DNA of 64,000 nucleotides from [Flexibacter] sp. ATCC 35208 (GTDB lineage Bacteria; Bacteroidota; Bacteroidia; Chitinophagales; Chitinophagaceae). Numbering within the stretch: position 1 is the first letter of the stretch; every line of letters begins with the position of its first letter. The position numbers and the translations under genes were made by a program. The stretch lies in the NCBI RefSeq assembly GCF_001975825.1, contig NZ_MTKN01000041.1, positions 1-64,000 on the forward strand, given 5' to 3'. Of this stretch, positions 1 through 64,000 are shown piece by piece. Under the pieces are notes generated by a model. The model made no database searches, had not been told where the DNA came from, and worked only from the letters and a program-made list of their open reading frames with translations.

Positions 1-46
1 TAAACAACTTCTATAATAACTTAACACTCACTTTAAACTGACTTCC

Positions 47-54
47 TAATTTTG
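47..54 (+). promoter_or_regulatory. -7 promoter box before the ECF sigma gene
   Basis: TAATTTTG matches the Bacteroidota -7 consensus TAnnTTTG exactly and lies 13 bases before the sigma-factor start codon. No clear -33 TTTG is visible upstream, so this is a motif-based call only. Confidence 0.45.
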
Positions 55-67
55 TGCGTCAATTTAT

Positions 68-607
68 ATGATGCGTTCCAATTCTGAAAATACTGCTGCA
101 ATTTTCGACAGGATCTTTAAAGAGACCTGGTCGGGCACTGTTGCATATCTTATAAAAATAAGTAATAATAATGAACTAGCCGAAGATCTGGCGCAGGAAG
201 CCTACCTGAAAGCCTGGCAAAAATTCCACCTGCTTCCTGAAGAAGAAACTGAGATAGCACGTTATATCCTTGTCATCGCCCGTAATTGTTTTCTTGATCA
301 TCTGAAAGTTGCGCTTCGGGAACGTAAACAGCACGATGCGTATAAGGTGAGTTTCCCTGAATCCGGACATTTCTCTCCGGCTATGACTGTTATAGAAGCT
401 AAAGAACAGCAGCAAATCGTTAATCATACCATTAATAATCACGAAGAAACGGTTCGCCGTTATTACCTGCTTAATCGCGAGTACGGATTGACTTACAAGG
501 AGATCGCCCTGCAGGAAGGGGTGTCTGAAAAAACTGTAGAACGGTATATAGGTAGAGTACTTCGCTCGCTTCGTTCACGTCTGGCTACTATCTTTTTTAC
601 CTGGTAA
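68..607 (+). CDS. ECF RNA polymerase sigma factor (sigma-70 family, FecI-like)
   Basis: A cytoplasmic extracytoplasmic-function sigma factor of 179 residues, the usual length for this family. Region 2 is visible at about residues 25-75 (the DLAQEAYLKAWQKF segment), followed by a variable linker. Region 4 with its helix-turn-helix is at about 125-172 (LTYKEIALQEGVSEKTVERY). The next gene is a FecR-type anti-sigma factor, then SusC and SusD, so the expected role is to switch on the outer-membrane uptake genes downstream when substrate binds. Two ATG codons lie in tandem at the start; either could be used. The family is clear; the inducing substrate is inferred to be that of the downstream SusC/D pair. 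Confidence 0.9.
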   Translation: MMRSNSENTAAIFDRIFKETWSGTVAYLIKISNNNELAEDLAQEAYLKAWQKFHLLPEEETEIARYILVIARNCFLDHLKVALRERKQHDAYKVSFPESGHFSPAMTVIEAKEQQQIVNHTINNHEETVRRYYLLNREYGLTYKEIALQEGVSEKTVERYIGRVLRSLRSRLATIFFTW

Positions 608-731
608 GGGGTTTCATTCCCGTTGGGAGCATCTTCCGTCATGAATTTTTATCTGGTAACAATTCCTTAACCTACTTTCCTGTCGGTGCCCATTTTAATT
701 CGCCGTTCTTATATAAAACGACGTCTCTTAA

Positions 732-1715
732 ATGAATATTTCCGACATCAGACACAGACTGGCAGACTATCAGGCAGGCAGATTGGACGCCGCCGGTAAG
801 AAGGAATTGCAGCAGGCATTAGAAGGTCTGTCTGAACAGGAATTGTCGGAACTATTTCCCGTAGATGCATTTGTAAATAATATAGCACATCAGTTGCCCG
901 AGGCAGAAATTGATACAGCACTGACTCGCTTCCGGCATAACAGGAAACCGGCTGTAAAACTGGCTTCATTAAAAGTAAAACCTGTTTTGTTGAAAAATGT
1001 CAGCCGTTACGCCGCCATCTTTGTGTTATTATTGGGGAGTAGTTTTTTAATACGCAAAGGGGTATTAAACTGGGAGCAAAAAGCAGAGCGCCGCTTTAGG
1101 ACAATGCGTATAGCAGATGGTAATCACGGGTCCATCACCTTGTCTGATGGGAGTCGGGTGACTATTAATGGCGGATCCACCTTGTATTTTCCGGAAGAAT
1201 TTGAAGATAGCGCACGTATAGTATATGTAGAAGAAGGAGAGGCTTATTTTGAAATTGCCAAAGACGCCAAACGACCATTCTATGTAAGGTCACTACAACT
1301 CAATGTAAAGGTATTAGGGACGTCTTTTACCGTCAGGGATTATAAAGATGAACAGACTGCCATCGTAAACGTAAATAGCGGTAAAATCGGCTTAAAAGGA
1401 CTCGTTTTGAGCGCCGGTATGGGATTGACCGCAGATAAGAGAAACGGGACATTTATAAAAGAGGAAATTGACACTGCCACTACAACCGCCTGGATCAGGG
1501 GAGAATTAATTTTCCAGGATGCAGGTTTACAACAGGTCTTACAGGTATTACAGCATAAGTACGCTGTTCACTTTGATGTGAAGGATGCCACCTTATTTAA
1601 AAGGAAATACACTGCCACATTCCGGAATAATACGATCGAAAACATCATGCAGCAGTTAAAATTGATGAGCAGTTTCCAGTACACAATTACAGACAATCAA
1701 ATAGTTATCAGGTAA
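732..1715 (+). CDS. FecR-family anti-sigma factor
   Basis: An inner-membrane anti-sigma factor of 327 residues. The N-terminal roughly 85 residues are cytoplasmic and would bind the sigma factor. One membrane segment lies at about 93-108 (AAIFVLLLGSSFLI). A periplasmic FecR domain covers about 120-225 (ITLSDGSRVTINGGSTLYFP, then GEAYFEIAKDAKRPFYV). A DUF4974-type C-terminal domain follows from about 255 to the end, ending in QYTITDNQIVIR. In this architecture the periplasmic part senses the signalling domain of a TonB-dependent transporter, and the SusC gene 58 bases downstream does carry such a domain. The arrangement sigma, anti-sigma, SusC, SusD is typical of Bacteroidota uptake loci. Confidence 0.92.
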   Translation: MNISDIRHRLADYQAGRLDAAGKKELQQALEGLSEQELSELFPVDAFVNNIAHQLPEAEIDTALTRFRHNRKPAVKLASLKVKPVLLKNVSRYAAIFVLLLGSSFLIRKGVLNWEQKAERRFRTMRIADGNHGSITLSDGSRVTINGGSTLYFPEEFEDSARIVYVEEGEAYFEIAKDAKRPFYVRSLQLNVKVLGTSFTVRDYKDEQTAIVNVNSGKIGLKGLVLSAGMGLTADKRNGTFIKEEIDTATTTAWIRGELIFQDAGLQQVLQVLQHKYAVHFDVKDATLFKRKYTATFRNNTIENIMQQLKLMSSFQYTITDNQIVIR

Positions 1716-1719
1716 AAAA

Positions 1720-1741
1720 GCACCCTGCGGTAACAGGGCGC
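1720..1741 (+). promoter_or_regulatory. Short hairpin between anti-sigma and SusC genes
   Basis: GCACCCTG and CAGGGCGC form a stem with one mismatch around a six-base loop, just after the fecR stop codon. There is no T-run, so it is not a classical terminator. It might attenuate or process the transcript between the regulators and the highly expressed SusC gene. This role is a guess from position. Confidence 0.3.
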
Positions 1742-1773
1742 CAAAATTCAGTACAAGCTAAATTTTAAAATGA

Positions 1774-4700
1774 ATGGACAAATGTACAAAAAAGCGGGGA
1801 TGCCCGTTAGGGATTTCCTACCCCAAACTTTCTGTATGGGTATTATTCTTCTTTGTAGCATGGCTGCCCAACATCAATGCACAAACCATTGAAAAGAAGC
1901 TGGACCTCACGGTGAGCAACCAGCCTCTGAAAGATGTATTTCAGTACATCCAGAAAAATAGCCGTTATCTCATAAATTATAGTCCTAATGATGTAGATGC
2001 TAATGTACGGGTCAGCATTAAGATCTATGATGCCACAGCAAAGGAAATTTTGCATGTTGCCCTGGCAAATACGGGTTATGTATTCACGCAAACCGGCAAT
2101 ACATTTATCGTAACCCGCAAACCCGAGGACATTGTGATCCGGGGGCGTATTTCAGACGAGCGGGGGGAACCGCTGGTGGGGGTGAATGTGCGTATTAAAA
2201 GCGGTAATATCGGCACTATTTCCGGTACGGATGGTAACTACTTCCTGAAGGTACCCGGTAATAATCCTACACTCGTATTTTCCTTTATAGGTTATATCAC
2301 CCGTCAGGTAGCGGTAAATGAATCACAGAAACTGGACCTGCAAATGGCCCCTGATGCCAAAGCACTGAATGAAGTGGTGGTAACAACGGCATTAGGTATT
2401 AAAAGAGAAGAAAAAGGGCTTGGTTATGCCACCACAGTGGTTAAAGGTGAACAGCTGACTAACGCCTTGTCTAATAACTGGACAGACGCCCTTTCCGGAA
2501 AAGTAGCAGGTCTTAACCTGGTTCGTTCCAATGCGGGACCTACAGGCTCTAACAAAATCATTCTTCGTGGTGAGAACAACCTGAATGGCGACAACGAAGC
2601 CCTCATCGTAGTAGATGGCGTGGTGATCAACAATGGTAGCGGACGCCGTACAGGTATAGATGGTGAAACACCCTATGGTACAGGTTCTGACAACATGCCT
2701 GCCGACTATGGCACAGGTTTGAACGACCTGAACGCTGAAGATATTGAATCGGTTACCGTGCTGAAAGGCCCCGGTGCTGCAGCGCTCTATGGTCAGCGTG
2801 GTGCAAATGGTGCGGTGATCATCACCACCAAAGCTGGTACGCCCCACAAAAGAGGGTTAGGTGTTACTTTCAATAGCAACGAATCGCTGGAACAGGTAAA
2901 CCGTTGGCCGGAGTTGCAATATGAATATGGACAAGGTCTGGATGGTGCCGCTTATTATTCCTACGGTACATCTGCAGATGGCGCCAGCACCAGTGGTACC
3001 AGCTCTGCTTATGGCCCAAAGTTCGACGGACAGATGTTCTTTCAATATGATCCGGTTACGCAAAAGGTAGGCACAGAAAGAACGCTGTGGAGACCTTATA
3101 CAAATCAGTTACAGAAATTCTTTCAGACCGGAAAGACTTTTACGAACAGCATTAGTGTAGATGGTGGTACGGACAAAACCACTGCGCGCTTTTCATTCAC
3201 AAACGTGAACAACGACTGGATCGTGCCAAACACGGGTTACAAACGTAACACCGTTGCCATGTCTGTGAATTCAAAGATCAGTGACAAACTAACCATCTCT
3301 TCCAAAGTTAACTATACAAATAAAGGGAGTGATAACCTGCCCGGTTCAGGTTATGGTAACCAATCGCTGATGTACTGGTACATCTTCTGGCAACCCAATG
3401 CAAATATCGACTGGTTGCGTGACTACTGGGTGAAAGGCCAGGAGGGTCGTGCTATTAAGTACCCTTTTAGCTCTTATCCTGAAAACCCGTTTGCCGTAGC
3501 GAATGAGTTCATCAACAAAACAAACCGTAACGGCATTACGGGGAATGTGCAGGCTACTTACAACTTCACCAAAGAACTGAGTTTACTGGTGAGAACATCC
3601 ATTGACTTTGCTTATGACCAGCGTGCGCAGGAACGTCCGTATGATGCAGGTGCGAAACTACCAAAGGGAAGTTATCGTACACAGAATATCTTTTCTATGG
3701 AAGCAAGTAGTGACTTCCTGTTGAAATACAGCAAGCGCATAAATGAAGATATTGAATTCTCTGCTACAGCTGGTGGAAGCACCCTGACAAATAATTATAA
3801 CAAAGATGAAACCCGTGCGGATTCACTGACATTCCCGGGTATCTTTACTTTCTCCAATGCAGCGGGTCCTTTGGTGACTATGCCCTACAGAAGTAAATAT
3901 GCCATCAATAGTTTTTATGGTATGGTGACGGGTAGTTTCAGGGATTATTTATTTCTGGATCTTACCGGCAGACAGGATTGGACCAGTACGCTGGCTACAC
4001 CTGACCGTACGACTAACTCCGGGTTCTTTTATCCTGCTGCCAACCTGAGTTTTGTAGCATCGGAAGTATTGCATATGCCCAAGGCGATCAACTTTGCAAA
4101 GGTACGCTTTTCTGCATCCAGCGTAGGTAGTGGTGGTACAACTGCTTACCTCACTTCGTACAATTATTTATCTGCGGGTAGTTTGTATAATGGTGGTTTG
4201 TCAGCGCCAGATCTGCTGACGAATCCGAACCTGAAGCCACTGCGTACCATTACCTATGAAGTAGGAGCGAATGTACAGTTCCTGAATAACAGATTCGGTA
4301 TTGATGTAGCGGTGTACAGAGGGAATACAAAAGACCAGCACTTAAAGCGGGTGGTAGACCGTGCATCTGGTTATACACAGGTATTGATCAATGCGGGGGA
4401 TGTGAGAAATGAAGGGATAGAAATCGCCCTTAACACAACACCTGTTAGTGTGAAGAATGGATTTTCGTGGAGTTCCAATGTGGTATTCTCTGCGAACCGT
4501 AACCGTATTATGAGTCTGGCCGATAGCTCTGTCGTATTGAGAACAGGCCCTGTAGGCGGTGGTCAGATCGTGGCGAAAGTAGGTGGTAGCATGGGCGACC
4601 TGTATGGTCGTGGTTATCAGCGTGCGCCGGATGGTCAGGTTATTTATGATGCCAGCACGGGAGTAGCACTGTTGACAGAAGATGTAAAATATCTTGGCAA

Positions 4701-5244
4701 CATTCTGCCAAAAGCAAAGATCGGCTGGACGAACGATTTCAGGTATAAGGGTTTCAATCTGCACCTGCTTTTTGATGCACAATATGGTGGCGTATCGCAC
4801 TCGCTTACACACTATAAAATGGCAGAGCAGGGTAAACTGAAGGAGACGCTGCCGGGCCGTTACAACGGCATCGTCGGTAATGGTGTAGTGGCGACCACTG
4901 ATGGTAAATATCGTAAGAACGATGTGATCGCAACTGATATAGACGAATACTACCGTTCACACTATGGTGTAGACAATGCAGAAGGTAGTGTGTTTCGTAC
5001 AGACTTTATCAAATTCAGAGAAGCACGTATAGACTATACATTCAGCAAGGGGTTGGTAAAAAGGTTGGGATTCCAGCGCGCCACAGTAGGTGTGTATGGT
5101 CGTGATCTGTTCATCTGGTCACCATGGCCGATGTTTGATCCTGAATTTGGTACCCTCTATGGTTCCGACATACTGCAGGGCTTTGAGATCGGTCAGTTCC
5201 CATCCACACGTACCCTCGGTTTTAATCTGGTAATTGGACTTTAA
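1774..5244 (+). CDS. SusC/RagA-type TonB-dependent outer-membrane transporter with STN signalling domain
   Basis: A 1156-residue outer-membrane transporter of SusC type. After a signal sequence ending near INAQ (residue 37), an STN domain lies at about 45-120 (VSNQPLKDVFQYIQKN onward). It is followed by a carboxypeptidase-regulatory-like domain at about 122-200 (GEPLVGVNVRIKS), a plug at about 205-360 containing LRGENNLNG and ITTKAGTP, and a beta-barrel to the C-terminus. The STN domain is what FecR-type anti-sigma factors sense, which fits the two upstream genes. An overlapping ATG at 1770 opens another frame that stops early, so 1774 is the sensible start. The SusD gene begins 8 bases after the stop. 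The substrate cannot be read from the sequence. Confidence 0.95.
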   Translation: MDKCTKKRGCPLGISYPKLSVWVLFFFVAWLPNINAQTIEKKLDLTVSNQPLKDVFQYIQKNSRYLINYSPNDVDANVRVSIKIYDATAKEILHVALANTGYVFTQTGNTFIVTRKPEDIVIRGRISDERGEPLVGVNVRIKSGNIGTISGTDGNYFLKVPGNNPTLVFSFIGYITRQVAVNESQKLDLQMAPDAKALNEVVVTTALGIKREEKGLGYATTVVKGEQLTNALSNNWTDALSGKVAGLNLVRSNAGPTGSNKIILRGENNLNGDNEALIVVDGVVINNGSGRRTGIDGETPYGTGSDNMPADYGTGLNDLNAEDIESVTVLKGPGAAALYGQRGANGAVIITTKAGTPHKRGLGVTFNSNESLEQVNRWPELQYEYGQGLDGAAYYSYGTSADGASTSGTSSAYGPKFDGQMFFQYDPVTQKVGTERTLWRPYTNQLQKFFQTGKTFTNSISVDGGTDKTTARFSFTNVNNDWIVPNTGYKRNTVAMSVNSKISDKLTISSKVNYTNKGSDNLPGSGYGNQSLMYWYIFWQPNANIDWLRDYWVKGQEGRAIKYPFSSYPENPFAVANEFINKTNRNGITGNVQATYNFTKELSLLVRTSIDFAYDQRAQERPYDAGAKLPKGSYRTQNIFSMEASSDFLLKYSKRINEDIEFSATAGGSTLTNNYNKDETRADSLTFPGIFTFSNAAGPLVTMPYRSKYAINSFYGMVTGSFRDYLFLDLTGRQDWTSTLATPDRTTNSGFFYPAANLSFVASEVLHMPKAINFAKVRFSASSVGSGGTTAYLTSYNYLSAGSLYNGGLSAPDLLTNPNLKPLRTITYEVGANVQFLNNRFGIDVAVYRGNTKDQHLKRVVDRASGYTQVLINAGDVRNEGIEIALNTTPVSVKNGFSWSSNVVFSANRNRIMSLADSSVVLRTGPVGGGQIVAKVGGSMGDLYGRGYQRAPDGQVIYDASTGVALLTEDVKYLGNILPKAKIGWTNDFRYKGFNLHLLFDAQYGGVSHSLTHYKMAEQGKLKETLPGRYNGIVGNGVVATTDGKYRKNDVIATDIDEYYRSHYGVDNAEGSVFRTDFIKFREARIDYTFSKGLVKRLGFQRATVGVYGRDLFIWSPWPMFDPEFGTLYGSDILQGFEIGQFPSTRTLGFNLVIGL

Positions 5245-5252
5245 TATTCGAC

Positions 5253-6746
5253 ATGATGAAGCAATTTACATACATACTTTTACTGGGTATCATTTTGAGT
5301 TCCTGTGCGAAAAATTTTCAGGAGACGAATACGAACCCGAATGGTACGCCTGAAGCTTTGCCATCGCAATTGATGGCCCCGGCACTGGTGAATACCCTTA
5401 CATACAACATGCTGCGTAACCGCAACTTTAACAATGAGCTGATGCAGGTGACGGTGAACATGAGTGATGCAGAAGGTCAGGTGTTCCGTTACGACTTTCG
5501 TTCAACCTGGTCAGATTATCTGTACAATGGTCTCTATTCTGAGTTGACCAACTTCAAGGATATGTATACCATATCCAGTGATGAGCTGAACTACAATAAA
5601 TCTTATATGGGGATCTCGCTCATTTGTCAGTCATGGATCTATTCCATACTTACAGATACTTATGGGGATATTCCTTATTTCCAGTCTAACCTTGCAAAAG
5701 ACAGCCTGATCTATGAGCCTCGCTTTGATGCGCAGAAGGATATTTATCTCGATATCTTCAAAAAACTGGATACAGCCAATACGTTGCTGAGTGCGGGTAC
5801 GGCTATTACAGGTTCTAGTGATCCGGTGTACAATGGGGATGTAGCAAAGTGGAGGAAGTTTGGTAACTCACTTTACCTGCGTTTGTTATTGCGTGTGTCA
5901 GCAAAGTCGGATTCAGCAATTCTGAAAATTAAGGATATCGTGGAGACGAATAAAAGTAGCTATCCTATTATGACCAGCAATGATGAATCTGCGATATTGC
6001 GATGGACGGGTGTGGGGCCTTATTCATCACCTTATCTGGCAGTGAGGGAGCAGGATTTCCGTTCACCGGGTATCGCGAGTTTCTTTATTGATAATCTTTC
6101 TCAGTGGAATGATCCACGTATTGATATACCTACTTATGGTACGGGAGGTTTTAACAGATGGGGGATCGCGCCTTATTCCGGTTCTTATCAGGGTGTACCA
6201 AGTGGTTATTCACCGGGTGAGAATCCTGTGAAGAAATGTTATTTCTATTCCAATACATCGGCTGTTTCTCTCATGACAGAACCGATGACGGGGATGATGA
6301 TGAACTATGCAGAGTTGGAATTTATACTGGCAGAAGCGGCGGCGAAAGGATGGATCAGTGGTTCGGCAGAGACGTTTTATAATACAGGTGCGCTCAACAG
6401 CATTACACAGTGGATTCCTACCTGGCCTACATCCATCACCACCTGGCTGGCAGCGGCAGATATCGAGTGGCTGAATGATGAAACGCTGGATCAGAAGATG
6501 GAGAAAATACATAAGCAAAAGTATTATGCGTTGTTCCTGACGGATATGCAGCAGTGGTTTGAGTATCGTCGTACAGGGCATCCTGAATTACCAAAGGGTG
6601 CAGGGTTGCGGAATAATGGTGTGATGCCAGCCAGAATGACTTACCCGGTGTATGTGCAGTCTACCAATCCGACGAACTACAAGCTGGCGATAGCCAGTCA
6701 GGGACCAGATGAAATCAGTACACAGGTATGGTGGCAGAAACCGTAA
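5253..6746 (+). CDS. SusD/RagB-family substrate-binding outer-membrane lipoprotein
   Basis: A 497-residue lipoprotein with signal peptide and lipobox (IILSSCAKNF, Cys at residue 18). The helical TPR-like SusD fold is suggested by segments such as SWIYSILTDTYGDIPYF and the NYAELEFILAEAAAKGW motif near residue 350, both typical of the SusD-like (RagB) group. It would form the lid of the SusC transporter on the cell surface and bind the incoming ligand. The gene lies 8 bases after susC and 18 bases before the DUF5689 gene, so all are likely co-transcribed. Confidence 0.93.
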   Translation: MMKQFTYILLLGIILSSCAKNFQETNTNPNGTPEALPSQLMAPALVNTLTYNMLRNRNFNNELMQVTVNMSDAEGQVFRYDFRSTWSDYLYNGLYSELTNFKDMYTISSDELNYNKSYMGISLICQSWIYSILTDTYGDIPYFQSNLAKDSLIYEPRFDAQKDIYLDIFKKLDTANTLLSAGTAITGSSDPVYNGDVAKWRKFGNSLYLRLLLRVSAKSDSAILKIKDIVETNKSSYPIMTSNDESAILRWTGVGPYSSPYLAVREQDFRSPGIASFFIDNLSQWNDPRIDIPTYGTGGFNRWGIAPYSGSYQGVPSGYSPGENPVKKCYFYSNTSAVSLMTEPMTGMMMNYAELEFILAEAAAKGWISGSAETFYNTGALNSITQWIPTWPTSITTWLAAADIEWLNDETLDQKMEKIHKQKYYALFLTDMQQWFEYRRTGHPELPKGAGLRNNGVMPARMTYPVYVQSTNPTNYKLAIASQGPDEISTQVWWQKP

Positions 6747-6764
6747 CAATAAAATCATTTTACA

Positions 6765-8270
6765 ATGAAGAAATTCTTAGTATACTTACCACTCATATTA
6801 TTCATTTGGGGTTGTGAAAAAAGTGAGACCTATCCCGGTGGAACCATCAGCCCTTATATTTCGATATACGATATCAGGAATCTGTATAAGTCAAAACCCG
6901 TTACACTCAGCAAAGAAAACATGCTTGGCTCTACGAGTATAGCAGCGATGGTCGTATCAGATCATAGCGGAGGCAATTTGCCAGCCGGACTGCTGATTGT
7001 GCAGGATGCGCGGCGTTTGTCAAAGCTGAGAGGGATCGCGATTCAATTGGGGGATGTAGCGAATAGTTATGTGCCGGGAGATTCTGTGTTGATCGATGTG
7101 CAGGGGGCAGTATTGGAAAAAACAGATGGCATGTTGGAACTGACCGGGGTATCACTGACGAAAATGAGGAAGATCTCTTCCGGGAATACGATTCCGGTAA
7201 ACCGTGTTACGACTGCGGCAATATTGGCGAATCCGGGTGATTTTGAAAGTACATTGGCGGTAATTGTAAAAGGTGGGTTCGATCCATTGCCTGCAAAAGG
7301 AGATGTATTGAAAGGCGATAAAGTATTGAATGATGGTTTTGGAAATTTGTTGTTACGTACAGCAGATACCAGTGCGTTTGCGAATATCACTGCGCCGGTG
7401 AGCGCCAACTTCTATGGTATTGTGTTTATAGGTGCGGATAATACGCCTGTGTTCCGTATGCGCACTGCTGCTGATGTCACTGTATTGAGTTCAGAAATTT
7501 CTATAGCACCCGTGTTGATCACTGGTTTTATGTCAGATGCAAGTGGTGCGGATGGTAATTATGAATATGTGCAGATGATGGCGACGAGGGATATTGACTT
7601 TGCAGCTACGCCATTTGCGCTCGTGGTGACGAACAATGCCAATGCCAGCACGCCTACAGGTTATCCATCCAGGGGATGGGCGACAGGTGAAAAGCGTTCT
7701 TACAAGTTTAATCTTTATGCTGGTAAGGCAGCGAAAGGAACGTTCTTTTATGTAGGAGGTATCGGGAAAAAAATTAATGGGTCCAAATCTACAGATATCA
7801 GTAGTGCTAACTGGGTACGTACATTTGACTATACGACTAAGGGTGGAGATGGATTTGGTACAGCGACGACAGGTTTGATGGCGAATAGTGGGAATGCATT
7901 TGGGATGGCGGTATTCCAGGATACATTGGTAACGGTAGATTCAAAACCGGTAGATGTGATGTGGGTGTCGACGGGTGGTAGTTTGTATACAGCTGGGCCA
8001 CCGGCGAAAGGTTATCGCATTGCGAATACCGATTTTTATGATATAATCAATCCGATCACGCTGGAAGAACAGCCATTTTATCGTCAGGGGTCTAATACAT
8101 TGGCGCTGTCGTATAATACGGCGGATTTGGGGATATTTAATATGCTGGGTGGAGTGTATAATGTATCGTTGGGTAAGTGGGTACAGGCAAGGGCGCAGAA
8201 TAATAAACAACTTAGTACAACATCGGTGATAACGGATATAGAAGGTGATGGCGCAACGACGCTTAAATAA
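6765..8270 (+). CDS. DUF5689-domain lipoprotein
   Basis: A 501-residue lipoprotein (lipobox ILFIWGCEKS, Cys at residue 17). Residues about 30-235 match the pattern of DUF5689, an OB-fold-like domain found next to SusC/SusD genes: ISIYDIRNLYKSKPVTL, then GDSVLIDVQGAVLEKTDGML. The rest shows no family I recognise. Its position as the third gene of a SusC/SusD operon suggests a surface-exposed ligand-binding or accessory role. The last 17 codons (TSVITDIEGDGATTLK plus stop) are repeated twice more, in frame, directly after the stop codon. Codon use here is strongly G-ending, more so than in susC. Confidence 0.8.
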   Translation: MKKFLVYLPLILFIWGCEKSETYPGGTISPYISIYDIRNLYKSKPVTLSKENMLGSTSIAAMVVSDHSGGNLPAGLLIVQDARRLSKLRGIAIQLGDVANSYVPGDSVLIDVQGAVLEKTDGMLELTGVSLTKMRKISSGNTIPVNRVTTAAILANPGDFESTLAVIVKGGFDPLPAKGDVLKGDKVLNDGFGNLLLRTADTSAFANITAPVSANFYGIVFIGADNTPVFRMRTAADVTVLSSEISIAPVLITGFMSDASGADGNYEYVQMMATRDIDFAATPFALVVTNNANASTPTGYPSRGWATGEKRSYKFNLYAGKAAKGTFFYVGGIGKKINGSKSTDISSANWVRTFDYTTKGGDGFGTATTGLMANSGNAFGMAVFQDTLVTVDSKPVDVMWVSTGGSLYTAGPPAKGYRIANTDFYDIINPITLEEQPFYRQGSNTLALSYNTADLGIFNMLGGVYNVSLGKWVQARAQNNKQLSTTSVITDIEGDGATTLK

Positions 8271-8360
8271 GGCTCAGCGATAACTGATATAGAAAGTAAT
8301 GGTATAAAAACATCAGCGATAACCGATATAGAAGGTGATGGCGCAACAACACTTAAATAA
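8220..8360 (+). repeat. In-frame repeats of the DUF5689 gene's 3' end, running past its stop codon
   Basis: Copy 1 (8220-8270) is the coding tail with its stop. Copy 2 (8271-8309) is partial. Copy 3 (8310-8360) matches copy 1 at 46 of 51 bases and ends in its own TAA. Copies 2 and 3 read in the same frame as the gene after its stop. Of the five differences between copies 1 and 3, four are synonymous and one is Val to Ala. The next gene starts 5 bases after copy 3. Confidence 0.85.
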
Positions 8361-8365
8361 GATGT

Positions 8366-9853
8366 ATGCTTAACAGAAGAAACTTTTTAAAGAATGTAGG
8401 TGTGACCGGTTCATTGTTAGCTTTGCCGGCGGCGATAGTGAATGCAAGGCCTTTGCTGCGGGAGAACAATATTGATCTTTCTACTGTATCGCTCAGGGGC
8501 AAGGTTCTTTGTGAGGGGAAAGGCGTGGCAGGTGTTCCGGTGACAGATGGGATTAATATTACGCTGACAGATAAAAATGGTGGGTATGAGCTGCAATCCA
8601 ATGGTACGGCGGAGTTTGTGTACATGAGTGTACCACGTGGGTATGCGTTTCCGGAGGAGCGGGGCATCGCATCTTTTTATCAGGCTATTCCAAAGAACAA
8701 GCCTTCCTTTACGGCTGATTTCAAATTGGAGAAGTTGAAGGTGGATGATACAAAACACACCTTTATGGTTTGGGCGGATCCGCAGATGAAGTCGCAGAAA
8801 GATGTAGATCAGTTGTTGAAAGAGTCTGTGCCTGATTTGCAGGGGGTGATTAAATCTTATCCTAAGGATACGTTGATACATGGTATTGGTTGTGGTGATC
8901 TGGTATGGGATGAGTTTGAGTTGTATCATGGTTATCGCAGGGCGGTGGAGTTGTGTGGAATTCCTTTCTTTAATGTGATTGGGAATCATGATATGGATAA
9001 TGAGGCGAGGACGGATGATGGTTCGGCTAATACATTTAAGTCTCATTTCGGGCCTACTTATTATTCATATAACAGGGGAGAGATCCATTACATTGTGTTG
9101 GATGATGTGTTCTTTTTGGGGGAAGCTAAAAATTACATTGGTTATCTGACAGAGAACCAATTACAATGGCTGGATCAGGATCTGGCGCAGGTGAAGGCTG
9201 GGAGTATGATCGTATTGAGTTTGCATATACCGACTTATACCGGACAGGCAAGGAGAGAGGGGAAGAAGGATGAACCGGGAGGTGGTACGGTGGCGAACAG
9301 GAAGAAGTTGTACAAGATGTTTGCGCCTTATAAGGTGCACATAATGAGTGGGCATACGCATTTTAATGATAATTGGGAAGAAGGGAATATCATGGAGCAT
9401 AATCATGGAACGGTGTGTGGGGCCTGGTGGACGGGGCCAATTTGTAGTGATGGAACGCCGGCAGGGTATGGGATCTATGATGTGGATGGGACAGATATAA
9501 AGTGGGTGTATAAAGGGACGGGGTTACCAAAGGAGAAGCAGTTGCGTATCTATGAAAAGGGGCGGGTGCAGGCTTCGCCTGATGAGGTGGCGGTGAATGT
9601 ATGGAATTGGGATAAGAAGTGGAAGGTGGAGTGGTTTGAGGATGGGGTCAGTAAGGGGGAGATGGAGAGGCGGGTGGCATATGATCCATGGGCGGTGGAG
9701 TTGTATTTGGGGCCGGAGTTGCCGAAGAAACATAAGTTTGTAGAGCCTTCATTGACGGATCATCTGTTTTTTGCGAAGCCGTCCGTGGGGGTGAAGAAAA
9801 TAATGGTGAGGGCGACGGATAGGTTTGGGAATGTTTATGTGGAGAGTATTTAG
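8366..9853 (+). CDS. Tat-exported calcineurin-like metallophosphoesterase
   Basis: A 495-residue predicted phosphoesterase. The N-terminus has a twin-arginine signal (NRRNFLK followed by a hydrophobic stretch), implying export of a folded metalloprotein. Residues about 45-110 look like the small N-terminal domain of this group. The calcineurin-like core spans about 130-350 with the metal motifs WADPQ, GCGDLVWDE, VIGNHDMDN and SGHTHFND. A C-terminal domain (about 360-495) completes the usual three-part layout. It follows the SusC/SusD/DUF5689 genes with only tail repeats between, so it probably acts on the imported or surface-bound substrate, perhaps releasing phosphate. The coding strand is extremely C-poor near the end (row 9601-9660 has 29 G and 1 C). 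Confidence 0.88.
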   Translation: MLNRRNFLKNVGVTGSLLALPAAIVNARPLLRENNIDLSTVSLRGKVLCEGKGVAGVPVTDGINITLTDKNGGYELQSNGTAEFVYMSVPRGYAFPEERGIASFYQAIPKNKPSFTADFKLEKLKVDDTKHTFMVWADPQMKSQKDVDQLLKESVPDLQGVIKSYPKDTLIHGIGCGDLVWDEFELYHGYRRAVELCGIPFFNVIGNHDMDNEARTDDGSANTFKSHFGPTYYSYNRGEIHYIVLDDVFFLGEAKNYIGYLTENQLQWLDQDLAQVKAGSMIVLSLHIPTYTGQARREGKKDEPGGGTVANRKKLYKMFAPYKVHIMSGHTHFNDNWEEGNIMEHNHGTVCGAWWTGPICSDGTPAGYGIYDVDGTDIKWVYKGTGLPKEKQLRIYEKGRVQASPDEVAVNVWNWDKKWKVEWFEDGVSKGEMERRVAYDPWAVELYLGPELPKKHKFVEPSLTDHLFFAKPSVGVKKIMVRATDRFGNVYVESI

Positions 9854-9890
9854 TTAGGTTGTAGGCGGGTGTCGGGCTCGTTATCTTATT

Positions 9891-9979
9891 GGCTTTCGGC
9901 GGGCGATAAGCCCGCCGAAAGCCGCTTGCAGGCGGTCAGGAATTTTCCCTTCGGCAAAATTCCTGACCGCCTGCTTTTT
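9891..9979 (+). terminator. Double GC-rich hairpin with T-run after the phosphoesterase gene
   Basis: Two perfect hairpins stand side by side. The first has a 14-base-pair stem (9891-9904 with 9910-9923, loop GATAA). The second has a 19-base-pair stem (9928-9946 with 9956-9974) followed by TTTTT. They separate two convergent genes and very likely end transcription from the left. The near-perfect long stems are more like a dispersed palindromic repeat family than a minimal terminator. Confidence 0.75.
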
Positions 9980-10032
9980 ATCCCATATTACATGGAACGC
10001 TTTACTTCCTGAACAGGTAAGCCCGGAACGGG

Positions 10033-12225
10033 TTATTTAGTATGCGTAACTTCCGGAACCGGCAATCCTGCTACCGGCAGCAAATCCTCTTTATGAATGA
10101 ATAACGAAATAGAGTGTCCCTGCACCTGCACCTTATTCCCAGCCACATACGTATTTTGATCTTCCGTCTTCCATACACTGGTATCCAGGATCCGCTGCCA
10201 CTTCTTCGCATACTTTTCTGTAGGCAACGCAAATTCAATCGCAGCATGGTGTGCATTGAAAATAACATAAAAAGAATCATCCACCATCTTTTCACCCACC
10301 TCATTCACACATCTCAACCCTTTTCCATTCAAGTAAATAGCAATTGATTTCGCATAATATTCTTTCCAATGATCCTCCTGCATCTCCGCACCATCCGGCA
10401 GGAACCATCCAATATCTTCCACTCCCTTAATAGGAATTCCCTGAAACCATCCCGGCCTAGCAAAAACAGAATGACTCTTCCGCAACTTAATGATATTCCT
10501 CGTAAACTCCCGTAATTGCGGATCCTGTTTCTCCCAATCCAACCATGAAATTTCATTATCCTGACAATAAGCATTGTTATTCCCATGTTGCGTATTCCCC
10601 GATTCATCACCCGCTACAAGCATAGGCACACCCTGTGAAAGGAATAAGGTTGTAATAAAATTGCGCTTGATCTGTGCACGGATATTATTGATGCCTTCAT
10701 CATTGGTGTCACCTTCAGCCCCCCAGTTAAAAGAGTAATTATCATTCGCTCCATCCCTGTTGTCTTCACCATTACTTTCATTATGCTTGCCATTATAAGA
10801 GACAAGGTCATGCAGGGTAAAACCATCATGGGCGGTAATGAAGTTGATACTAGCCGTTGGTCTGCGATAATCCGCCTCATACAAATCCGGACTTCCTGTA
10901 AACCGAAGGGCAAACTCAGCCAGCATACTATCATCACCTTTCCAGTATCCCCTGATACAATCCCTATATAGACCATTCCATTCCGCCCATCCAGGAGGGA
11001 ATTTTCCTACCTGATAGCCACCTTCTCCCACATCCCAGGGTTCAGCAATCAACTTCACCTGACTGATCACCGGATCCTGGTAAATGATTTCAAAGAAAGC
11101 ACTCAAGCTGTTCACCTCATGTAGTTCCCGTGCTAATGCTGCCGCCAGGTCGAAACGGAATCCGTCAATATGCATCTGTTCTACCCAATAACGAAGACTA
11201 TCCATGATCAGGCGCAGTACATTGGGCAACTGTGCATTCAGTGTATTGCCTGTGCCGGTAAAATCCATGTAGTACCGTTTATCTTCAGTAAGCCGGTAAT
11301 AACTACAATTATCCACTCCTCTGAAGCTCAGTGTCGGTCCCATATGGTTACCTTCGGCAGTATGGTTGTAAACGACATCCAGGAATACTTCAATACCTGC
11401 TTTATGAAGGGCTTTGACCATTTCCTTGAACTCGGTTACCTGCTGGCCTTCGATACCGGAAGAAGAATACCGCGCATCAGGGGCAAAATACCCAATGGTA
11501 TTATAGCCCCAGTAGTTAGTCAATCCTTTCTCAACCAGGTGTCTGTCGGCTACAAAGTGATGTACCGGCATTAATTCAACCGCCGTTACCCCTAGCTTTT
11601 TGAGGTAGTCGATTGTAACCGGATGGCCGATGGCCGCATATGTTCCGCGGATCTCTTCAGGAATGTCCGGATGCATTTTTGTAAAGCCCTTTACATGCAT
11701 CTCATAGATGATGGTGGCATTGTAGGGGATTTTTGGAAATTTATCGTCTTCCCAATCAAAGGCATCATCGACCACTACCGATTTCGGAATATATGGAGCG
11801 CTGTCAGCGTCGCTGAAACTCAGGTCTTCTTCCGGACTGCCTATTTGGTAGCCAAAGAGGGAGTCGTGCCAGTTGATAGTGCCTGATATGGCTTTGGCGT
11901 ATGGATCTAAGAGTAATTTATTTTCATTGAAACGGCTACCTTCCTGTGGAGTGTATGGGCCATTTACACGGTAACCGTACAGTTGGCCGGGCTTCAGGCC
12001 GGATACATGCACGTGCCATACCTGATGAAACCGCTCAGTCATTTTGATTCTTTGCGATTCTTTTGGGTCTGAGGGGCTGTTGAACAGGCAAAGGTCTACA
12101 CTGGTTGCATAGTCGGCGTAGATGGCGAAATTCACGCCTTTATCATCAGGGGTTGCGCCTAATGGATATGGACTACCAGGGGTAATGTGGACTGGTAGAT
12201 GGAGGGTTTGTGGACTGTTCTTCAT
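10033..12225 (-). CDS. glgX: Glycogen debranching enzyme GlgX (GH13)
   Basis: A 730-residue GH13 isoamylase-type enzyme that would hydrolyse alpha-1,6 branches of glycogen in the cytoplasm. A CBM48-like N-terminal domain lies at about 15-115 (GVNFAIYADYATSVDLCLF). The GH13 barrel covers about 165-600 with the nucleophile motif DGFRFDLAAAL, the acid motif IAEPWDVGEGG and the transition-state motif TAHDGFTLHDLVSY. I chose the ATG at 12225; a TTG five codons upstream is possible but weaker. No other glycogen genes are nearby, so it appears to be a single-gene unit ending at the double hairpin. Confidence 0.93.
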   Translation of the reverse strand: MKNSPQTLHLPVHITPGSPYPLGATPDDKGVNFAIYADYATSVDLCLFNSPSDPKESQRIKMTERFHQVWHVHVSGLKPGQLYGYRVNGPYTPQEGSRFNENKLLLDPYAKAISGTINWHDSLFGYQIGSPEEDLSFSDADSAPYIPKSVVVDDAFDWEDDKFPKIPYNATIIYEMHVKGFTKMHPDIPEEIRGTYAAIGHPVTIDYLKKLGVTAVELMPVHHFVADRHLVEKGLTNYWGYNTIGYFAPDARYSSSGIEGQQVTEFKEMVKALHKAGIEVFLDVVYNHTAEGNHMGPTLSFRGVDNCSYYRLTEDKRYYMDFTGTGNTLNAQLPNVLRLIMDSLRYWVEQMHIDGFRFDLAAALARELHEVNSLSAFFEIIYQDPVISQVKLIAEPWDVGEGGYQVGKFPPGWAEWNGLYRDCIRGYWKGDDSMLAEFALRFTGSPDLYEADYRRPTASINFITAHDGFTLHDLVSYNGKHNESNGEDNRDGANDNYSFNWGAEGDTNDEGINNIRAQIKRNFITTLFLSQGVPMLVAGDESGNTQHGNNNAYCQDNEISWLDWEKQDPQLREFTRNIIKLRKSHSVFARPGWFQGIPIKGVEDIGWFLPDGAEMQEDHWKEYYAKSIAIYLNGKGLRCVNEVGEKMVDDSFYVIFNAHHAAIEFALPTEKYAKKWQRILDTSVWKTEDQNTYVAGNKVQVQGHSISLFIHKEDLLPVAGLPVPEVTHTK

Positions 12226-12285
12226 TAATTTCCAGAGCAATTAGTTATAGGGCATAGGGTGGTAAAATTCATGCCATTACAATCG

Positions 12286-13017
12286 TTATTCATATAAAAA
12301 CTGGCAATTATTGCAGAAAAATGATCTTCGTCTGGTCGTGCCCAGGTATTCTTTATTAAATGCTATATGGCAGCGGGGGCAGGTTTTGCGGGTGTGGGCG
12401 AGCCAGTGTTGTTTTAGTACAGAAGTTTTTTTCCATTCCAGGAAATCGAAGCTGTACTGACGGGCTTCCTGTACCAGTTCTTTCTTCTTTTTAAGGGGCA
12501 ATTTCCCCACTTTGCTGAGTGGGTGGATGTGGGTACGGAATAGGACTTCGTTTTTAATAATATTGCCGGAGCCGGCAAAGATGTCCTGGTTGAGGAGGGC
12601 ATCGCATGCTAACATGTCAGGGAATTTTTTGAGTTGTTTCAATACCTTTTCAGCGTTCCATTGGTCGCTGAGCAAATCGATTTCCCAGTCGTAGACTTCA
12701 TTAAGTGGTTGGTCGATGATGATGACGGAGCAGGTGTAGAAGTTCAATTCGTCATTTGTAAAGGTGAGGCGGAGGGTGGGGTTTGCTGGTTTGCGGTTGT
12801 TGATAAGATAGGTGCCGAAGAGGAGGAGGTGGATGCGGATGGTGAAGGTGTTGAAGCAGATGAGGAGATGTTTTCCCCAGGATTTGATGGCGGTGATTTT
12901 TTTGTTTTTAAGTTTTGATAGGTCAATTTTCGCGTAGCCGGAGGCGGCGAGGATTTTTTTCCCTTTGAAGTGGGAGATGGCTTTTTTCAGGATGACGATG
13001 GAGGGGCCTTCGGGCAT
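12286..13017 (-). CDS. Fpg/Nei-family DNA glycosylase (endonuclease VIII-like)
   Basis: A 243-residue base-excision repair glycosylase/AP lyase. The N-terminal MPEGP gives the catalytic Pro and Glu after Met removal. The helix-two-turn-helix segment is visible at about 145-165 (QDIFAGSGNIIKNEVLFR). A C-terminal zinc finger (CPRC, then CNNC, about residues 214-240) carries the RRRSFF strand that contacts DNA. The overall sequence is closer to endonuclease VIII-like proteins than to MutM. It lies 60 bases downstream of ligD on the same strand, so the two repair genes may be expressed together. Confidence 0.88.
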   Translation of the reverse strand: MPEGPSIVILKKAISHFKGKKILAASGYAKIDLSKLKNKKITAIKSWGKHLLICFNTFTIRIHLLLFGTYLINNRKPANPTLRLTFTNDELNFYTCSVIIIDQPLNEVYDWEIDLLSDQWNAEKVLKQLKKFPDMLACDALLNQDIFAGSGNIIKNEVLFRTHIHPLSKVGKLPLKKKKELVQEARQYSFDFLEWKKTSVLKQHWLAHTRKTCPRCHIAFNKEYLGTTRRRSFFCNNCQFLYE

Positions 13018-13077
13018 GGATTAAAAAGGTTTAAGGGTTGGGAATTTCTATAAGAAAGACATTTTCTATAAGATCTG

Positions 13078-15921
13078 TCAGATGAATTTTTGTAGTTTTT
13101 TTAATACCTGTTGCATATTGATTCCTTTTCCTAATACTCCTTTCAGTAAATCCCCTGTTTCAGCAATTCTATCAGGCATATTGAAGATATCAAAGTGTTT
13201 AATTGTTAATCCTTTTTTGACCTCTTCCCATTTTAGTGGGGCAGATACGGTGGCGCCTGGTTTGGGTCTTAAAGAGTAGGCAACAGCCATGGTTTGGATT
13301 TGCCTGTTTTGAAGGAAATCTAAGTAGATTTTTCCTTTTCGCTTATTAGGAGAGCGTTCAATACTTGTAATGTCAGGTAGTCTTTTATTGATGACCTGGA
13401 CGATGAGTTCTGCAAGCATACGGGATTGATCAAATGTATACTTTGCGCCAAGAGGAATGAGGATGTGCATGCCGGTAGAGCCGGAGGTTTTGATGTAGGA
13501 ATCAGCGCCTATATCATCGAGTAATTTTTTTATTTCGAGTGCGGTTTGAATGACTTCATTGAAGTCATTGGTGTCTGGATCGAGGTCGATGAGACAGTAG
13601 TCTGGATTGTCTGGTTTTTGAATGCGGCTATGCCATGGGTTGAGTTCAATGCAACCAAGGTTGGCCATATAAAGTAGACTGGCTTTGTCTTTGCAGACAA
13701 GGAAGTTTTTTGTTTCGCCATCTGATTCGCTGACGTAGGGGAAGGTTTGGATCCAGTCGGCGACTTTGTCTTCTACATTTTTTTGATAGAAGTGGAAGCC
13801 TTTGATACCGTCGGGAAATCTGTTGAGGGATTGCGGGCGGTCGATGAGGTAGGGGAGAATGGTATCGGAGATGGTTGCGTAGTAGTTGAGCATGTCTCGT
13901 TTGGTGATGTTTTCATCTGGCCAGTAGAGTTTGTCAAGGTTGGTGAATTTTAGGAGTTTCCCGTCTATTTTGATTTCGACTTCGTTTTGATCCTCCGGAA
14001 GGAGGGGGGGAGTGGGCTTTTTTTTTGAAGTTGGTTTGGGAGTTGATTTTTTAGGAGAGGTGGAAGGCTTAGAGGTGGCCTTGGGGACAGGTGGTGTTGC
14101 TTTTGAGGCAGCAGCTTTCTTAGCGGAGGTCTTTCCAGCGGTAGCTTTTTTAGTAGTAGCTTTTGGGGGTGTTGCTTTTTTCGCTGTCAAATTTTCTACT
14201 ACTTTTTCGGGTTTAGCTGTCTTTTTCACTGTCTTTGTTTTTTTATCAGAAACTGGTGCCGCCACTACTTTTTCCTTCTTCTCCTTCTTCGCACTTTTAT
14301 CTTCTCTCAAACCAAGAAAAATCGGTTGTCTTAAAATGCCTTCTCTTGTCTCCTCGGCAAATTTCACTTCACATACCAACTCAGGCTTTATCCAGGTAGC
14401 CGGCATATTGGTTTTTGGTTTTATTTTAAAGGGAAATTCGTTTGTTATCAAAGGTTGGAATTTTTCATACAATTCTTTCAGTGACTTCGTATCAAATCCT
14501 CCTCCTGTATGACCTATATAATTCAATACGCCATTCTTATACTTTCCTAATATCAACGCACCAAAATGTTTCCGGCTATTCCGGCCGGCGGTATAGCCAC
14601 AGATGATCGCTTCCGTCTGCAAATTGTTTTTAATTTTTAGCCAACTATCCGTGCGGCGGCCTAAAGAATAGGTACTATCCGCATCTTTAGCCATTACGCC
14701 TTCCAGTCCTTTTTTCAAAGCGGCTTTAAAGAATGCGGTGCCCTGACCATTTTCTCCTGTGATGTGTTCACTGTACCGTATCAGTTTATTATTCTGTGGT
14801 AATACCTGTTGTAATATTTCCTTTCTTTCCAGTAAAGGTAGTTGTGTGATATCCTTGCCATCATACCATAGCAGGTCAAAGACATAATAAGCAAGTTGTA
14901 CGGATTTGCCCGTCTTCAGGTAATTTTGTAGCGCCTGGAAATCAGGGTTACCGTTTTTATTCAATGCAACTATTTCGCCATCGATAATAGCTTTTGTATT
15001 CCATTCTTTTAGGGCATCAGCAATCACGTCAAACTTTTCGTTGAAGGAAAGTTGGTTCCTGGAGAGGATGTTTACATTGCCTTTGTTTATATAGCTGATA
15101 GCCCTGTAGCCATCCCATTTGATTTCATAGAGCCAGTCTTTTTTATCAAATGGTTTTTCAGTGAGGGTGGCCAGCATGGGTTTTATTTCTTTGGGCATGG
15201 GGGCTTTTTTGCCCTTTGAAAGGAGGGTAGAGAAGTCGTATGCAGGATGAGTAGCGATTTCGTTAAGGGGAGGATGAGTGGCAAGATCTTTCGCCGTAGG
15301 CTGAGGGGCAGATTTTTTAACGCGAGGATGAGTGGTAACCATCTCCGGGTCTTTCTCCACCTGCTTAAGTGTCCTGCCGGATAAAACCGATTTCTCTTTC
15401 TTTGTCACATCCGCTGTTGCGGCATATTCATCCTTTATCTTCATTAGTAACCATGAATTCTCCCCTCTGCCGTGTGTTTTCACCAAGGCAAATTCCCCTT
15501 TCAGCTTTTCTCCCTGCAAAATAAAATGAAGCTTTCCGTTTTCGATGGCATGTAACAACTCCTTTTCCCACCCCTTTTTATTGAGTCCGCTTATCTGCGG
15601 AACATAGGTCCCCTCATCCCAGACAATCACCGTACCTGCGCCGTAGTTGCCGGCTGGGATCACACCTTCAAAATCTTTATAATCATAAGGATGATCCTCT
15701 ACCATCATGGCGAGTCTTTTCACTTTCGGATCCATTGAAGGCCCTTTTGGCACCGCCCAGCTTTTAAGTACACCCTTCATTTCCAGTCTGAAATCATAAT
15801 GCAAATGCGAAGCATCGTGCTTCTGAATTACAAAATGCAATTCCTTATTATCACTCTTGCCACCTGTAGGTTCAGGTGTCTTTGTAAAAGTTCTTTTTTG
15901 CCTGTACTTAGCTAAGCTCAT
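13078..15921 (-). CDS. ligD: ATP-dependent DNA ligase D (phosphoesterase-ligase-polymerase)
   Basis: A 947-residue multi-domain enzyme for non-homologous end joining. The order is a 3'-phosphoesterase domain at about 25-150 (KHDASHLHYDFRLE), a ligase at about 240-530 (LYEIKWDGYR with the adenylated Lys), a low-complexity Lys/Ala/Pro/Thr linker at about 545-645 resembling histone H1 tails, and a primase-polymerase domain at about 650-945 (DKLYWPDENITKRDMLNYY; CLIDLDPD). I chose the ATG at 15921; a TTG three codons upstream opens the longer frame. No ku gene is in this window. A short upstream frame with a strong Shine-Dalgarno-like site overlaps the start. The composition switches sharply inside the gene near 14.17 kb. 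Confidence 0.93.
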   Translation of the reverse strand: MSLAKYRQKRTFTKTPEPTGGKSDNKELHFVIQKHDASHLHYDFRLEMKGVLKSWAVPKGPSMDPKVKRLAMMVEDHPYDYKDFEGVIPAGNYGAGTVIVWDEGTYVPQISGLNKKGWEKELLHAIENGKLHFILQGEKLKGEFALVKTHGRGENSWLLMKIKDEYAATADVTKKEKSVLSGRTLKQVEKDPEMVTTHPRVKKSAPQPTAKDLATHPPLNEIATHPAYDFSTLLSKGKKAPMPKEIKPMLATLTEKPFDKKDWLYEIKWDGYRAISYINKGNVNILSRNQLSFNEKFDVIADALKEWNTKAIIDGEIVALNKNGNPDFQALQNYLKTGKSVQLAYYVFDLLWYDGKDITQLPLLERKEILQQVLPQNNKLIRYSEHITGENGQGTAFFKAALKKGLEGVMAKDADSTYSLGRRTDSWLKIKNNLQTEAIICGYTAGRNSRKHFGALILGKYKNGVLNYIGHTGGGFDTKSLKELYEKFQPLITNEFPFKIKPKTNMPATWIKPELVCEVKFAEETREGILRQPIFLGLREDKSAKKEKKEKVVAAPVSDKKTKTVKKTAKPEKVVENLTAKKATPPKATTKKATAGKTSAKKAAASKATPPVPKATSKPSTSPKKSTPKPTSKKKPTPPLLPEDQNEVEIKIDGKLLKFTNLDKLYWPDENITKRDMLNYYATISDTILPYLIDRPQSLNRFPDGIKGFHFYQKNVEDKVADWIQTFPYVSESDGETKNFLVCKDKASLLYMANLGCIELNPWHSRIQKPDNPDYCLIDLDPDTNDFNEVIQTALEIKKLLDDIGADSYIKTSGSTGMHILIPLGAKYTFDQSRMLAELIVQVINKRLPDITSIERSPNKRKGKIYLDFLQNRQIQTMAVAYSLRPKPGATVSAPLKWEEVKKGLTIKHFDIFNMPDRIAETGDLLKGVLGKGINMQQVLKKLQKFI

Positions 15922-15949
15922 AGCGATCAAATTTTAACTGGGCCATCAT
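15908..15949 (-). other. Possible short upstream frame overlapping the ligD start
   Basis: AAGGAG lies five bases before ATGATG at 15949. The frame runs 13 codons and stops at 15908, 14 bases inside ligD in another frame. The strong Shine-Dalgarno-like site is unusual for Bacteroidota and sits inside a repeat that also occurs at 16031-16072. Translational coupling to ligD is possible; a functional peptide is not implied. Confidence 0.3.
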
Positions 15950-16072
15950 GGTGTCTCCTTACATGGAAATTAACGCATCACTTTAACTGGAATCCTCGTT
16001 TCTTATTAACCGGACATCAATAATGTCCCATTAACTGGGGCATCATGGTGTCTCCTTACATGGAAATTAACG
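15934..16072 (-). repeat. Short direct repeats between the SDR gene and ligD
   Basis: A 42-base block at 15934-15975 recurs at 16031-16072 with one mismatch. Shorter related pieces (CTTTAACTGG, CCGGACATCA) lie between and next to them, and one coincides with the SDR stop codon. Read on the minus strand in the SDR frame, the pattern AGT-TAA that ends the gene recurs twice more in frame. This resembles the tail repeats seen behind other genes here. Confidence 0.7.
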
Positions 16073-16102
16073 TTTCTCCTTACCGGACATCATCGTTTCT
16101 CT

Positions 16103-16864
16103 TTAACTGGTAATTGCAATTCCTCCGTTCGGATGCAATATTTCCCCGGAAATAAAGGCCGCATCTTCGGAAGCCAGAAAAATATAACAAGGTGCAATGT
16201 CTGCAGGGTGAGCGGCATGTCCGAAAAGGGCATCTTTCCCATAGTCAGGGTCGGCTATGTCATAGACAGATGAATCCCATATTGCGCCTGGCGCCACTCC
16301 ATTCACCCTGATCCCTTTTTTAATTAATTGGGAAGACAAGACCCTGGTAAAGTCGATAATGGCTTCCTGGGTTGAAGTATTGATAATACTGCTCCCTATT
16401 GCCAGGTGTGGGATGGCATGATTGACGAGATAATATTGCGGAACAAGATTTTCCTGTGCTGCATTGTTTACAAGGATATCGATCTTTCCAAACCTGCTAA
16501 TCGTTTTATCGACAGCTAGTTTGCAACCATCTTCACTTGTTACATTACAGGAAAGTAAAAGTGCTTGTTTGCCATATTCCCTGATCATGTCTGCTGTCTC
16601 TCTGGCCTGGCTGCCATCATCATTGAAAAGGATAGCAACTTCCGCGCCTTCTTTGGCAAACTGTACGGCAATGGCACGGCCAAGGCCAGTATCTCCGCCC
16701 TCTATCAGCGCGACTTTGCCGAGAAGACGGTGGCATCCATCTTTTGCAGTGTCGTATAAGATGGAAGGAAAGATGGTTGTTTCCGGTTCGCCTTCTGTTT
16801 CGTAATCTCCACAAGGCATTTCACGAATATATTTATATCGGTAATTTTGGGTGATTGTTTCCAT
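16103..16864 (-). CDS. Short-chain dehydrogenase of YghA type, catalytic segment missing
   Basis: A 253-residue Rossmann-fold protein whose ends match the YghA-like SDR group well: the N-terminal extension, GGDTGLGRAIAVQFAKEG for NAD(P) binding (about residue 48), DILVNNAA, and GIRVNGVAPGAIWDSS. Family members are about 285-300 residues long. Two segments are absent here. About 20 residues are missing after NNAAQEN, where the tetrad Asn should be. About 18 residues are missing between INTSTQEA and IIDFTRVL, which should hold the YxxxK catalytic pair. The reading frame is intact. The product is expected to be inactive as a dehydrogenase, or the gene is decaying by in-frame deletions. It precedes ligD on the same strand. 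Confidence 0.8.
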   Translation of the reverse strand: METITQNYRYKYIREMPCGDYETEGEPETTIFPSILYDTAKDGCHRLLGKVALIEGGDTGLGRAIAVQFAKEGAEVAILFNDDGSQARETADMIREYGKQALLLSCNVTSEDGCKLAVDKTISRFGKIDILVNNAAQENLVPQYYLVNHAIPHLAIGSSIINTSTQEAIIDFTRVLSSQLIKKGIRVNGVAPGAIWDSSVYDIADPDYGKDALFGHAAHPADIAPCYIFLASEDAAFISGEILHPNGGIAITS

Positions 16865-17027
16865 AACTCAGTTGTTTTAGGTTTTTTCAATAAAGTAATT
16901 TAGTTTTCAAATAAGCGGCTGTGACTGGTAAGTATTTTCGTCTTTGTCTTACTAACTTCCAGAATTATGCCATTGTGGGGGAAGGCTTTATTTATAACCT
17001 TTTAAAAACGTTAAATTCGCTGATAAT

Positions 17028-17507
17028 ATGCCAATAGATTATATTTTAGAAATGATAGAGGAGCTGGGAAGAGCCATGAGGGCAATTATAGCTCGGAGAA
17101 AGGATCAGCCTGCAAAGGCGTTGGAGGAGATTAAAGCTGCGTTTAGTGGGACGAAGTTTGGGAGCAAGGCCTTTTTTGATGGTTTAAGTGCAGAGGAGTT
17201 AGCGGTTTTTCTGAGGGAGAAGGAGGTGGATTATAGAGCAGTGGATTATATGGTGGATATACTTTTGGAGGAGGCGGAGATTAATAGGGATCAGGTGTTG
17301 GAGCAGTTGGCAATGGAGGCTCCTAATGCTGAAGAGGGGGATGCAAATCATGAAATCCGATTAGTGGTGGATAGCCCACAGCAACTGCTATTACTTGCAA
17401 AAATACAGGTGCTGATTGATTACACTTCAGCAGTGGAAGCATCGTTAAAAATATACTCTTTGAAAAGAGGGCCGCAAAAAGAAAGGTTGAAAGGCTTATC
17501 CTCATAA
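17028..17507 (+). CDS. Hypothetical protein, 159 residues, helical
   Basis: I do not recognise a family. The sequence is acidic and looks all-helical, without signal peptide or membrane segment. It starts with MPIDYILEMIEELGRAMRAI and contains an EEL/EVDYRAVDYMVDILLEEAEI region, so a small cytoplasmic protein is likely. A near-consensus -7 box (TAAATTCG, 17012-17019) lies 8 bases upstream of the ATG. Its last bases overlap, on the opposite strand, the end of a broken sigma-factor gene. Base composition changes inside the gene: rows before about 17340 are G-rich and C-poor, rows after are balanced. Confidence 0.6.
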   Translation: MPIDYILEMIEELGRAMRAIIARRKDQPAKALEEIKAAFSGTKFGSKAFFDGLSAEELAVFLREKEVDYRAVDYMVDILLEEAEINRDQVLEQLAMEAPNAEEGDANHEIRLVVDSPQQLLLLAKIQVLIDYTSAVEASLKIYSLKRGPQKERLKGLSS

Positions 17508-17932
17508 GGGATGAATGAGTAGTATTATCAACGTCCTGAATATTGGCGACAACTGATCGATCACTTCTTTTAATATTCCTGCCAGCTCTTTCTGCGTCAT
17601 TGCCTTTGTCGCATTTCCATTATCCATTATCTCATTTTCCTCCTCCATAAGGTCAGCGGATACAAATTCCAGGTGCCGTCTTTCCAGGTACTTCAGACAA
17701 GTCTTATATGCTATCCCGCCTATCCATGTATTTAACTTGGACTGATACCTGAACTCTTTCAATGACAGATATACCTTCAATACACCTCCTGCACCAGACC
17801 CTTCCGAACATGCGCCTCTGTGATCATTTTATACATGATCTGGGCTACAAGTCCTTCTGATTGTTTAATGATCACTCCAAAGGCCTGCTTATTACCATTC
17901 AAAACCTGTTGTATCAGTTCCTGATCTGTCAA
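17502..17932 (-). pseudogene. Broken ECF sigma-factor gene
   Basis: Two frames on the minus strand together give a sigma-70 region 2. The upstream frame reads LTDQELIQQVLNGNKQAF and ends VQEVY followed by a stop. After a one-base loss near 17775, the next frame continues KVYLSLKEFRYQSKL and WIGGIAYKTCLKYLERRH. The product then reaches LSPIFRTL and runs into an early stop, so region 4 with its DNA-binding helix is absent. No ATG is seen at the expected start; a TTG at 17932 fits. The frameshift and lost end make a functional sigma factor very unlikely. Confidence 0.8.
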
Positions 17933-18140
17933 TTGTTGTCCTTGTTTGTATATATTAGTCCCGTTTTAGTGAAAAAGGTTGCACTTTCCGACTACTTTTT
18001 TCAAACTTTTTTCCGGGTACGCTTTCTGACTCTCTAAACGGATACCTCCGCCGCATCTATCAAATCGTGAGAAAATACTAATATTCTGTGAAAGTGTACC
18101 AGTAAGTCCTGTCACATTCCCCAACTTTGTAAATATTGCT

Positions 18141-18159
18141 ATGGCATTATCATTGCCAT
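18141..18159 (+). promoter_or_regulatory. Palindromic operator-like site before the FMN reductase gene
   Basis: ATGGCA and TGCCAT form a perfect 6+6 dyad around seven bases. It lies about 12 bases after a near-consensus -7 box (CAACTTTG, 18122-18129), where transcription should start, and 25 bases before the start codon. A repressor bound here would block transcription. No regulator gene is adjacent. Confidence 0.35.
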
Positions 18160-18183
18160 GTTAATGCTAAAAAATCAAGTATT

Positions 18184-18738
18184 ATGAGCAAGATTATAGG
18201 CATTATCGCAGGGAGTCTGCGCAAAGAATCTTTTTCAAAGAAGATTGCCAGTGGATTACTTCCCATGGCTCCGGCGGGGTTTGAGTTTAAAATCATCGCC
18301 ATTGATGAGCTGCCCATTTATAATCAGGATTTTGATGATCATCAAAACGTGCCGGGTTCCTATGTTGCTTTCAGAAATGCGATACAATCTGTGGATGGGG
18401 TCATTTTTGTGACACCTGAGCATAACAGGTCTATACCTGCGGCTTTGAAAAATGCGCTGGATGTAGGGTCAAGACCATATGGGAAAAGTGTGTGGAATGG
18501 CAAGCCCGGTGCTGTGTTTAGTAATTCCCCTGGTAATATTGGTGGGTTTGGGGCAAATCATCATTTAAGGCAAAGTCTTGTATTTCTTAATATTCCTGTG
18601 ATGCAACAGCCAGAGGTGTATATTCAGAAATCTAATGAGCTGTTTGATGATAAGGGGGACCTGAAAGAAGGGGATACTAAAGAGTTTATTGCAAAGGCGG
18701 TGAAAGCGTATATAGATTGGTTTAATAAAAACGCTTAG
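18184..18738 (+). CDS. NAD(P)H-dependent FMN reductase (flavodoxin-like)
   Basis: A 184-residue cytoplasmic flavoprotein of the NADPH-dependent FMN reductase/azoreductase family. The phosphate-binding motif GSLRKESFSKKIA starts at residue 9. The flavin-contact motif PEHNRSIPAALKNALD lies at about 80-95 (families usually have PEYNRSIPG). A further loop, SNSPGNIGGFGA, follows at about 118. The product would reduce flavins, quinones or azo compounds with NAD(P)H. I chose the ATG at 18184, because the family begins directly with MSKIIGI; an upstream in-frame start adds residues that do not fit. A palindrome overlaps the likely transcription start. Confidence 0.9.
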   Translation: MSKIIGIIAGSLRKESFSKKIASGLLPMAPAGFEFKIIAIDELPIYNQDFDDHQNVPGSYVAFRNAIQSVDGVIFVTPEHNRSIPAALKNALDVGSRPYGKSVWNGKPGAVFSNSPGNIGGFGANHHLRQSLVFLNIPVMQQPEVYIQKSNELFDDKGDLKEGDTKEFIAKAVKAYIDWFNKNA

Positions 18739-18811
18739 AAAAATTCTTTCCATCAGGTACCGAATAAAACATTCATGAAAGAGGGAATTCTCCAACGGGG
18801 AATGAAAACCA

Positions 18812-18865
18812 TTTTTATAAAAAGGGGATGTCTCGAAACTTCGAGACGCCCCCTTTTTATAAAAA
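18812..18865. terminator. Bidirectional terminator between convergent genes
   Basis: A long hairpin with arms 18812-18836 and 18841-18865 pairs T5ATA5GGGG with CCCCT5ATA5, plus an inner GTCTCGA/TCGAGAC stem with loop AACT. A-runs and T-runs on both sides suit termination in both directions. It lies between the FMN reductase gene and the convergent M81 peptidase gene. Confidence 0.85.
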
Positions 18866-20419
18866 CTATTTCTTCAACTTATCTGCCGCAGGTACCCACC
18901 TCACTTTCAAATCCGGATCCTTCATATCCATATCAACCGGAAACATCGGATGCGTTATATGCTTATATCCTAGCCGTTCCAAATTCTGATCTACACCACC
19001 CGGTGTCAGCGCCAGCAGCCAATCTGCACGCATATTATACAATTCAGGTTCCAGATAGCCAATCTTCACCACCACAATATCTGCTTTACGGGGATTCAAT
19101 CCTAACCGTGTAAAATCTTTCTCTTTGTGATAAGGTTTCCGCTTCTGTGTCACGATCACGTGCACACTCCCTACCTTTACCACGACTTCTACAACAGCAT
19201 CTTTATCACCATATTTAATTGACTCAATCGTACCGGACAGCTTCACAGGACCTGCAAAACGCGCATCCACCTTTGCACCTGCTTCAGCTTCTATATGCTT
19301 TCCTACACCCAGTTCTATGGCTTTCTTTACAAAATCGGGGCCAGGGATACTTGCATAAATCAATGTAGGCCCATTCTCTGATTTAAACTCAGATCGTGCC
19401 AGTATCTGCGTCAATGTCCAGGTTACATCGCCTGCACCACCCGCAGTTGGATTATCACCAGAATCACTAATATAGAAAGGATGTTTATCACTTTTCACGG
19501 CAGCATCCAGCGCTTCCTGCAAGGTGGCAGTCGGTGCTACAAATTCAAATTGTTTGCGCACATCCCAAAAGCTTTTTGCCAGTTTTTCGGCGGCAATGGT
19601 TACATTTTCCTTGTCATCACCTGTTACCATTACGACTGCATGATTGCGTGGTTCATCTGCCCATGCATACCCGATCCAGATTGCAGCATCAATTACACCG
19701 GGTTGTCTGGAAGCCGGATCTACCTGCGCATACAAACTCTTACCGGGTTCTATTCGGGTAGATGTTTTTTCGCCCGGCAATAAGATTGGCACTGGAATCC
19801 AGGCTTTGTAGGCGGGTTTCCCTTTACCACTTTTCAGGCGTTCTACGAGATTACGTATTGCTCTTTCCTTTGTATCCAGTGCATCTTCGTGAGGTGCCAT
19901 GCGATAACAGGTAATGAGATCTGTATTTTCCGCCAGTCGCCAGCTTACATTTCCATGCAGGTCCATAGAGGTACTGATCAGCGTTTTCGTACCCACTACT
20001 TTGCGGATGCGTACTATAAAATCACCTTCCGGATCTTCCATGCCCACTACACTCATCGCTCCATGAATATCGAAATACAATCCATCGTAAGGGAGGTGTT
20101 TCTTCAATGAATCCAGTGTTTTTCTAACCAGCGACTCATATGCCTCTTTGGTCACCGCGCCACCCGGCAATGCATGGCCCGTAATTGTCGGGAACCACAT
20201 AGCAGCCTTTCGCAGGGGCGAATCTGCCGACATAAATGGATACGTCTTAAATACCTCATTGCCATACTGCGCCTTGAAAGCCGCTTCGTCTGACGTGGCA
20301 GGAGAGAAAGTGCTGGACTCGATAGCGAGACCTGCGATAGCTATACGGGGCAGCTTATTCTGCGCAATGGCGCCACCCATAAGGCAATAACTTGCCATTA
20401 GAAAAAACACACGTTTCAT
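18866..20419 (-). CDS. M81-family metallopeptidase (MlrC-like), exported
   Basis: A 517-residue protein with an N-terminal signal peptide (VFFLMASYCLMGGAIAQ) and the two-part MlrC layout: an N-terminal catalytic domain to about residue 310 and a C-terminal domain after it. Metal-binding motifs typical of the family are visible: YFDIHGAM, STSMDLHGNVS and CYRMAPHED. The family prototype degrades linearised microcystin, but most members have unknown substrates. The signal peptide implies the periplasm, which is less usual for MlrC proteins. I prefer the ATG at 20419 over a GTG three codons upstream. The gene stands alone. Confidence 0.85.
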   Translation of the reverse strand: MKRVFFLMASYCLMGGAIAQNKLPRIAIAGLAIESSTFSPATSDEAAFKAQYGNEVFKTYPFMSADSPLRKAAMWFPTITGHALPGGAVTKEAYESLVRKTLDSLKKHLPYDGLYFDIHGAMSVVGMEDPEGDFIVRIRKVVGTKTLISTSMDLHGNVSWRLAENTDLITCYRMAPHEDALDTKERAIRNLVERLKSGKGKPAYKAWIPVPILLPGEKTSTRIEPGKSLYAQVDPASRQPGVIDAAIWIGYAWADEPRNHAVVMVTGDDKENVTIAAEKLAKSFWDVRKQFEFVAPTATLQEALDAAVKSDKHPFYISDSGDNPTAGGAGDVTWTLTQILARSEFKSENGPTLIYASIPGPDFVKKAIELGVGKHIEAEAGAKVDARFAGPVKLSGTIESIKYGDKDAVVEVVVKVGSVHVIVTQKRKPYHKEKDFTRLGLNPRKADIVVVKIGYLEPELYNMRADWLLALTPGGVDQNLERLGYKHITHPMFPVDMDMKDPDLKVRWVPAADKLKK

Positions 20420-20504
20420 AAAATTCACTTTTTAGCATAGATTCATTGAAAAATAATCAAAAAGCGATAGGTTTTTTAAAAAAATGTGTGAATGGTAGGT
20501 GATT

Positions 20505-21494
20505 TCAGATAGCTAACTCATATAAGTCTGCATATCTTTTTATTAATAATTTTATAAATCGCTTTAGGTATACTTCATTCAGGAAAGTATTGGACCAGTC
20601 CTCATATCGCTGGCACTGAATGCCCAGGTAGAAGAAATACATACTTATACCGAAGGCCGGGATCAATGCCTTTTCCTCTTCTGAGATGGGGGTAATGGAA
20701 GAATAACCGTCCAGGAAAGCAGCTACCTTTTCTTTGCACACCTCCATATTTTCTCTTTCTGTACTATGTACCTGCAGGATGTAATAGGCCAGATCATAAC
20801 AGAGCATGCCATTGCCACAAAAGTCAAAGTCGAAAATGGTAAACCCATCGTTAGTAATATTCATGTTGTCAAACCATAGGTCCATGTGCACGGCACCATT
20901 TCTCACGCTGGAGTGATCGATGGTGGCGTATAGCTTTAATAAGTAGTCCTGCGCCTGCTGCATCCATTGCATTTCTTCTGTCTCCAATGGGAGATAACCT
21001 TTCAGTCTTTCAAATGAATCGACTACCATGACAGAGGGAGTATAGTCTACTCTATCCAGTTTGAAATTTTCGGTTACCTGGTGAAGACGTGCTATTGCAA
21101 CACCCATTTTGTAATGTAGGGCTGTCGGGTACTGTAAAAGCTTTTCTCCATGGGCATAGGAAAACAGCACGCCATACCGCAACCCTTCCGGCGCATGCAG
21201 TAGCTGTACATAGTCGTTGTCAAAATCTGCAATAGGATAGGAGACCGGCATAGCATGTGTGCGCAATAGATTTAACAAACGTATCTCTTCTGCAATATCC
21301 TTTTTCGTACGCCAGTTGATGCAATATATCCTAAAGATGTACTTATTGTCACCATCGGTCACGAGATAACTGTGATTTACGCCAGCTTTCAGCAATCTGC
21401 AGGTCGTATCACGACTCAAATTATACTTCACCTGAAATAAAGGGACCAGGTATTGGGCCGACAAAATAGAACTAACTACTGGAAAATGTGTCAT
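20505..21494 (-). CDS. APH-family phosphotransferase
   Basis: A 329-residue protein of the aminoglycoside phosphotransferase/choline kinase fold. The catalytic loop reads NGAVHMDLWFDNMNI (about 200-215) and the metal-binding loop FTIFDFDFCGNGMLCYDLAYY (about 218-238). Sequence style is near homoserine kinase type II and stress kinase SrkA/RdoA, so the substrate may be a small hydroxyl compound or a protein. The ATG at 21494 is preferred because the -7 box TACTTTTG (minus strand, 21522-21529) overlaps the alternative upstream TTG start. It is divergent from cobW with only about 75 bases between starts. Confidence 0.83.
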   Translation of the reverse strand: MTHFPVVSSILSAQYLVPLFQVKYNLSRDTTCRLLKAGVNHSYLVTDGDNKYIFRIYCINWRTKKDIAEEIRLLNLLRTHAMPVSYPIADFDNDYVQLLHAPEGLRYGVLFSYAHGEKLLQYPTALHYKMGVAIARLHQVTENFKLDRVDYTPSVMVVDSFERLKGYLPLETEEMQWMQQAQDYLLKLYATIDHSSVRNGAVHMDLWFDNMNITNDGFTIFDFDFCGNGMLCYDLAYYILQVHSTERENMEVCKEKVAAFLDGYSSITPISEEEKALIPAFGISMYFFYLGIQCQRYEDWSNTFLNEVYLKRFIKLLIKRYADLYELAI

Positions 21495-21521
21495 GGTATG
21501 AATGGGTTTAAACGGGGCCAG

Positions 21522-21529
21522 CAAAAGTA
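21522..21529 (-). promoter_or_regulatory. -7 box of the phosphotransferase gene
   Basis: On the minus strand TACTTTTG matches TAnnTTTG, 27 bases before the ATG at 21494. On the plus strand, TATTTTAG at 21543-21550 (7 of 8 matches) may serve cobW 21 bases downstream. Confidence 0.45.
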
Positions 21530-21571
21530 TATAAAAATCACGTATTTTAGCGCCCTACACAAAACAATAAC

Positions 21572-22609
21572 ATGACTTCCAAAATACCGGTAACCATCAT
21601 TACGGGGTTCTTAGGCTCCGGAAAAACTACATTGATCCGCAACCTGATTCAGAACGCCAATGGTCGTCGACTTGCAGTAATTGTCAATGAATTTGGTGAA
21701 ATGGGCATCGACGGAGACCTTATCAAATCCTGCTGCTCCAATGAAGAAGACGTACTTGAACTGAACAACGGTTGCCTGTGTTGTACCGTGCAGGAAGAGT
21801 TCCTGCCAGTGATGCTGCAATTGATGGATAGAAAAGATACGATCGATCATATCATCATCGAAACTTCAGGTCTTGCACTGCCCAAACCGCTGCTGCATGC
21901 ATTTAACTGGCCTGACCTGAAATCACAGATCACTGTAGATGCAGTTGTCACTGTGGTAGACCTGGTAGGTCAGGCGACCGGCGAAATCTGTGACCGTGAA
22001 CGTGTACAGGCACAGCGTGAGGCCGATGACTCCCTGGATCATGAAACACCGATCGAAGAACTTTTCGAAGACCAGCTCTCCTGTGCTGACCTCGTTGTAT
22101 TAACTAAGAAAGATCTGCTGGAAGGATTACAGTTTGATGAAGTAACAGGTATTATAAGCAGCAAACTTCGTCCGAATGTGAAGATGGTGACTGCCAACAA
22201 TGGCGACCTGTCTGCCGACGTACTGTTAGGCGTGCAGGCTGCTGCAGAAAACGACCTGGAAAGCCGTCACTCTCATCACGAGGAAGATCATGCCAATGGC
22301 CTGGATCACCATCACGATGATGATATCGACTCGATCGTGGTAACTGTAACTGCACCGCATACCCCGGAATCACTGGTAGCTGCGCTGAAAGAAATGGTGG
22401 CAGAGCATGAGATCTACCGAATCAAAGGGTTTATCGATATTCCCAATAAGCCTATGCGCATGGTATTGCAGGGCGTATCTCACCGTTTTGATCATTATTT
22501 TGATCGTAAATGGAAGGAGGGCGAAGTCCGCAAAACCAGTCTGGTATTCATCGGCGATGAACTGATGGAAAAAGACCTGTCCGCACTGTTACACGAAAAG
22601 TTAAACTAA
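21572..22609 (+). CDS. cobW: CobW-type G3E GTPase / metal chaperone
   Basis: A 345-residue G3E-family GTPase. The P-loop GFLGSGKTT is at residues 12-20, the metal-binding CXCC motif (NNGCLCC) at about 67-73, and the second half holds a His/Asp/Glu-rich stretch at about 228-252 (SHHEEDH, then DHHHDDD), followed by the CobW C-terminal domain. Such proteins deliver metal ions, here most likely cobalt, to a client enzyme. The gene is one base from cobN and must be co-transcribed with it, which supports a role at the late cobalt-insertion step. Confidence 0.92.
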   Translation: MTSKIPVTIITGFLGSGKTTLIRNLIQNANGRRLAVIVNEFGEMGIDGDLIKSCCSNEEDVLELNNGCLCCTVQEEFLPVMLQLMDRKDTIDHIIIETSGLALPKPLLHAFNWPDLKSQITVDAVVTVVDLVGQATGEICDRERVQAQREADDSLDHETPIEELFEDQLSCADLVVLTKKDLLEGLQFDEVTGIISSKLRPNVKMVTANNGDLSADVLLGVQAAAENDLESRHSHHEEDHANGLDHHHDDDIDSIVVTVTAPHTPESLVAALKEMVAEHEIYRIKGFIDIPNKPMRMVLQGVSHRFDHYFDRKWKEGEVRKTSLVFIGDELMEKDLSALLHEKLN

Positions 22610-22610
22610 T

Positions 22611-25600
22611 ATGCACCTGATCCCAACAATCCCCGGTGGGTGGAATCCCAACGGGGATGGGGTCTTCCACATACAGCAATCAATAGGAGACGTCGTATTC
22701 CTCTCTGCTGCCGATACGGAGATCCATTCACTGAGCAATGCTTATAGGGAGTTACACCAAACCCACACACAGCTCCCGTCCCTGCGAATTGCCAACCTGG
22801 TATACCTGAAGCAGGAACTGACCATCGATAAATATGTAGAGGAGGTGATCAGCCATGCAAAGCTGGTGATCTGTCGCCTGTTAGGTGGCAGGAATTACTA
22901 CCCGTATTTGTTTGAAGCTATCAGCATTGCCTGTGAACAGCAAAGTATTCCCGTACTCTTCCTGCCGGGTTATGACGCGCCGGATGTAGAATTGCTGAAT
23001 AGTTCCACTGTGGATGTGAAGATTGCTGATACCTTATGGAAATACTGTTGTGCCGGTGGAAAGCATAACCTGAAGAATGGGTTGGCTTATATATTTCATC
23101 ATTGCTTTAATAAAGATTTACAATTCGCACCTCCTCAAAAAATTGCGGATCTGTTTTTATTTCATCCGGAGAAGGGAATGATCCCGCCGGGGGATTATAT
23201 AGCAGATGTAGCCATCCTTGTTTACCAAACGCATTATCTGGCGGATAATCTGGCGCCGGTGTATTATTTAATAAAGGCGTTGGCGGTTAAAGGGCTGAAG
23301 CCTGTGATTGCTTTTGTGAGCAATCTTCGTGATCAGCATAGTTTACAGGAACTTGAATCTTTATTGAAAGGAAAGGTAAAAGTGTTGATCAACACGACCA
23401 GCTTTTCAATTAAATCTTTGGATAAGGATGAAAGTTTCTTATTTGATAATCTTGATGTACCTGTTATACAGGGCATCTTTGCTGCCTGTACAAAAGAGGT
23501 ATGGGAGCAGAATCTATTTGGTCTGACACCAGTAGATGTGGCGATGAATATTGCATTGCCGGAGATAGATGGTCGCATTATTACGACGGCTATTTCTTTT
23601 AAATCTTCTATGGGCAAGGACGTGTTGACGGATTCAGATATTCTGCAATATAGTACGCATGAGGAAGGGTGTGATTTTGTGGTGGCTTTTGCAAATAATT
23701 GGATACAGCTTGGTAAGAAGGAACAAAAAGATAAACATATTGCCCTTATTATGCCGAACTATCCAAATAAGGATAGTCGTTTGGCAAATGGGGTAGGATT
23801 AGATACACCTGCGAGTATTGTGGAGATCCTGCATGCGTTGAAAACAGCAGGGTATGATACGGGAGATTATATTCCTGCTAACAGCGGGGAGTTGATCGGG
23901 CTGATCACGCATTATGTTACGAATGATACGGATACTACGCTTTATCGTCCTTATCAGATTAGTATAGACAAGGATCGGTTTCAGGAATATTTTGAGCAGT
24001 TATCACCATTGCTTAAAGAGAAGATCCTTCAGCAATGGGGGCCTTCACAGGAAGAGGATTTTATTATTCCCGGGTGTTTGTTGGGGAATGTCTTCGTGAG
24101 TATTCAGCCTGCGCGCGGTTATAATCAGGATGAGAAGGCTATTTACCACTCGCCTGATTTACCGCCTACTTATAGATACCTTGCTTATTACTGTTGGGTG
24201 AATGAGGTGTTCAAAGCAGATGCTTTGATTCATTGTGGTAAGCATGGAAACCTGGAATGGTTGCCGGGAAAGAGTGTGGCATTGAGCAAGGAGAGTTGTT
24301 TCCCGGCTGTATTGTTAAGTCCTGTTCCGCATTTCTATCCGTTCATAGTGAATGATCCGGGGGAAGGAACGCAGGCAAAGCGCAGGACACATGCTATTAT
24401 TATAGATCACCTGATTCCGCCCATGACGAGAGCGGAGAATTATGGTACGTTGACTAAGCTGGAACATTTGATTGATGAATATTATGAAGCGTTTAGTGTG
24501 GATCCGAAGCGTACGGCGGTGATTCGTGCGCAGATCACACAGTTGGTGAAGGAGGCGGATCTGGAAACAGATCTGCAGGCAGCGGTTTCTGATATGGATA
24601 CGTTGTTGTTGAAGCTGGATGGGTATTTGTGTGAATTGAAAGAGGCGCAGATCCGGGATGGATTGCATATTTTGGGGAAGGCACCAGTGGATGAGCAGCT
24701 GATTGATTTGCTGATAGCATTGCATAGGGTGCCTGTGGCGGGGCAGAAGGGGATTACGCAGGTGCCGGCTGAGGAGATGGGGTTAGGATTTGATCCTTTG
24801 GGAGGGGATTATGAGATGGCTTTTAAAAGTGAGCATTTGTTGTTTAGGGGGTGTAGGAACAGGGGGGATGCAGTGGAGGTGTTGGAGGGGGTTGTGAAAG
24901 AGATGCTGAAGGGTATGGGGATGTTGGATGGGGAAGGTCTTTTGAAAGGTGAGAGGATGCTGAGTGGTCATCATATCCTGCAAGGCGAAGACTTCCATCT
25001 TCCAGCGACCAAAGCTTATTGTCACAATATCCTTACTCATACTTTACCAAAGATTCAACGTACTACGGAGGAAATCACCAACCTCTTACACGGTTTAGAC
25101 GCTGGTTATGTTCCCAGTGGTAGCTCCGGCGCACCTACACGTGGTCGTATGGATGTATTGCCAACAGGAAGAAATTTCTATTCTGTAGATGTCCGGGCTA
25201 TACCCACACAGGCCGCTTACACACTGGGGGTAAAAAGCGCGAACCTTATCATCAGTCGTTATATGCAGGAGCAGGGGGATTATCCTGAATCTATAGGGCT
25301 TTCTGTATGGGGTACCAGTACCATGCGTACAGGTGGAGATGACATTGCACAGGCACTGGCTCTTATGGGGGTACAACCCGTATGGCAGGCGGCTAACAGG
25401 CGGGTGTCTGATTTTGAGATCATTCCGCTTATTCAATTGAGAAGGCCACGTATCGATGTCATGCTACGTATTTCAGGGTTTTTCAGGGATGCATTTCCGG
25501 ATGTGATCTCATTGTTGAATGCAGTGGTAGAAAAGGTGGCTTTACTGGATGAACCGTTGGAACAGAATCCTATCCGCAAACGCTATCTCGCTGAAAAGCA

Positions 25601-26354
25601 GGAATGGCTCAATAAGGGATTGGATGAAACCAAGGCACATAAAAGATCTCTTTTCAGGGTTTTTGGTTCGAAGCCAGGTGCTTATGGCGCAGGGTTGCAG
25701 GCAGTGATAGATGAAAAGAACTGGCAGACGAGGGAAGACCTTGCTAAAATTTATATCAATTGGAGTGGGTATGCTTATGGTGCTGACCGCACAGGTGAAT
25801 CTGCGCATGAGGTATTTGAAAAGCGTTTATCTGATCTGCAAATCGTGATGCATAATCAGGATAACAGGGAGCATGATATTCTCGATTCGGATGATTATTA
25901 CCAGTTCCAGGGAGGCTTAGCAAATGCGGTGGAAACTATCAAAGGAGAGCAACCTTCTATTTATTTTGGAGACCATGCACGTCCGGATTCGCCGCGTATA
26001 AAGAGTTTAAAAGAAGAGTTGCTGAAAGTATATCGTTCAAGGGTGGTGAATCCGAAGTGGATTGCTGGTGTGAAGCGACATGGTTATAAGGGGGCATTTG
26101 AGATGGCAGCTACTATGGATTATCTCTTTGCTTATGATGCGACGACTAATATGGTAGATGATTTTATGTATGAAGGGATTACCCAGGAATACCTGTTCAA
26201 TGAAGAGAATCGTCAGTTCATCGAACAGGCAAATCCGTGGGCTTTGAAGGATATGACAGAACGTATGTTGGAAGCTATTCAACGGGGAATGTGGCAGGCG
26301 CCAAAACCGGAGACGCTGGAAAAGCTGCAAAGTATATTTGTGGATATGGAGTAG
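22611..26354 (+). CDS. cobN: Cobaltochelatase large subunit CobN
   Basis: A 1247-residue protein of normal CobN/ChlH length, recognised by blocks such as GCLLGNVFVSIQPARGY, CGKHGNLEWLPGKS, PTGRNFYSVD and DRTGESAHEVFEKRL. It is the porphyrin/corrin-binding subunit of the ATP-driven chelatase, which inserts cobalt into hydrogenobyrinate a,c-diamide with AAA+ partners. The partners are likely the ChlI/ChlD-type proteins encoded at 30.2-31.8 kb on the other strand. A single base separates it from cobW. Composition is mosaic: the stretch up to about 24.97 kb is very C-poor (row 24841-24900: 32 G, 2 C) and then turns C-rich (row 25021-25080: 7 G, 16 C) within the gene. Confidence 0.95.
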   Translation: MHLIPTIPGGWNPNGDGVFHIQQSIGDVVFLSAADTEIHSLSNAYRELHQTHTQLPSLRIANLVYLKQELTIDKYVEEVISHAKLVICRLLGGRNYYPYLFEAISIACEQQSIPVLFLPGYDAPDVELLNSSTVDVKIADTLWKYCCAGGKHNLKNGLAYIFHHCFNKDLQFAPPQKIADLFLFHPEKGMIPPGDYIADVAILVYQTHYLADNLAPVYYLIKALAVKGLKPVIAFVSNLRDQHSLQELESLLKGKVKVLINTTSFSIKSLDKDESFLFDNLDVPVIQGIFAACTKEVWEQNLFGLTPVDVAMNIALPEIDGRIITTAISFKSSMGKDVLTDSDILQYSTHEEGCDFVVAFANNWIQLGKKEQKDKHIALIMPNYPNKDSRLANGVGLDTPASIVEILHALKTAGYDTGDYIPANSGELIGLITHYVTNDTDTTLYRPYQISIDKDRFQEYFEQLSPLLKEKILQQWGPSQEEDFIIPGCLLGNVFVSIQPARGYNQDEKAIYHSPDLPPTYRYLAYYCWVNEVFKADALIHCGKHGNLEWLPGKSVALSKESCFPAVLLSPVPHFYPFIVNDPGEGTQAKRRTHAIIIDHLIPPMTRAENYGTLTKLEHLIDEYYEAFSVDPKRTAVIRAQITQLVKEADLETDLQAAVSDMDTLLLKLDGYLCELKEAQIRDGLHILGKAPVDEQLIDLLIALHRVPVAGQKGITQVPAEEMGLGFDPLGGDYEMAFKSEHLLFRGCRNRGDAVEVLEGVVKEMLKGMGMLDGEGLLKGERMLSGHHILQGEDFHLPATKAYCHNILTHTLPKIQRTTEEITNLLHGLDAGYVPSGSSGAPTRGRMDVLPTGRNFYSVDVRAIPTQAAYTLGVKSANLIISRYMQEQGDYPESIGLSVWGTSTMRTGGDDIAQALALMGVQPVWQAANRRVSDFEIIPLIQLRRPRIDVMLRISGFFRDAFPDVISLLNAVVEKVALLDEPLEQNPIRKRYLAEKQEWLNKGLDETKAHKRSLFRVFGSKPGAYGAGLQAVIDEKNWQTREDLAKIYINWSGYAYGADRTGESAHEVFEKRLSDLQIVMHNQDNREHDILDSDDYYQFQGGLANAVETIKGEQPSIYFGDHARPDSPRIKSLKEELLKVYRSRVVNPKWIAGVKRHGYKGAFEMAATMDYLFAYDATTNMVDDFMYEGITQEYLFNEENRQFIEQANPWALKDMTERMLEAIQRGMWQAPKPETLEKLQSIFVDME

Positions 26355-26495
26355 ATCATTACTGCCTTGTACAGCTCCGCATTTGTGACGTCAGGGCATA
26401 AATCATTATGCCTTGTACAGCTTTACTTTTGTGACGTCAGGGCGTAGAGCATTACAGGCTTGTACATCTTTGCTTTAGCGAGATGAAGGCAACAA
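26355..26495 (-). repeat. Three 46-47-base repeats between the cobN and cobO stop codons
   Basis: Units begin at about 26355, 26402 and 26448 (ATCATT..TTGTACA..). They fill the whole gap between the convergent genes. The unit next to cobO resembles the cobO stretch at 26560-26590 (coding FILARAEMDK) joined to the gene's last bases, suggesting it is a copy of the gene end with an internal deletion. The two outer units contain GTGACGTCA. Confidence 0.7.
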
Positions 26496-27074
26496 TCATT
26501 CCGGCTGTTTCTTTCTTTTGTAAAGAAACAGCTGCCATTTTTCCTCAGCTACCCCTGTCTTGTCCATCTCTGCTCTTGCGAGAATGAAGAACAGATCAGA
26601 TAGTCTGTTTACATACGCGGGTATATAATCTTCAATGGTATCTACTTTCATCAGCGATACCAGTCGTCTTTCGCCTCTTCTCAATTGTGTTCTTACTACA
26701 TGGCACAAAGCAGAAATCTCATTGCCACCTGGTAGTAAGAAGTAATCAGATTTTGATGTCATGGCAGCTTCCAGTTCATCAATCCATTCTTCACAAAAGG
26801 CTGCACCGTCTTCCGGCTTTGGATTCGGGTTTTCCTTTTTACAGTCAGATGGACGGGCCAGATGCGACATCATGTTCATCATGTCTTTCTGGATCTTATG
26901 TAAGCGGGGTTGCCATTCGTGTTCTGGTCCCAGTTTGGCTCTTAACAGGCCGATGGTAGAATTTACTTCATCCAGTGTACCATAGCTTTCTACTCTTACA
27001 TCGTCTTTATCTACACGGCTTCCGCCGAATAAGGCGGTTGTACCCCGGTCTCCTTTTTTTGTATAGATCTTCAT
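26496..27074 (-). CDS. cobO: Cob(I)yrinic acid a,c-diamide adenosyltransferase, PduO type
   Basis: A 192-residue corrinoid adenosyltransferase of the PduO/MMAB fold, which moves the 5'-deoxyadenosyl group from ATP to Co(I) corrinoid. The N-terminal ATP-binding motif is YTKKGDRGTTALFGGSRV. The central VNSTIGLLRAKL and the C-terminal RTQLRRGERRLVSL and NRLSDLFFILAR helices are typical. It is the last gene of the riboswitch-led operon and overlaps cobC by ATGA. The symbol cobO is used for function; by fold it is not a CobA/BtuR homologue. Confidence 0.92.
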   Translation of the reverse strand: MKIYTKKGDRGTTALFGGSRVDKDDVRVESYGTLDEVNSTIGLLRAKLGPEHEWQPRLHKIQKDMMNMMSHLARPSDCKKENPNPKPEDGAAFCEEWIDELEAAMTSKSDYFLLPGGNEISALCHVVRTQLRRGERRLVSLMKVDTIEDYIPAYVNRLSDLFFILARAEMDKTGVAEEKWQLFLYKRKKQPE

Positions 27075-27586
27075 AATAAGTTGAATGTATAGATTCCTCC
27101 GTAATTAATTTTTTCTGACATGATTTTGTTCAGTGGCCGGGCTTCCAGCAGATGTCGTGCTGCACGGATTACGCCTGCATGGGTTACAATAACGATGCGA
27201 TCCGCGAAGGGAATTGTTTTTAAAAAAGCATCTAGTCTTGCTACCAGTTGTTGTAATGATTCACCTCCCGGAGGGCCTGAAGTTATGTAATTAGCTCCCC
27301 AGTGATCCATCAATTTACGATCAATTTCATCCCATTTTATTCCTTCCCATTCACCAAAATTCAATTCCATCAGTCGTTCATCCGAGACAAAGTTTGCTGA
27401 AAGGGTTTGAGCTAATAACTGACATCTTTGTAAAGGACTGGTATATATTTTGTCGAAACGACCCAGGCCAGTGATGATCTCATTATGCAGTGTTTCATAT
27501 CCTGCCGGCAAAGGTACATCCAGCTGCCCATAACAAATTCCAGCTTCAATCGCTGGCTGTACATGTCTTACAAAGCATAATTCCAT
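27071..27586 (-). CDS. cobC: Alpha-ribazole phosphatase, histidine phosphatase family
   Basis: A 171-residue histidine phosphatase expected to remove the phosphate from alpha-ribazole-5'-phosphate or adenosylcobalamin-5'-phosphate. The catalytic His is in CFVRHVQP at the N-terminus, the GQLDVPLP motif follows, and the second His is in VTHAGVIRAARHLL near residue 125. I prefer the ATG at 27586, which puts the RH motif at the usual distance; a GTG at 27601 is possible. It overlaps the end of cobS by 19 bases. Confidence 0.88.
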   Translation of the reverse strand: MELCFVRHVQPAIEAGICYGQLDVPLPAGYETLHNEIITGLGRFDKIYTSPLQRCQLLAQTLSANFVSDERLMELNFGEWEGIKWDEIDRKLMDHWGANYITSGPPGGESLQQLVARLDAFLKTIPFADRIVIVTHAGVIRAARHLLEARPLNKIMSEKINYGGIYTFNLL

Positions 27587-28338
27587 ATTGCAAGTAAACA
27601 CAGGTAAAAAATAAGCTCATTCAATTGTTGAGTAGCACCCAGGCAATCACCTGTATACCCATCTATCCACTTCTGGAAATACCATCCTAAATATAATGTC
27701 ATCGTAGCACAAGGTATTACACTGATCCATGCAGCTTCCACACCGAGTATAGCCAGTGGTACGAATCCGATAACCGTAGCAAATACCAAAGCGCCGATAC
27801 TGACCGGGGTGATCACGGCACCTACTTTACTAGTTCCATCCAGGCGGGCATACTCCAAAAAACGCATCAGAAACAACGGTGTTACCCTGCTGATTGTATG
27901 CCCACATACATAGATCAAAAAGAACTGATCTGGCAGCAACGTCCCTAGCTTCGCGAGTACGAATATTTTTAATCCAATACTACATACCAGCGCCATCACA
28001 CCATAAGCTCCTGTTCGGGGATCCTTCATAATCTCCAGGATCTTTTCTTTTGTCCAGCCACCTCCGAAGCCATCAGCCACATCTGCCAGTCCGTCTTCAT
28101 GAAAGCCACCTGTCATCAGTAGCGTGGCTACAATCGAGAGTACAGCTGCTACATACGGATCTTTGAATAGCAAATGCCCCAGATAATATGCAGTGGCGCC
28201 AGTTGCACCTACCAGTATTCCTATCAGTGGCAAATACCTGGCGGCACTTTGTAGCCCGACAGTGATGTTATGTCCCGCCGGCAGACGGGTGAAAAACATT
28301 AAAGCGGCCCTGAAGTACAGGATCTCCCTTTTGATCAT
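27568..28338 (-). CDS. cobS: Adenosylcobinamide-GDP ribazoletransferase (cobalamin synthase)
   Basis: A 256-residue integral membrane enzyme that joins adenosylcobinamide-GDP and alpha-ribazole. The signature HEDGLADVADGFGGGWTK and then KDPRTGAYGVMAL lies at about 80-120. Hydrophobic segments occupy most of the rest, ending in NELIFYLCLLAIWNYAL. It starts one base after the cobT stop and overlaps cobC, consistent with a single transcript. Confidence 0.94.
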   Translation of the reverse strand: MIKREILYFRAALMFFTRLPAGHNITVGLQSAARYLPLIGILVGATGATAYYLGHLLFKDPYVAAVLSIVATLLMTGGFHEDGLADVADGFGGGWTKEKILEIMKDPRTGAYGVMALVCSIGLKIFVLAKLGTLLPDQFFLIYVCGHTISRVTPLFLMRFLEYARLDGTSKVGAVITPVSIGALVFATVIGFVPLAILGVEAAWISVIPCATMTLYLGWYFQKWIDGYTGDCLGATQQLNELIFYLCLLAIWNYAL

Positions 28339-28339
28339 G

Positions 28340-29380
28340 TTAGTCTTTATTTGTTACACCCGCAGATGCAAAGCTGGCCATTTCATTCAGGAATGCTACG
28401 GCTGACTGTACCAGAGGATATGCTACAGCTGCACCGGTGCCTTCACCCAAACGCATACCCAGTTGCAATAACGGATCTGCTTTTAAATAAGTTAATAATT
28501 GCTGATGTCCCTGTTCGTTTGATTGATGTGCAAATACACAATAATCCAATATTGCAGGATGTAATGCAGCTGCTACCAGCAAGGCGGCTGTTGTAATAAA
28601 GCCATCTATCAGAACAACCATTTTCAATTCAGCGGCTTTCAGCATGGCACCGCAGATCATGGCTACTTCGAAGCCACCAAAGGTTCTTAATATTTCCAGC
28701 GGAGATTTGTCAGCCGGTGTTTGTGTACGCAGAGCTTCGCCCAGGATTGTTTTCTTCTTTTCTAATCCTTTATCATCCAGACCTGTACCTCTGCCTATGC
28801 ATTGTTCCAGTGGCAGGTTACATAAAAGACTCATCAGCAATGCTGCAGCAGAAGTATTGCCGATGCCCATTTCTCCAAATCCGATTACATTACAACCTTC
28901 CGCATGTAATTGCGCAACCAGTGATGCCGCACGGCTAATCGCGGTGTTACATTCTTCTACACTCATGGCAGGTGCATGGAGATAGCTTTGTGTACCTGGT
29001 GCTACTTTTAAGTCAATCAGGGCAGGATGGGGGGGAAATGTATAATTCACACCGGCATCAACTACTTTGATGGCGATCTGGTGCTGGCGGGCAAATACAT
29101 TGATACCTGCTCCGCCCTGCAGGAAGTTGTATACCATCTGCCAGGTTACTTCCTGGGGATATGGGCTTACGCCTTCTTTTGCAATGCCATGGTCACCTGC
29201 GAATACAACGATGGTAGGTTTTGTTAATGTTGGCGAGAGGGTGTTTTGAATTTTCCCTATCTGTAAGGCGAGTTTTTCAAGTTTGCCTAAGGAGCCTAAT
29301 GGTTTGGTTTTTAAATTGATCTTTTCGGTGAGGGCAGCGTCAAGGCTGCGGTCAAGTGGTGTAATGTTAAATTCGGTCAT
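28340..29380 (-). CDS. cobT: Nicotinate-nucleotide:dimethylbenzimidazole phosphoribosyltransferase
   Basis: A 346-residue CobT that makes alpha-ribazole phosphate from nicotinate mononucleotide and the lower-ligand base. Visible family motifs are the KTKPLGSLGKLE start, VFAGDHGIAKEGVS, GFGEMGIGNTSAAALL and the catalytic GEGTGAAVAYPLV near residue 315. Its ATG forms an ATGA overlap with the stop of the most distal tail repeat of cobU, pointing to an ancestral tight junction. No bluB is in the window, so the source of the lower base is not shown. Confidence 0.95.
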   Translation of the reverse strand: MTEFNITPLDRSLDAALTEKINLKTKPLGSLGKLEKLALQIGKIQNTLSPTLTKPTIVVFAGDHGIAKEGVSPYPQEVTWQMVYNFLQGGAGINVFARQHQIAIKVVDAGVNYTFPPHPALIDLKVAPGTQSYLHAPAMSVEECNTAISRAASLVAQLHAEGCNVIGFGEMGIGNTSAAALLMSLLCNLPLEQCIGRGTGLDDKGLEKKKTILGEALRTQTPADKSPLEILRTFGGFEVAMICGAMLKAAELKMVVLIDGFITTAALLVAAALHPAILDYCVFAHQSNEQGHQQLLTYLKADPLLQLGMRLGEGTGAAVAYPLVQSAVAFLNEMASFASAGVTNKD

Positions 29381-29576
29381 GTCTGATTAATTATAATGGG
29401 TAGTTCTGATATTGTCAGGGTTGCCTTGGCAGTTTTATTACTAAGGTGGTGGTTCTGATATTATCAGGTTTTCCTTGTCTGTTCTGTTATTGAGGTGGTA
29501 GTTCTGATATTATCAGGGTTGGCTTGACAGTTTTGTTACTGTGAAGGTGGTTCTGATATTATCAGGGTTGCCAGTT
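29377..29576 (-). repeat. Four stop-terminated copies of the cobU 3' end between cobU and cobT
   Basis: Units of about 45-50 bases share the core GGTGGTTCTGATATTATCAGGGTTG (plus strand; core given as seen in part) and start near 29385, 29432, 29482 and 29534. On the minus strand they read KATLTISELPII, KENLIISEPPP, KPTLIISELPPQ and LATLIISEPPSQ, each with a stop, against KATLMVSGLPITVK in cobU. The unit nearest cobT ends in TGA that overlaps the cobT ATG. There are no spacers, so it is not a CRISPR. Confidence 0.88.
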
Positions 29577-30080
29577 TTATTTAACTGTAATAGGTAGTCC
29601 TGATACCATCAGAGTTGCCTTATCCGCTTTTTGTGCGATATATTGATTCATCCATCCCTGCAGGTCAACGAACTTCCTGCCGATTTCAGTCTCTGCGTGA
29701 ACGCCCATACCGATTTCGTTGGATATGATGATGAGATTAAATTCCTGTGCAGCAAATAGGTCAAATTCTGCTTTGGCCTCTCTTAGTGCGATGTCTATGT
29801 TATAATGTGCATCGGTGAAGAAGTTGGTCAGCCACAGGGTGACGCAGTCAAAAACCACGGTTCTGTTGGGCAGTGATAGTTTACTTACTTCTTTTTCTTC
29901 TTCTATATTTTCCCATTGATGATCCCGTTCCTGTTTATGCAGCTCAATCCTTGCCTGGTGTTCTGTATCCCAGATGCGGCTGGTGGCCAGGTAAACAGGG
30001 TTTGGGGACAGCTGCGAGGCAGTCTGCATAGCAAATTTTGTTTTGCCGGACCTTTGTCCGCCAGAAATGTAATGGATCAT
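29577..30080 (-). CDS. cobU: Adenosylcobinamide kinase / guanylyltransferase
   Basis: A 167-residue bifunctional enzyme that phosphorylates adenosylcobinamide and transfers GMP to it. The P-loop GGQRSGKTKFA is at residues 7-17, the His-containing region LHKQERDHQW near 48-57 carries the guanylylated His, and VFDCVTLWLTNFF lies near 75-87. Length is normal. It begins 3 bases after a duplicate copy of the chlD tail, and its own tail is repeated four times downstream. Confidence 0.94.
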   Translation of the reverse strand: MIHYISGGQRSGKTKFAMQTASQLSPNPVYLATSRIWDTEHQARIELHKQERDHQWENIEEEKEVSKLSLPNRTVVFDCVTLWLTNFFTDAHYNIDIALREAKAEFDLFAAQEFNLIIISNEIGMGVHAETEIGRKFVDLQGWMNQYIAQKADKATLMVSGLPITVK

Positions 30081-30220
30081 CTGTTATAAGTTTAAGTAAG
30101 TAGTACTGATACCTTTTGCCAGTTCATGCATTCTGCCAGTTTGAAAATGGACCACTTCTTATAAGTTTAAGTAAGTAGCACCGATACCTTTTGCCAGTTC
30201 AGCAGCCTTACCCAGTTTCA
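30071..30220 (-). repeat. 75-base tandem duplication across the chlD-cobU junction
   Basis: Blocks 30071-30145 and 30146-30220 align over their length, with near identity in TTATAAGTTTAAGTAAGTAG and CCTTTTGCCAGTTCA. The block next to chlD is its coding tail (ELAKGIGATYLNL, stop). The second, in the same frame after the stop, reads ELAKGISTTYLNL, stop, and sits 3 bases before the cobU ATG. The unit equals 25 codons. Confidence 0.88.
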
Positions 30221-30857
30221 CAAAACCGCTTTCAATATTGACAACAGTGGTTGCCGATAAAGTCCGGAGGTGTTGTTTGAAATACAGGGCCGATTCCTGC
30301 AAACTTCCGCCGGTATTGATCTTTCCATCTGTGAAGATGTAAAGTTGTGTCTTATCGGATGTTTTCATTTGTTGTATTAGTTGTAACCCTGCTTTCAGAT
30401 TGGTTTTGCCGCCTGACCGTAATTGGGCGATACTTTCGATAAAACTGGTCGTGTCTGTTGTATAATGTGATACCAGTTGTGCATCGCCCTGTGTAAGGGC
30501 TACTGCGCCATATCGCAGCCGTTTGTGTTGATGCTGCGCAATGGTTTGAGCAATGACTCCTTTGATATAAGCGATCTGCCTGTCTTTGATCATGGAGCCG
30601 CTGCTGTCAATCAAAAATAGCAAGGACAGGGCGGCTTTGGAAGCTTTACGCTGGTATATTATTTCAGGTTGGCCAGTGAGTAAGTAATTTTTCACTGTGC
30701 CTAGCAGATCGCGTGTTCGATGATCATTGCCGATGACCGGAGTGGACATTACAGGCATTGGCAGGCCTCTTTTACGGCCTTTCGGACCGCTTTTGAGGTT
30801 CAACCTCTTTTCAGTGCCAGCTGCCTGTAAAAGGTAATTATTTAAATCGTTCTGACC
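30159..30857 (-). CDS. chlD: ChlD/CobT-like VWA chelatase subunit, reached by a -1 frameshift from chlI
   Basis: The frame holds the C-terminal half of a ChlD-type chelatase subunit. A basic SGPKGRKRG segment is followed by a VWA domain with the MIDAS motif FLIDSSGSM near the middle and YIFTDGKINTGG later. It has no good start codon of its own: the first candidate is a TTG at 30803, and the open frame reaches back over the chlI end to a TGA at about 30868. A -1 slip at 30857-30862 would join it to the chlI frame and give a product of about 535 residues (303 + 232). The product would partner CobN. Whether it can also start independently at TTG is open. Confidence 0.8.
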   Translation of the reverse strand, partial: GQNDLNNYLLQAAGTEKRLNLKSGPKGRKRGLPMPVMSTPVIGNDHRTRDLLGTVKNYLLTGQPEIIYQRKASKAALSLLFLIDSSGSMIKDRQIAYIKGVIAQTIAQHQHKRLRYGAVALTQGDAQLVSHYTTDTTSFIESIAQLRSGGKTNLKAGLQLIQQMKTSDKTQLYIFTDGKINTGGSLQESALYFKQHLRTLSATTVVNIESGFVKLGKAAELAKGIGATYLNL

Positions 30858-31765
30858 TTTTTCGGCTCACCCTCCTTATCGCCCGAAGGCTTACTTTCGC
30901 GGGAAGAGCTTTGAGAGGGCGGTGTTTGACGTGAACGATGGGAGAGGACAAAGTTTTGTACTACACGCACATCATCTTCTCTTATTGTATTTTGTCCATG
31001 AAACGCGGCATGTGCCCTGGCTGCTTTCATCAATAATATATCTGCACGCATCCCTTCCACCTGGTGCTGGATACAAAGGTCAGTTACTACATCATAGATC
31101 TTTGTTGGAATCGCAACAGCGGGTAAAAAATTCTGAGCGGCTACGATCTGCGCTTCAAGCATCTTTTCATGTTCACAATATTCTTTAACAAACTTTGCTG
31201 CGTCTGTATCAAAAGCTACCCTGCGTTGTACAATTTCCATGCGCAATGCTTTATCTGTAGGTGTACTGATATGTACACTCAGTCCAAACCGATCTAACAA
31301 CTGTGGACGAAGATTCCCTTCTTCCGGGTTCATGGTGCCTACCAGGCAAAAGCGGCTTTCCATCCACTGAGAGATGGTATCTCTTTCCAGATAATAGCCA
31401 CCGCTTGCCGCAGCATCCAGTAATACATCCATGAGATAATCACTCAGGAGGTTCACTTCGTCTATATAGAGTATTCCATGATGTGCTGCTGCCAGCAAAC
31501 CGGGTTGTATTTCCAGCCGCTTTTCGTTCAGGAGTACATCCAGTTTTACGGTGCCCAGTACACGATCTTCTGTTGCACCTATTGGCAGGTTTACAAAAGG
31601 AACATCCTGCAGGAGATGGCTTAGCCCTCTTACAGTGGTGGTTTTACCAGTGCCTTTGTCACCCAGTGCGAGTACGCCTCCCAATCCGGGATCGATCATA
31701 CACAGTGTCAGCGCCAGTTTAAAATCTTCCTGTCCGCAGATAGCAGTAAAAGGATACGTGATCAT
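30842..31765 (-). CDS. chlI: ChlI/BchI-type AAA+ chelatase subunit
   Basis: A 307-residue AAA+ ATPase of the magnesium/cobalt chelatase small-subunit type. Walker A is GDKGTGKTT (about 40-48), Walker B is GILYIDEVNLL (about 105), and the sensor loop is CLVGTMNPEEGNLRPQLLDRFG. The end is a Ser/Lys/Glu-rich linker (PSGDKEGEPKKVRTI). The ATG at 31765 overlaps the stop of the upstream transporter gene as ATGA, which favours it over a TTG three codons earlier. With CobN and the VWA part it would form the ATP-dependent cobalt chelatase. Part of the ribosomes probably shift frame near the end to make the longer ChlD form. Confidence 0.92.
   Translation of the reverse strand: MITYPFTAICGQEDFKLALTLCMIDPGLGGVLALGDKGTGKTTTVRGLSHLLQDVPFVNLPIGATEDRVLGTVKLDVLLNEKRLEIQPGLLAAAHHGILYIDEVNLLSDYLMDVLLDAAASGGYYLERDTISQWMESRFCLVGTMNPEEGNLRPQLLDRFGLSVHISTPTDKALRMEIVQRRVAFDTDAAKFVKEYCEHEKMLEAQIVAAQNFLPAVAIPTKIYDVVTDLCIQHQVEGMRADILLMKAARAHAAFHGQNTIREDDVRVVQNFVLSHRSRQTPPSQSSSRESKPSGDKEGEPKKVRTI
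30857..30877 (-). promoter_or_regulatory. Predicted programmed -1 ribosomal frameshift site
   Basis: On the minus strand AAGGAGGG (30877-30870) lies seven bases before GAAAAAG (30863-30857). In the chlI frame the codons are CCG AAA AAG; a -1 slip gives GGT CAG AAC and enters the VWA frame. A Shine-Dalgarno-like stimulator about this far upstream of an A-rich slippery site is the dnaX-type layout. The chlI stop follows five codons later. No strong downstream hairpin is evident. Confidence 0.7.
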
Positions 31766-32457
31766 ACAAAACAATTATATACCCATACACAGCCTACTCC
31801 AATCGAGAAGAGGCCGACGATCGCGTTCATTGATTTGAACGCCACCTGATTTCTTTCAATAAAACGGGATACGGAAAATGCCAGTACACAACTATATGTG
31901 GTCATGGCAATAACGATTCCCAAACTTTGCAATACGATGATCCACATGGCCGTACCTGCATCTTTTGATGCCAGGATGAGGGCGATGGCACAGGCGCCAC
32001 CCGTACCTGCAAGGCCATGTAGCATGCCTACCCAAAAGCTACGGCTCAGGGGATTCATGGCGATCTCCTTCCCTTGTTTACCATGAATATGCAGGGCATT
32101 GTTCAGGTGGTCGTGTTCTGCAAATTCCTTGTGGGTAGCCATCAGTTTCTTTAACTGGTGGTTGCGGCGGATGGCGGAAATTCCCAGCCATATCATGACG
32201 GGGCCTACCGCCATTTCTGCATAGCCGGATATATTTACGGGCAAAGCCGATTTCAGTAATAAAGCAAAAAAGCTGAAGAGGATCAAAGAAACCGAGTGTC
32301 CTAATGCCCATTGGGAAGATCGCCAGATGAGTTTGCGGAGACTTAGTTTGTTGTTCGCTTTTTCAGATGCTAATACTGAAACGGCGGCCATATGGTCCGG
32401 TTCAAAAGAATGTTGTACTCCTAATAAAATAGAATCTGTTAATAAAAATCCAATCAT
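31762..32457 (-). CDS. NicO/UreH-like nickel-cobalt membrane transporter
   Basis: A 231-residue membrane protein with about six hydrophobic segments. The N-terminal GVQHSFEPDHMAAVSVL carries the HX4DH-like metal motif of NiCoT/UreH/RcnA-type proteins. A His-rich cytoplasmic loop follows at about 105-125 (EFAEHDHLNNALHIHGKQG), and LHGLAGTGGACAIAL marks the second half. In a cobalamin operon it most likely handles cobalt, import or export. It overlaps chlI by ATGA, and its ATG overlaps the stop of an extra copy of the cbiD tail. Confidence 0.82.
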   Translation of the reverse strand: MIGFLLTDSILLGVQHSFEPDHMAAVSVLASEKANNKLSLRKLIWRSSQWALGHSVSLILFSFFALLLKSALPVNISGYAEMAVGPVMIWLGISAIRRNHQLKKLMATHKEFAEHDHLNNALHIHGKQGKEIAMNPLSRSFWVGMLHGLAGTGGACAIALILASKDAGTAMWIIVLQSLGIVIAMTTYSCVLAFSVSRFIERNQVAFKSMNAIVGLFSIGVGCVWVYNCFV

Positions 32458-32548
32458 ATTATATTATCATTCGCATCAATCAATAGTATTTCCAAACCTC
32501 GCTAGCAGCTAATTATATTGTCATTCGCATCAATCAATAATATTTCCA
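32454..32548 (-). repeat. In-frame extra copy of the cbiD 3' end with only synonymous changes
   Basis: After the cbiD stop (TAG, 32502-32504) the same frame continues R-G and then LEILLIDANDNII with a TGA. The cbiD tail itself reads LEILLIDANDNIISC. The four base differences over these 13 codons (CTG/TTG, TTA/CTA, GAC/GAT, ATT/ATA) are all synonymous. The distal TGA overlaps the ATG of the next gene. Confidence 0.9.
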
Positions 32549-33557
32549 GTCTTACGGCAGGGATGATCGCTTTACATACCGCATAGCAGTGTTCTGCCAA
32601 TGCTTTGTAGAAAGGTTCTTCCGCATTAAAAGGAAACAATTCTGTTAGTCTCCGTGCCAGGTTCAGATCCAGAATAGGCTGACATTGTTCCGGAGGATAC
32701 CCGCACCCCATAGCCAATTCATTTATGAATTGTTTATCCCAGCTGGATTTACCACTATGTGTGTCTAGCTCTCCCTGTGCCAGTTTACAGGCCTTACCAA
32801 GCATAATCCCCATCTTCACTTTCCGAAGGGGCGTGGTTTTTATTTTATTCAATGTTTCACCAATCCAGTTACCATATTGCACAAAGGCAAACTCAGGCAG
32901 ATGCGCGAAGCGCTTTCTTAATATATTTTCAGAGCGACCTCCTGAATTGATCACTACGGTATCGCAACCATTGGCAATTGATACATCGATGCCCTGGGTA
33001 ATACTGGCGATATAAGCGGAGGCACTGAATGGTTTTACAATTCCCGTGGTACCTAATATAGATATACCGCCAATAATACCGATACGTGCATTCAACGTCT
33101 TCTTTGCGATCTCTTCTCCATTCACCACGAATACCTGTATGTCAACGCCTTGTGTGAGCTGGTACTGATGCCGGATAAAATTCACGGCATCCTGCATCAT
33201 TTTTCTTGGAACGGGATTGATCGCAGGCTCGCCAACACCGATGGCCAGACCGGGTAATGTGACTACACCTACACCTTCGCCTCTTAGAAAAACGATATCG
33301 TCACCTGTATTTAATGAAACCCTGCTTCCGATGGTAGCTCCATGTGTTGCATCCGGATCATCGCCACCGTCTTTGATCGTGGTGCAGGTTGCATTCAGGT
33401 TGTTAAAAGAACAGGTTACTTTGAATAATACCTTTTGACCCAGTGGCAATGTGATCTCAATTTCTTCAACAGGTGTCTGAGTCAACAGCGCTGTAAGGGC
33501 TGCCTTGGTACAGGCAGTCGCACAGGCGCCGGTGGTATATCCTGTTCTTAGAGACAT
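32502..33557 (-). CDS. cbiD: Cobalt-precorrin-5B C1-methyltransferase
   Basis: A 351-residue CbiD, which methylates C1 of cobalt-precorrin-5B in the cobalt-early pathway. It starts with the family signature LRTGYTTGACATACTKAAL and contains KDGGDDPDATHGA, GEGVGVVTLPGLAIGVGEPAINPVPR (seen as two adjoining blocks) and GGISILGTTGIVKPFS. It overlaps the end of cobK by 10 bases. CbiD and CbiG are markers of the oxygen-independent branch. Confidence 0.94.
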   Translation of the reverse strand: MSLRTGYTTGACATACTKAALTALLTQTPVEEIEITLPLGQKVLFKVTCSFNNLNATCTTIKDGGDDPDATHGATIGSRVSLNTGDDIVFLRGEGVGVVTLPGLAIGVGEPAINPVPRKMMQDAVNFIRHQYQLTQGVDIQVFVVNGEEIAKKTLNARIGIIGGISILGTTGIVKPFSASAYIASITQGIDVSIANGCDTVVINSGGRSENILRKRFAHLPEFAFVQYGNWIGETLNKIKTTPLRKVKMGIMLGKACKLAQGELDTHSGKSSWDKQFINELAMGCGYPPEQCQPILDLNLARRLTELFPFNAEEPFYKALAEHCYAVCKAIIPAVRLEILLIDANDNIISC

Positions 33558-34285
33558 GCTCCATAGACTTTTAAATGATCCAATAAATCATCCTCATTTA
33601 CGGATATAAAGCCTGCCGGCATAACAGGTCTGGAAATGATAAAAATGGGAATATTAGCTGCCAGTGCTTCATTGATCTTGACAGATAATAAACCTGATTC
33701 TCCACTTTCTTTTGTCAGTATACCTGTAATATTGTGAAAAGCAATCAGTGCCGCTTCATTGCCCGGCATTTCCATGATCAGGTTTTCTTTCGGAAAACCT
33801 GCTGCCAAGGCCTGTTCCAGTGAACTATTCCTTGGCAGGATCCTGAAGAGTGTTTCATTATGCTGCCAATATCTGTATAGTTGACTGATTGTCTGTACAC
33901 CTGTCAATGCTAATAGTTTTTTTACAGGATGTATGGACAGGTAGTCCATTGCTGCATTATAACTATCAAAATAATGCACCAGCGGATGTACTGTACGCGC
34001 CGGATATTCTCTTTCAAAGCGTAGAACAGGCAAGCCTGCTTCCGCAATTGTCTGGTGTAATACAGTTGCAAACGGATGACTGGCATGTACTATTACCCGT
34101 ACACTTTGTTCTTTACAGAAAGCCTGTAATGCAGCAGGGGTGAGCGCGCCATGCCTGTATGTACCATAGGTCTGCGATGGTATTTCGAGTTCCGATTTGG
34201 TGGAATAGCAATAGGGTAAGCCTGCCTGTTCCAGCAGGGCCATCGTTTTTCTTCCTTCTGTCGTTCCACCAAATACAAGTATCAT
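33548..34285 (-). CDS. cobK: Precorrin-6A / cobalt-precorrin-6A reductase
   Basis: A 245-residue CobK/CbiJ enzyme that reduces the corrin precursor with NADPH. MILVFGGTTEGRKTMALLE is the typical start, VIVHASHPFATVLHQTIAEA (about 77-96) and LLALTGVQTISQLY (about 125) are further family blocks. It follows the cbiG-cobM fusion after two bases and overlaps cbiD by 10 bases. Confidence 0.93.
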   Translation of the reverse strand: MILVFGGTTEGRKTMALLEQAGLPYCYSTKSELEIPSQTYGTYRHGALTPAALQAFCKEQSVRVIVHASHPFATVLHQTIAEAGLPVLRFEREYPARTVHPLVHYFDSYNAAMDYLSIHPVKKLLALTGVQTISQLYRYWQHNETLFRILPRNSSLEQALAAGFPKENLIMEMPGNEAALIAFHNITGILTKESGESGLLSVKINEALAANIPIFIISRPVMPAGFISVNEDDLLDHLKVYGACL

Positions 34286-34287
34286 GA

Positions 34288-36108
34288 TTATACTTTTAAT
34301 GTTTTACCTGTTCTGAATGTGTGTTTCCATTCAGGACTATATAAATGTGACCTGTTTTTTCTTGCACCAATTGCATCACCAACAATGACCAGGGTAGTGA
34401 GGGTCAGTTTATTATCCCTGATAATCTGGGCAAGATCTTTTAACTGACCGGTAAATACTGCTTCGTCTTTCCATGTTACTCTGTACAAAACTGCCACCGG
34501 TGTTTCAGGTGCGTAATGTTCCAGTAGTTGTGCCTGTACTGATTTAGCAATAGTCGCACTCAGGAAGATACACATGGTCGCTTTATGCTTTGCCATCTCA
34601 TTCAGTTTCTCATTTTCCGGTAATGGGGTTTTGCCGGCACCGCGTGTTAAGATGATGCTTTGCACGACTTCCGGGATGGTAAACTCAGATTTCAGATAAG
34701 CTGCTGCCGCCTGGAACGAGGAGATACCCGGTACGATGGAGTAGTCCATGCCTTTCTCATCAAAGATGGTCATCTGCTCCTGTATCGCGCCATATATGGA
34801 AGGATCGCCGGATTGTAAACGTACGATCAGATGTCCTTTCGCATAATGTGTTTCCATGAGACTGATTTGATCTTCCAGCGTCATGCTAGCGGAGTTACGT
34901 ACCACTGCGCCTGTTTTCGCATAATGGGTGAGTTCTTCCGGAACCAGGCTACCTGCATATAAGATCAGGTCCGCAGTCTCTAATAACTGTTTTCCTTTGA
35001 TACTGATCAATTCAGCATCTCCCGGTCCTGCACCTACGATCACCACCTCTGCTTTGCGCACTGCACTTTTATCAATGGCAATAGCCAGTGTATGTTTTTT
35101 GCCGGAGGCTACTGTTATCTTTTGCTTTTCGAGAAATAAACCGGTATTACCGGAGAGCAACATGGCAGCAGCTTCAGATACACTGTGCACGCCTAATTTA
35201 GACAGAACTACTTCAGATGCATTTGGAACTACCTGTGTATTTAATTCATCCGCAGTAAAGGTGATAAAGGGTACACTTAATGTTTGTGCTAAGGCGATGA
35301 AAGCAGTTTCGTCTCCTTTGATATCAATAGAGCCGATTGCTTTTAAAGCGGATAAAGCCAGTCCCTGTATCTGAAACTGCTCATGGAGTGAAGCTTCCAG
35401 CAGGTCAGTTTCAATATCTCTTGAACATCCCATACCTATATTCAATACGGGGACATGGTAGTGAAATACCGGAATGGGGGCCTCATAGTTTTTATAAGTT
35501 ACCGCAATCAGTAATTCATATTTCGAAAAGTCGATCTCCTCAAAAGCGTAATAAATATCGGCAAAGGCCGGCTTTGTTCTTTCCAGATACTGTGTGCCTT
35601 TATCTTTAATATCTAATAAAACTGCTGTGGGTTTGTTATTGACAAATAAAGCAATCAATGCATTATTTGGAGTTGCTTTCCAATTAAACTGCGCGGCCAA
35701 TGTATCCAGTGCCCATAACTGTTGCAGGTCACTACTGGTCGTGATCACGGCCTGTCCTGCCGTAGCAAGTGCGAGTTTCGTGGCTAATGCATTTGCGCCA
35801 CCTTCATGCCCGGATACTACTGCCTGCACATAATACCCATGGTCGTCCATATTGATGATTGCAGGGTCTGTATGTTTGTTCTGTAAATAGGGTGCAATAC
35901 TTCTTACACAAATACCTAATGCGCCAATGAATACCAGGGTGTCGAAGTTGTCGTAATTGGTCTGTAAGAAATCTGCAATAGCAGGGATGGAGGTTACCTG
36001 CTCATGTGTGCGCGTACTTACCACTACAGCATGAGGAAATTCCTGTCTGATGCGCAAGCCTAATTCCACGCCTCTGTCTGTACTGGCTATGATCGCTGTT
36101 TTGTTCAT
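34288..36108 (-). CDS. cbiG-cobM: CbiG-CobM fusion: cobalt-precorrin-5A hydrolase and precorrin-4 C11-methyltransferase
   Basis: A 606-residue two-domain enzyme. Residues 1-345 are CbiG, which opens the delta-lactone ring: IIASTDRGVELGLRI, then FIGALGICVRSIAPYL, VVSGHEGGANALA and the C-terminal GMGCSRDIETDLLEASL. Residues about 350-606 are CobM/CbiF, an SAM-dependent methyltransferase: VVIVGAGPGDAELISIKG, VRLQSGDPSIYGAIQEQM and YSIVPGISSFQAAAA. Fusing the methyltransferase to the hydrolase couples two successive steps. The order in the operon places it after cbiET and before cobK, with two-base gaps. Confidence 0.93.
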   Translation of the reverse strand: MNKTAIIASTDRGVELGLRIRQEFPHAVVVSTRTHEQVTSIPAIADFLQTNYDNFDTLVFIGALGICVRSIAPYLQNKHTDPAIINMDDHGYYVQAVVSGHEGGANALATKLALATAGQAVITTSSDLQQLWALDTLAAQFNWKATPNNALIALFVNNKPTAVLLDIKDKGTQYLERTKPAFADIYYAFEEIDFSKYELLIAVTYKNYEAPIPVFHYHVPVLNIGMGCSRDIETDLLEASLHEQFQIQGLALSALKAIGSIDIKGDETAFIALAQTLSVPFITFTADELNTQVVPNASEVVLSKLGVHSVSEAAAMLLSGNTGLFLEKQKITVASGKKHTLAIAIDKSAVRKAEVVIVGAGPGDAELISIKGKQLLETADLILYAGSLVPEELTHYAKTGAVVRNSASMTLEDQISLMETHYAKGHLIVRLQSGDPSIYGAIQEQMTIFDEKGMDYSIVPGISSFQAAAAYLKSEFTIPEVVQSIILTRGAGKTPLPENEKLNEMAKHKATMCIFLSATIAKSVQAQLLEHYAPETPVAVLYRVTWKDEAVFTGQLKDLAQIIRDNKLTLTTLVIVGDAIGARKNRSHLYSPEWKHTFRTGKTLKV

Positions 36109-36110
36109 GT

Positions 36111-37298
36111 TTATATTTTTTCTGCCGTGAGGACAGTAATCGGATTATGATCGTCAATTGTAATATCTACAGGGGGATGCAGGTGATAGCCTAAGGTCGT
36201 TATAGCCTGCGTAAATTGCTCCCTGCTGTCGGGTTTGACCGCATTCATGACAATGCGGGCGCCTTTTTGTATATGCAAATGCAAGCGATGGATTAAAGTG
36301 TCTAACCTATTTCCATGGCCTCCAATAAATATCGCATCGGGTAGGGGATAGACAGATAAGTCCTGCTCGAAAATATCACCCATCACCTTTATGATTCCAG
36401 GTACTCCAAATTTGCAGGCATTTATATCCAGCAATGCATCACATTCTTCTCTCTTTTCAAAAGCGACTACCTGTAAATGAGGGAAATTATTCTTTGCTTC
36501 AATGGCTACTGAGCCGGTACAAAAACCGATATCCCATAATACACTTCGCTGAAACAAATCCAGTTGGGTCAAACTCAATAGCCTTATCGGCATCTTGGTG
36601 ATCATGTTTGGCCTGTTCGGTAGTCCTTCGAATAATGCATCTGGTATGCCTGAATATTTTTTGCGTGGCGTAGATTGTATTAATAATACACAATTCAAGG
36701 TGTGAAATAAACTGTTTGTGGCTTCTGATAATGAGTGTCTTGTGATTTTTTCCTCCACACCTTCCAACCCTTCACCTATTATCATTGTGTAGTTGTTATA
36801 CCCAAATGATAAAAGTCTTTTTGCTATAGCACCAGGTGTTTTTACTCCATCTGTCAATACTCCGATCAGCTTTTCTCTTTTGATCAGTGCTGTATCCAAT
36901 TCATCCCATCCACGCCCGTGAACAGATGTGTTATACATTCCGGCATAAGCGATATTGCATTTCTGACATAATAACTGTAGGCTGTTAAAATAAGGATAGA
37001 CCTTCATAGCTGCCAGTGGATCATACTTCCGGATGCTATTTGCAAATCCATAAAATAAAGGATCGCCTGAAGCAAAGATCACTATAGTGCCATCCAGCTG
37101 GCGAAACTGTTGTATCAAGCCGGGAACGTCACCTGTAATATTGATCCATTCATATTTCTCAGGCAGGTATTGCTGTATCCGTTCATGGTGTCGTTTGCCT
37201 CCCGAAAAATACCGGTGTTGTGGTAATAGGGTCTGCACTTCATCTGGTAAGGTGAAGTGTGCTTGATCTGAAATACCTATGACCACGTATTTATTCAT
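36111..37298 (-). CDS. cobL: Precorrin-6Y C5,15-methyltransferase (CbiE-CbiT fusion, CobL)
   Basis: A 395-residue bifunctional enzyme. Residues about 1-200 are the CbiE methyltransferase (KYVVIGISDQ, FASGDPLFYGFANSI, MIIGEGLEGVEEKI). Residues about 215-395 are CbiT, which methylates C15 and decarboxylates the acetate side chain (VLWDIGFCTGSVAIEAKNNF, AIFIGGHGNRLDTLI). In CbiT the usual GxGSG is here GFCTGS. The start may be the ATG at 37298 or one at 37313; both overlap the end of the upstream cobJ-cbiC gene. Confidence 0.92.
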   Translation of the reverse strand: MNKYVVIGISDQAHFTLPDEVQTLLPQHRYFSGGKRHHERIQQYLPEKYEWINITGDVPGLIQQFRQLDGTIVIFASGDPLFYGFANSIRKYDPLAAMKVYPYFNSLQLLCQKCNIAYAGMYNTSVHGRGWDELDTALIKREKLIGVLTDGVKTPGAIAKRLLSFGYNNYTMIIGEGLEGVEEKITRHSLSEATNSLFHTLNCVLLIQSTPRKKYSGIPDALFEGLPNRPNMITKMPIRLLSLTQLDLFQRSVLWDIGFCTGSVAIEAKNNFPHLQVVAFEKREECDALLDINACKFGVPGIIKVMGDIFEQDLSVYPLPDAIFIGGHGNRLDTLIHRLHLHIQKGARIVMNAVKPDSREQFTQAITTLGYHLHPPVDITIDDHNPITVLTAEKI

Positions 37299-38640
37299 AA
37301 GAGAATGCTGCATTTACGATACTTGCTGCCACATTACTACCTCCCTTGCGACCTTTTATTATCACATAAGGTATATGCTTCATCGCCTGCAATTTCAATT
37401 TTGACTCCACCACATTCACAAAACCTACCGGTGCACCAATGATGCCTGCAGGTTTAAAGCCCGCATTTCCCAAATGATCACATAACTCAAACAAAGCCGT
37501 CGGTGCATTTCCTACTACAAACAATGCCTCCGGGTGCTTCTCTATCGCCAGCCGCATCCCGGCCTGGCTTCTTGTCAAACCTTTCTGTGCCGCGAGTTCA
37601 AGTACGCCTTCTGCATTTAAATAACAATGTACCTGAGACTGATATTTCTCCAGAAAAGAACGGGTAATACCAGATTGCACCATTGTCACATCCGTTACAA
37701 TTGTACCGCCTTGTTGCAGGTATTCCTGCCAGCGGTCAATGGCATTATCGTTAGAATGATATAAATCTTCATATTCGAAATCAGCCGTTGTGTGTATACA
37801 ACGCATTACCGCCCACTTATCGGCAGGTGATAAATCAGTACGTTGCATTTGTGCGGCGATCTGTCTGAAACTTTCGTCCTGGATCTCCTGTCCGCTCTGT
37901 GGCTTTCTATCTAAATAACCACGTGGCGTAACTAAGAAGTTTTTGAACTGGTATGTCTGGGAATTACCCACCATCACCAGCGAGAACATATCTACAGCTG
38001 CTACAGGTAGTTCTTTTAGTGTGGTAATGAGGATGTTTTCTTCCGGGCGTGTTACCTGGCGTATAATTGCCACAGGTGTATCCGGCGAACGATGTTCTAA
38101 AAAGATCTCTTTAAAGCGTTCCAGTTGCCAGAAGCGTTTTTTGCTTCTTGGATTATATAATGAGGTGACGAAGTCACCAAAGGCCGCAGCTTTGATACGT
38201 TGCTCTATGGTGGTCCATGGTGTCATTAAATCTGATAGGGAAATGCAGCAGAAATCATGGCCCAGTGGCGCGCCTAGTTTACCTGCAGCGGCTATGAATG
38301 CACTGATACCCGGAATAGTCTGTAATGCAATCTCTTTTTCCGGGTGTTTGCCTGCGTACTGGTATACCAGCGATGCCATAGCATAAATCCCTGCATCACC
38401 AGAGCTGATCACGACTATATGCTTACCGGGGGCACAGCTATCTACTGCCAGTACTGCACGTGCTTCTTCTTCAGTGAGGTCTTTGCCAATACATTCGCAG
38501 GTGGGTTTTAGTAAATGACTGATGAACTGGAAATAGTAACTATATCCAATCACGATATCTGCATCTGATAATACCTGTTGTGCGACTGGCAAAATGTAAT
38601 CAGCGCCGCCGGGACCTATGCCCACTACACTTAATCTCAT
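37291..38640 (-). CDS. cobJ-cbiC: CobJ-CbiC fusion: precorrin-3B C17-methyltransferase and precorrin-8X methylmutase
   Basis: A 449-residue fusion. Residues about 1-245 are CobJ/CbiH (LSVVGIGPGGADYILP, VVISSGDAGIYAMASLV, SLYNPRSKKRFWQL). Residues about 250-449 are CbiC/CobH, the methylmutase that shifts the C11 methyl to C12 (VMRCIHTTADFEYED with the catalytic His, GGTIVTDVTMVQSGI, IIGAPVGFVNVVESK). The two reactions are not consecutive, so the fusion may serve channelling or just expression. It overlaps cobI by ATGA and cobL by 8 or 23 bases. Confidence 0.93.
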   Translation of the reverse strand: MRLSVVGIGPGGADYILPVAQQVLSDADIVIGYSYYFQFISHLLKPTCECIGKDLTEEEARAVLAVDSCAPGKHIVVISSGDAGIYAMASLVYQYAGKHPEKEIALQTIPGISAFIAAAGKLGAPLGHDFCCISLSDLMTPWTTIEQRIKAAAFGDFVTSLYNPRSKKRFWQLERFKEIFLEHRSPDTPVAIIRQVTRPEENILITTLKELPVAAVDMFSLVMVGNSQTYQFKNFLVTPRGYLDRKPQSGQEIQDESFRQIAAQMQRTDLSPADKWAVMRCIHTTADFEYEDLYHSNDNAIDRWQEYLQQGGTIVTDVTMVQSGITRSFLEKYQSQVHCYLNAEGVLELAAQKGLTRSQAGMRLAIEKHPEALFVVGNAPTALFELCDHLGNAGFKPAGIIGAPVGFVNVVESKLKLQAMKHIPYVIIKGRKGGSNVAASIVNAAFSYE

Positions 38641-39344
38641 AATTTCTTTAGAATAATCAGCGAAAAATAGGGCAGTTCTCTCTCTTTAATAGCCTGTATA
38701 TCTGTTGTGATAAACTGATCCGGTGTACCCAGTCTTTCGCAATACATCATCCGCAATGCCCTGTTGTGCATCACCGGCAACAATGTTTTGATCACACTCC
38801 GCACTTTAATCAGTACTACTGTATCAAAAGAATCTAATAAATGATCCAATTGTTTAGCATCCTGCATGCGTGGCAAAATGGCTATCTTCTCATTCAGTAC
38901 ACCTAATGGAAATTGGTGAACTGCCGCTCCATTCAGGAAAGAAGGTACTCCTGCAATGATCTCCACATCCAACTTATATTGCTGAATATGCTCCATCAGG
39001 TAAGCAAATGTGCTGTAAAAGGAAATATCCCCTTCGCTGACAAACGCTGCCTGTAATCCCATCTGGTAGTCCTCCCACATCTGCAGGAACGTATTTGCAT
39101 ATGTGCCTGCTACCTCGCTTCTGTCGTTACTCATTTTCAGGAACATGCCCCTGAATTTGCTCTCATCCAGTTGATGATATTGCAATATTCCCAGTGAGTA
39201 ACTGATGGTACTGCCATCCTCGAGCAAAGAGCCCGGATAATAAATTCTATCTACCTGCTGCAACACCTGCAGGCCCTTAACGGTTATCAATAAAGGATCG
39301 CCGGGGCCAAGAGATACACCATAAATTTTACCTTGTTTTGCCAT
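38637..39344 (-). CDS. cobI: Precorrin-2 / cobalt-precorrin-2 C20-methyltransferase
   Basis: A 235-residue SAM-dependent methyltransferase of the CobI/CbiL type. The Gly-rich start IYGVSLGPGDPLLITVKG, the VSEGDISFYSTFAYLMEHI block near 105 and IIAGVPSFLNGAA near 135 are characteristic. The substrate, given cbiX next door, is likely cobalt-sirohydrochlorin-derived cobalt-precorrin-2. Three bases separate it from cbiX, and it overlaps the next gene by ATGA. Confidence 0.93.
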   Translation of the reverse strand: MAKQGKIYGVSLGPGDPLLITVKGLQVLQQVDRIYYPGSLLEDGSTISYSLGILQYHQLDESKFRGMFLKMSNDRSEVAGTYANTFLQMWEDYQMGLQAAFVSEGDISFYSTFAYLMEHIQQYKLDVEIIAGVPSFLNGAAVHQFPLGVLNEKIAILPRMQDAKQLDHLLDSFDTVVLIKVRSVIKTLLPVMHNRALRMMYCERLGTPDQFITTDIQAIKERELPYFSLIILKKL

Positions 39345-39347
39345 AAC

Positions 39348-40268
39348 TCAGATCCCCAATATCTTTTTAAATTTGCTGATCACCTTATTCCCCGATTCAA
39401 TCTTCTCATCCTCTTCAAACAAGATCCCTTTCACAGCCAGATGGTGCCCCACCTGCTCTTTGCCCACCTCCTCCTCAAATCCAATTATCTGAGTTCTATA
39501 CTTACAAAGCTGGCAATTCATCTCTGGTCTTCCAACTTCTACCTCTCTGATCCGTTCATCGATCGTCTCTAATAATAGGTCATCACATTCGAAACCGGAA
39601 GTATATAGTATTGTTTTATCAGTCTGTGCTTTGTATTCGTCCAGCTGCGTATATATCTTTTTCAATAACACGCCTGTAAACAAAAATACCGGCACCGAGA
39701 TGATCCTCTTATAGGGCAAGAGATTCACCAGGGGCAAGGCTTCCTGCAGCAAAGGCTTTGTCACTCCGATATAGGCCGTCGTTGCAAAGCCAAATCCCAT
39801 TCCTTCCCACAGCATCCGGGTCATTTTCGCCACATCAGCATTGGCATCCGGATCGGAAGTTCCTCTGCCAACTACAAGCAGACAGGTATCAGAAAGATCT
39901 CCCGTACCACCTGCTTCCCGTATAAGTTTCTGTGCGAGTTTTAAAATAGACGGCGTAATGCCTATATGCCTGCCTAGCCGTATCGTCAATCCTTCATACT
40001 GGCTTTGCAGGGTATTCATCTCATAAGGAATATCATTCTTGGCATGCGCGCCGGCAAAGAGAATAGCCGGAATTGCCAGGATTTCGCGCACTCCTGCCAG
40101 ATACATGCGTTCTACCGCCGCTGCATATACGGGATGTGAAAATTCCAGGAAGCCATAATCGACCATATAGTCCGGGTATCGCTCTTTAAGCAAAGCGACC
40201 AGCTCTTTAAATCCCCGTACTCCTTCCGGGTCCCTGCTGCCATGTCCGCATATTAATATCCCTTTCAT
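39348..40268 (-). CDS. cbiX: Sirohydrochlorin cobaltochelatase CbiX (long form)
   Basis: A 306-residue class II chelatase that inserts cobalt early, into sirohydrochlorin, without ATP. Metal-binding His residues are in LICGHGSRDPEG, the FSHPVYA segment and LFAGAHAKNDIP. A second repeat of the fold occupies the middle (VVGRGTSDPDANADVAK). The C-terminal tail is about 60 residues and has CQLCKYR, a CXXC pair that may hold a metal or cluster as in other long CbiX proteins. Its presence with cobN means both early and late cobalt insertion enzymes are encoded here. Confidence 0.92.
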   Translation of the reverse strand: MKGILICGHGSRDPEGVRGFKELVALLKERYPDYMVDYGFLEFSHPVYAAAVERMYLAGVREILAIPAILFAGAHAKNDIPYEMNTLQSQYEGLTIRLGRHIGITPSILKLAQKLIREAGGTGDLSDTCLLVVGRGTSDPDANADVAKMTRMLWEGMGFGFATTAYIGVTKPLLQEALPLVNLLPYKRIISVPVFLFTGVLLKKIYTQLDEYKAQTDKTILYTSGFECDDLLLETIDERIREVEVGRPEMNCQLCKYRTQIIGFEEEVGKEQVGHHLAVKGILFEEDEKIESGNKVISKFKKILGI

Positions 40269-41104
40269 AATAATGCCAGTGGGTTAGGATGTTTGAATGT
40301 ATAACGCAGGCGGTGCTTGATCTTATCAGAATTGATAATCTTAAAACACAATGGTTTGCCTTCGGCAAAGGTAGGAACTTCCAGCCCTGCTTTTTCAGCT
40401 GCCAATGTATAGTAAACTTTGCGGGTCGGGTGTTCATCGGCAGCAGCATGAAAAATATCTCCCCAAACCTCCTGTTCAATGAGCGCACTGATCAGTCCTA
40501 AGCAATCGTCCTGGTGGATCACATTGATAGGGGCATCTCCGTTTTCCACATCTTTTTTGCCCGCCAGGAAGCGCGCCGGCATACGGTCGTACCCGATCAA
40601 ACCTCCTAATCTAAGTATAGTAGTGGTAAATTTCGTTTGTGAAAGGAGCAGGTTCTCTGCCTGCAACAGGGCTTGTCCGCTACCTTTGGTCGGGGGTACT
40701 ATGTCCTTTTCCGTAATTTCCCTGTTCAGGTCAGGGTATACGGAGGTGGAGCTGATAAGCAGCACGTGTTTGACAGGGCTTACCTCAATTGCCTGAATCA
40801 GTAGGGCAATCTGGGCAGGGTGATAAGTGGCAATATCCGGTCTGCGACCGGGTGGGAAATTGATGATCAGGATATCGCTATCCAGGAATGCCTGCAGGTC
40901 ATTACAGTCAATGGCCTGGTCGGTGATGGTGACCTGGTAGGGGAGTACCCCTTTTTCAGACAGTGTTTCCAGCTTTTCTTCACTGGTCACAGACCCCTTA
41001 ACCTGGTATCCCTGCTGAACAAAAAGTTCGGCTAATGGTAAGCCGAGCCAGCCACAGCCTAAGATGCTGATGGATCTGTTCTTTGTATACTCATTCTGTT
41101 CCAT
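40265..41104 (-). CDS. NAD-dependent epimerase-like Rossmann protein in the cobalamin operon
   Basis: A 279-residue protein with an N-terminal Rossmann motif GCGWLGLPLAELFVQQGY, then a LLISSTSVYPD block resembling the SDR/epimerase (YeeZ-like) group. The YxxxK pair of classical SDRs is not obvious. No known cobalamin step requires it. Overlaps on both sides (14 bases with the NiCoT gene, ATGA with cbiX) show it is an integral operon member, so a role in corrinoid or cobalt metabolism is plausible but unknown. Confidence 0.75.
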   Translation of the reverse strand: MEQNEYTKNRSISILGCGWLGLPLAELFVQQGYQVKGSVTSEEKLETLSEKGVLPYQVTITDQAIDCNDLQAFLDSDILIINFPPGRRPDIATYHPAQIALLIQAIEVSPVKHVLLISSTSVYPDLNREITEKDIVPPTKGSGQALLQAENLLLSQTKFTTTILRLGGLIGYDRMPARFLAGKKDVENGDAPINVIHQDDCLGLISALIEQEVWGDIFHAAADEHPTRKVYYTLAAEKAGLEVPTFAEGKPLCFKIINSDKIKHRLRYTFKHPNPLALL

Positions 41105-41891
41105 TGTCTGATTTACTGAATTTGTGCCTCAAATATAAATCAGCATACAATGAAATGATGATACTTACGAAAATTATTCCCACAATATTGTTCTGTGTGT
41201 CGCTCAATTCCAGGGAAGTATTCCATGTACTGAGTATTTTATAGATGGGAATTGCGAAACACATGATTGTGATCAGTACATTTAATTTGAACCGGTGGTT
41301 TTGGATCTTCTTCTGGTCGAAGGTCTTGAGTAGTTTGCTGAGCAACATGGAATCGCAGGTGCCTGTGAGGATTAATCCCAGGGAGAACACTACGCCACCC
41401 AGGATTGCGTAGATCCATTGGTTTGATACTGCTACAGCATAACCAAAGGCTGCAATCTGCGAAGAGGTATCGAAGATGAACCCGAAGATGATGCCTGTGA
41501 GTATTACTGTGAACGGATTCAGGCTTTTGTTGAATGCATTCGGGATTAATTTCTGTCGGATACCGGCCATTTGTACCTGACCTCTCTTCAAATAGATAAG
41601 GTTAGAAATACCCATAAAGAACAGCATCAGCGAGGCAGTCCATTCAACCACGATATCCAGCAATGGTGGGATATTGAAATTGTTCTTCAGTATACAAAGG
41701 AATAATGCAATGGCGGTGACCATAATGCCATGTCCAAATGTAAAGAGGGTACCTACCCATTTGCTCCATGTACTTTTGTGCATGTGGAGGCGGTAAGTAT
41801 AACCATCGATCACTGTAATGTGGTCCGGGTCAAGTCCGTGGCGAAGGCCAAGGACAGCCAATACGATAAATCCTGAAATATCGGTTCCCAT
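41091..41891 (-). CDS. NiCoT-family nickel/cobalt transporter
   Basis: A 266-residue inner-membrane permease. The HX4DH signature RHGLDPDHITVIDGYTY is in the first helices, and GIIFGFIFDTSSQIAAFG matches the second NiCoT motif. Around seven to eight hydrophobic segments follow. It would import Co(II) for the chelatases of this operon. A 241-base gap with a gene remnant separates it from the ferredoxin-like gene upstream, the largest gap in the operon. Confidence 0.9.
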   Translation of the reverse strand: MGTDISGFIVLAVLGLRHGLDPDHITVIDGYTYRLHMHKSTWSKWVGTLFTFGHGIMVTAIALFLCILKNNFNIPPLLDIVVEWTASLMLFFMGISNLIYLKRGQVQMAGIRQKLIPNAFNKSLNPFTVILTGIIFGFIFDTSSQIAAFGYAVAVSNQWIYAILGGVVFSLGLILTGTCDSMLLSKLLKTFDQKKIQNHRFKLNVLITIMCFAIPIYKILSTWNTSLELSDTQNNIVGIIFVSIIISLYADLYLRHKFSKSDNGTE

Positions 41892-41980
41892 AATTTAAAA
41901 ATATACGCGCAAACTTCCTTTTATAAACAAGGGTATGCCTGGTGTGATGTGAAAATCATAAACAGGTTCCGCCTCACCTT

Positions 41981-42151
41981 TCAATCCTGATTCGTCGTAA
42001 AACTATGCCTCAGCCTATTGTGTATTGAACAGGTTCTCTGTGTATGAGTCCGGGCATGGATCAATGTGTATTCTCCGGGAGCAAGGTAGGCAAGGGTATA
42101 TTCACCATTTTCGTTGGTGACGATGCTGTGGTTTATTCTGCTTTCGCTGCG
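41981..42151 (-). pseudogene. Orphan carboxypeptidase-regulatory-like domain fragment
   Basis: A 56-codon open stretch without start codon reads VTNENGEYTLAYLAPGEYTL, the classic beta-strand repeat of carboxypeptidase-regulatory-like domains found at the N-termini of TonB receptors and secreted proteins. The preceding and following parts of such a protein are missing, and its upstream end overlaps the ferredoxin-like gene. It looks like a leftover of another gene inside the operon. Confidence 0.55.
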
Positions 42152-42492
42152 CTAAACGTTACAGGCTGTAACACCAAGGCATCTGGTTCCGGGAAGCAAA
42201 GTTGTGGTTTCAGTAAAGTGTTTTGTAAGAGATGCTGAGTCGCAATATCACGTGCAATCTCAGGGTTTACGCCACCATACCAGGCACCTTCGGGGTGAAT
42301 GAATATAATTGGTCCGCTGGTACATTGACCCATACATTTAGTGCGAACAGTATGAATTTCATCATCCATGCCATGTTTGGTGAGGTGTGCCCTCAAAGCT
42401 AAAGTGTTTTCGTCTGCACCGCCTTTAGCACAGGTTCCACCATTGCAAATAAAAACCATCTTCTGAACCTTGGTCAGATCTTTAATAGCCAT
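42133..42492 (-). CDS. (2Fe-2S) ferredoxin-like protein, thioredoxin fold
   Basis: A 119-residue protein with four cysteines in CNGGTCAKGG and KCMGQC, the pattern of thioredoxin-fold 2Fe-2S ferredoxins, plus the VNPEIARDIATQHL helix near the end. It is the first gene behind the cobalamin riboswitch. Similar small ferredoxins accompany cobalamin genes elsewhere and may supply electrons, for example for reducing Co(II) to Co(I) before adenosylation or at ring contraction; this assignment is inference. Confidence 0.85.
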   Translation of the reverse strand: MAIKDLTKVQKMVFICNGGTCAKGGADENTLALRAHLTKHGMDDEIHTVRTKCMGQCTSGPIIFIHPEGAWYGGVNPEIARDIATQHLLQNTLLKPQLCFPEPDALVLQPVTFSAAKAE

Positions 42493-42637
42493 ACCTTTTA
42501 AAACATTTAATGCAGTTAATTACCCGTTAACGATTAAACAAGCAGACAGGAGAAAAAGCGGCAAGAGCAAACGCAGTGTATGTTGTTTGCAATCCCTGTA
42601 CTTTTTTCCCGAAAGCATTGGATAAGTAGTTATAGTT

Positions 42638-42820
42638 TTTGGCAGGTCTTCTGACTTGTTCCACTTTTAACGCCTTCCCGTTCCGGTAGGAACAGTGGCT
42701 TTGCAGATGTTAAAAGCGATTGATGGAACTTACAGCAGCGGGAACTGTTCTGGATTTACACCAGATTCCCTTTTAATTTTATCCGCCTGGGAGGCGTATA
42801 AAAACCATAAACCGGGGTAA
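42638..42820 (-). promoter_or_regulatory. Cobalamin riboswitch controlling the minus-strand operon
   Basis: On the minus strand the conserved parts appear in order: AAAGGGAATC, GGTGTAAATCCAGAACAG, TCCCGCTGCTGTAAG, GCCACTG, CGGGAAGGCG, and the B12 box AGTCAGAAGACCTGCC at 42641-42657. About 150 bases follow before the ferredoxin-like ATG. Adenosylcobalamin binding would be expected to turn off the operon from 42492 to 26496. The mode (termination or translation) is not clear, as no obvious T-run hairpin precedes the start codon. Confidence 0.95.
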
Positions 42821-42991
42821 AAGTAGTAAATAAAATTAACTTTCCGGCAGTTAAGGACAATAAACCCACCTTATGAAGTATAACTATATGGATAGTGAAG
42901 GGAAGAGTGAGCTGGCGGACGATTTAGATTCGTTAGGGGAGGGGATAAAAACTGGTCTTTGATACCAGGTTTCAGAGTTCCGCTTTTATTG
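42821..42991. other. Leader and spacer between cbiB and the riboswitch
   Basis: This stretch should hold the promoter for the riboswitch transcript, but I see no clear TAnnTTTG box on the minus strand. A plus-strand frame of 29 codons (42873-42962, starting MKYNYMDSEGKSE) is present without a ribosome-binding site or known relatives and is not called as a gene. Confidence 0.4.
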
Positions 42992-43918
42992 TTATGAATA
43001 GAATGCTTTAAATAATATTATCAGCACCACCATCAGGAAAGTTACTGATTGATTTATAAACATCACTTTTCGTAATTCTTCATGTTGAATTTCCCGTTGG
43101 TGCTCACCGATATAAGGCTTCTCTACCACCACGCCATGATACACATTCGGCCCGCCGAACCTGCAATTCATAATCCCAGCCAGCGCCGCCTCCGGGTAAC
43201 CTGAATTGGGACTGGCGTGCTTGTGACCGTATTTAAATATATACTGCCATCCCCGTTTACTGAAGGAGACCAGCACCATCAAAAACGCCGTCACCCTTGC
43301 GGGTATATAGTTTGCCACATCATCCAGTCTGGCGGCAAACCGGCCAAAATATAAATAGCGCTCGCTTTTATACCCAATCATAGAGTCCAGCGTATTGATC
43401 ATCTTGTACAGCATCATAGCAGGTACACCACCTACTGCATAAAAGAGCAGGGGGGCAATCACTCCGTCACTAAGGTTCTCTGACAAGGTCTCCAATACCG
43501 CTATCCGGATCTGGTTCTCCTGCAGCTTTGAAGTATCCCTGCCTACGATCCAGGCAAGGCGTTTTCTGCCTGCTTCCAGCCCCTGGTGGCATAAGGCGTC
43601 ATAAACGGCTGCGCCCTCCTGTAAAAGGCTCTTATTGGCCAAACCGTAAAAAACAAAAATACTGTTGAAAATATACCTCGCCCAGAGCGGCAGTATTTCC
43701 TGCATGGAATAGAAGAAAGCATACACCCCGAGGCACAATACCACGGTTAATACAGCTCCTTTTAGAATACGTCTGGATCCATTATTGAGTCTCTTTTCAC
43801 CAAATGCGATCAGATTGCCAAACAACCGCACCGGATGCGGCAACCACCCTGGATCGCCCAGGAGCAAATCCAACACATACCCCACCACCAAAGGAATCCA
43901 TATTATTTTTCCATCCAT
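42992..43918 (-). CDS. cbiB: Adenosylcobinamide-phosphate synthase
   Basis: A 308-residue membrane enzyme (CbiB/CobD) that attaches (R)-1-amino-2-propanol O-phosphate to adenosylcobyric acid. Family blocks are DLLLGDPGWLPHPVRLFG near the N-terminus, ETLSENLSDGVIAPLLFYA (about 145-163), NTLDSMIGYKSERYLYFGR and SPNSGYPEAALAGIM. Several hydrophobic helices are present. It overlaps the upstream aminotransferase gene by 16 bases and ends before the riboswitch, so it belongs to the second cobalamin unit. Confidence 0.94.
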   Translation of the reverse strand: MDGKIIWIPLVVGYVLDLLLGDPGWLPHPVRLFGNLIAFGEKRLNNGSRRILKGAVLTVVLCLGVYAFFYSMQEILPLWARYIFNSIFVFYGLANKSLLQEGAAVYDALCHQGLEAGRKRLAWIVGRDTSKLQENQIRIAVLETLSENLSDGVIAPLLFYAVGGVPAMMLYKMINTLDSMIGYKSERYLYFGRFAARLDDVANYIPARVTAFLMVLVSFSKRGWQYIFKYGHKHASPNSGYPEAALAGIMNCRFGGPNVYHGVVVEKPYIGEHQREIQHEELRKVMFINQSVTFLMVVLIILFKAFYS

Positions 43919-44919
43919 GCATTGATACCTTTAATCAATAGAGCATTTTTTTCGGGCGTCTGTGTCGCCACCCTGAAATGTTTCGGACTGAGACTTTTGA
44001 AATTGCTGGCATCCCTGATGAGTAAGCTATGCTCTTCTACCAGATATGCCTTTAGATCAGCAGCAGTACCATTTATTAACTCACATAAAAAGAAGTTCGT
44101 CTGAGTAGGCATGACTTTCACATGAATACTCAATGCCGCCATTAAGTTAGCCGTATCCTGCAATAAATCTACTGCATTAAATGTCAGTTGTTCTTTATGC
44201 GCCACAATATACAAGCCCGCTTCAATGGCCAGTGCATTCACTGACCAGGGCATTTTTGAGACTGTTATTTTAGCGATCGTATCAGTGCTACTTAATAAAT
44301 ACCCTAGCCTCAAACCCGGTATTGCATAAGTTTTGGTGAGTGATTTGATGATAATTAAATTCGGTAAGTCATCCAGTGAGTTAACCAGCGATTTTCTTTC
44401 ATGGGTAAAGTCTACATATGCTTCATCGATCACAAACGTGATTGTAGTATTGTTTAGCAGCAATGCCTGTAGAAAGTCAACTGATAACAAAGCCCCGGTA
44501 GGATTATTAGGATTACCTAAAAATACCAGCTCTGTCGCAAATGTAGTATCCTGTTTTAGAGAAGACCATTCAAGATGCGATACTGAAATATCATTCACCC
44601 TGCAGGCATCTTCATACTCTGCAAATGCAGGAATGACAACCGTTGCCGATTGGCCTCTCCATGCATGGGCTACCAGATAAAAAGCTTCAGTTGCGCCATT
44701 TGTGGCTAAGACTTGTGACGGCGTAATCTCATGCCATTGTGCCAATGCTTCCTGCAAACTTTGTGCGTTTGCTTCCGGATAATTTTTTAATCTGAAAAGT
44801 TGTGTGCTCAGGTGATGTACCAAACCAATGGAAAGTCCTTTGTAATACACGTTAGAACTAAAATCAGCAAGAATTTCCCGGGAATACAGATACCTGTCAT
44901 CTCCATGACCTAATATCAT
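43903..44919 (-). CDS. cobD: L-threonine-O-3-phosphate decarboxylase-type aminotransferase (CobD)
   Basis: A 338-residue PLP-dependent fold-type I enzyme. ATNGATEAFYL near 75, FLGNPNNPTG near 135, FVIDEAYVDF near 165 and SLTKTYAIPGLRLGY with the PLP Lys near 195 are visible. Sequence alone does not separate CobD from histidinol-phosphate aminotransferase, but its place between cobQ and cbiB strongly points to making aminopropanol phosphate for CbiB. It overlaps cobQ by ATGA. Confidence 0.85.
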   Translation of the reverse strand: MILGHGDDRYLYSREILADFSSNVYYKGLSIGLVHHLSTQLFRLKNYPEANAQSLQEALAQWHEITPSQVLATNGATEAFYLVAHAWRGQSATVVIPAFAEYEDACRVNDISVSHLEWSSLKQDTTFATELVFLGNPNNPTGALLSVDFLQALLLNNTTITFVIDEAYVDFTHERKSLVNSLDDLPNLIIIKSLTKTYAIPGLRLGYLLSSTDTIAKITVSKMPWSVNALAIEAGLYIVAHKEQLTFNAVDLLQDTANLMAALSIHVKVMPTQTNFFLCELINGTAADLKAYLVEEHSLLIRDASNFKSLSPKHFRVATQTPEKNALLIKGINAWMEK

Positions 44920-46382
44920 TGTTCACTTTTTAATTGACTGTAAATGTAGGCAATATCGACATGTTCGCGCAGATGTTGTGCCAGTTTATCGTACTGCTCA
45001 TGTTTATAATTGTTGTAATCAAAGGGGGCGGCAGCTTCCAGCCTGAAAGGGGAAAGCAGGTCGTCCACGACTACAGGGTTATCCAAAATGCCATGGATAT
45101 AGGTGCCCCAGCAGCGGTCGTTCAATATATACCCATCACCGTGGCCATGGGGCATCGTATTCAATGGGGTGTTGCTTGAGGTAATCCCCATATGAATCTC
45201 ATATCCTTCACAGATAGCGGCACTATTTTTATATTGAAAGGTGCATTGTTGTGTGGTCTTTACTTCAGTAAGTACTGTTGTTACTGGTAGCAACCCCAGC
45301 CCGGGCATATAAGAAACAGTACCTTCCACACCTACAGGATCTTCCACACTATGCCCCATCATCTGGTAACCACCACAGATACCAATCACAGTCTTGCCGT
45401 CTTTGAATGCCTGTGTGATGGCTGTTGCCACACCATTATTTTTGATATCCACCAGGTCTGCAATGGTATTTTTACTACCGGGTATAATCACAATGTCTGC
45501 CTGTGCAATTTCAGCCGCGTTATTGCTATAATACAGGTGTACGCGCTCATCTTTTTCGAGTACGGTAAAGTCTGTGAAGTTGGACAAACGGTTTAGTAAA
45601 ACTACTACTACATTGACTTTGCCACTACCTGCCTGTTGTTGCTTACGAGCCAGTGCCACAGAGTCTTCTTCCTCTACGTAGATATCCCTTCGATAAGGGA
45701 TGATACCAACTACAGGAACACCACACAGCTCTTCCAGCAAGGTTTTTCCGGTTTCAAAAAGACGGGCATCGCCACGGAATTTATTGACGATGATGCCTTT
45801 CAGCAATGCTTTTTCTTCAGGAGGTAAAAGTGCGATTGTGCCATATACACTCCCAAAGATGCCGCCTTTGTCAATGTCTGCAACGAGGTATACATCTGCC
45901 CTTGCATGCAGTGCCATCCGCATATTTGTAATATCCCTGTGTTTCAGGTTTAGTTCACTGATACTACCTGCACCTTCCATTACTACAGGGCTATACTGGG
46001 CCAGCAACCTGTCAAAGGCTGCTTTGGCAGCATTCAACAATTCCTGTTTATTATTCCCCATGAAGTAATCATAGGCCGACTGGCTCCCCACAGGTTTACC
46101 CATCAATACAACCTGCGAGGTCTTGTCATTCGTAGGTTTCAGCAATACAGGGTTCATATCTGCACTACAGGGCAGCCCACAGGCTTCTGCCTGTACTGCT
46201 TGCGCTCGGCCTATTTCAAGTCCGTCAGGAGTAACGAAGCTGTTGAGTGACATGTTCTGTGCCTTAAACGGAGCTGGTTGGTAACCATCCTGTTTGAAGA
46301 TGCGGCAGAAACCGGTATTTATAAAGCTTTTCCCGACGTCTGAAGCGGTACCTACAAACATGATGGGTTTTAATTGCTGCAT
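44916..46382 (-). CDS. cobQ: Cobyric acid synthase
   Basis: A 488-residue amidotransferase that amidates side chains b, d, e and g of adenosylcobyrinate a,c-diamide using glutamine and ATP. The N-terminal ATPase part begins MFVGTASDVGKSFINTGFCR and contains APFKAQNMSLNSFVT. The C-terminal class I glutaminase part has the nucleophile Cys in GICGGYQMMG and the His in GTYIHGILDN. It starts 47 bases from the divergent cobB start. Length and motifs are complete. Confidence 0.95.
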   Translation of the reverse strand: MQQLKPIMFVGTASDVGKSFINTGFCRIFKQDGYQPAPFKAQNMSLNSFVTPDGLEIGRAQAVQAEACGLPCSADMNPVLLKPTNDKTSQVVLMGKPVGSQSAYDYFMGNNKQELLNAAKAAFDRLLAQYSPVVMEGAGSISELNLKHRDITNMRMALHARADVYLVADIDKGGIFGSVYGTIALLPPEEKALLKGIIVNKFRGDARLFETGKTLLEELCGVPVVGIIPYRRDIYVEEEDSVALARKQQQAGSGKVNVVVVLLNRLSNFTDFTVLEKDERVHLYYSNNAAEIAQADIVIIPGSKNTIADLVDIKNNGVATAITQAFKDGKTVIGICGGYQMMGHSVEDPVGVEGTVSYMPGLGLLPVTTVLTEVKTTQQCTFQYKNSAAICEGYEIHMGITSSNTPLNTMPHGHGDGYILNDRCWGTYIHGILDNPVVVDDLLSPFRLEAAAPFDYNNYKHEQYDKLAQHLREHVDIAYIYSQLKSEQ

Positions 46383-46407
46383 AGCGTTGGGCGTATAGAT
46401 AATTTTA

Positions 46408-46424
46408 CAAATGTACTATCTTTG
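46408..46424. promoter_or_regulatory. Back-to-back -7 boxes of divergent cobQ and cobB
   Basis: On the minus strand TACATTTG (46415-46408) points to cobQ, 26 bases from its ATG. On the plus strand TATCTTTG (46417-46424) points to cobB, only 5 bases before its ATG, so the cobB mRNA may be leaderless or nearly so. Both match TAnnTTTG exactly and are one base apart. No riboswitch fits in this 47-base gap. Confidence 0.6.
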
Positions 46425-46429
46425 ACCAA

Positions 46430-47719
46430 ATGAAGAAGCCTCAGTTTTTAATCGCAGCACCATCCAGCCATTCAGGCAAGACCACACTCACTTTGGGGTT
46501 GTTGCGGGCATTGCATAACAGGGGCTTGCAGGTCCAGCCTTTTAAATGCGGCCCTGATTATATCGATACAACCCATCATACCCGGGCAGCCCGCAGGCAG
46601 AGCATCAATCTGGATACGTTTATGATGAGTGAGGCACATGTGCAGGATCTGTATAGTCACTACAGCGATGATGCAGATGTGGTAGTCACAGAAGGTGTGA
46701 TGGGGTTGTATGACGGAGCAGTGAAATGGGAGGGGAGTAGTGCGGCGATTGCATTGTTGCTGGATATACCTGTGATACTGGTGGTGAATGCAAAGGCAAT
46801 GGCGTATTCAGTGGCGCCGTTGTTGTATGGGTTGAAGAATTTTAATACGGATGTAAAGATTGCCGGGGTTATTTTCAATTTTGTCAATACGGAGAGTCAT
46901 TATCAGTTTCTGAAGGATGCGTGCGGGGATGTGGGTATTATGCCATTGGGGTATATTCCTGTGAATGAAGAGATAAAGATTCCTTCCAGACATCTGGGGT
47001 TGGCATTGTCAGGTGAAAATGATTATGAGGCGATTGTAGAGCTGGCAGCTGCTCATGTAAGTAAGTCGGTGGATATTGATGGGTTATTGGCTTTGACGGA
47101 GAAAAACAGACCTTCGACAGAGACAAGGCATTCTTTTTTTCAAAAGAAATTTAAGATCGCTGTAGCCCGGGACGAAGCATTTAATTTTATCTATGCAGAG
47201 AATATCCGTCAGTTTGGAGATGTGACCTATTTTAGTCCAATACATGATACATCTTTACCTGAAGCAGATCTGCTCTACCTCGCCGGAGGCTATCCTGAAT
47301 TATATTTATCCGCCTTACAGCAGAACCTCGCCATGCGAAAAGCTATTCGCGACTATTGCGAAAACGGCGGACGTGTGATTGCAGAATGTGGGGGGATGAT
47401 GTACCTGGGCAACGTTATTACAGATCAGGAAGGCACCCGCCACGACATGTGTGGTGTACTGGACCTTGAGACCAGCATGGTTGATAGTCGCTTATCACTA
47501 GGTTATCGCAAAGTAAAAATTGAAGATGCGGTTTTGAAAGGGCACGAATTCCATTACTCACACGCCACATCAAATCTCATCACCATCGGCGAAGTACAGA
47601 ATGCCCGTGGTAAAGCCGTACTAACACCTATTTACAGACAACAAAATGTGCTCGCCTCCTACATTCATTTTTACTGGGGTGAAGACGTCGCAATACTTTT
47701 ATCATTATGGAACAAGTAA
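46430..47719 (+). CDS. cobB: Cobyrinate a,c-diamide synthase
   Basis: A 429-residue amidotransferase (CobB/CbiA) acting on side chains a and c. The P-loop SSHSGKTTLTLGLLRALHN is at about 12-30, with PFKCGPDYIDTTHH following. The glutaminase half has ECGGMMYLG (nucleophile Cys, about residue 323) and the His in SYIHFYWG near the end. Composition flips inside the gene: row 46921-46980 has 21 G and 5 C, row 47281-47340 has 12 G and 18 C. It overlaps the DUF1543 gene by 13 bases. Confidence 0.94.
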   Translation: MKKPQFLIAAPSSHSGKTTLTLGLLRALHNRGLQVQPFKCGPDYIDTTHHTRAARRQSINLDTFMMSEAHVQDLYSHYSDDADVVVTEGVMGLYDGAVKWEGSSAAIALLLDIPVILVVNAKAMAYSVAPLLYGLKNFNTDVKIAGVIFNFVNTESHYQFLKDACGDVGIMPLGYIPVNEEIKIPSRHLGLALSGENDYEAIVELAAAHVSKSVDIDGLLALTEKNRPSTETRHSFFQKKFKIAVARDEAFNFIYAENIRQFGDVTYFSPIHDTSLPEADLLYLAGGYPELYLSALQQNLAMRKAIRDYCENGGRVIAECGGMMYLGNVITDQEGTRHDMCGVLDLETSMVDSRLSLGYRKVKIEDAVLKGHEFHYSHATSNLITIGEVQNARGKAVLTPIYRQQNVLASYIHFYWGEDVAILLSLWNK

Positions 47720-48291
47720 AGCTTTTTATGATCCTTGCAGGATGCAAGCCTGCAGGCAGACACACAGAACAGCATGATGTATTCTTTGGTGTCGCTACTT
47801 CACTGAAGGAGGTAATACCTGCGCTGGAAGCCTTCTGGCCGGAAGCAAAAGGGAATCTTCACCTTGATGCTTTCAGAGAAGTGACGCTTGTAGATGATAT
47901 GCAGGTAAAGGTGATACCCCGTACAGAAAAAGAAGCTGGTGGTACACAACTTTACTTCATCAACCTTGGTGGATACAAAGAAAATGAAATGGAGGAATAC
48001 CATTACAAATTGCTCTCCACTGGTAAAGAAAAGAACGAAGCGCTTCGAAAAGCAAAAGCTACTGCGTTTTTCAAGCATACCACATTCCCCGGTGCTACAT
48101 CACACATCGATGACAAGTATGGTGTAGATATCGATGATTTTGCATTGATAGAAGAAATACTCCCTGCTACTATCAGAGCACAATATGCTTTGGAGTTAAA
48201 ACCTGCTGGTCCAGCTGCAAAGCCAGATCGGGTACACCTGGGATATTTTAAACTGGATCGCATACTGAAAGGAGAATATACTTCCGAATAA
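47707..48291 (+). CDS. DUF1543-domain protein
   Basis: A 194-residue cytoplasmic protein matching DUF1543: FMILAGCKPAGRHTEQHDVFF at the N-terminus (given in part) and an internal repeat-like half after about residue 100 (TFPGATSHIDDKYGVDIDD). Function of this family is unknown. Its start lies 13 bases inside cobB, so it is translated from the same message, but cobB neighbours in other genomes would need checking before any link to cobalamin is made. Confidence 0.85.
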   Translation: MEQVKLFMILAGCKPAGRHTEQHDVFFGVATSLKEVIPALEAFWPEAKGNLHLDAFREVTLVDDMQVKVIPRTEKEAGGTQLYFINLGGYKENEMEEYHYKLLSTGKEKNEALRKAKATAFFKHTTFPGATSHIDDKYGVDIDDFALIEEILPATIRAQYALELKPAGPAAKPDRVHLGYFKLDRILKGEYTSE

Positions 48292-48340
48292 CCCCTCTTC
48301 AATTATTTTTCAGCTTTTAAATCCAGCTGAATATATTTCC

Positions 48341-48379
48341 CGTATCTGAATATGTAGCAAAACTACATCGTCAGATACG
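48341..48379 (+). other. Imperfect hairpin in the gap after the DUF1543 gene
   Basis: CGTATCTGA (48341-48349) pairs with TCAGATACG (48371-48379), and ATGTAG with CTACAT inside, around loop CAAAA. Outer bases (CCAGCT and AGCTGG) extend the pairing. There is no T-run, so a processing site or weak terminator is as likely as a strong one. Confidence 0.4.
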
Positions 48380-48411
48380 GAAGCTGGTTTCTATAATTTA
48401 CACATTATTTT

Positions 48412-48837
48412 ATGATAAGGAAAGCTCTGAAAATCCTGCCATGGGCGGGAGGTATACTCGCGTGCCTGGTACTCGTACTGGCAGTACACATTTACCTTGT
48501 AACCCGGCCAAAGCCAGCGGATGCGCATACACGAATCATGGCCAGAATGGACATTCAGCAATCACTTACGGCCCAGGAAGGAGAACAGGTACAGGCCTGG
48601 CTCTATGCACAGCCCGGCGTAGATCACGTATTGGTGAATGCAGGAACACGTATCGCTATATTTACTTATTCTCCATTGCTGGCGGATGCCAACGACATCA
48701 TCAGCAGGTGTGGTCAGTCACTACATTATACGGCTACACGATTTGTACCCAGCGCTGCTGATATGCAGAAAGGCTGTCCGGCTATGGCACAGTCATTCAC
48801 CGGAAAAATTATGAACTTATTCATAAGTAAAAAATAG
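48412..48837 (+). CDS. Single-pass membrane protein of unknown function
   Basis: A 141-residue protein with one N-terminal membrane helix (about 9-29, ILPWAGGILACLVLVLAVHI) and a soluble periplasmic part. The segment QAWLYAQPGVDHVLVNAGTRIAIFTYSP has the alternating pattern of a ferredoxin-like (heavy-metal-associated-like) fold, without the CXXC of metal-binding members. Two cysteines (SRCGQ, KGCPA) could form a disulfide. It ends three bases before the truncated-globin lipoprotein gene, so the two are likely partners. Confidence 0.6.
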   Translation: MIRKALKILPWAGGILACLVLVLAVHIYLVTRPKPADAHTRIMARMDIQQSLTAQEGEQVQAWLYAQPGVDHVLVNAGTRIAIFTYSPLLADANDIISRCGQSLHYTATRFVPSAADMQKGCPAMAQSFTGKIMNLFISKK

Positions 48838-48840
48838 AAA

Positions 48841-49398
48841 ATGAAAAGTAACGCAGCACTGTTATTATTAGCTGGTATCTTTGGCACAGGCCTGTTCCTC
48901 ACCTCGTGCAAGAAAGATTCAGATAAAACGGAAACAACAAAAACATTGTATGATTCGCTCGGAGGATCCACTATGGTGAATGATCCTGCCAATTCTGGTA
49001 CTATGATTCAACAGGGTCGTCTTGGCATTCGTTCTGTATTAGACAGTACCATCTTCGTGATTGCAGCAGATACTGCTATCAATGGATTTTTCCAAACTCT
49101 GCTGGCAGAAGTTACCGCCGGCAATACCAGCGGTTTTGAAGCACTTAGCAAGAACCTCACTGACTTTGTATGTGTAGGTACAGGTTCTACCAGTTATACA
49201 TATGGTGGTAAAAGTATGACAGCAGCACACGATCCGGCACAGAATTCCCGCATGAATGGGAAGGCTGCCAATGATGATTTCGATGCATTTGTTGCAGACC
49301 TCGTAATAGGTGCAAAGAAAAATGGCTTGTCTGATCAGTTGATCGGAAGGGTAGGTGCACTCGTAGAAACGCTGCGTACACAGGTCGTACAAAAATAA
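48841..49398 (+). CDS. Truncated-globin-like lipoprotein
   Basis: A 185-residue lipoprotein (lipobox LFLTSCKKD, Cys at about 23). The mature part resembles group 1 truncated haemoglobins: TLYDSLGGSTMV at the start, a candidate proximal His in KSMTAAHDPAQ at about residue 127, and FDAFVADLV after it. Globins placed outside the cytoplasm as lipoproteins are uncommon. It might bind haem, oxygen or NO in the periplasm together with the membrane protein encoded just upstream. Family assignment is from short motifs only. Confidence 0.65.
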   Translation: MKSNAALLLLAGIFGTGLFLTSCKKDSDKTETTKTLYDSLGGSTMVNDPANSGTMIQQGRLGIRSVLDSTIFVIAADTAINGFFQTLLAEVTAGNTSGFEALSKNLTDFVCVGTGSTSYTYGGKSMTAAHDPAQNSRMNGKAANDDFDAFVADLVIGAKKNGLSDQLIGRVGALVETLRTQVVQK

Positions 49399-49419
49399 TC
49401 TGTTTAAAAAAAGAACAGG

Positions 49420-49441
49420 TGTCTCAACATATGTTGGGACA
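49420..49441. terminator. Palindromic terminator-like hairpin between convergent genes
   Basis: TGTCTCAACAT and ATGTTGGGACA form an 11-base-pair stem with one G-T pair. An A-run precedes it, which serves as a T-run for the minus strand. It separates the globin-like gene and the convergent mnmD gene. Confidence 0.5.
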
Positions 49442-49448
49442 TTTGTCG

Positions 49449-50069
49449 TTAGGGTCTTACCGCTCGCAGCATTTCTCTTTTTCCCGGCGGGCCTGCTAAT
49501 TTTTCTACATTGAAACCCGCGGCCAGCATAGCTCTTCTTACATCTCCTTTACTACAATAGGTAACCAGTATTCCTCCCGGTTCTAATAAGCTATATAATT
49601 TTTCAAAGACAGCGACCGACCATAATTCCGGTTGGGCTGCAGGTGCAAAGGCATCGTAATAAATTAAATGAAAGGTTTGGACAAAAGGAGCTACATCTAA
49701 TAAAGATGCATGGGCTTTGTGCAGGGTAAACTTTTCAGAAATTTTTACATCTTTATTCCAGGGGTATTGATGTAGATCGGCACCATAATTTAATCCTTCT
49801 ACTTCCTGTGCTGTCAAGGGAAATTGTTCTACAGCGTAGTAATATACAGGTGTAGTAGCATACTGTAAAGTGAGCAAAGCATTCAATCCTGTACCAAATC
49901 CCATTTCAAAGATGCGAATGGCAGGTGCCTGTATAGCATGTAAACCCGAATGGATAAATACATGCATACTTTCCTGTATCGCACCGTGTGTGCTATGATA
50001 TGTTACGTTCATGTCCGGAATAGCTATTGTATGGGAGCCATCAGCCGTGACCAGTAATTCCCTTTTCAT
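49449..50069 (-). CDS. mnmD: tRNA 5-methylaminomethyl-2-thiouridine methyltransferase MnmD-like
   Basis: A 206-residue SAM-dependent methyltransferase equal to the DUF752 (MnmC N-terminal) domain standing alone. The SAM-binding loop is FEMGFGTGLNALLTL (about 53-67), followed by YDAFAPAAQPELW near 138 and LEPGGILVTYCSKGDVRR near 165. Stand-alone forms lacking the oxidase domain are called MnmD and complete the wobble uridine modification of certain tRNAs. It is a single gene in its own direction. Confidence 0.88.
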   Translation of the reverse strand: MKRELLVTADGSHTIAIPDMNVTYHSTHGAIQESMHVFIHSGLHAIQAPAIRIFEMGFGTGLNALLTLQYATTPVYYYAVEQFPLTAQEVEGLNYGADLHQYPWNKDVKISEKFTLHKAHASLLDVAPFVQTFHLIYYDAFAPAAQPELWSVAVFEKLYSLLEPGGILVTYCSKGDVRRAMLAAGFNVEKLAGPPGKREMLRAVRP

Positions 50070-50179
50070 ATCACAAAGGAACTTAAAAACAACTTAAAAA
50101 CCTCCCCCTGCTATGTCCCCGCATCCAAACAAGGTAACTTTAAGAACATCCCCATAATAACCAGAAAACCCGATCACGC

Positions 50180-51163
50180 ATGAAACACACCTATGTTGGC
50201 GGTCTGATACTCATCAGCGCCCTCTTCTTTGCTGCATGCGGCAAAGAAACGACCAAATCTGCTCCGGACGCGCCCCCCGTTTCTACCACTACCGTTGCCA
50301 CTGACAACTCAGCCCAGGCAGGTATGGTACTAACTCCCGGCGGTTGGCGCCCAGCTGACAAAGTTAGCAAAATCGAACAAGGACAACACCTGGATGTACA
50401 GGGTGGCCGTTTAAGAGCCATCGACGATGCCACAGGCAAAGTCGCCAAAGACTTTGGCGCTATCCATGCCGATGCCGGCGCATTTCCTGATTACCCTGGT
50501 AATGTCAACAGCGCTGCTCCTTTAGCGCGGAAAGTAAAACCCCTCAGCTCCGGTTGGATTGCTTACACTTACTGGAGTAACCCGGTGTCTACACCGATTT
50601 CTTATTTTTCTACCACCTGGACGGTACCACCTGCACCTTCCACTTCCAATGGGCAGACCATCTTTATGTTCAATGGTCTCCAAAATAGTTCCTACATCCT
50701 GCAACCCGTTTTACAATGGGGGCCTTCTGCAGCAGGTGGTGGTAACTACTGGGCCATTGCCAACTGGTATGTAGATGGTTCCAGCGGAACTGCTATCTTC
50801 AGTAACCTTGTGAGGGTGAGTGCCGGTACGAGCCTCACTGGTATCATGACCCTCACCGGCAGCAGTGGCAGCACCTATAGCTACACATCTGCTTTCACCG
50901 GCTATTCTTCTATCAATCTTTCAGTGAGTAATATCCAAAAGCTCTATTGGGCAGCTGAGTCACTGGAAGTATACTATCCTGTAGTATGTACTGATTATCC
51001 GAATACAACGAAGACCACCTTCAGTAATATTCAGATACAGTTACAGGGTGGTACGCAATCAGCATTGTCCTGGACAGTGGCGAATGCGGTGACGGATTGC
51101 GGACAACATGCGAGTGTGGTAACGAATGGTACCCCGAATGGGGTGGTAGATATCTACTATTGA
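50180..51163 (+). CDS. Secreted lipoprotein with an eqolisin-like beta-sandwich
   Basis: A 327-residue lipoprotein (lipobox LFFAACGKE, Cys at about 20). Residues about 115-327 have a pattern reminiscent of eqolisin (peptidase G1) beta-sandwiches: WTVPPAPS, MFNGLQNSSYILQPVLQWG with a possible catalytic Gln, then NYWAIANWYVDG, where the eqolisin catalytic Glu position appears to be Val. It may therefore be a non-peptidase relative. An alternative is a carbohydrate-binding fold. A strong terminator follows, and it seems to be a one-gene unit. Confidence 0.5.
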   Translation: MKHTYVGGLILISALFFAACGKETTKSAPDAPPVSTTTVATDNSAQAGMVLTPGGWRPADKVSKIEQGQHLDVQGGRLRAIDDATGKVAKDFGAIHADAGAFPDYPGNVNSAAPLARKVKPLSSGWIAYTYWSNPVSTPISYFSTTWTVPPAPSTSNGQTIFMFNGLQNSSYILQPVLQWGPSAAGGGNYWAIANWYVDGSSGTAIFSNLVRVSAGTSLTGIMTLTGSSGSTYSYTSAFTGYSSINLSVSNIQKLYWAAESLEVYYPVVCTDYPNTTKTTFSNIQIQLQGGTQSALSWTVANAVTDCGQHASVVTNGTPNGVVDIYY

Positions 51164-51177
51164 AAAAAAGCAAATGT

Positions 51178-51215
51178 AAAAAAGCGCATCTGTCTTCTGG
51201 CAGGTGCGCTTTTTT
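51178..51215 (+). terminator. Rho-independent terminator
   Basis: AAAAAAGCGCATCTG and CAGGTGCGCTTTTTT form a 15-base-pair stem (one G-T pair) with an eight-base loop and a T-run, 15 bases after the stop of the lipoprotein gene. Confidence 0.92.
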
Positions 51216-51324
51216 ATTTTAGTAAGTACAGCAGGGGCAATAGCTCTGCCACCTGCACCAGGCGTTCATCAATTACAGGTCTGCCGCTATGGTGGATTAT
51301 GAACGGGAAAGGGGATTCGATCAT
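51214..51324 (-). CDS. Possible small protein, 36 residues, opposite strand
   Basis: A minus-strand frame starting with ATG at 51324 reads MIESPFPFIIHHSGRPVIDE and ends ELLPLLYLLK, and stays open upstream of the ATG for ten more codons. The pattern is protein-like, but no family is recognised and no ribosome-binding site is seen. It could equally be the end of a decayed gene. Apart from this and the terminator, the 51164-51411 gap shows only the promoter of the LacI gene. Confidence 0.2.
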   Translation of the reverse strand: MIESPFPFIIHHSGRPVIDERLVQVAELLPLLYLLK

Positions 51325-51386
51325 ACTGGAGAAAGGACAGTGAAAAACATGGAGGCAATGTCATACAACGCGGCTGTTTAATTGTT

Positions 51387-51394
51387 TATATTTG
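51387..51394 (+). promoter_or_regulatory. -7 box of the LacI-type regulator gene
   Basis: TATATTTG matches TAnnTTTG exactly, 17 bases before the ATG at 51412. It lies inside a longer possible frame that begins with TTG at 51382, which argues for 51412 as the true start. Confidence 0.5.
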
Positions 51395-51411
51395 TTATAG
51401 CTAATAATATT

Positions 51412-52485
51412 ATGAAGAAAGATAATAGCAAAGCAGCCGCAGGAGTAAAAGAAATTGCAAGGCTTGCACAGGTATCTATAGCAACGGTAGACAGGGTAAT
51501 TCACAACAGGGAAGGAGTATCTGAGAAGACAAAGGCCTTGATCCGGGAGATCATGAAAAGGCTGAATTACCAGCCCAATGTACTGGCGCGGCGCCTGGCA
51601 CTGGCCAGCAGGGGAAATCTGCGGCTGGCCACGCTATTGCCTGTCACCTCGCCAGAGACAGCTTTCTGGGAAGCACCCAAGGAAGGGATTGACCAGGCCG
51701 AAAATGAAATCAGGCAGTATGGAATAAAGGTAGAGCGGCTTTTCTTTGACCAGAACGATGAAGCCACTTTTAAAAAACAGGTAAAAAAAATCATACGCTC
51801 GGCCCCGGATGGCATCCTGCTAACACCCACATTTTCTGATACTGCCTTACAGCTCATTGATTACTGCAAGGAGTCCGGTATTCCTTATGTGCTGATCAAT
51901 ACAGATATTCCCGGCTTTAACGCCATGTGCTATATTGGGCCTGAAAACTTTCATAGTGGCTACGTAGCCGCTCAGCTTGCAAGTTATGGCATCCGGGAAG
52001 GGCAGAAGATTGTTATTACGAAAATCGCGCAGGAAATAGATACCAACTATTCCATATTGAGAAAGGAAGAAGGCTTCAGGGCGTATTTCAAAGACAATCA
52101 GCTGCCTTATGAGCTGATTACATTCGATTCTAAGGATACGGATTATGAAATAGTGGCCCGCCATCTGACAAAGCTCCTTAAAAAAGATAATGCCATCGGC
52201 GCTATTTTCGTCACTAACTCCAGGGTATCACTGGTTGCCCGTTGCCTTGAAAAGGCTGGCCTTAAACACCTGATCCTGCTGGGATATGATTTTATTCCAG
52301 ATAATGTAAGCTATCTCCAGTCTGGAACTATTGATTTTCTTATCTGTGAGAAGCCGCGTGAGCAAGGGTACAGAGGTATCATCACTTTGTTCCAGCACCT
52401 TGTTTATGACCAACCCGTAGAGCCTGAGTACCTTATGCCAATTGAGATTGTTACAAAAGAAAATTGCCGGTACTATCGGAATTAA
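51412..52485 (+). CDS. LacI-family transcriptional regulator
   Basis: A 357-residue repressor-type regulator. The N-terminal helix-turn-helix reads VKEIARLAQVSIATVDRVIH with the hinge helix PNVLARRLA. The rest is a periplasmic-binding-protein-like sugar sensor (about 70-340; ILLTPTFSDTALQLIDYCK, YIGPENFHSGYVAAQLA). VDRVIHNR instead of VSRVLN is the variant of the Bacteroidota LacI group that senses sugars or their breakdown products. The downstream sugar genes carry palindromes that could be its operators. Confidence 0.9.
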   Translation: MKKDNSKAAAGVKEIARLAQVSIATVDRVIHNREGVSEKTKALIREIMKRLNYQPNVLARRLALASRGNLRLATLLPVTSPETAFWEAPKEGIDQAENEIRQYGIKVERLFFDQNDEATFKKQVKKIIRSAPDGILLTPTFSDTALQLIDYCKESGIPYVLINTDIPGFNAMCYIGPENFHSGYVAAQLASYGIREGQKIVITKIAQEIDTNYSILRKEEGFRAYFKDNQLPYELITFDSKDTDYEIVARHLTKLLKKDNAIGAIFVTNSRVSLVARCLEKAGLKHLILLGYDFIPDNVSYLQSGTIDFLICEKPREQGYRGIITLFQHLVYDQPVEPEYLMPIEIVTKENCRYYRN

Positions 52486-52496
52486 ACACACACACA

Positions 52497-53731
52497 ATGT
52501 TTCGTAGCCAGCACTTGATCCTTTTATTGTCAGGATTCATGCTCCTTTGCCTGCCTGGTAGTGCGCAGGAGCTTTATCCCAATAAGGCCTATGCAGGTAC
52601 TTTACCCACCCTTTCAGGTGCCTTATTGCAAAGGCAGGCTGCTGATGGCAGCATCTGGTGTGAACAGGCACCACTACAGATCAGTTGCTGTTGTTATTGC
52701 TGTCTTATCAGAAGCTGGCATTAACGCCCACACAGCAACAGCAATGGCGCACCGGCATGACAGCCACCGCTGACTACCTCTATTAAACAAGGATGACCGT
52801 TATGCCACCGCGGCCCTGCGGAACCTGGCCTTTATCCGGCAGAATATCCTGAAAGACAGCTTGCTGGGATACGGCCCACAGCATATAGCAGTCTTAAATA
52901 CCCCGCCCTGTGTATATCCCACTTTTGCAAAAGCTAAAAACCTGGTGCTGGCTTATGAGTTGGAAACAAAAAAATGTGGCATTATAAGGCGATTCCTGCT
53001 GATGAAGCCAGTTTGATGATGTTTGCCCACACTTGATGTGATTGAGGTCAAAACGGCCTGCTTTATGGCCACAATCACTGTGTACCGCTACAAAGACCAG
53101 GCAGCAAAGGGAAATAGATGTTCTGTCCTGATGGGGGAAAGGTGAGTCACCTGTGGGCCTCAGGCTGCGGGTTCATGGGCGCTTCAAGCCCCACCATCTA
53201 CACCCGTCCTGAGCATATGAGCTTTCCGGAAGCCTGGGGCGTTTTGCCACTAACACCACGGATTGAATATACTGACAGCACAGGGTATTTTACCAACATG
53301 TTTGAGTTCGACAGCCGTTTATCTGCAAACCAGACCTGGCCACGCACCTACGAAGTGACCGTATCTGGTGAGATGAAAGATAAGGAATGGCTCACAAGAG
53401 GCGTAGGCTATAAGATCCGTTATTTATTGGACGACAGCTTCCTTCAAAAAAAATTACAGTTATCGGCCATGACGCCCTGCCACCGGTCAGGATTATTGAA
53501 CCAATTATCCGGGACAACAGCATGAAAATTACAATGGTAGATAGCCAAACGGAATTGCTTAGTACAGGTACACATCAATGGGCGCTCAGCATCACCTCAG
53601 GCAATGACAGCTGGATAGTAGCAAGGTACCGGACGCCTTATCCCGCATTGAAAGCATACCCTCTGGAGTTGATTTTACAGCCTTCGGAAGATCAGCGGAT
53701 TCGTAGTGTTACCTATAGGCTTATCGTTTGA
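52497..53731 (+). pseudogene. Frameshifted gene for a secreted protein of the sugar locus
   Basis: Pieces in different frames form one former gene. A signal peptide (LILLLSGFMLLCLPGSAQ) is followed by LLLLLLSYQKLALTPTQQQQ in a second frame, then RYATAALRNLAFIRQNILKD and GYGPQHIAVLNTPPCVYPTF, then LWASGCGFMGASSPTIYTRP and a C-terminal beta-rich part. Breaks occur near 52.66, 52.79, 52.97 and 53.1 kb. At 53449-53456 an A8 run has lost one base, after which the frame continues GHDALPPVRIIEPIIRDNS. The enzyme family is not recognised; a helical-barrel polysaccharide enzyme is possible. With at least four breaks, function is lost. Confidence 0.85.
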
Positions 53732-53763
53732 TAAATTATCTCATTCAAAAAAATAATAAAAAA

Positions 53764-53779
53764 ACGGGTACGTACCCGT
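53764..53779 (+). promoter_or_regulatory. Perfect palindromic operator before the GH28 gene
   Basis: ACGGGTACGTACCCGT is a perfect 16-base palindrome. A -7-like box TATCTTAG (53788-53795) begins 9 bases after its end, so the site lies within the promoter and binding would repress. A related site lies before the GH20 gene. The LacI-type protein encoded at 51.4 kb is the natural candidate. Confidence 0.75.
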
Positions 53780-53842
53780 AAATTTATTATCTTAGTTAAA
53801 CGATAGCAGTTTTTGTTACATCACATGTAAAATGAGAAACTC

Positions 53843-55276
53843 ATGATAAGGCATTGCATATGGCTTTGGTGCTTATTATTTACTATTGAAGCCCGCAGCC
53901 AATGGTTCGACATAACCAGCTATGGAGCCATCGGAGACAGCACCACTGATAATACAGCTGCTATTCAAAAAGCAGTGGATGCTTGTGCTGCCAAGGGAGG
54001 AAAGGTGTATTTTCCAGCAGGGAAATACCTGAGTGCAACCGTTTATCTGAAAAGTAATGTCACCTTATATATAGCAGGAGGAGCAACCATCCTGGGACAA
54101 AAGGATACAAAATTATACCCGCATCAGCAGGCCGGTATTAGATTTTATGGAGATGAATGGGCACAGCAGGCGCTCTTCTTCTGCAAAGACCAGGAAAACG
54201 TGCACATTGAAGGGAATGGTATCATAGATGGACAGGGCGCAGCATTTGTGACCAATACCCTAAAGAAGCCGGACCGATACCGCAATCGTCCATACCTTCT
54301 GTGGTTCATCGGGTGTAAAAATATCTCTGTGCGGGACATTACACTACGTAATTCAGCCTTCTGGATGCAACACTACCTTGACTGTGACGATGTAAAGATC
54401 CAGGATATAAGAATCTGGAACCATTCCAACAAGAATAATGATATGATGGATATTGATGGCTGTCGTAATGTAATCATATCAGGCATCAACGGGGATAGCG
54501 ATGATGATGGAATTACGATTAAGAGCACATCACCACGTATTTCGGAAAATATTACTATCAGCAATTGTGTCATTAGCAGCCACTGCAATGCGCTGAAGTT
54601 TGGTACAGAATCCACCGGTGGTTTCAGGAATATCGCCGTCACCAATTGTGTGATACGGCCATCTGCGCAATTAATTACCATTTACGGCAAACCTGCAGGA
54701 AACAGCGGCATTTCACTGGAAATGGCCGATGGTGGCATCATGGAAAATGTATCCATAAATAATATAGTAATAGATGGGCCACAAGTGCCGTTGTTCATTC
54801 GCCTGTGCAACAGGGGCCGGAAATATAAGGAAGGCGGCGCAACACCAGCTCCCGGAATAATAAGAAATATACATTTGTCAGATATTCATGCTACAGGTGC
54901 CGACGTTACAGGATGCTCCATCACAGGTATTGCAGGTACACCCTTGCAGGCGCTCTCTCTATCTCATATTACTATCGAAACAGCTGGTGGTGGCAAAGCC
55001 TCTGGCCAGCCAGTGCCGGAACTGGAAAAGGATTATCCTGAAGCTACCATGTTTGGCGTATTACCAGCTTATGGCCTGTTTATAAGATATGCAAAGGATA
55101 TAAGATTATCTGATATTACATTCCGTGCTAAAGAAAAGGACAGCAGGCCAGGCCTGGTGATCAGCCATACACAACAATTTGCCTGCACTGATCTGGATGT
55201 AGCAGGAATAAGCATACAGGATAGCAGCAATGGTTTTACACAGGAGAAAGGTGCAAAAAAGAAATTAATTGAATAA
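53843..55276 (+). CDS. GH28-family polygalacturonase-like glycoside hydrolase
   Basis: A 477-residue secreted protein with signal peptide (WLWCLLFTIEARS) and a right-handed beta-helix. The GH28 active-site pattern is visible: NDMMDIDGCRNV, GDSDDDGITIKS with catalytic Asp residues, and HCNALKFGTESTGG. The N-terminal ITSYGAIGDSTTDNTAAIQ is the usual pectate-lyase-like cap. Likely substrate is a polymer with galacturonic acid or a related uronate. It is preceded by the perfect palindrome and appears to be its own unit. Confidence 0.9.
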   Translation: MIRHCIWLWCLLFTIEARSQWFDITSYGAIGDSTTDNTAAIQKAVDACAAKGGKVYFPAGKYLSATVYLKSNVTLYIAGGATILGQKDTKLYPHQQAGIRFYGDEWAQQALFFCKDQENVHIEGNGIIDGQGAAFVTNTLKKPDRYRNRPYLLWFIGCKNISVRDITLRNSAFWMQHYLDCDDVKIQDIRIWNHSNKNNDMMDIDGCRNVIISGINGDSDDDGITIKSTSPRISENITISNCVISSHCNALKFGTESTGGFRNIAVTNCVIRPSAQLITIYGKPAGNSGISLEMADGGIMENVSINNIVIDGPQVPLFIRLCNRGRKYKEGGATPAPGIIRNIHLSDIHATGADVTGCSITGIAGTPLQALSLSHITIETAGGGKASGQPVPELEKDYPEATMFGVLPAYGLFIRYAKDIRLSDITFRAKEKDSRPGLVISHTQQFACTDLDVAGISIQDSSNGFTQEKGAKKKLIE

Positions 55277-55278
55277 TT

Positions 55279-55294
55279 ACGGGTACGTTACCGG
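55279..55294 (+). promoter_or_regulatory. Second operator-like site, before the GH20 operon
   Basis: ACGGGTACGTTACCGG matches the upstream palindrome at 13 of 16 positions, with the left half ACGGGTACGT unchanged. An imperfect -7-like box TATATTGT (55304-55311) begins 10 bases after its end, nearly the same geometry as the first site. It starts two bases after the GH28 stop. Confidence 0.65.
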
Positions 55295-55422
55295 AAAAAT
55301 TCTTATATTGTAGTAGAGGTATTTCATTTTCATGTAAATGTTCGTTTAAACACACTATAGGTAAGTAGGAGCTAATTTATCAGGGGGGACAATTCTTTTA
55401 TTCCAGTGGATATACATAAACT

Positions 55423-57744
55423 ATGACAGCTTATAGAAATCTATTTCTATTAATGGGGATGTTTTTGCCCATGGTATTCACGCACGCAGCTGTTCTACCG
55501 GTAATTCCTTATCCGCAGTTTGTAAAGGAGGGGAAAGACAATGTCAGCATGCCTGTAAAGTTACTGCTGACTGGAAAGGACAGTGCTATGCAGGCACGTC
55601 TCCTTCGCCACTGGCAACTGCCGGCAGCATCCGGTCCGCAGGAAGCCATTAGCCTATATATCATTAGTGGTAATGCAACTATCAATGCGCTTGTCCGGCG
55701 TTATGCTCAAAATAATATTGAGAAAATAGGAAAAGAAGGATATATACTAGTCATCAATCACCAACATCGGTTCATAGCTGCCAACGATGAAGTTGGACTG
55801 TTTTACGGTTTACAAACGCTCAGACAGCTTACAGGGGCACACTGGAAAACAGCAGTCACCATTATTGACTGGCCTGATTTTCCAGCCCGGGTAGTGTTTG
55901 ACGACATCAGCCGCGGTCCCATATCGACAGTCGATTATATAAAAAAGCAAATTCAACGCCTGGCAGAGTTAAAGGTCAATTATCTCTCGTTTTATATAGA
56001 ACATGTAGTACAGCCATTATCTCATCCGGATTTTGCCCCGGCAGATGGAAAGCTGACTATCCGGCAAATCCGTGAACTAAGCGATTATGCAGCAGATTAT
56101 CACATGCAGCTGGTAGGAAATTTTCAGTCGTTCGGCCACTTTGAGAAGATCCTCGCATTACCTCAATACAGGCATATGGGAGAATCAGCTATGCTCATCT
56201 CACCACTTGACGACAGTGCACGCATATTCCTGAAGGATGTAATTGGAGAGCTGTGCGATGCCTTCAGCGCGCCCTGGTTTAATGTAAACTGTGACGAAAC
56301 ATTTGGAATTGATAAAGGACGATCAGCAAAATATGTTGACAGCGTAGGCATCCCGAAGTTTTATGCCGGCTTTCTCCAATTACTATATGATGTCGTGAAA
56401 CAACATGGTAAAAAAATGATGATGTGGGGAGATATGGCCTTAAAGCATACGGAAATTCTGGACCTCCTCCCCAGAGACATCATGTACCTCTCATGGGAAT
56501 ATGGAGACCAGGCGAACTTTGATCAGTGGATAAAACCTTTTGCCCGGCGGGGATTACAGTATATGGTATGCCCGGGTATTGTCAACTCTTACCGCATGTT
56601 TCCTGATATGATCATGGCGAAAAAAAACATAGGCGGATTTATTAAACAGGGCAGGGAGAGCGGTGCCGCTGGTGTGTTTACTACGGTGTGGGATGATGGC
56701 GGCACCTACCTTTTTGATGCAGACTGGTATGGGGTTTACCTTGCTGCAGACAAAAGCTGGAATACGGGTGCTGATGGGTTTGATCTCCGCTTTGAAAACG
56801 TTGCATATGGTACGTATAATGGTAACTATGTAAATGCTCTTTTTACGCTGATGCAGCTGCGTGAACAGCCAGTTACCTATAACCTGAATGATCAGCTGTG
56901 GAAACAACAGATTGTACCTGACAGCGGCAAACAAATGATCCTGAATAATAACAGTATAGCCGAGGCATTACATATTGTGAGAATAGCCACTAGCCTAAGC
57001 CACCGGGCAGTGCCTGCGCTTCATCCGGAAGATCTTGCAGCGATGCAGCTGGTCATCCATCAGTATGAGCTGATGCTGCGAACCAGGCAGGTTATGGTAG
57101 ATCCTGATATGAGCACAGACAGTCTCGTAGCAGCCTACAAGGCTACTGCCGAAACCTTCAGGAAGCTATGGTTGAATGAAAATCAACCTTACTGGCTGGA
57201 TACGGTGTTACACTCCTGGTCGCAAAAGGTGAAGGAATTACAGGAGCTGCCAGCCCGTAGAAAGGATATCATACCAACAACCTCCTTTTACTTTACCAAT
57301 TGGCTGCTGTGCGGTAACCTGCCGTCAATAGATGGAATGGATAAAGCGTTGCAACCTTCGCCTGGCGATGTATACATTTATGATGGTAATAAGTATCGCT
57401 GGCAGAAGTTTGCAGCCACAAATGGAGGGATTATCGACCTGGAAGAAAAATACCTGCCATCTGTTGTATATGCCTATTGCCAGCTACAAACAGACAGCGC
57501 CCGGGTAGTAGATGCATGGCTGACAGCCGGAGACAGCACGGTGTTGTATTGTAATGGCCATGAAGTAAAAACTGTGCAAAACCCGGTGCAGCTACCTTTA
57601 CACACAGGCATAAACCACATCCTCATCCGGAGCACTGGAAATCGCCGCAGGTTTACCTTCCGGCTGCGGGATGACCTTGTAATCACTAATCATAAGCACA
57701 AATACCAGATAAATTCAAAAACCAACCGTTATGAAGTGGATTAA
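55423..57744 (+). CDS. GH20-like beta-N-acetylhexosaminidase
   Basis: A 773-residue exported protein. An N-terminal GH20b-like domain (about 25-150; LFYGLQTLRQLTG) precedes the GH20 barrel (about 155-480). WPDFPARVVFDDISRGP opens the barrel, and FNVNCDETFGID (about 286-297) holds the catalytic Asp-Glu pair; most GH20 enzymes have GGDE here, so NCDE is a variation. A C-terminal extension of about 290 residues includes a helical part and a beta-sandwich-like end. Likely removes terminal N-acetylhexosamines. It overlaps the next gene by 14 bases. Confidence 0.85.
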   Translation: MTAYRNLFLLMGMFLPMVFTHAAVLPVIPYPQFVKEGKDNVSMPVKLLLTGKDSAMQARLLRHWQLPAASGPQEAISLYIISGNATINALVRRYAQNNIEKIGKEGYILVINHQHRFIAANDEVGLFYGLQTLRQLTGAHWKTAVTIIDWPDFPARVVFDDISRGPISTVDYIKKQIQRLAELKVNYLSFYIEHVVQPLSHPDFAPADGKLTIRQIRELSDYAADYHMQLVGNFQSFGHFEKILALPQYRHMGESAMLISPLDDSARIFLKDVIGELCDAFSAPWFNVNCDETFGIDKGRSAKYVDSVGIPKFYAGFLQLLYDVVKQHGKKMMMWGDMALKHTEILDLLPRDIMYLSWEYGDQANFDQWIKPFARRGLQYMVCPGIVNSYRMFPDMIMAKKNIGGFIKQGRESGAAGVFTTVWDDGGTYLFDADWYGVYLAADKSWNTGADGFDLRFENVAYGTYNGNYVNALFTLMQLREQPVTYNLNDQLWKQQIVPDSGKQMILNNNSIAEALHIVRIATSLSHRAVPALHPEDLAAMQLVIHQYELMLRTRQVMVDPDMSTDSLVAAYKATAETFRKLWLNENQPYWLDTVLHSWSQKVKELQELPARRKDIIPTTSFYFTNWLLCGNLPSIDGMDKALQPSPGDVYIYDGNKYRWQKFAATNGGIIDLEEKYLPSVVYAYCQLQTDSARVVDAWLTAGDSTVLYCNGHEVKTVQNPVQLPLHTGINHILIRSTGNRRRFTFRLRDDLVITNHKHKYQINSKTNRYEVD

Positions 57745-58957
57745 AACAGCTTTAATGTGCCTGCTTACGATATCAGCCCCGGCGCAGCTGAAAAAGGAAG
57801 ATGTCGTCAGGGCCATCGATCAGACTGCCCGCTATGTGGCAGATGTATTGATCGATTCCGCAGGTAAGTCCCGCTGTGATTATAATGTGCTGGAAGGAAA
57901 ATGGTATCCCTACGAAGTGCCCTGGCATACTGGACAGGCTGTAAATGCACTGCTGGCGGCTTATAAGGTAACAGGCAATATACATTATCTGGATGCGGCG
58001 AAAAGAGGCGGCAATTACTGGATCAACATGGAAATAAAGGACGATCCCAAACTGAATGGCATGGTGCGCGCTATCCATGGCGATGTGCTGGGACAGGACT
58101 ATTATGTATTTGCTACTGTTTCCGATGGTACGCCAGGTATCTATGAGTTGTCAAGGGTCACCAAAGATCCTACATATGCAAAAGTGGCTACCGGTGCAGC
58201 AAAATGGATGCTGAAAAACATGTATTACCCGCAGATGGGCGTGTGCTACGACCTGATAGATGTAAAAACAGGGGAGGTGGTGAAAGAGAACAGCCCTTTC
58301 TGGAAAGGCAAAAAGAAGCAAGAGCTGTATGACGTATCAAGGCCAAACACAGAGGGATCCCTGTTCAAGGATGCATATGAGTTTTCAGGAGATACAGCCT
58401 TTCGCAATGCATTCATCCTCCTTTGCAACAGCCTGATCGAAAAGCAGGGGCCTGAAGGCTTGTGGATGCGGTTTACACCCAATTCAATGGAAGCACATTC
58501 CTTTCATCCCCGTTTTTCTTTATGGTATGCTGAATCGCTGATAGAAGCGTTTTATCTCACAAAGGATAAAAAATACCTGGAGGCAGCTGCCCGCACAGCG
58601 CGTCTTTTTGCAAACACCCAAACGGAAGAAGGAACCATCTATTATGATAACTATACAAACGGACGGACGCCAGATAAAGGTTCAGCCACCGGTTCGGCAG
58701 TATCGCTTGCCGGCATTGTCTGGATCAAGCTGGCAGAACAGGGATACACAGAGTTTAATGAGAATATAGAAAAGTCGGCAGTATGGCTTATGAAAAACAG
58801 GTTCGCCGAAAATCATCCGGATCCAAACCTCCGGGGGGCCGTACTGGAAACGCGCACAAGATTTAAGAAAGGGAAAATATGGCTCACAAACAGGGATATC
58901 GGAACTTCATTTGCAGTCCGGTTTCTTTCGGATTATCTGAATTATAAGTTTAAGTAG
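57731..58957 (+). CDS. Exported (alpha/alpha)6-barrel protein, possible glycoside hydrolase
   Basis: A 408-residue protein with signal peptide (ending APAQ, residue 19) and repeated helical hairpins typical of six-hairpin glycosidase folds (WHTGQAVNALLAAYKVTGN, then FSLWYAESLIEAFYLTKDKK). The GH88/GH105 active-site motifs are not obvious, so the family is unassigned. Its overlap with the GH20 gene and the TonB receptor 34 bases downstream mark it as part of the same sugar-use operon. Confidence 0.7.
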   Translation: MKWIKTALMCLLTISAPAQLKKEDVVRAIDQTARYVADVLIDSAGKSRCDYNVLEGKWYPYEVPWHTGQAVNALLAAYKVTGNIHYLDAAKRGGNYWINMEIKDDPKLNGMVRAIHGDVLGQDYYVFATVSDGTPGIYELSRVTKDPTYAKVATGAAKWMLKNMYYPQMGVCYDLIDVKTGEVVKENSPFWKGKKKQELYDVSRPNTEGSLFKDAYEFSGDTAFRNAFILLCNSLIEKQGPEGLWMRFTPNSMEAHSFHPRFSLWYAESLIEAFYLTKDKKYLEAAARTARLFANTQTEEGTIYYDNYTNGRTPDKGSATGSAVSLAGIVWIKLAEQGYTEFNENIEKSAVWLMKNRFAENHPDPNLRGAVLETRTRFKKGKIWLTNRDIGTSFAVRFLSDYLNYKFK

Positions 58958-58991
58958 GGTCTATTAATTATTCAACCAAAATTATCTCTAC

Positions 58992-61835
58992 ATGAAAGCA
59001 GGTATTCACCTGTTACGGACGCTCTTTTTCTTTACAGCGTCACTGATATGCCTTGTATCGGATGTAACAGCACAACAGTCGCCGGGCAACATTAAAGGCC
59101 TGATTACAGATACGGAAGGTAATGCCCTGCCGGGAGCTTCCGTGAAAATTAAAGGAACTACAAAAGGGGTGTCTACCGGTACCGCCGGCACCTTTGAGTT
59201 GCAAGGTGTGAAAGAAGGCTCCTATACCCTTCAGATCAACTATATGGGGTACGCCCCGATGGAAACAGAGGTGAAGGTAAAAGGTGGCAGCACAGTAGTG
59301 AAGGATATAAAGATGTCGTCAAATGTTCACAGCCTTTCCACGATCCAGGTATCGAGTGTAATGGAAGGCCAGCAGAAAGCGCTGAACCAGCAGCGGAATG
59401 CCGACAACATTAAGCAGGTAGTCTCTGCTGACGTGATGGGCCGTTTTCCTGATCTGAACGTGGCCGAATCTATGCAACGCCTGCCGGGTGTCACCATTGG
59501 CCGCAATACCAGTGGAGAGGGCGCCACAGTACAGCTGAGGGGTACGCCGGGGAACTTTACCAACATCAATGTAAATGGCGAGCAGATCATGGGCTCTTCT
59601 GAGGATGGTGAACGTAATGCTACCCTGGATCTCATCCCTGTCAATGTGCTTTCTTCCATGGAAGTGATCAAAACGCTCACCCCGGACCTGGACGGAGACG
59701 CTATCGCGGGGGTCGTGAATATGAAATCTCCTACCGCCATCTCACTTAAACCCAGGCTTGCCCTTGATGCAGGACTTGGCTACAACCAACTGAGAAGTAA
59801 ATCCAATGGGATTGGCAACATTTCGTACGGCCAGCGTTTCTTCCAGAACGAGAACAATCCAAACGGAAAGCTTGGCGTGATACTCACTGGCAGCTATTAC
59901 CGCACTACTAACGGTTATGATGAAGTAAATGCACAGGTATGGGAGCTAAAGGACTTCGGAGATGGGAAAGACTCTATCTATTTCCCTACTGATATCAGGT
60001 ATCTCTACACGGAAAATCAGCGAACAAGGGTAGGAGCTTCTGCTACTATCGACTATAACTTTTCTCCGGTAACTAACCTTGTGCTGAACGTGATGTACAG
60101 CGACAGGGATAATAACATGACGAGATACAGGAAACGTACTCGCATGCAGACAAAGAATACCTCTGTTGATGCAGACGGCAATTATGTGACCAGTAAGGGT
60201 CGCTCATACAACGAAATAAAAGATGCATCAGAAGATAATGGGAACCTGAATTTTAATCTCCAGGGTGAAACCCAGATCGGAAGAGTAAAGCTGGATGGAG
60301 GTGCCTTCTATAGCATCTCTAAACTGAAAAGCAGGAACAACACATTTAACTTTATTACAGGAAATATACCTCTGACCATCAGTAAACTGAACGAAGATTA
60401 TCTGATGGCTACAGGTACTGACTGGCGGAATGATGCTTCCCTTTTTACCTACAACACCATTGAACGTGATTACTTTAATATTGAAGGCAAAAATTTTGTT
60501 GCTAAAATCAATGCCACTGTGCCCTATAAAATAGGTAACAACTCCGCCATTTTTAAAGCAGGCGTGAAGGTGAAGTCCATGCACAATAAGCGGTATAAGC
60601 TGCCCAATACTCTGGTAGCTAACTTTAGCGGAGATGCCGCAGATGGTAAGCTCACTAACTTCGCCGGCTTGACTAATGTTGATGATGAGCTGCTGGACGG
60701 AAATTTTGACTTTGGTCTGGGTGTCGATAAAACCTCCACCATCAACTACTTTAACAAGCATTACGCTGCCAACGATGGCACCTTTACCACTGATGAATCC
60801 AGTACACGAGTAAGCAAAGACGCATATTTTTATGATGCAGTAGAAACCATAACAGCAGGATATCTCATGAACCGGATCCAGTTCAACCGGTTCATGTTAC
60901 TGGGCGGCCTTCGTGTAGAACGCACAGACGTAGACTATAAAGGCAACATCATTACCCAGGACGAGGATGAACAGTGGGCTTCCACCACCCTGGCAAAGAA
61001 GACAAACAGCTATGTGCGGTTTCTGCCTAACATCCAGGGTAAATATGATCTTACAAAGTCATCTCTGATCCGTGGTGGTGTGACCTTTGGCTATTCCCGT
61101 CCGAATTTCGCAGACCTCGTGCCTGGCCGTATCATCAATATCCTCAGCGAAACCGTGACCGATGGTAATCCTGAGCTAAAGCCGGCATTCTCTACCAATG
61201 TAGACCTGATGGCAGAAAAATACCTGTCTAACCTGGGTATCCTTTCCGGGGGCATCTTCTATAAGAAGATCGACAAGTTCCAATACAACAGCGTGATCAA
61301 CCTGGACGGAGATGAATTTGACGGGGCAGATCAATATACAGGCTGGAGATATTACCAGACGCTGAATGGTAACTCTGCTAATGTATACGGACTGGAGTTG
61401 AATGCACAGGCAAATATGACCTTCCTGCCAGGATTCCTGAAAGGATTCACCATTTTCGCTAACTATACTTACAGCCACTCTGATGCTGATGCACAGTTCC
61501 GCAAGAACCTGCGTCTGCCTGGTCAGGCCACCCACAGTGCCAACGGATCGCTGGCATATTCTTTAAAGGGCTTCACTATCCAGGGTAATCTTAACTACAA
61601 CGGATCTTACGTCGTAAGCCTGGGTGATGATGCGGATAAAGATGTGATCAGGGATGCACGTGTGCAGGTGGATGCCAATGCATCTTACCAACTCAGTAAA
61701 TACTTTACTGTATACGTGGAGGCACAAAATCTTACAAATGCTCCCCAGCGCTCTTATTTCGGTAACAAGCAGCGCATTTACGAAAAGCAATTTTATTCCT
61801 ATTGGGGACGTGCCGGTCTCAAATTCAGATTTTAA
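58992..61835 (+). CDS. TonB-dependent receptor with carboxypeptidase-regulatory-like domain
   Basis: A 947-residue outer-membrane receptor. Signal peptide to about residue 27, then a carboxypeptidase-regulatory-like domain at about 32-115 (GLITDTEGNALPGASVKIKG), a plug at about 120-255 (MQRLPGVTIGRNTSGEGATV, then LDGDAIAGVVNMKS) and a barrel to the terminal aromatic residue. There is no STN domain and no SusD partner, so it is of the classical receptor type related to those for oligosaccharides. Substrate is expected to be the product of the neighbouring hydrolases. Confidence 0.93.
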   Translation: MKAGIHLLRTLFFFTASLICLVSDVTAQQSPGNIKGLITDTEGNALPGASVKIKGTTKGVSTGTAGTFELQGVKEGSYTLQINYMGYAPMETEVKVKGGSTVVKDIKMSSNVHSLSTIQVSSVMEGQQKALNQQRNADNIKQVVSADVMGRFPDLNVAESMQRLPGVTIGRNTSGEGATVQLRGTPGNFTNINVNGEQIMGSSEDGERNATLDLIPVNVLSSMEVIKTLTPDLDGDAIAGVVNMKSPTAISLKPRLALDAGLGYNQLRSKSNGIGNISYGQRFFQNENNPNGKLGVILTGSYYRTTNGYDEVNAQVWELKDFGDGKDSIYFPTDIRYLYTENQRTRVGASATIDYNFSPVTNLVLNVMYSDRDNNMTRYRKRTRMQTKNTSVDADGNYVTSKGRSYNEIKDASEDNGNLNFNLQGETQIGRVKLDGGAFYSISKLKSRNNTFNFITGNIPLTISKLNEDYLMATGTDWRNDASLFTYNTIERDYFNIEGKNFVAKINATVPYKIGNNSAIFKAGVKVKSMHNKRYKLPNTLVANFSGDAADGKLTNFAGLTNVDDELLDGNFDFGLGVDKTSTINYFNKHYAANDGTFTTDESSTRVSKDAYFYDAVETITAGYLMNRIQFNRFMLLGGLRVERTDVDYKGNIITQDEDEQWASTTLAKKTNSYVRFLPNIQGKYDLTKSSLIRGGVTFGYSRPNFADLVPGRIINILSETVTDGNPELKPAFSTNVDLMAEKYLSNLGILSGGIFYKKIDKFQYNSVINLDGDEFDGADQYTGWRYYQTLNGNSANVYGLELNAQANMTFLPGFLKGFTIFANYTYSHSDADAQFRKNLRLPGQATHSANGSLAYSLKGFTIQGNLNYNGSYVVSLGDDADKDVIRDARVQVDANASYQLSKYFTVYVEAQNLTNAPQRSYFGNKQRIYEKQFYSYWGRAGLKFRF

Positions 61836-61859
61836 ACAAGGTGGAAAAATAAAATAAGC

Positions 61860-62618
61860 ATGACAGCAATTACAGCAGGACAGTTAGCCGTTAATATTTA
61901 TGAAAATCGTCAGGCGCTTGGACAAGCTGCAGCTACGATGGCCGCACAGCAGATAAAAGAGCTGTTGCAGCAGCAGCCTGTAGTCAATATCATCTTTGCC
62001 GCAGCCGGTTCGCAACTGGAGTTTCTGGCTGCTTTGATCAGGGAAGACCTCGAATGGAACAGGGTTCAGGCATTTCATATGGACGAATACACGGGTCTGC
62101 CGGATGGACATCCACAGCTGTTCAGTAATTTCCTGAGAGAAAGGATTTTCGGCAAAGTGTCGTTTAAAAATATTTTTTACATTAACGGACAGGCCACTGA
62201 CATTCATATTGAATGTAGCAGGTATGCGGCTTTGCTGAAAACGAATCCTGTAGATATCACCTTCATGGGCATTGGTGAAAATGCCCACCTGGCCTTTAAC
62301 GATCCGCATGTGGCTTTGTTTAACGACAGCAAGCTGGTGAAAATAGTAGACCTGGACGAAGCCTGCAAGCAGCAGCAGGTAAACGAAGGTTGCTTTCCAC
62401 AAGCCGCTGATGTACCTCCATATGCTTATACACTCACCATTCCTGCTCTGCTCAACGCGAAGTATATTTATTGTATGGTGCCAGGAGCAACAAAGGCACA
62501 GGCCGTATATTATACACTAAAAAATGATATCTCAGAAAAATACCCTTCAACCATCTTAAGGAAACATGAAAACACAATCATGTTCCTTGACAAGGAAAGT
62601 GCCGCACTGATCATCTAA
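61860..62618 (+). CDS. NagB-family glucosamine-6-phosphate deaminase-like protein
   Basis: A 252-residue cytoplasmic protein of the NagB/6-phosphogluconolactonase fold. AAAGSQLEFLAAL, FHMDEYTGLP (with the catalytic Asp) and GIGENAHLAFNDP (with the catalytic His) match NagB. It would convert glucosamine-6-phosphate to fructose-6-phosphate and ammonia, which fits a GH20 hexosaminidase upstream. In Bacteroidota, NagB-like proteins also occur in other amino sugar or sugar-acid loci, so the exact substrate is open. Confidence 0.85.
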   Translation: MTAITAGQLAVNIYENRQALGQAAATMAAQQIKELLQQQPVVNIIFAAAGSQLEFLAALIREDLEWNRVQAFHMDEYTGLPDGHPQLFSNFLRERIFGKVSFKNIFYINGQATDIHIECSRYAALLKTNPVDITFMGIGENAHLAFNDPHVALFNDSKLVKIVDLDEACKQQQVNEGCFPQAADVPPYAYTLTIPALLNAKYIYCMVPGATKAQAVYYTLKNDISEKYPSTILRKHENTIMFLDKESAALII

Positions 62619-62628
62619 ATCCAACTTT

Positions 62629-62786
62629 ATGCATCCGTTACATCCGCCTACAGCTGAGGAGATTACAAAGCAGAGTTGGTGAAGACTTTCCGTCAGGATA
62701 TCAAACCGCTTGAAATCATCCAGCCGCAAGGTCCCAGCTTAATGGTAAATGGTTATGAGGTGAGTTGGCAAAACCAAATAAGTTAA
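62629..62786 (+). pseudogene. Remnant of a copper amine oxidase gene
   Basis: Two short pieces remain. The first, [12 protein letters not shown], matches the usual N-terminus of copper amine oxidases and meets a stop after 17 codons. The second, in another frame, reads [20 protein letters not shown] and EVSWQNQIS, the conserved segment found about 200 residues further into these enzymes. The middle and the whole catalytic part are gone. The remnant lies between the NagB-like gene and the transporter gene. Confidence 0.75.
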
Positions 62787-62796
62787 ATTATAAGTC

Positions 62797-64000
62797 ATGA
62801 GAAATTATCGCTGGGTCATTTGCAGCATGCTGTTTTTTGCAACCACAATCAATTACCTGGACAGGCAGGTAGTCGGCTATCTGAAACCCATACTTGAAAA
62901 GCAATTTAACTGGACAGAAACTGACTATAGCCATATTGTAATGGCTTTTACCGCTTCCTATGCCATCGGACTGCTAGTATTCGGCCGCATTATCGATAAG
63001 ATTGGCAGCAAGATGGGATATACCATCTCCATCGCAGTATGGAGCCTGGCAGCCATTTTACATGCCGTAGTAAAATCTACATTTGGATTTGGTATAATCA
63101 GGGCATTCCTGGGCCTTGGAGAATCCGGTAACTTCCCGTCTGCTATTAAAACTGTCGTAGAATGGTTTCCTAAACAGGAAAGAGCCATGGCAACGGGAAT
63201 CTTTGATTCCGGCTCCAATATCGGTGCAGTAGCAGCACCGCTGATTATTCCCTGGTTGCTGGGAACCTTTGGCTGGCAGGCTGCATTTATCATTACCGGT
63301 AGCCTGGGAGGCTTATGGCTCATTGGCTGGGTGCTTATCTACGACAAACCAGAAAATCATAAAAAAGTATCTGCAGCCGAACTGGCGCTGATAAAAAGCG
63401 ATAACGAGCCTTTGGTGAATGGGACCGTGTCGTGGAGCTGGTTATTTGGCCTGAAGCAGACCTGGGTATTCATCATCGGAAAGTTTTTTACTGACCCGAT
63501 CTGGTACTTTTTTATGTACTGGCTGCCGTCATATTTTTCCAGTGCTTTTCATCTGGACCTGAAGAAACCTTCTCCTCCGCTGATCATCATATATACTGCA
63601 GCTACCCTGGGTGCGCTGGGAGGTGGTTACCTTTCTTCCTTCCTCATTAAAAGAGGCTGGCCGGTGTATAAGGCCCGTAAGATGGCCCTCCTGATATCTG
63701 CACTTGTGGTATTGCCAATCTTTGCTTCCCGTTATACTGAGAACATCTGGATAGTAGTAAGTCTCATTAGTCTTTCCATCGCAGGGAATGCTGCCTGGAG
63801 CGCCAATATCTATACGGTGGTATCCGACATTTTGCCCTCGGGAGCAGTCAGCTCCGTAATAGGCATAGGCGGCATGGCGGGAGCCATAGGCGGCGTGCTT
63901 TTCCCAATTGCTATAGGATTAGTATTGGACCATTACAAGGCCTTAAACCAAATCAAAGCCGGCTACAATATTATTTTCATTTACTGCAGCCTATCTTTCC
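62797..64000 (+). CDS. MFS transporter of hexuronate (ExuT) type, cut by the window end
   Basis: The first 401 codons of a major facilitator permease; no stop before the window ends. The family signature INYLDRQVVGYLKPIL is near residue 20, with FLGLGESGNFPSAIKTVVEW near 107 and several clear membrane helices. This style matches the anion:cation symporter group that includes hexuronate transporter ExuT. It fits the uronate-directed GH28 enzyme upstream. The gene starts 10 bases after the amine oxidase remnant. Confidence 0.87.
   Translation, partial: MRNYRWVICSMLFFATTINYLDRQVVGYLKPILEKQFNWTETDYSHIVMAFTASYAIGLLVFGRIIDKIGSKMGYTISIAVWSLAAILHAVVKSTFGFGIIRAFLGLGESGNFPSAIKTVVEWFPKQERAMATGIFDSGSNIGAVAAPLIIPWLLGTFGWQAAFIITGSLGGLWLIGWVLIYDKPENHKKVSAAELALIKSDNEPLVNGTVSWSWLFGLKQTWVFIIGKFFTDPIWYFFMYWLPSYFSSAFHLDLKKPSPPLIIIYTAATLGALGGGYLSSFLIKRGWPVYKARKMALLISALVVLPIFASRYTENIWIVVSLISLSIAGNAAWSANIYTVVSDILPSGAVSSVIGIGGMAGAIGGVLFPIAIGLVLDHYKALNQIKAGYNIIFIYCSLSF

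Follow-up and report, generated by a model that had tools for sequence, protein, structure and literature searches.

A conserved frame break in the chlD gene of Chitinophaga and a possible forward hop at a Shine-Dalgarno-like element

Frameshift-dependent chlD genes (fs-chlD) have been described in six genera, none of them Bacteroidota in the accessible part of the report, and runs of 7-11 As were found at the shift site in three tested cases (PMC3711429). A study from 2022 describes AT-rich sites with downstream structure, and a word search of the available portion of its text for Bacteroid- or Chitinophaga gave no hit (PMC9227772). Our literature searches, on frameshifting in Chitinophaga chelatases and on ribosomal hopping and bypassing in general, gave no title or abstract about this chlD site. 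The abstract of Antonov (2020) is said to state that details differ between taxa, and that work may already list Bacteroidota. Other kinds of recoding also make use of a Shine-Dalgarno (SD) sequence within the gene. According to a 2016 review, SD and shift site stand 3 nt apart in +1 shifting and 9-14 nt apart in -1 shifting, and an SD located 5′ of a short gap belongs to a short bypass proposed for Streptomyces phage Hau3 (PMC5009743). The same review lists phage T4 gene 60, yeast mitochondria and synthetic constructs as cases of matched-codon hops (PMC5009743). In Bacteroidia, the anti-SD of the ribosome is hidden at initiation and the ribosomes are reported to be blind to SD, yet the SD-dependent shift in prfB is kept in 523 of 726 genomes (PMC8710568).

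The window analyzed here is a stretch of 64,000 nt from [Flexibacter] sp. ATCC 35208, and its relevant features are collected in Table 1. The ChlI-like frame, whose start at ATG 31765 is our choice, ends with TAA at 30844-30842 on the minus strand and is presumed to encode the small subunit as well as the N-terminal part of the medium subunit of a chelatase. The VWA frame would presumably encode the C-terminal part of the medium subunit, judging from domain matches. In TIGR02442 (putative cobaltochelatase), the ChlI part matches best at model positions 86-333, apart from the positions matched by the VWA part. Read on the minus strand in the ChlI frame, the junction is GAT AAG GAG GGT GAG CCG AAA AAG GTC AGA ACG ATT TAA. 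The VWA frame has a TGA at 30869-30867, just 5′ of 30866 where it opens, and can therefore be read only from 30866. Most of what the original prediction had described at this locus is borne out by the coordinates: the VWA frame overlaps the end of the ChlI frame in the -1 register, it has no good start codon (its earliest ATG, GTG or TTG is TTG 30803), AAGGAGG stands seven bases 5′ of GAAAAAG, and cobN is present. One recoded gene for both small and medium subunits is the best reading of this arrangement. The gene is like fs-chlD in its overlapping ChlI-like and VWA frames, their -1 relation, the presence of cobN, and fused orthologues elsewhere. In contrast to the A-runs of 7-11 or AT-rich sites with structure in known fs-chlD genes, the window has five As, which are unconserved, together with a conserved SD-like element and matched codons. 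We therefore file the gene under fs-chlD by its layout, with a different shift signal. Recoding of some kind is very probable at this gene.

Table 1. Positions of the features discussed, in coordinates of the 64,000-nt window
Feature	Position	Strand	Remarks
ChlI-like AAA+ frame (0-frame)	30842..31765	minus	307 aa; TIGR02442 E 7.6e-114; Pfam AAA_5, AAA_lid_2, Mg_chelatase
VWA frame, -1 relative to ChlI	30159..30866	minus	Pfam VWA_2 E 2.6e-11; TIGR02442 positions 465-640; aligned in 24 loci
AAGGAGG, Shine-Dalgarno-like, inside ChlI frame	30871..30877	minus	AAG GAG invariant in 19/19 group-1 loci
GAG, proposed take-off codon	30866..30868	minus	2 nt after AGGAGG; same-tRNA partner at +5
GAA, proposed landing codon, VWA frame	30861..30863	minus	inferred; reading would resume at AAA 30860-30858
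G_AAA_AAG, site of alternative -1 slip	30857..30863	minus	AAA AAG kept in L001/L003, L004, L006 only
cobN, large cobalt-chelatase subunit	22611..26354	plus	TIGR02257 1511.8 bits (cut-off 822.05)

The cobalamin cluster around chlD includes cobN and genes for CobW, adenosyltransferase, CobS, DBI_PRT, CobU, CbiD, CbiJ, CbiG with a methylase, and a methylase with CbiC. A cobalamin riboswitch is found at 42624-42824 on the minus strand (115.8 bits). Two repeats were also noticed: three overlapping 76-nt copies at 29399-29572 (spacing 49 nt, 82-100% alike) lie between the cobT-like DBI_PRT gene and cobU, and a 56-nt duplication (30071-30126 and 30146-30201, 89% alike) covers the sequence where the VWA frame ends and the cobU-like gene begins. 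A search for a second ChlI covered seven genomes other than that of the window, namely four of Chitinophaga, two with fused chlD from the Flavobacteriaceae family, and that of Xanthovirga; each has one strong ChlI-type match (at most 7.4e-84), and the next matches are at least 1.5e-16. In G402 and G464, both with fused chlD, the single strong match lies within the fused frame, and therefore a separate small subunit is not evident there.

The chlD gene was found in 26 of 79 genomes of the genus (VWA matches of 6.2e-144 to 1.5e-32, the other listed matches being at least 2.9e-6). The ChlI frame ends overlapping a new frame in all 26 loci, which include those of Chitinophaga silvisoli, C. ginsengisoli, C. 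filiformis, C. pinensis and C. niastensis, and in 25 of them the VWA domain clearly occupies the -1 frame. In C. pinensis YS-16 (L020/L083), a second break, either real or an assembly error, follows the junction and precedes the VWA domain. Outside the genus, most of the examined loci have a fused single frame, which was found in 24/43, 24/28 and 5/11 loci of three sets. The 19 loci not fused in the first set are 17 of the same genus under other identifiers, one of Xanthovirga and one without a ChlI+VWA pair, and in the last set five loci besides the five fused ones gave no such pair; the loci without a pair by our script are L101; L136 and L148; and L151-L153, L158 and L160. Broken chlD genes outside the genus are those of Xanthovirga aplysinae (L102/L103, Cytophagales), of L157 (G1544), which came from a search of Xanthovirga's family, and of L141 (G1379), which came from a search of Xanthovirga's order. 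The junction of L141, also Cytophagales, is a classic A-run slip site.

The wider searches were made on genome sets that overlap, and all of them are samples. With alignment A1, the window was the sole match among 244 genomes of its family at 1e-15. At the same threshold, 92 of 395 genomes of the phylum matched, for which junctions were inspected in L033 and L034, and the fetched L035-L061 (27 loci) were left out. Among 395 genomes of the class, the window and G402 matched at 1e-20, and 149 genomes of G402's family gave 10 matches at 1e-20, all of them open frames of 551-602 aa. Searches with TIGR02442 gave 26 matches in 291 genomes of Xanthovirga's order, nine in 118 genomes of its family, nine in 18 genomes of G1379's family and 12 in 146 relatives of G1544, and no further broken chlD was found among the 18 and the 146 genomes. 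A-runs also occur in the linker of fused frames in G402's family, with 10 As in L033, L062 and L063 and nine in L064. A ribosome that slipped at these runs would meet a stop codon 2 to 9 codons further on, and the fused gene could in this way give a small subunit.

For the junction itself, 27 loci were compared: 19 Chitinophaga loci of group 1 (L001, L004-L021), six of group 2 (L022-L027), L103 and L157. Left out of all counts are L003, which has the junction of L001 and 100% identical proteins, and L002 and L028-L031, which have another kind of VWA; L141 is outside the 27, and L020 is out of alignment A1 and in the codon counts. In the ChlI frame of group 1, 44 codon columns have an invariant two-fold amino acid, and three of these are a single codon throughout. 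Two of the three are the adjacent AAG and GAG of AAGGAGG, and by this codon measure the conservation of the element is more than chance. An element stands at the same register in every locus, as AAGGAG in 21/27 and as GGGGAR in 6/27, the GGGGAR of group 2 being the weaker. The codon that would occupy the P site follows GGAR by 3 nt in all 27. In the window, AGGAGG ends 2 nt 5′ of the GAG codon and 8 nt 5′ of the AAA codon. The first distance is near the 3 nt and the second lies outside the 9-14 nt that the review gives for +1 and -1 shifts, respectively, and in this the site is like those of forward shifting.

In 26 of the 27 loci, the 0-frame codon that begins 3 nt beyond GGAR is matched, as in bypassing, by a downstream codon for the same tRNA in the VWA frame (+5 or +2), where pairs are assigned by the NNY/NNR rule alone, the count is anchored on the element, and several codons and offsets had been scanned before this take-off column was chosen. 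The 26 loci take in the two distant Cytophagales, L103 and L157. Within group 1, the partner is at +5 in 18/19 loci, in the forms GAG CC/AC GAA (Glu, Glu), GAC TC GAT and GAT TC/AC GAT (Asp, Asp); the exception is L014 with GAG TC GAT, which has no same-tRNA pair. In group 2, L103 and L157, the partner is at +2 in the form CAC AC (8/8). Among the 310 aligned codon columns that hold 20 rows or more, this one has the highest share of partners at +2/+5 (mean 5.6%, runner-up 21/27), and the runner-up column rises up to 24/27 when +8, +11 and +14 are allowed too. The CAC at +2 is the sole same-tRNA shift of L103 among offsets from -7 to +14. L102/L103 were already known when the idea of a hop was formed. 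L157, with the junction AAGGAG AGC CAC ACG, was met later and fits, and L141, also met later, has GAA AAA AAA AAG within a run of 10 As and no SD-like element, and does not fit. The window itself offers other same-tRNA shifts too, namely AAA at +2, AAG at -1, GAG at +11 and GGT at +14. A TGA in the -1 frame lies directly 5′ of the shift region in L001, L006, L011 and L016, and therefore a shift would have to land 3′ of the TGA. The codon after the take-off codon is NCG in all 27 loci while its amino acid varies among Thr, Ser and Pro; in the genes of the window, TCG makes up 8% of Ser codons and ACG 19% of Thr codons, but for Pro no codon is more frequent than CCG (32%). In the ChlI tree, the Glu/Glu forms are placed outside the Asp clade (12 rows including L014), and therefore Glu and Asp were exchanged as a pair only once, and L014 underwent an unpaired change. 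With a single coordinated change and one exception left by the tree, covariation of the codons was dropped as a strong proof.

Either step, +2 or +5, leads into the -1 frame. Hops between matched codons at these distances were reportedly described in E. coli constructs by Weiss and colleagues in 1987. The site shares with the +1 site of prfB an SD-like element just 5′ of the P-site codon and a forward geometry; unlike prfB, it has neither CUU U nor a stop codon, and the step would be +5 or +2 instead of +1 (PMC8710568). From the T4 gene 60 bypass it differs in the gap, which is 2 nt (or none, with overlapping codons) against 50, in a sense NCG codon in place of a stop, and in being a cellular gene. 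To our knowledge, a conserved matched-codon hop in a cellular bacterial gene would be new.

A forward hop driven by the SD-like element is the mechanism that we propose, tentatively and at slightly less than an even chance, on evidence that is comparative and partly post hoc. Ribosomes reading straight on would stop at 30842 and give the ChlI-type small subunit of 307 aa, and those changing frame would add the VWA domain and so give a medium subunit of about 533 aa. With GAG 30868-30866 in the P site, AAGGAGG would pair with the tail of 16S rRNA at too short a distance. Such pairing might loosen the peptidyl-tRNA and push it forward, so that it would pair again at GAA five bases on, and the ribosome would continue in the -1 frame from AAA. 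The hop of other relatives would be one of +2 at CAC AC, driven by a similar element. Put generally, this could be a conserved Bacteroidota gene with hops of +5 (GAN NC GAN) or +2 (CACAC), an SD 2-3 nt before take-off, and an anti-SD that is hidden at initiation and exposed by the elongating ribosome, a proposal that we find plausible and somewhat short of probable. What the sequences show directly is the two frames, the conserved element and its fixed register, the matched codons and the want of an early start codon; the rRNA pairing, the hop, both proteins and their assembly with CobN are what we infer.

Among the alternatives, a -1 slip in the window species survives best: tRNA-Lys would move from AAG to AAA at G_AAA_AAG with AAGGAGG as a stimulator, and other species would use other signals. 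The site is present, A_AAG slips more readily than any other tetramer in E. coli (PMC4066793), known fs-chlD genes use A-runs (PMC3711429), and L141 has its GAA AAA AAA AAG. We nevertheless consider this slip unlikely. AAA AAG is limited to L001/L003, L004 and L006, and the near relative L005, with the same layout, has AAA AGG; ATA AGG, AAA AGC, ATA CGA and others stand at this place in other loci. In the window, the run comprises five As and a G heads the heptamer (G_AAA_AAG in place of A_AAA_AAG), the 8-nt spacing from SD to AAA is short for -1, and a P-site AAA moved to GAA would suffer a first-base mismatch. Nor was a shared downstream structure found in 70-nt folds of the 27 loci, where z-scores from 60 dinucleotide shuffles per locus fell below -2 in L011 (-2.15) and L025 (-5.76) only; that of the window is -1.08. 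The layout had originally been taken for dnaX-type programmed frameshifting. The site in the window is indeed like dnaX-type signals in having an SD-like element 5′ of an A-run that ends in AAG (PMC3711429). It differs from them in the lack of A_AAA_AAG and of a conserved 3′ hairpin, in an unconserved A-run, and in an SD closer than the 9-14 nt range given in the review (PMC5009743). As a conserved mechanism the dnaX-type signal is not supported, since L005 has lost the A-run and most relatives lack it. A conserved A-run slip was rejected as the shared mechanism. Conservation in relatives had been proposed as a check of both parts of the signal, and it held for AAGGAGG and not for the A-run.

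The VWA part could also be produced without recoding, as a separate protein whose translation begins by re-initiation or is coupled to that of ChlI. AAGGAGG would then be the ribosome-binding site, which the motif does resemble, and a TTG stands before the conserved YLLQA block in 5/25 Chitinophaga loci. However, 20/25 of these loci have no ATG, GTG or TTG between the element and the YLLQA block, and the first such codon of L012 is only 7 aa before the DSSGSM of the VWA domain. The conserved block starts right after the overlap, fused orthologues are known in other families, and Bacteroidia are reported to do without SD at most starts (PMC8710568). An internal start of the VWA part is therefore judged improbable. 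A -1 slip at the element's own first codon (A_AAG or G_GGG) would have a same-tRNA partner in 20/27 loci, which makes it the best column for -1, but it has none in L001, L004, L005, L006, L026, L027 and L103, and its new frame meets TGA at once in L011 and L016. A slip inside the element is excluded in at least nine of the 27 loci, the window included (T_AAG; TGA 30869-30867), and we give it very little credence as the general explanation. Finally, a sequencing error or a decayed gene, which the original prediction had itself raised and which fused frames in other families and the second break inside the VWA part of L020 might suggest, is rejected as hardly conceivable, since the break is common to 26/26 genus loci, including single-contig assemblies (L003, of the same species), and the VWA domain is conserved.

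The use of SD by elongating ribosomes in this genus can also be asked of prfB. A search that tolerated up to one mismatch gave no copy of the usual +1 site, AGGRGGTATCTTTGAC, in the prfB genes of 25 Chitinophaga genomes. It covered 28 genomes, these 25 and three Cytophagales, with the same-species genome G053 left out, and the exact site is present in the three Cytophagales, in genes that are prfB by translation (L168-L170). One-mismatch hits occurred in 7/25 Chitinophaga genomes, none of them reading as prfB, and a reversed control pattern also matched in G016, G017, G021, G1175 and G1379. This absence cuts both ways: the chlD element would be an independent sign of SD use in elongation, or it would serve something else.

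Frameshift finders that require slippery heptamers could miss sites made of an SD and matched codons. If the forward hop is true, chlD would provide a small natural system for asking how the helix of SD and anti-SD carries a tRNA over two or five bases. It would also bear on the question of how Bacteroidia, whose ribosomes are reported to be blind to SD at initiation (PMC8710568), can still use SD in elongation.
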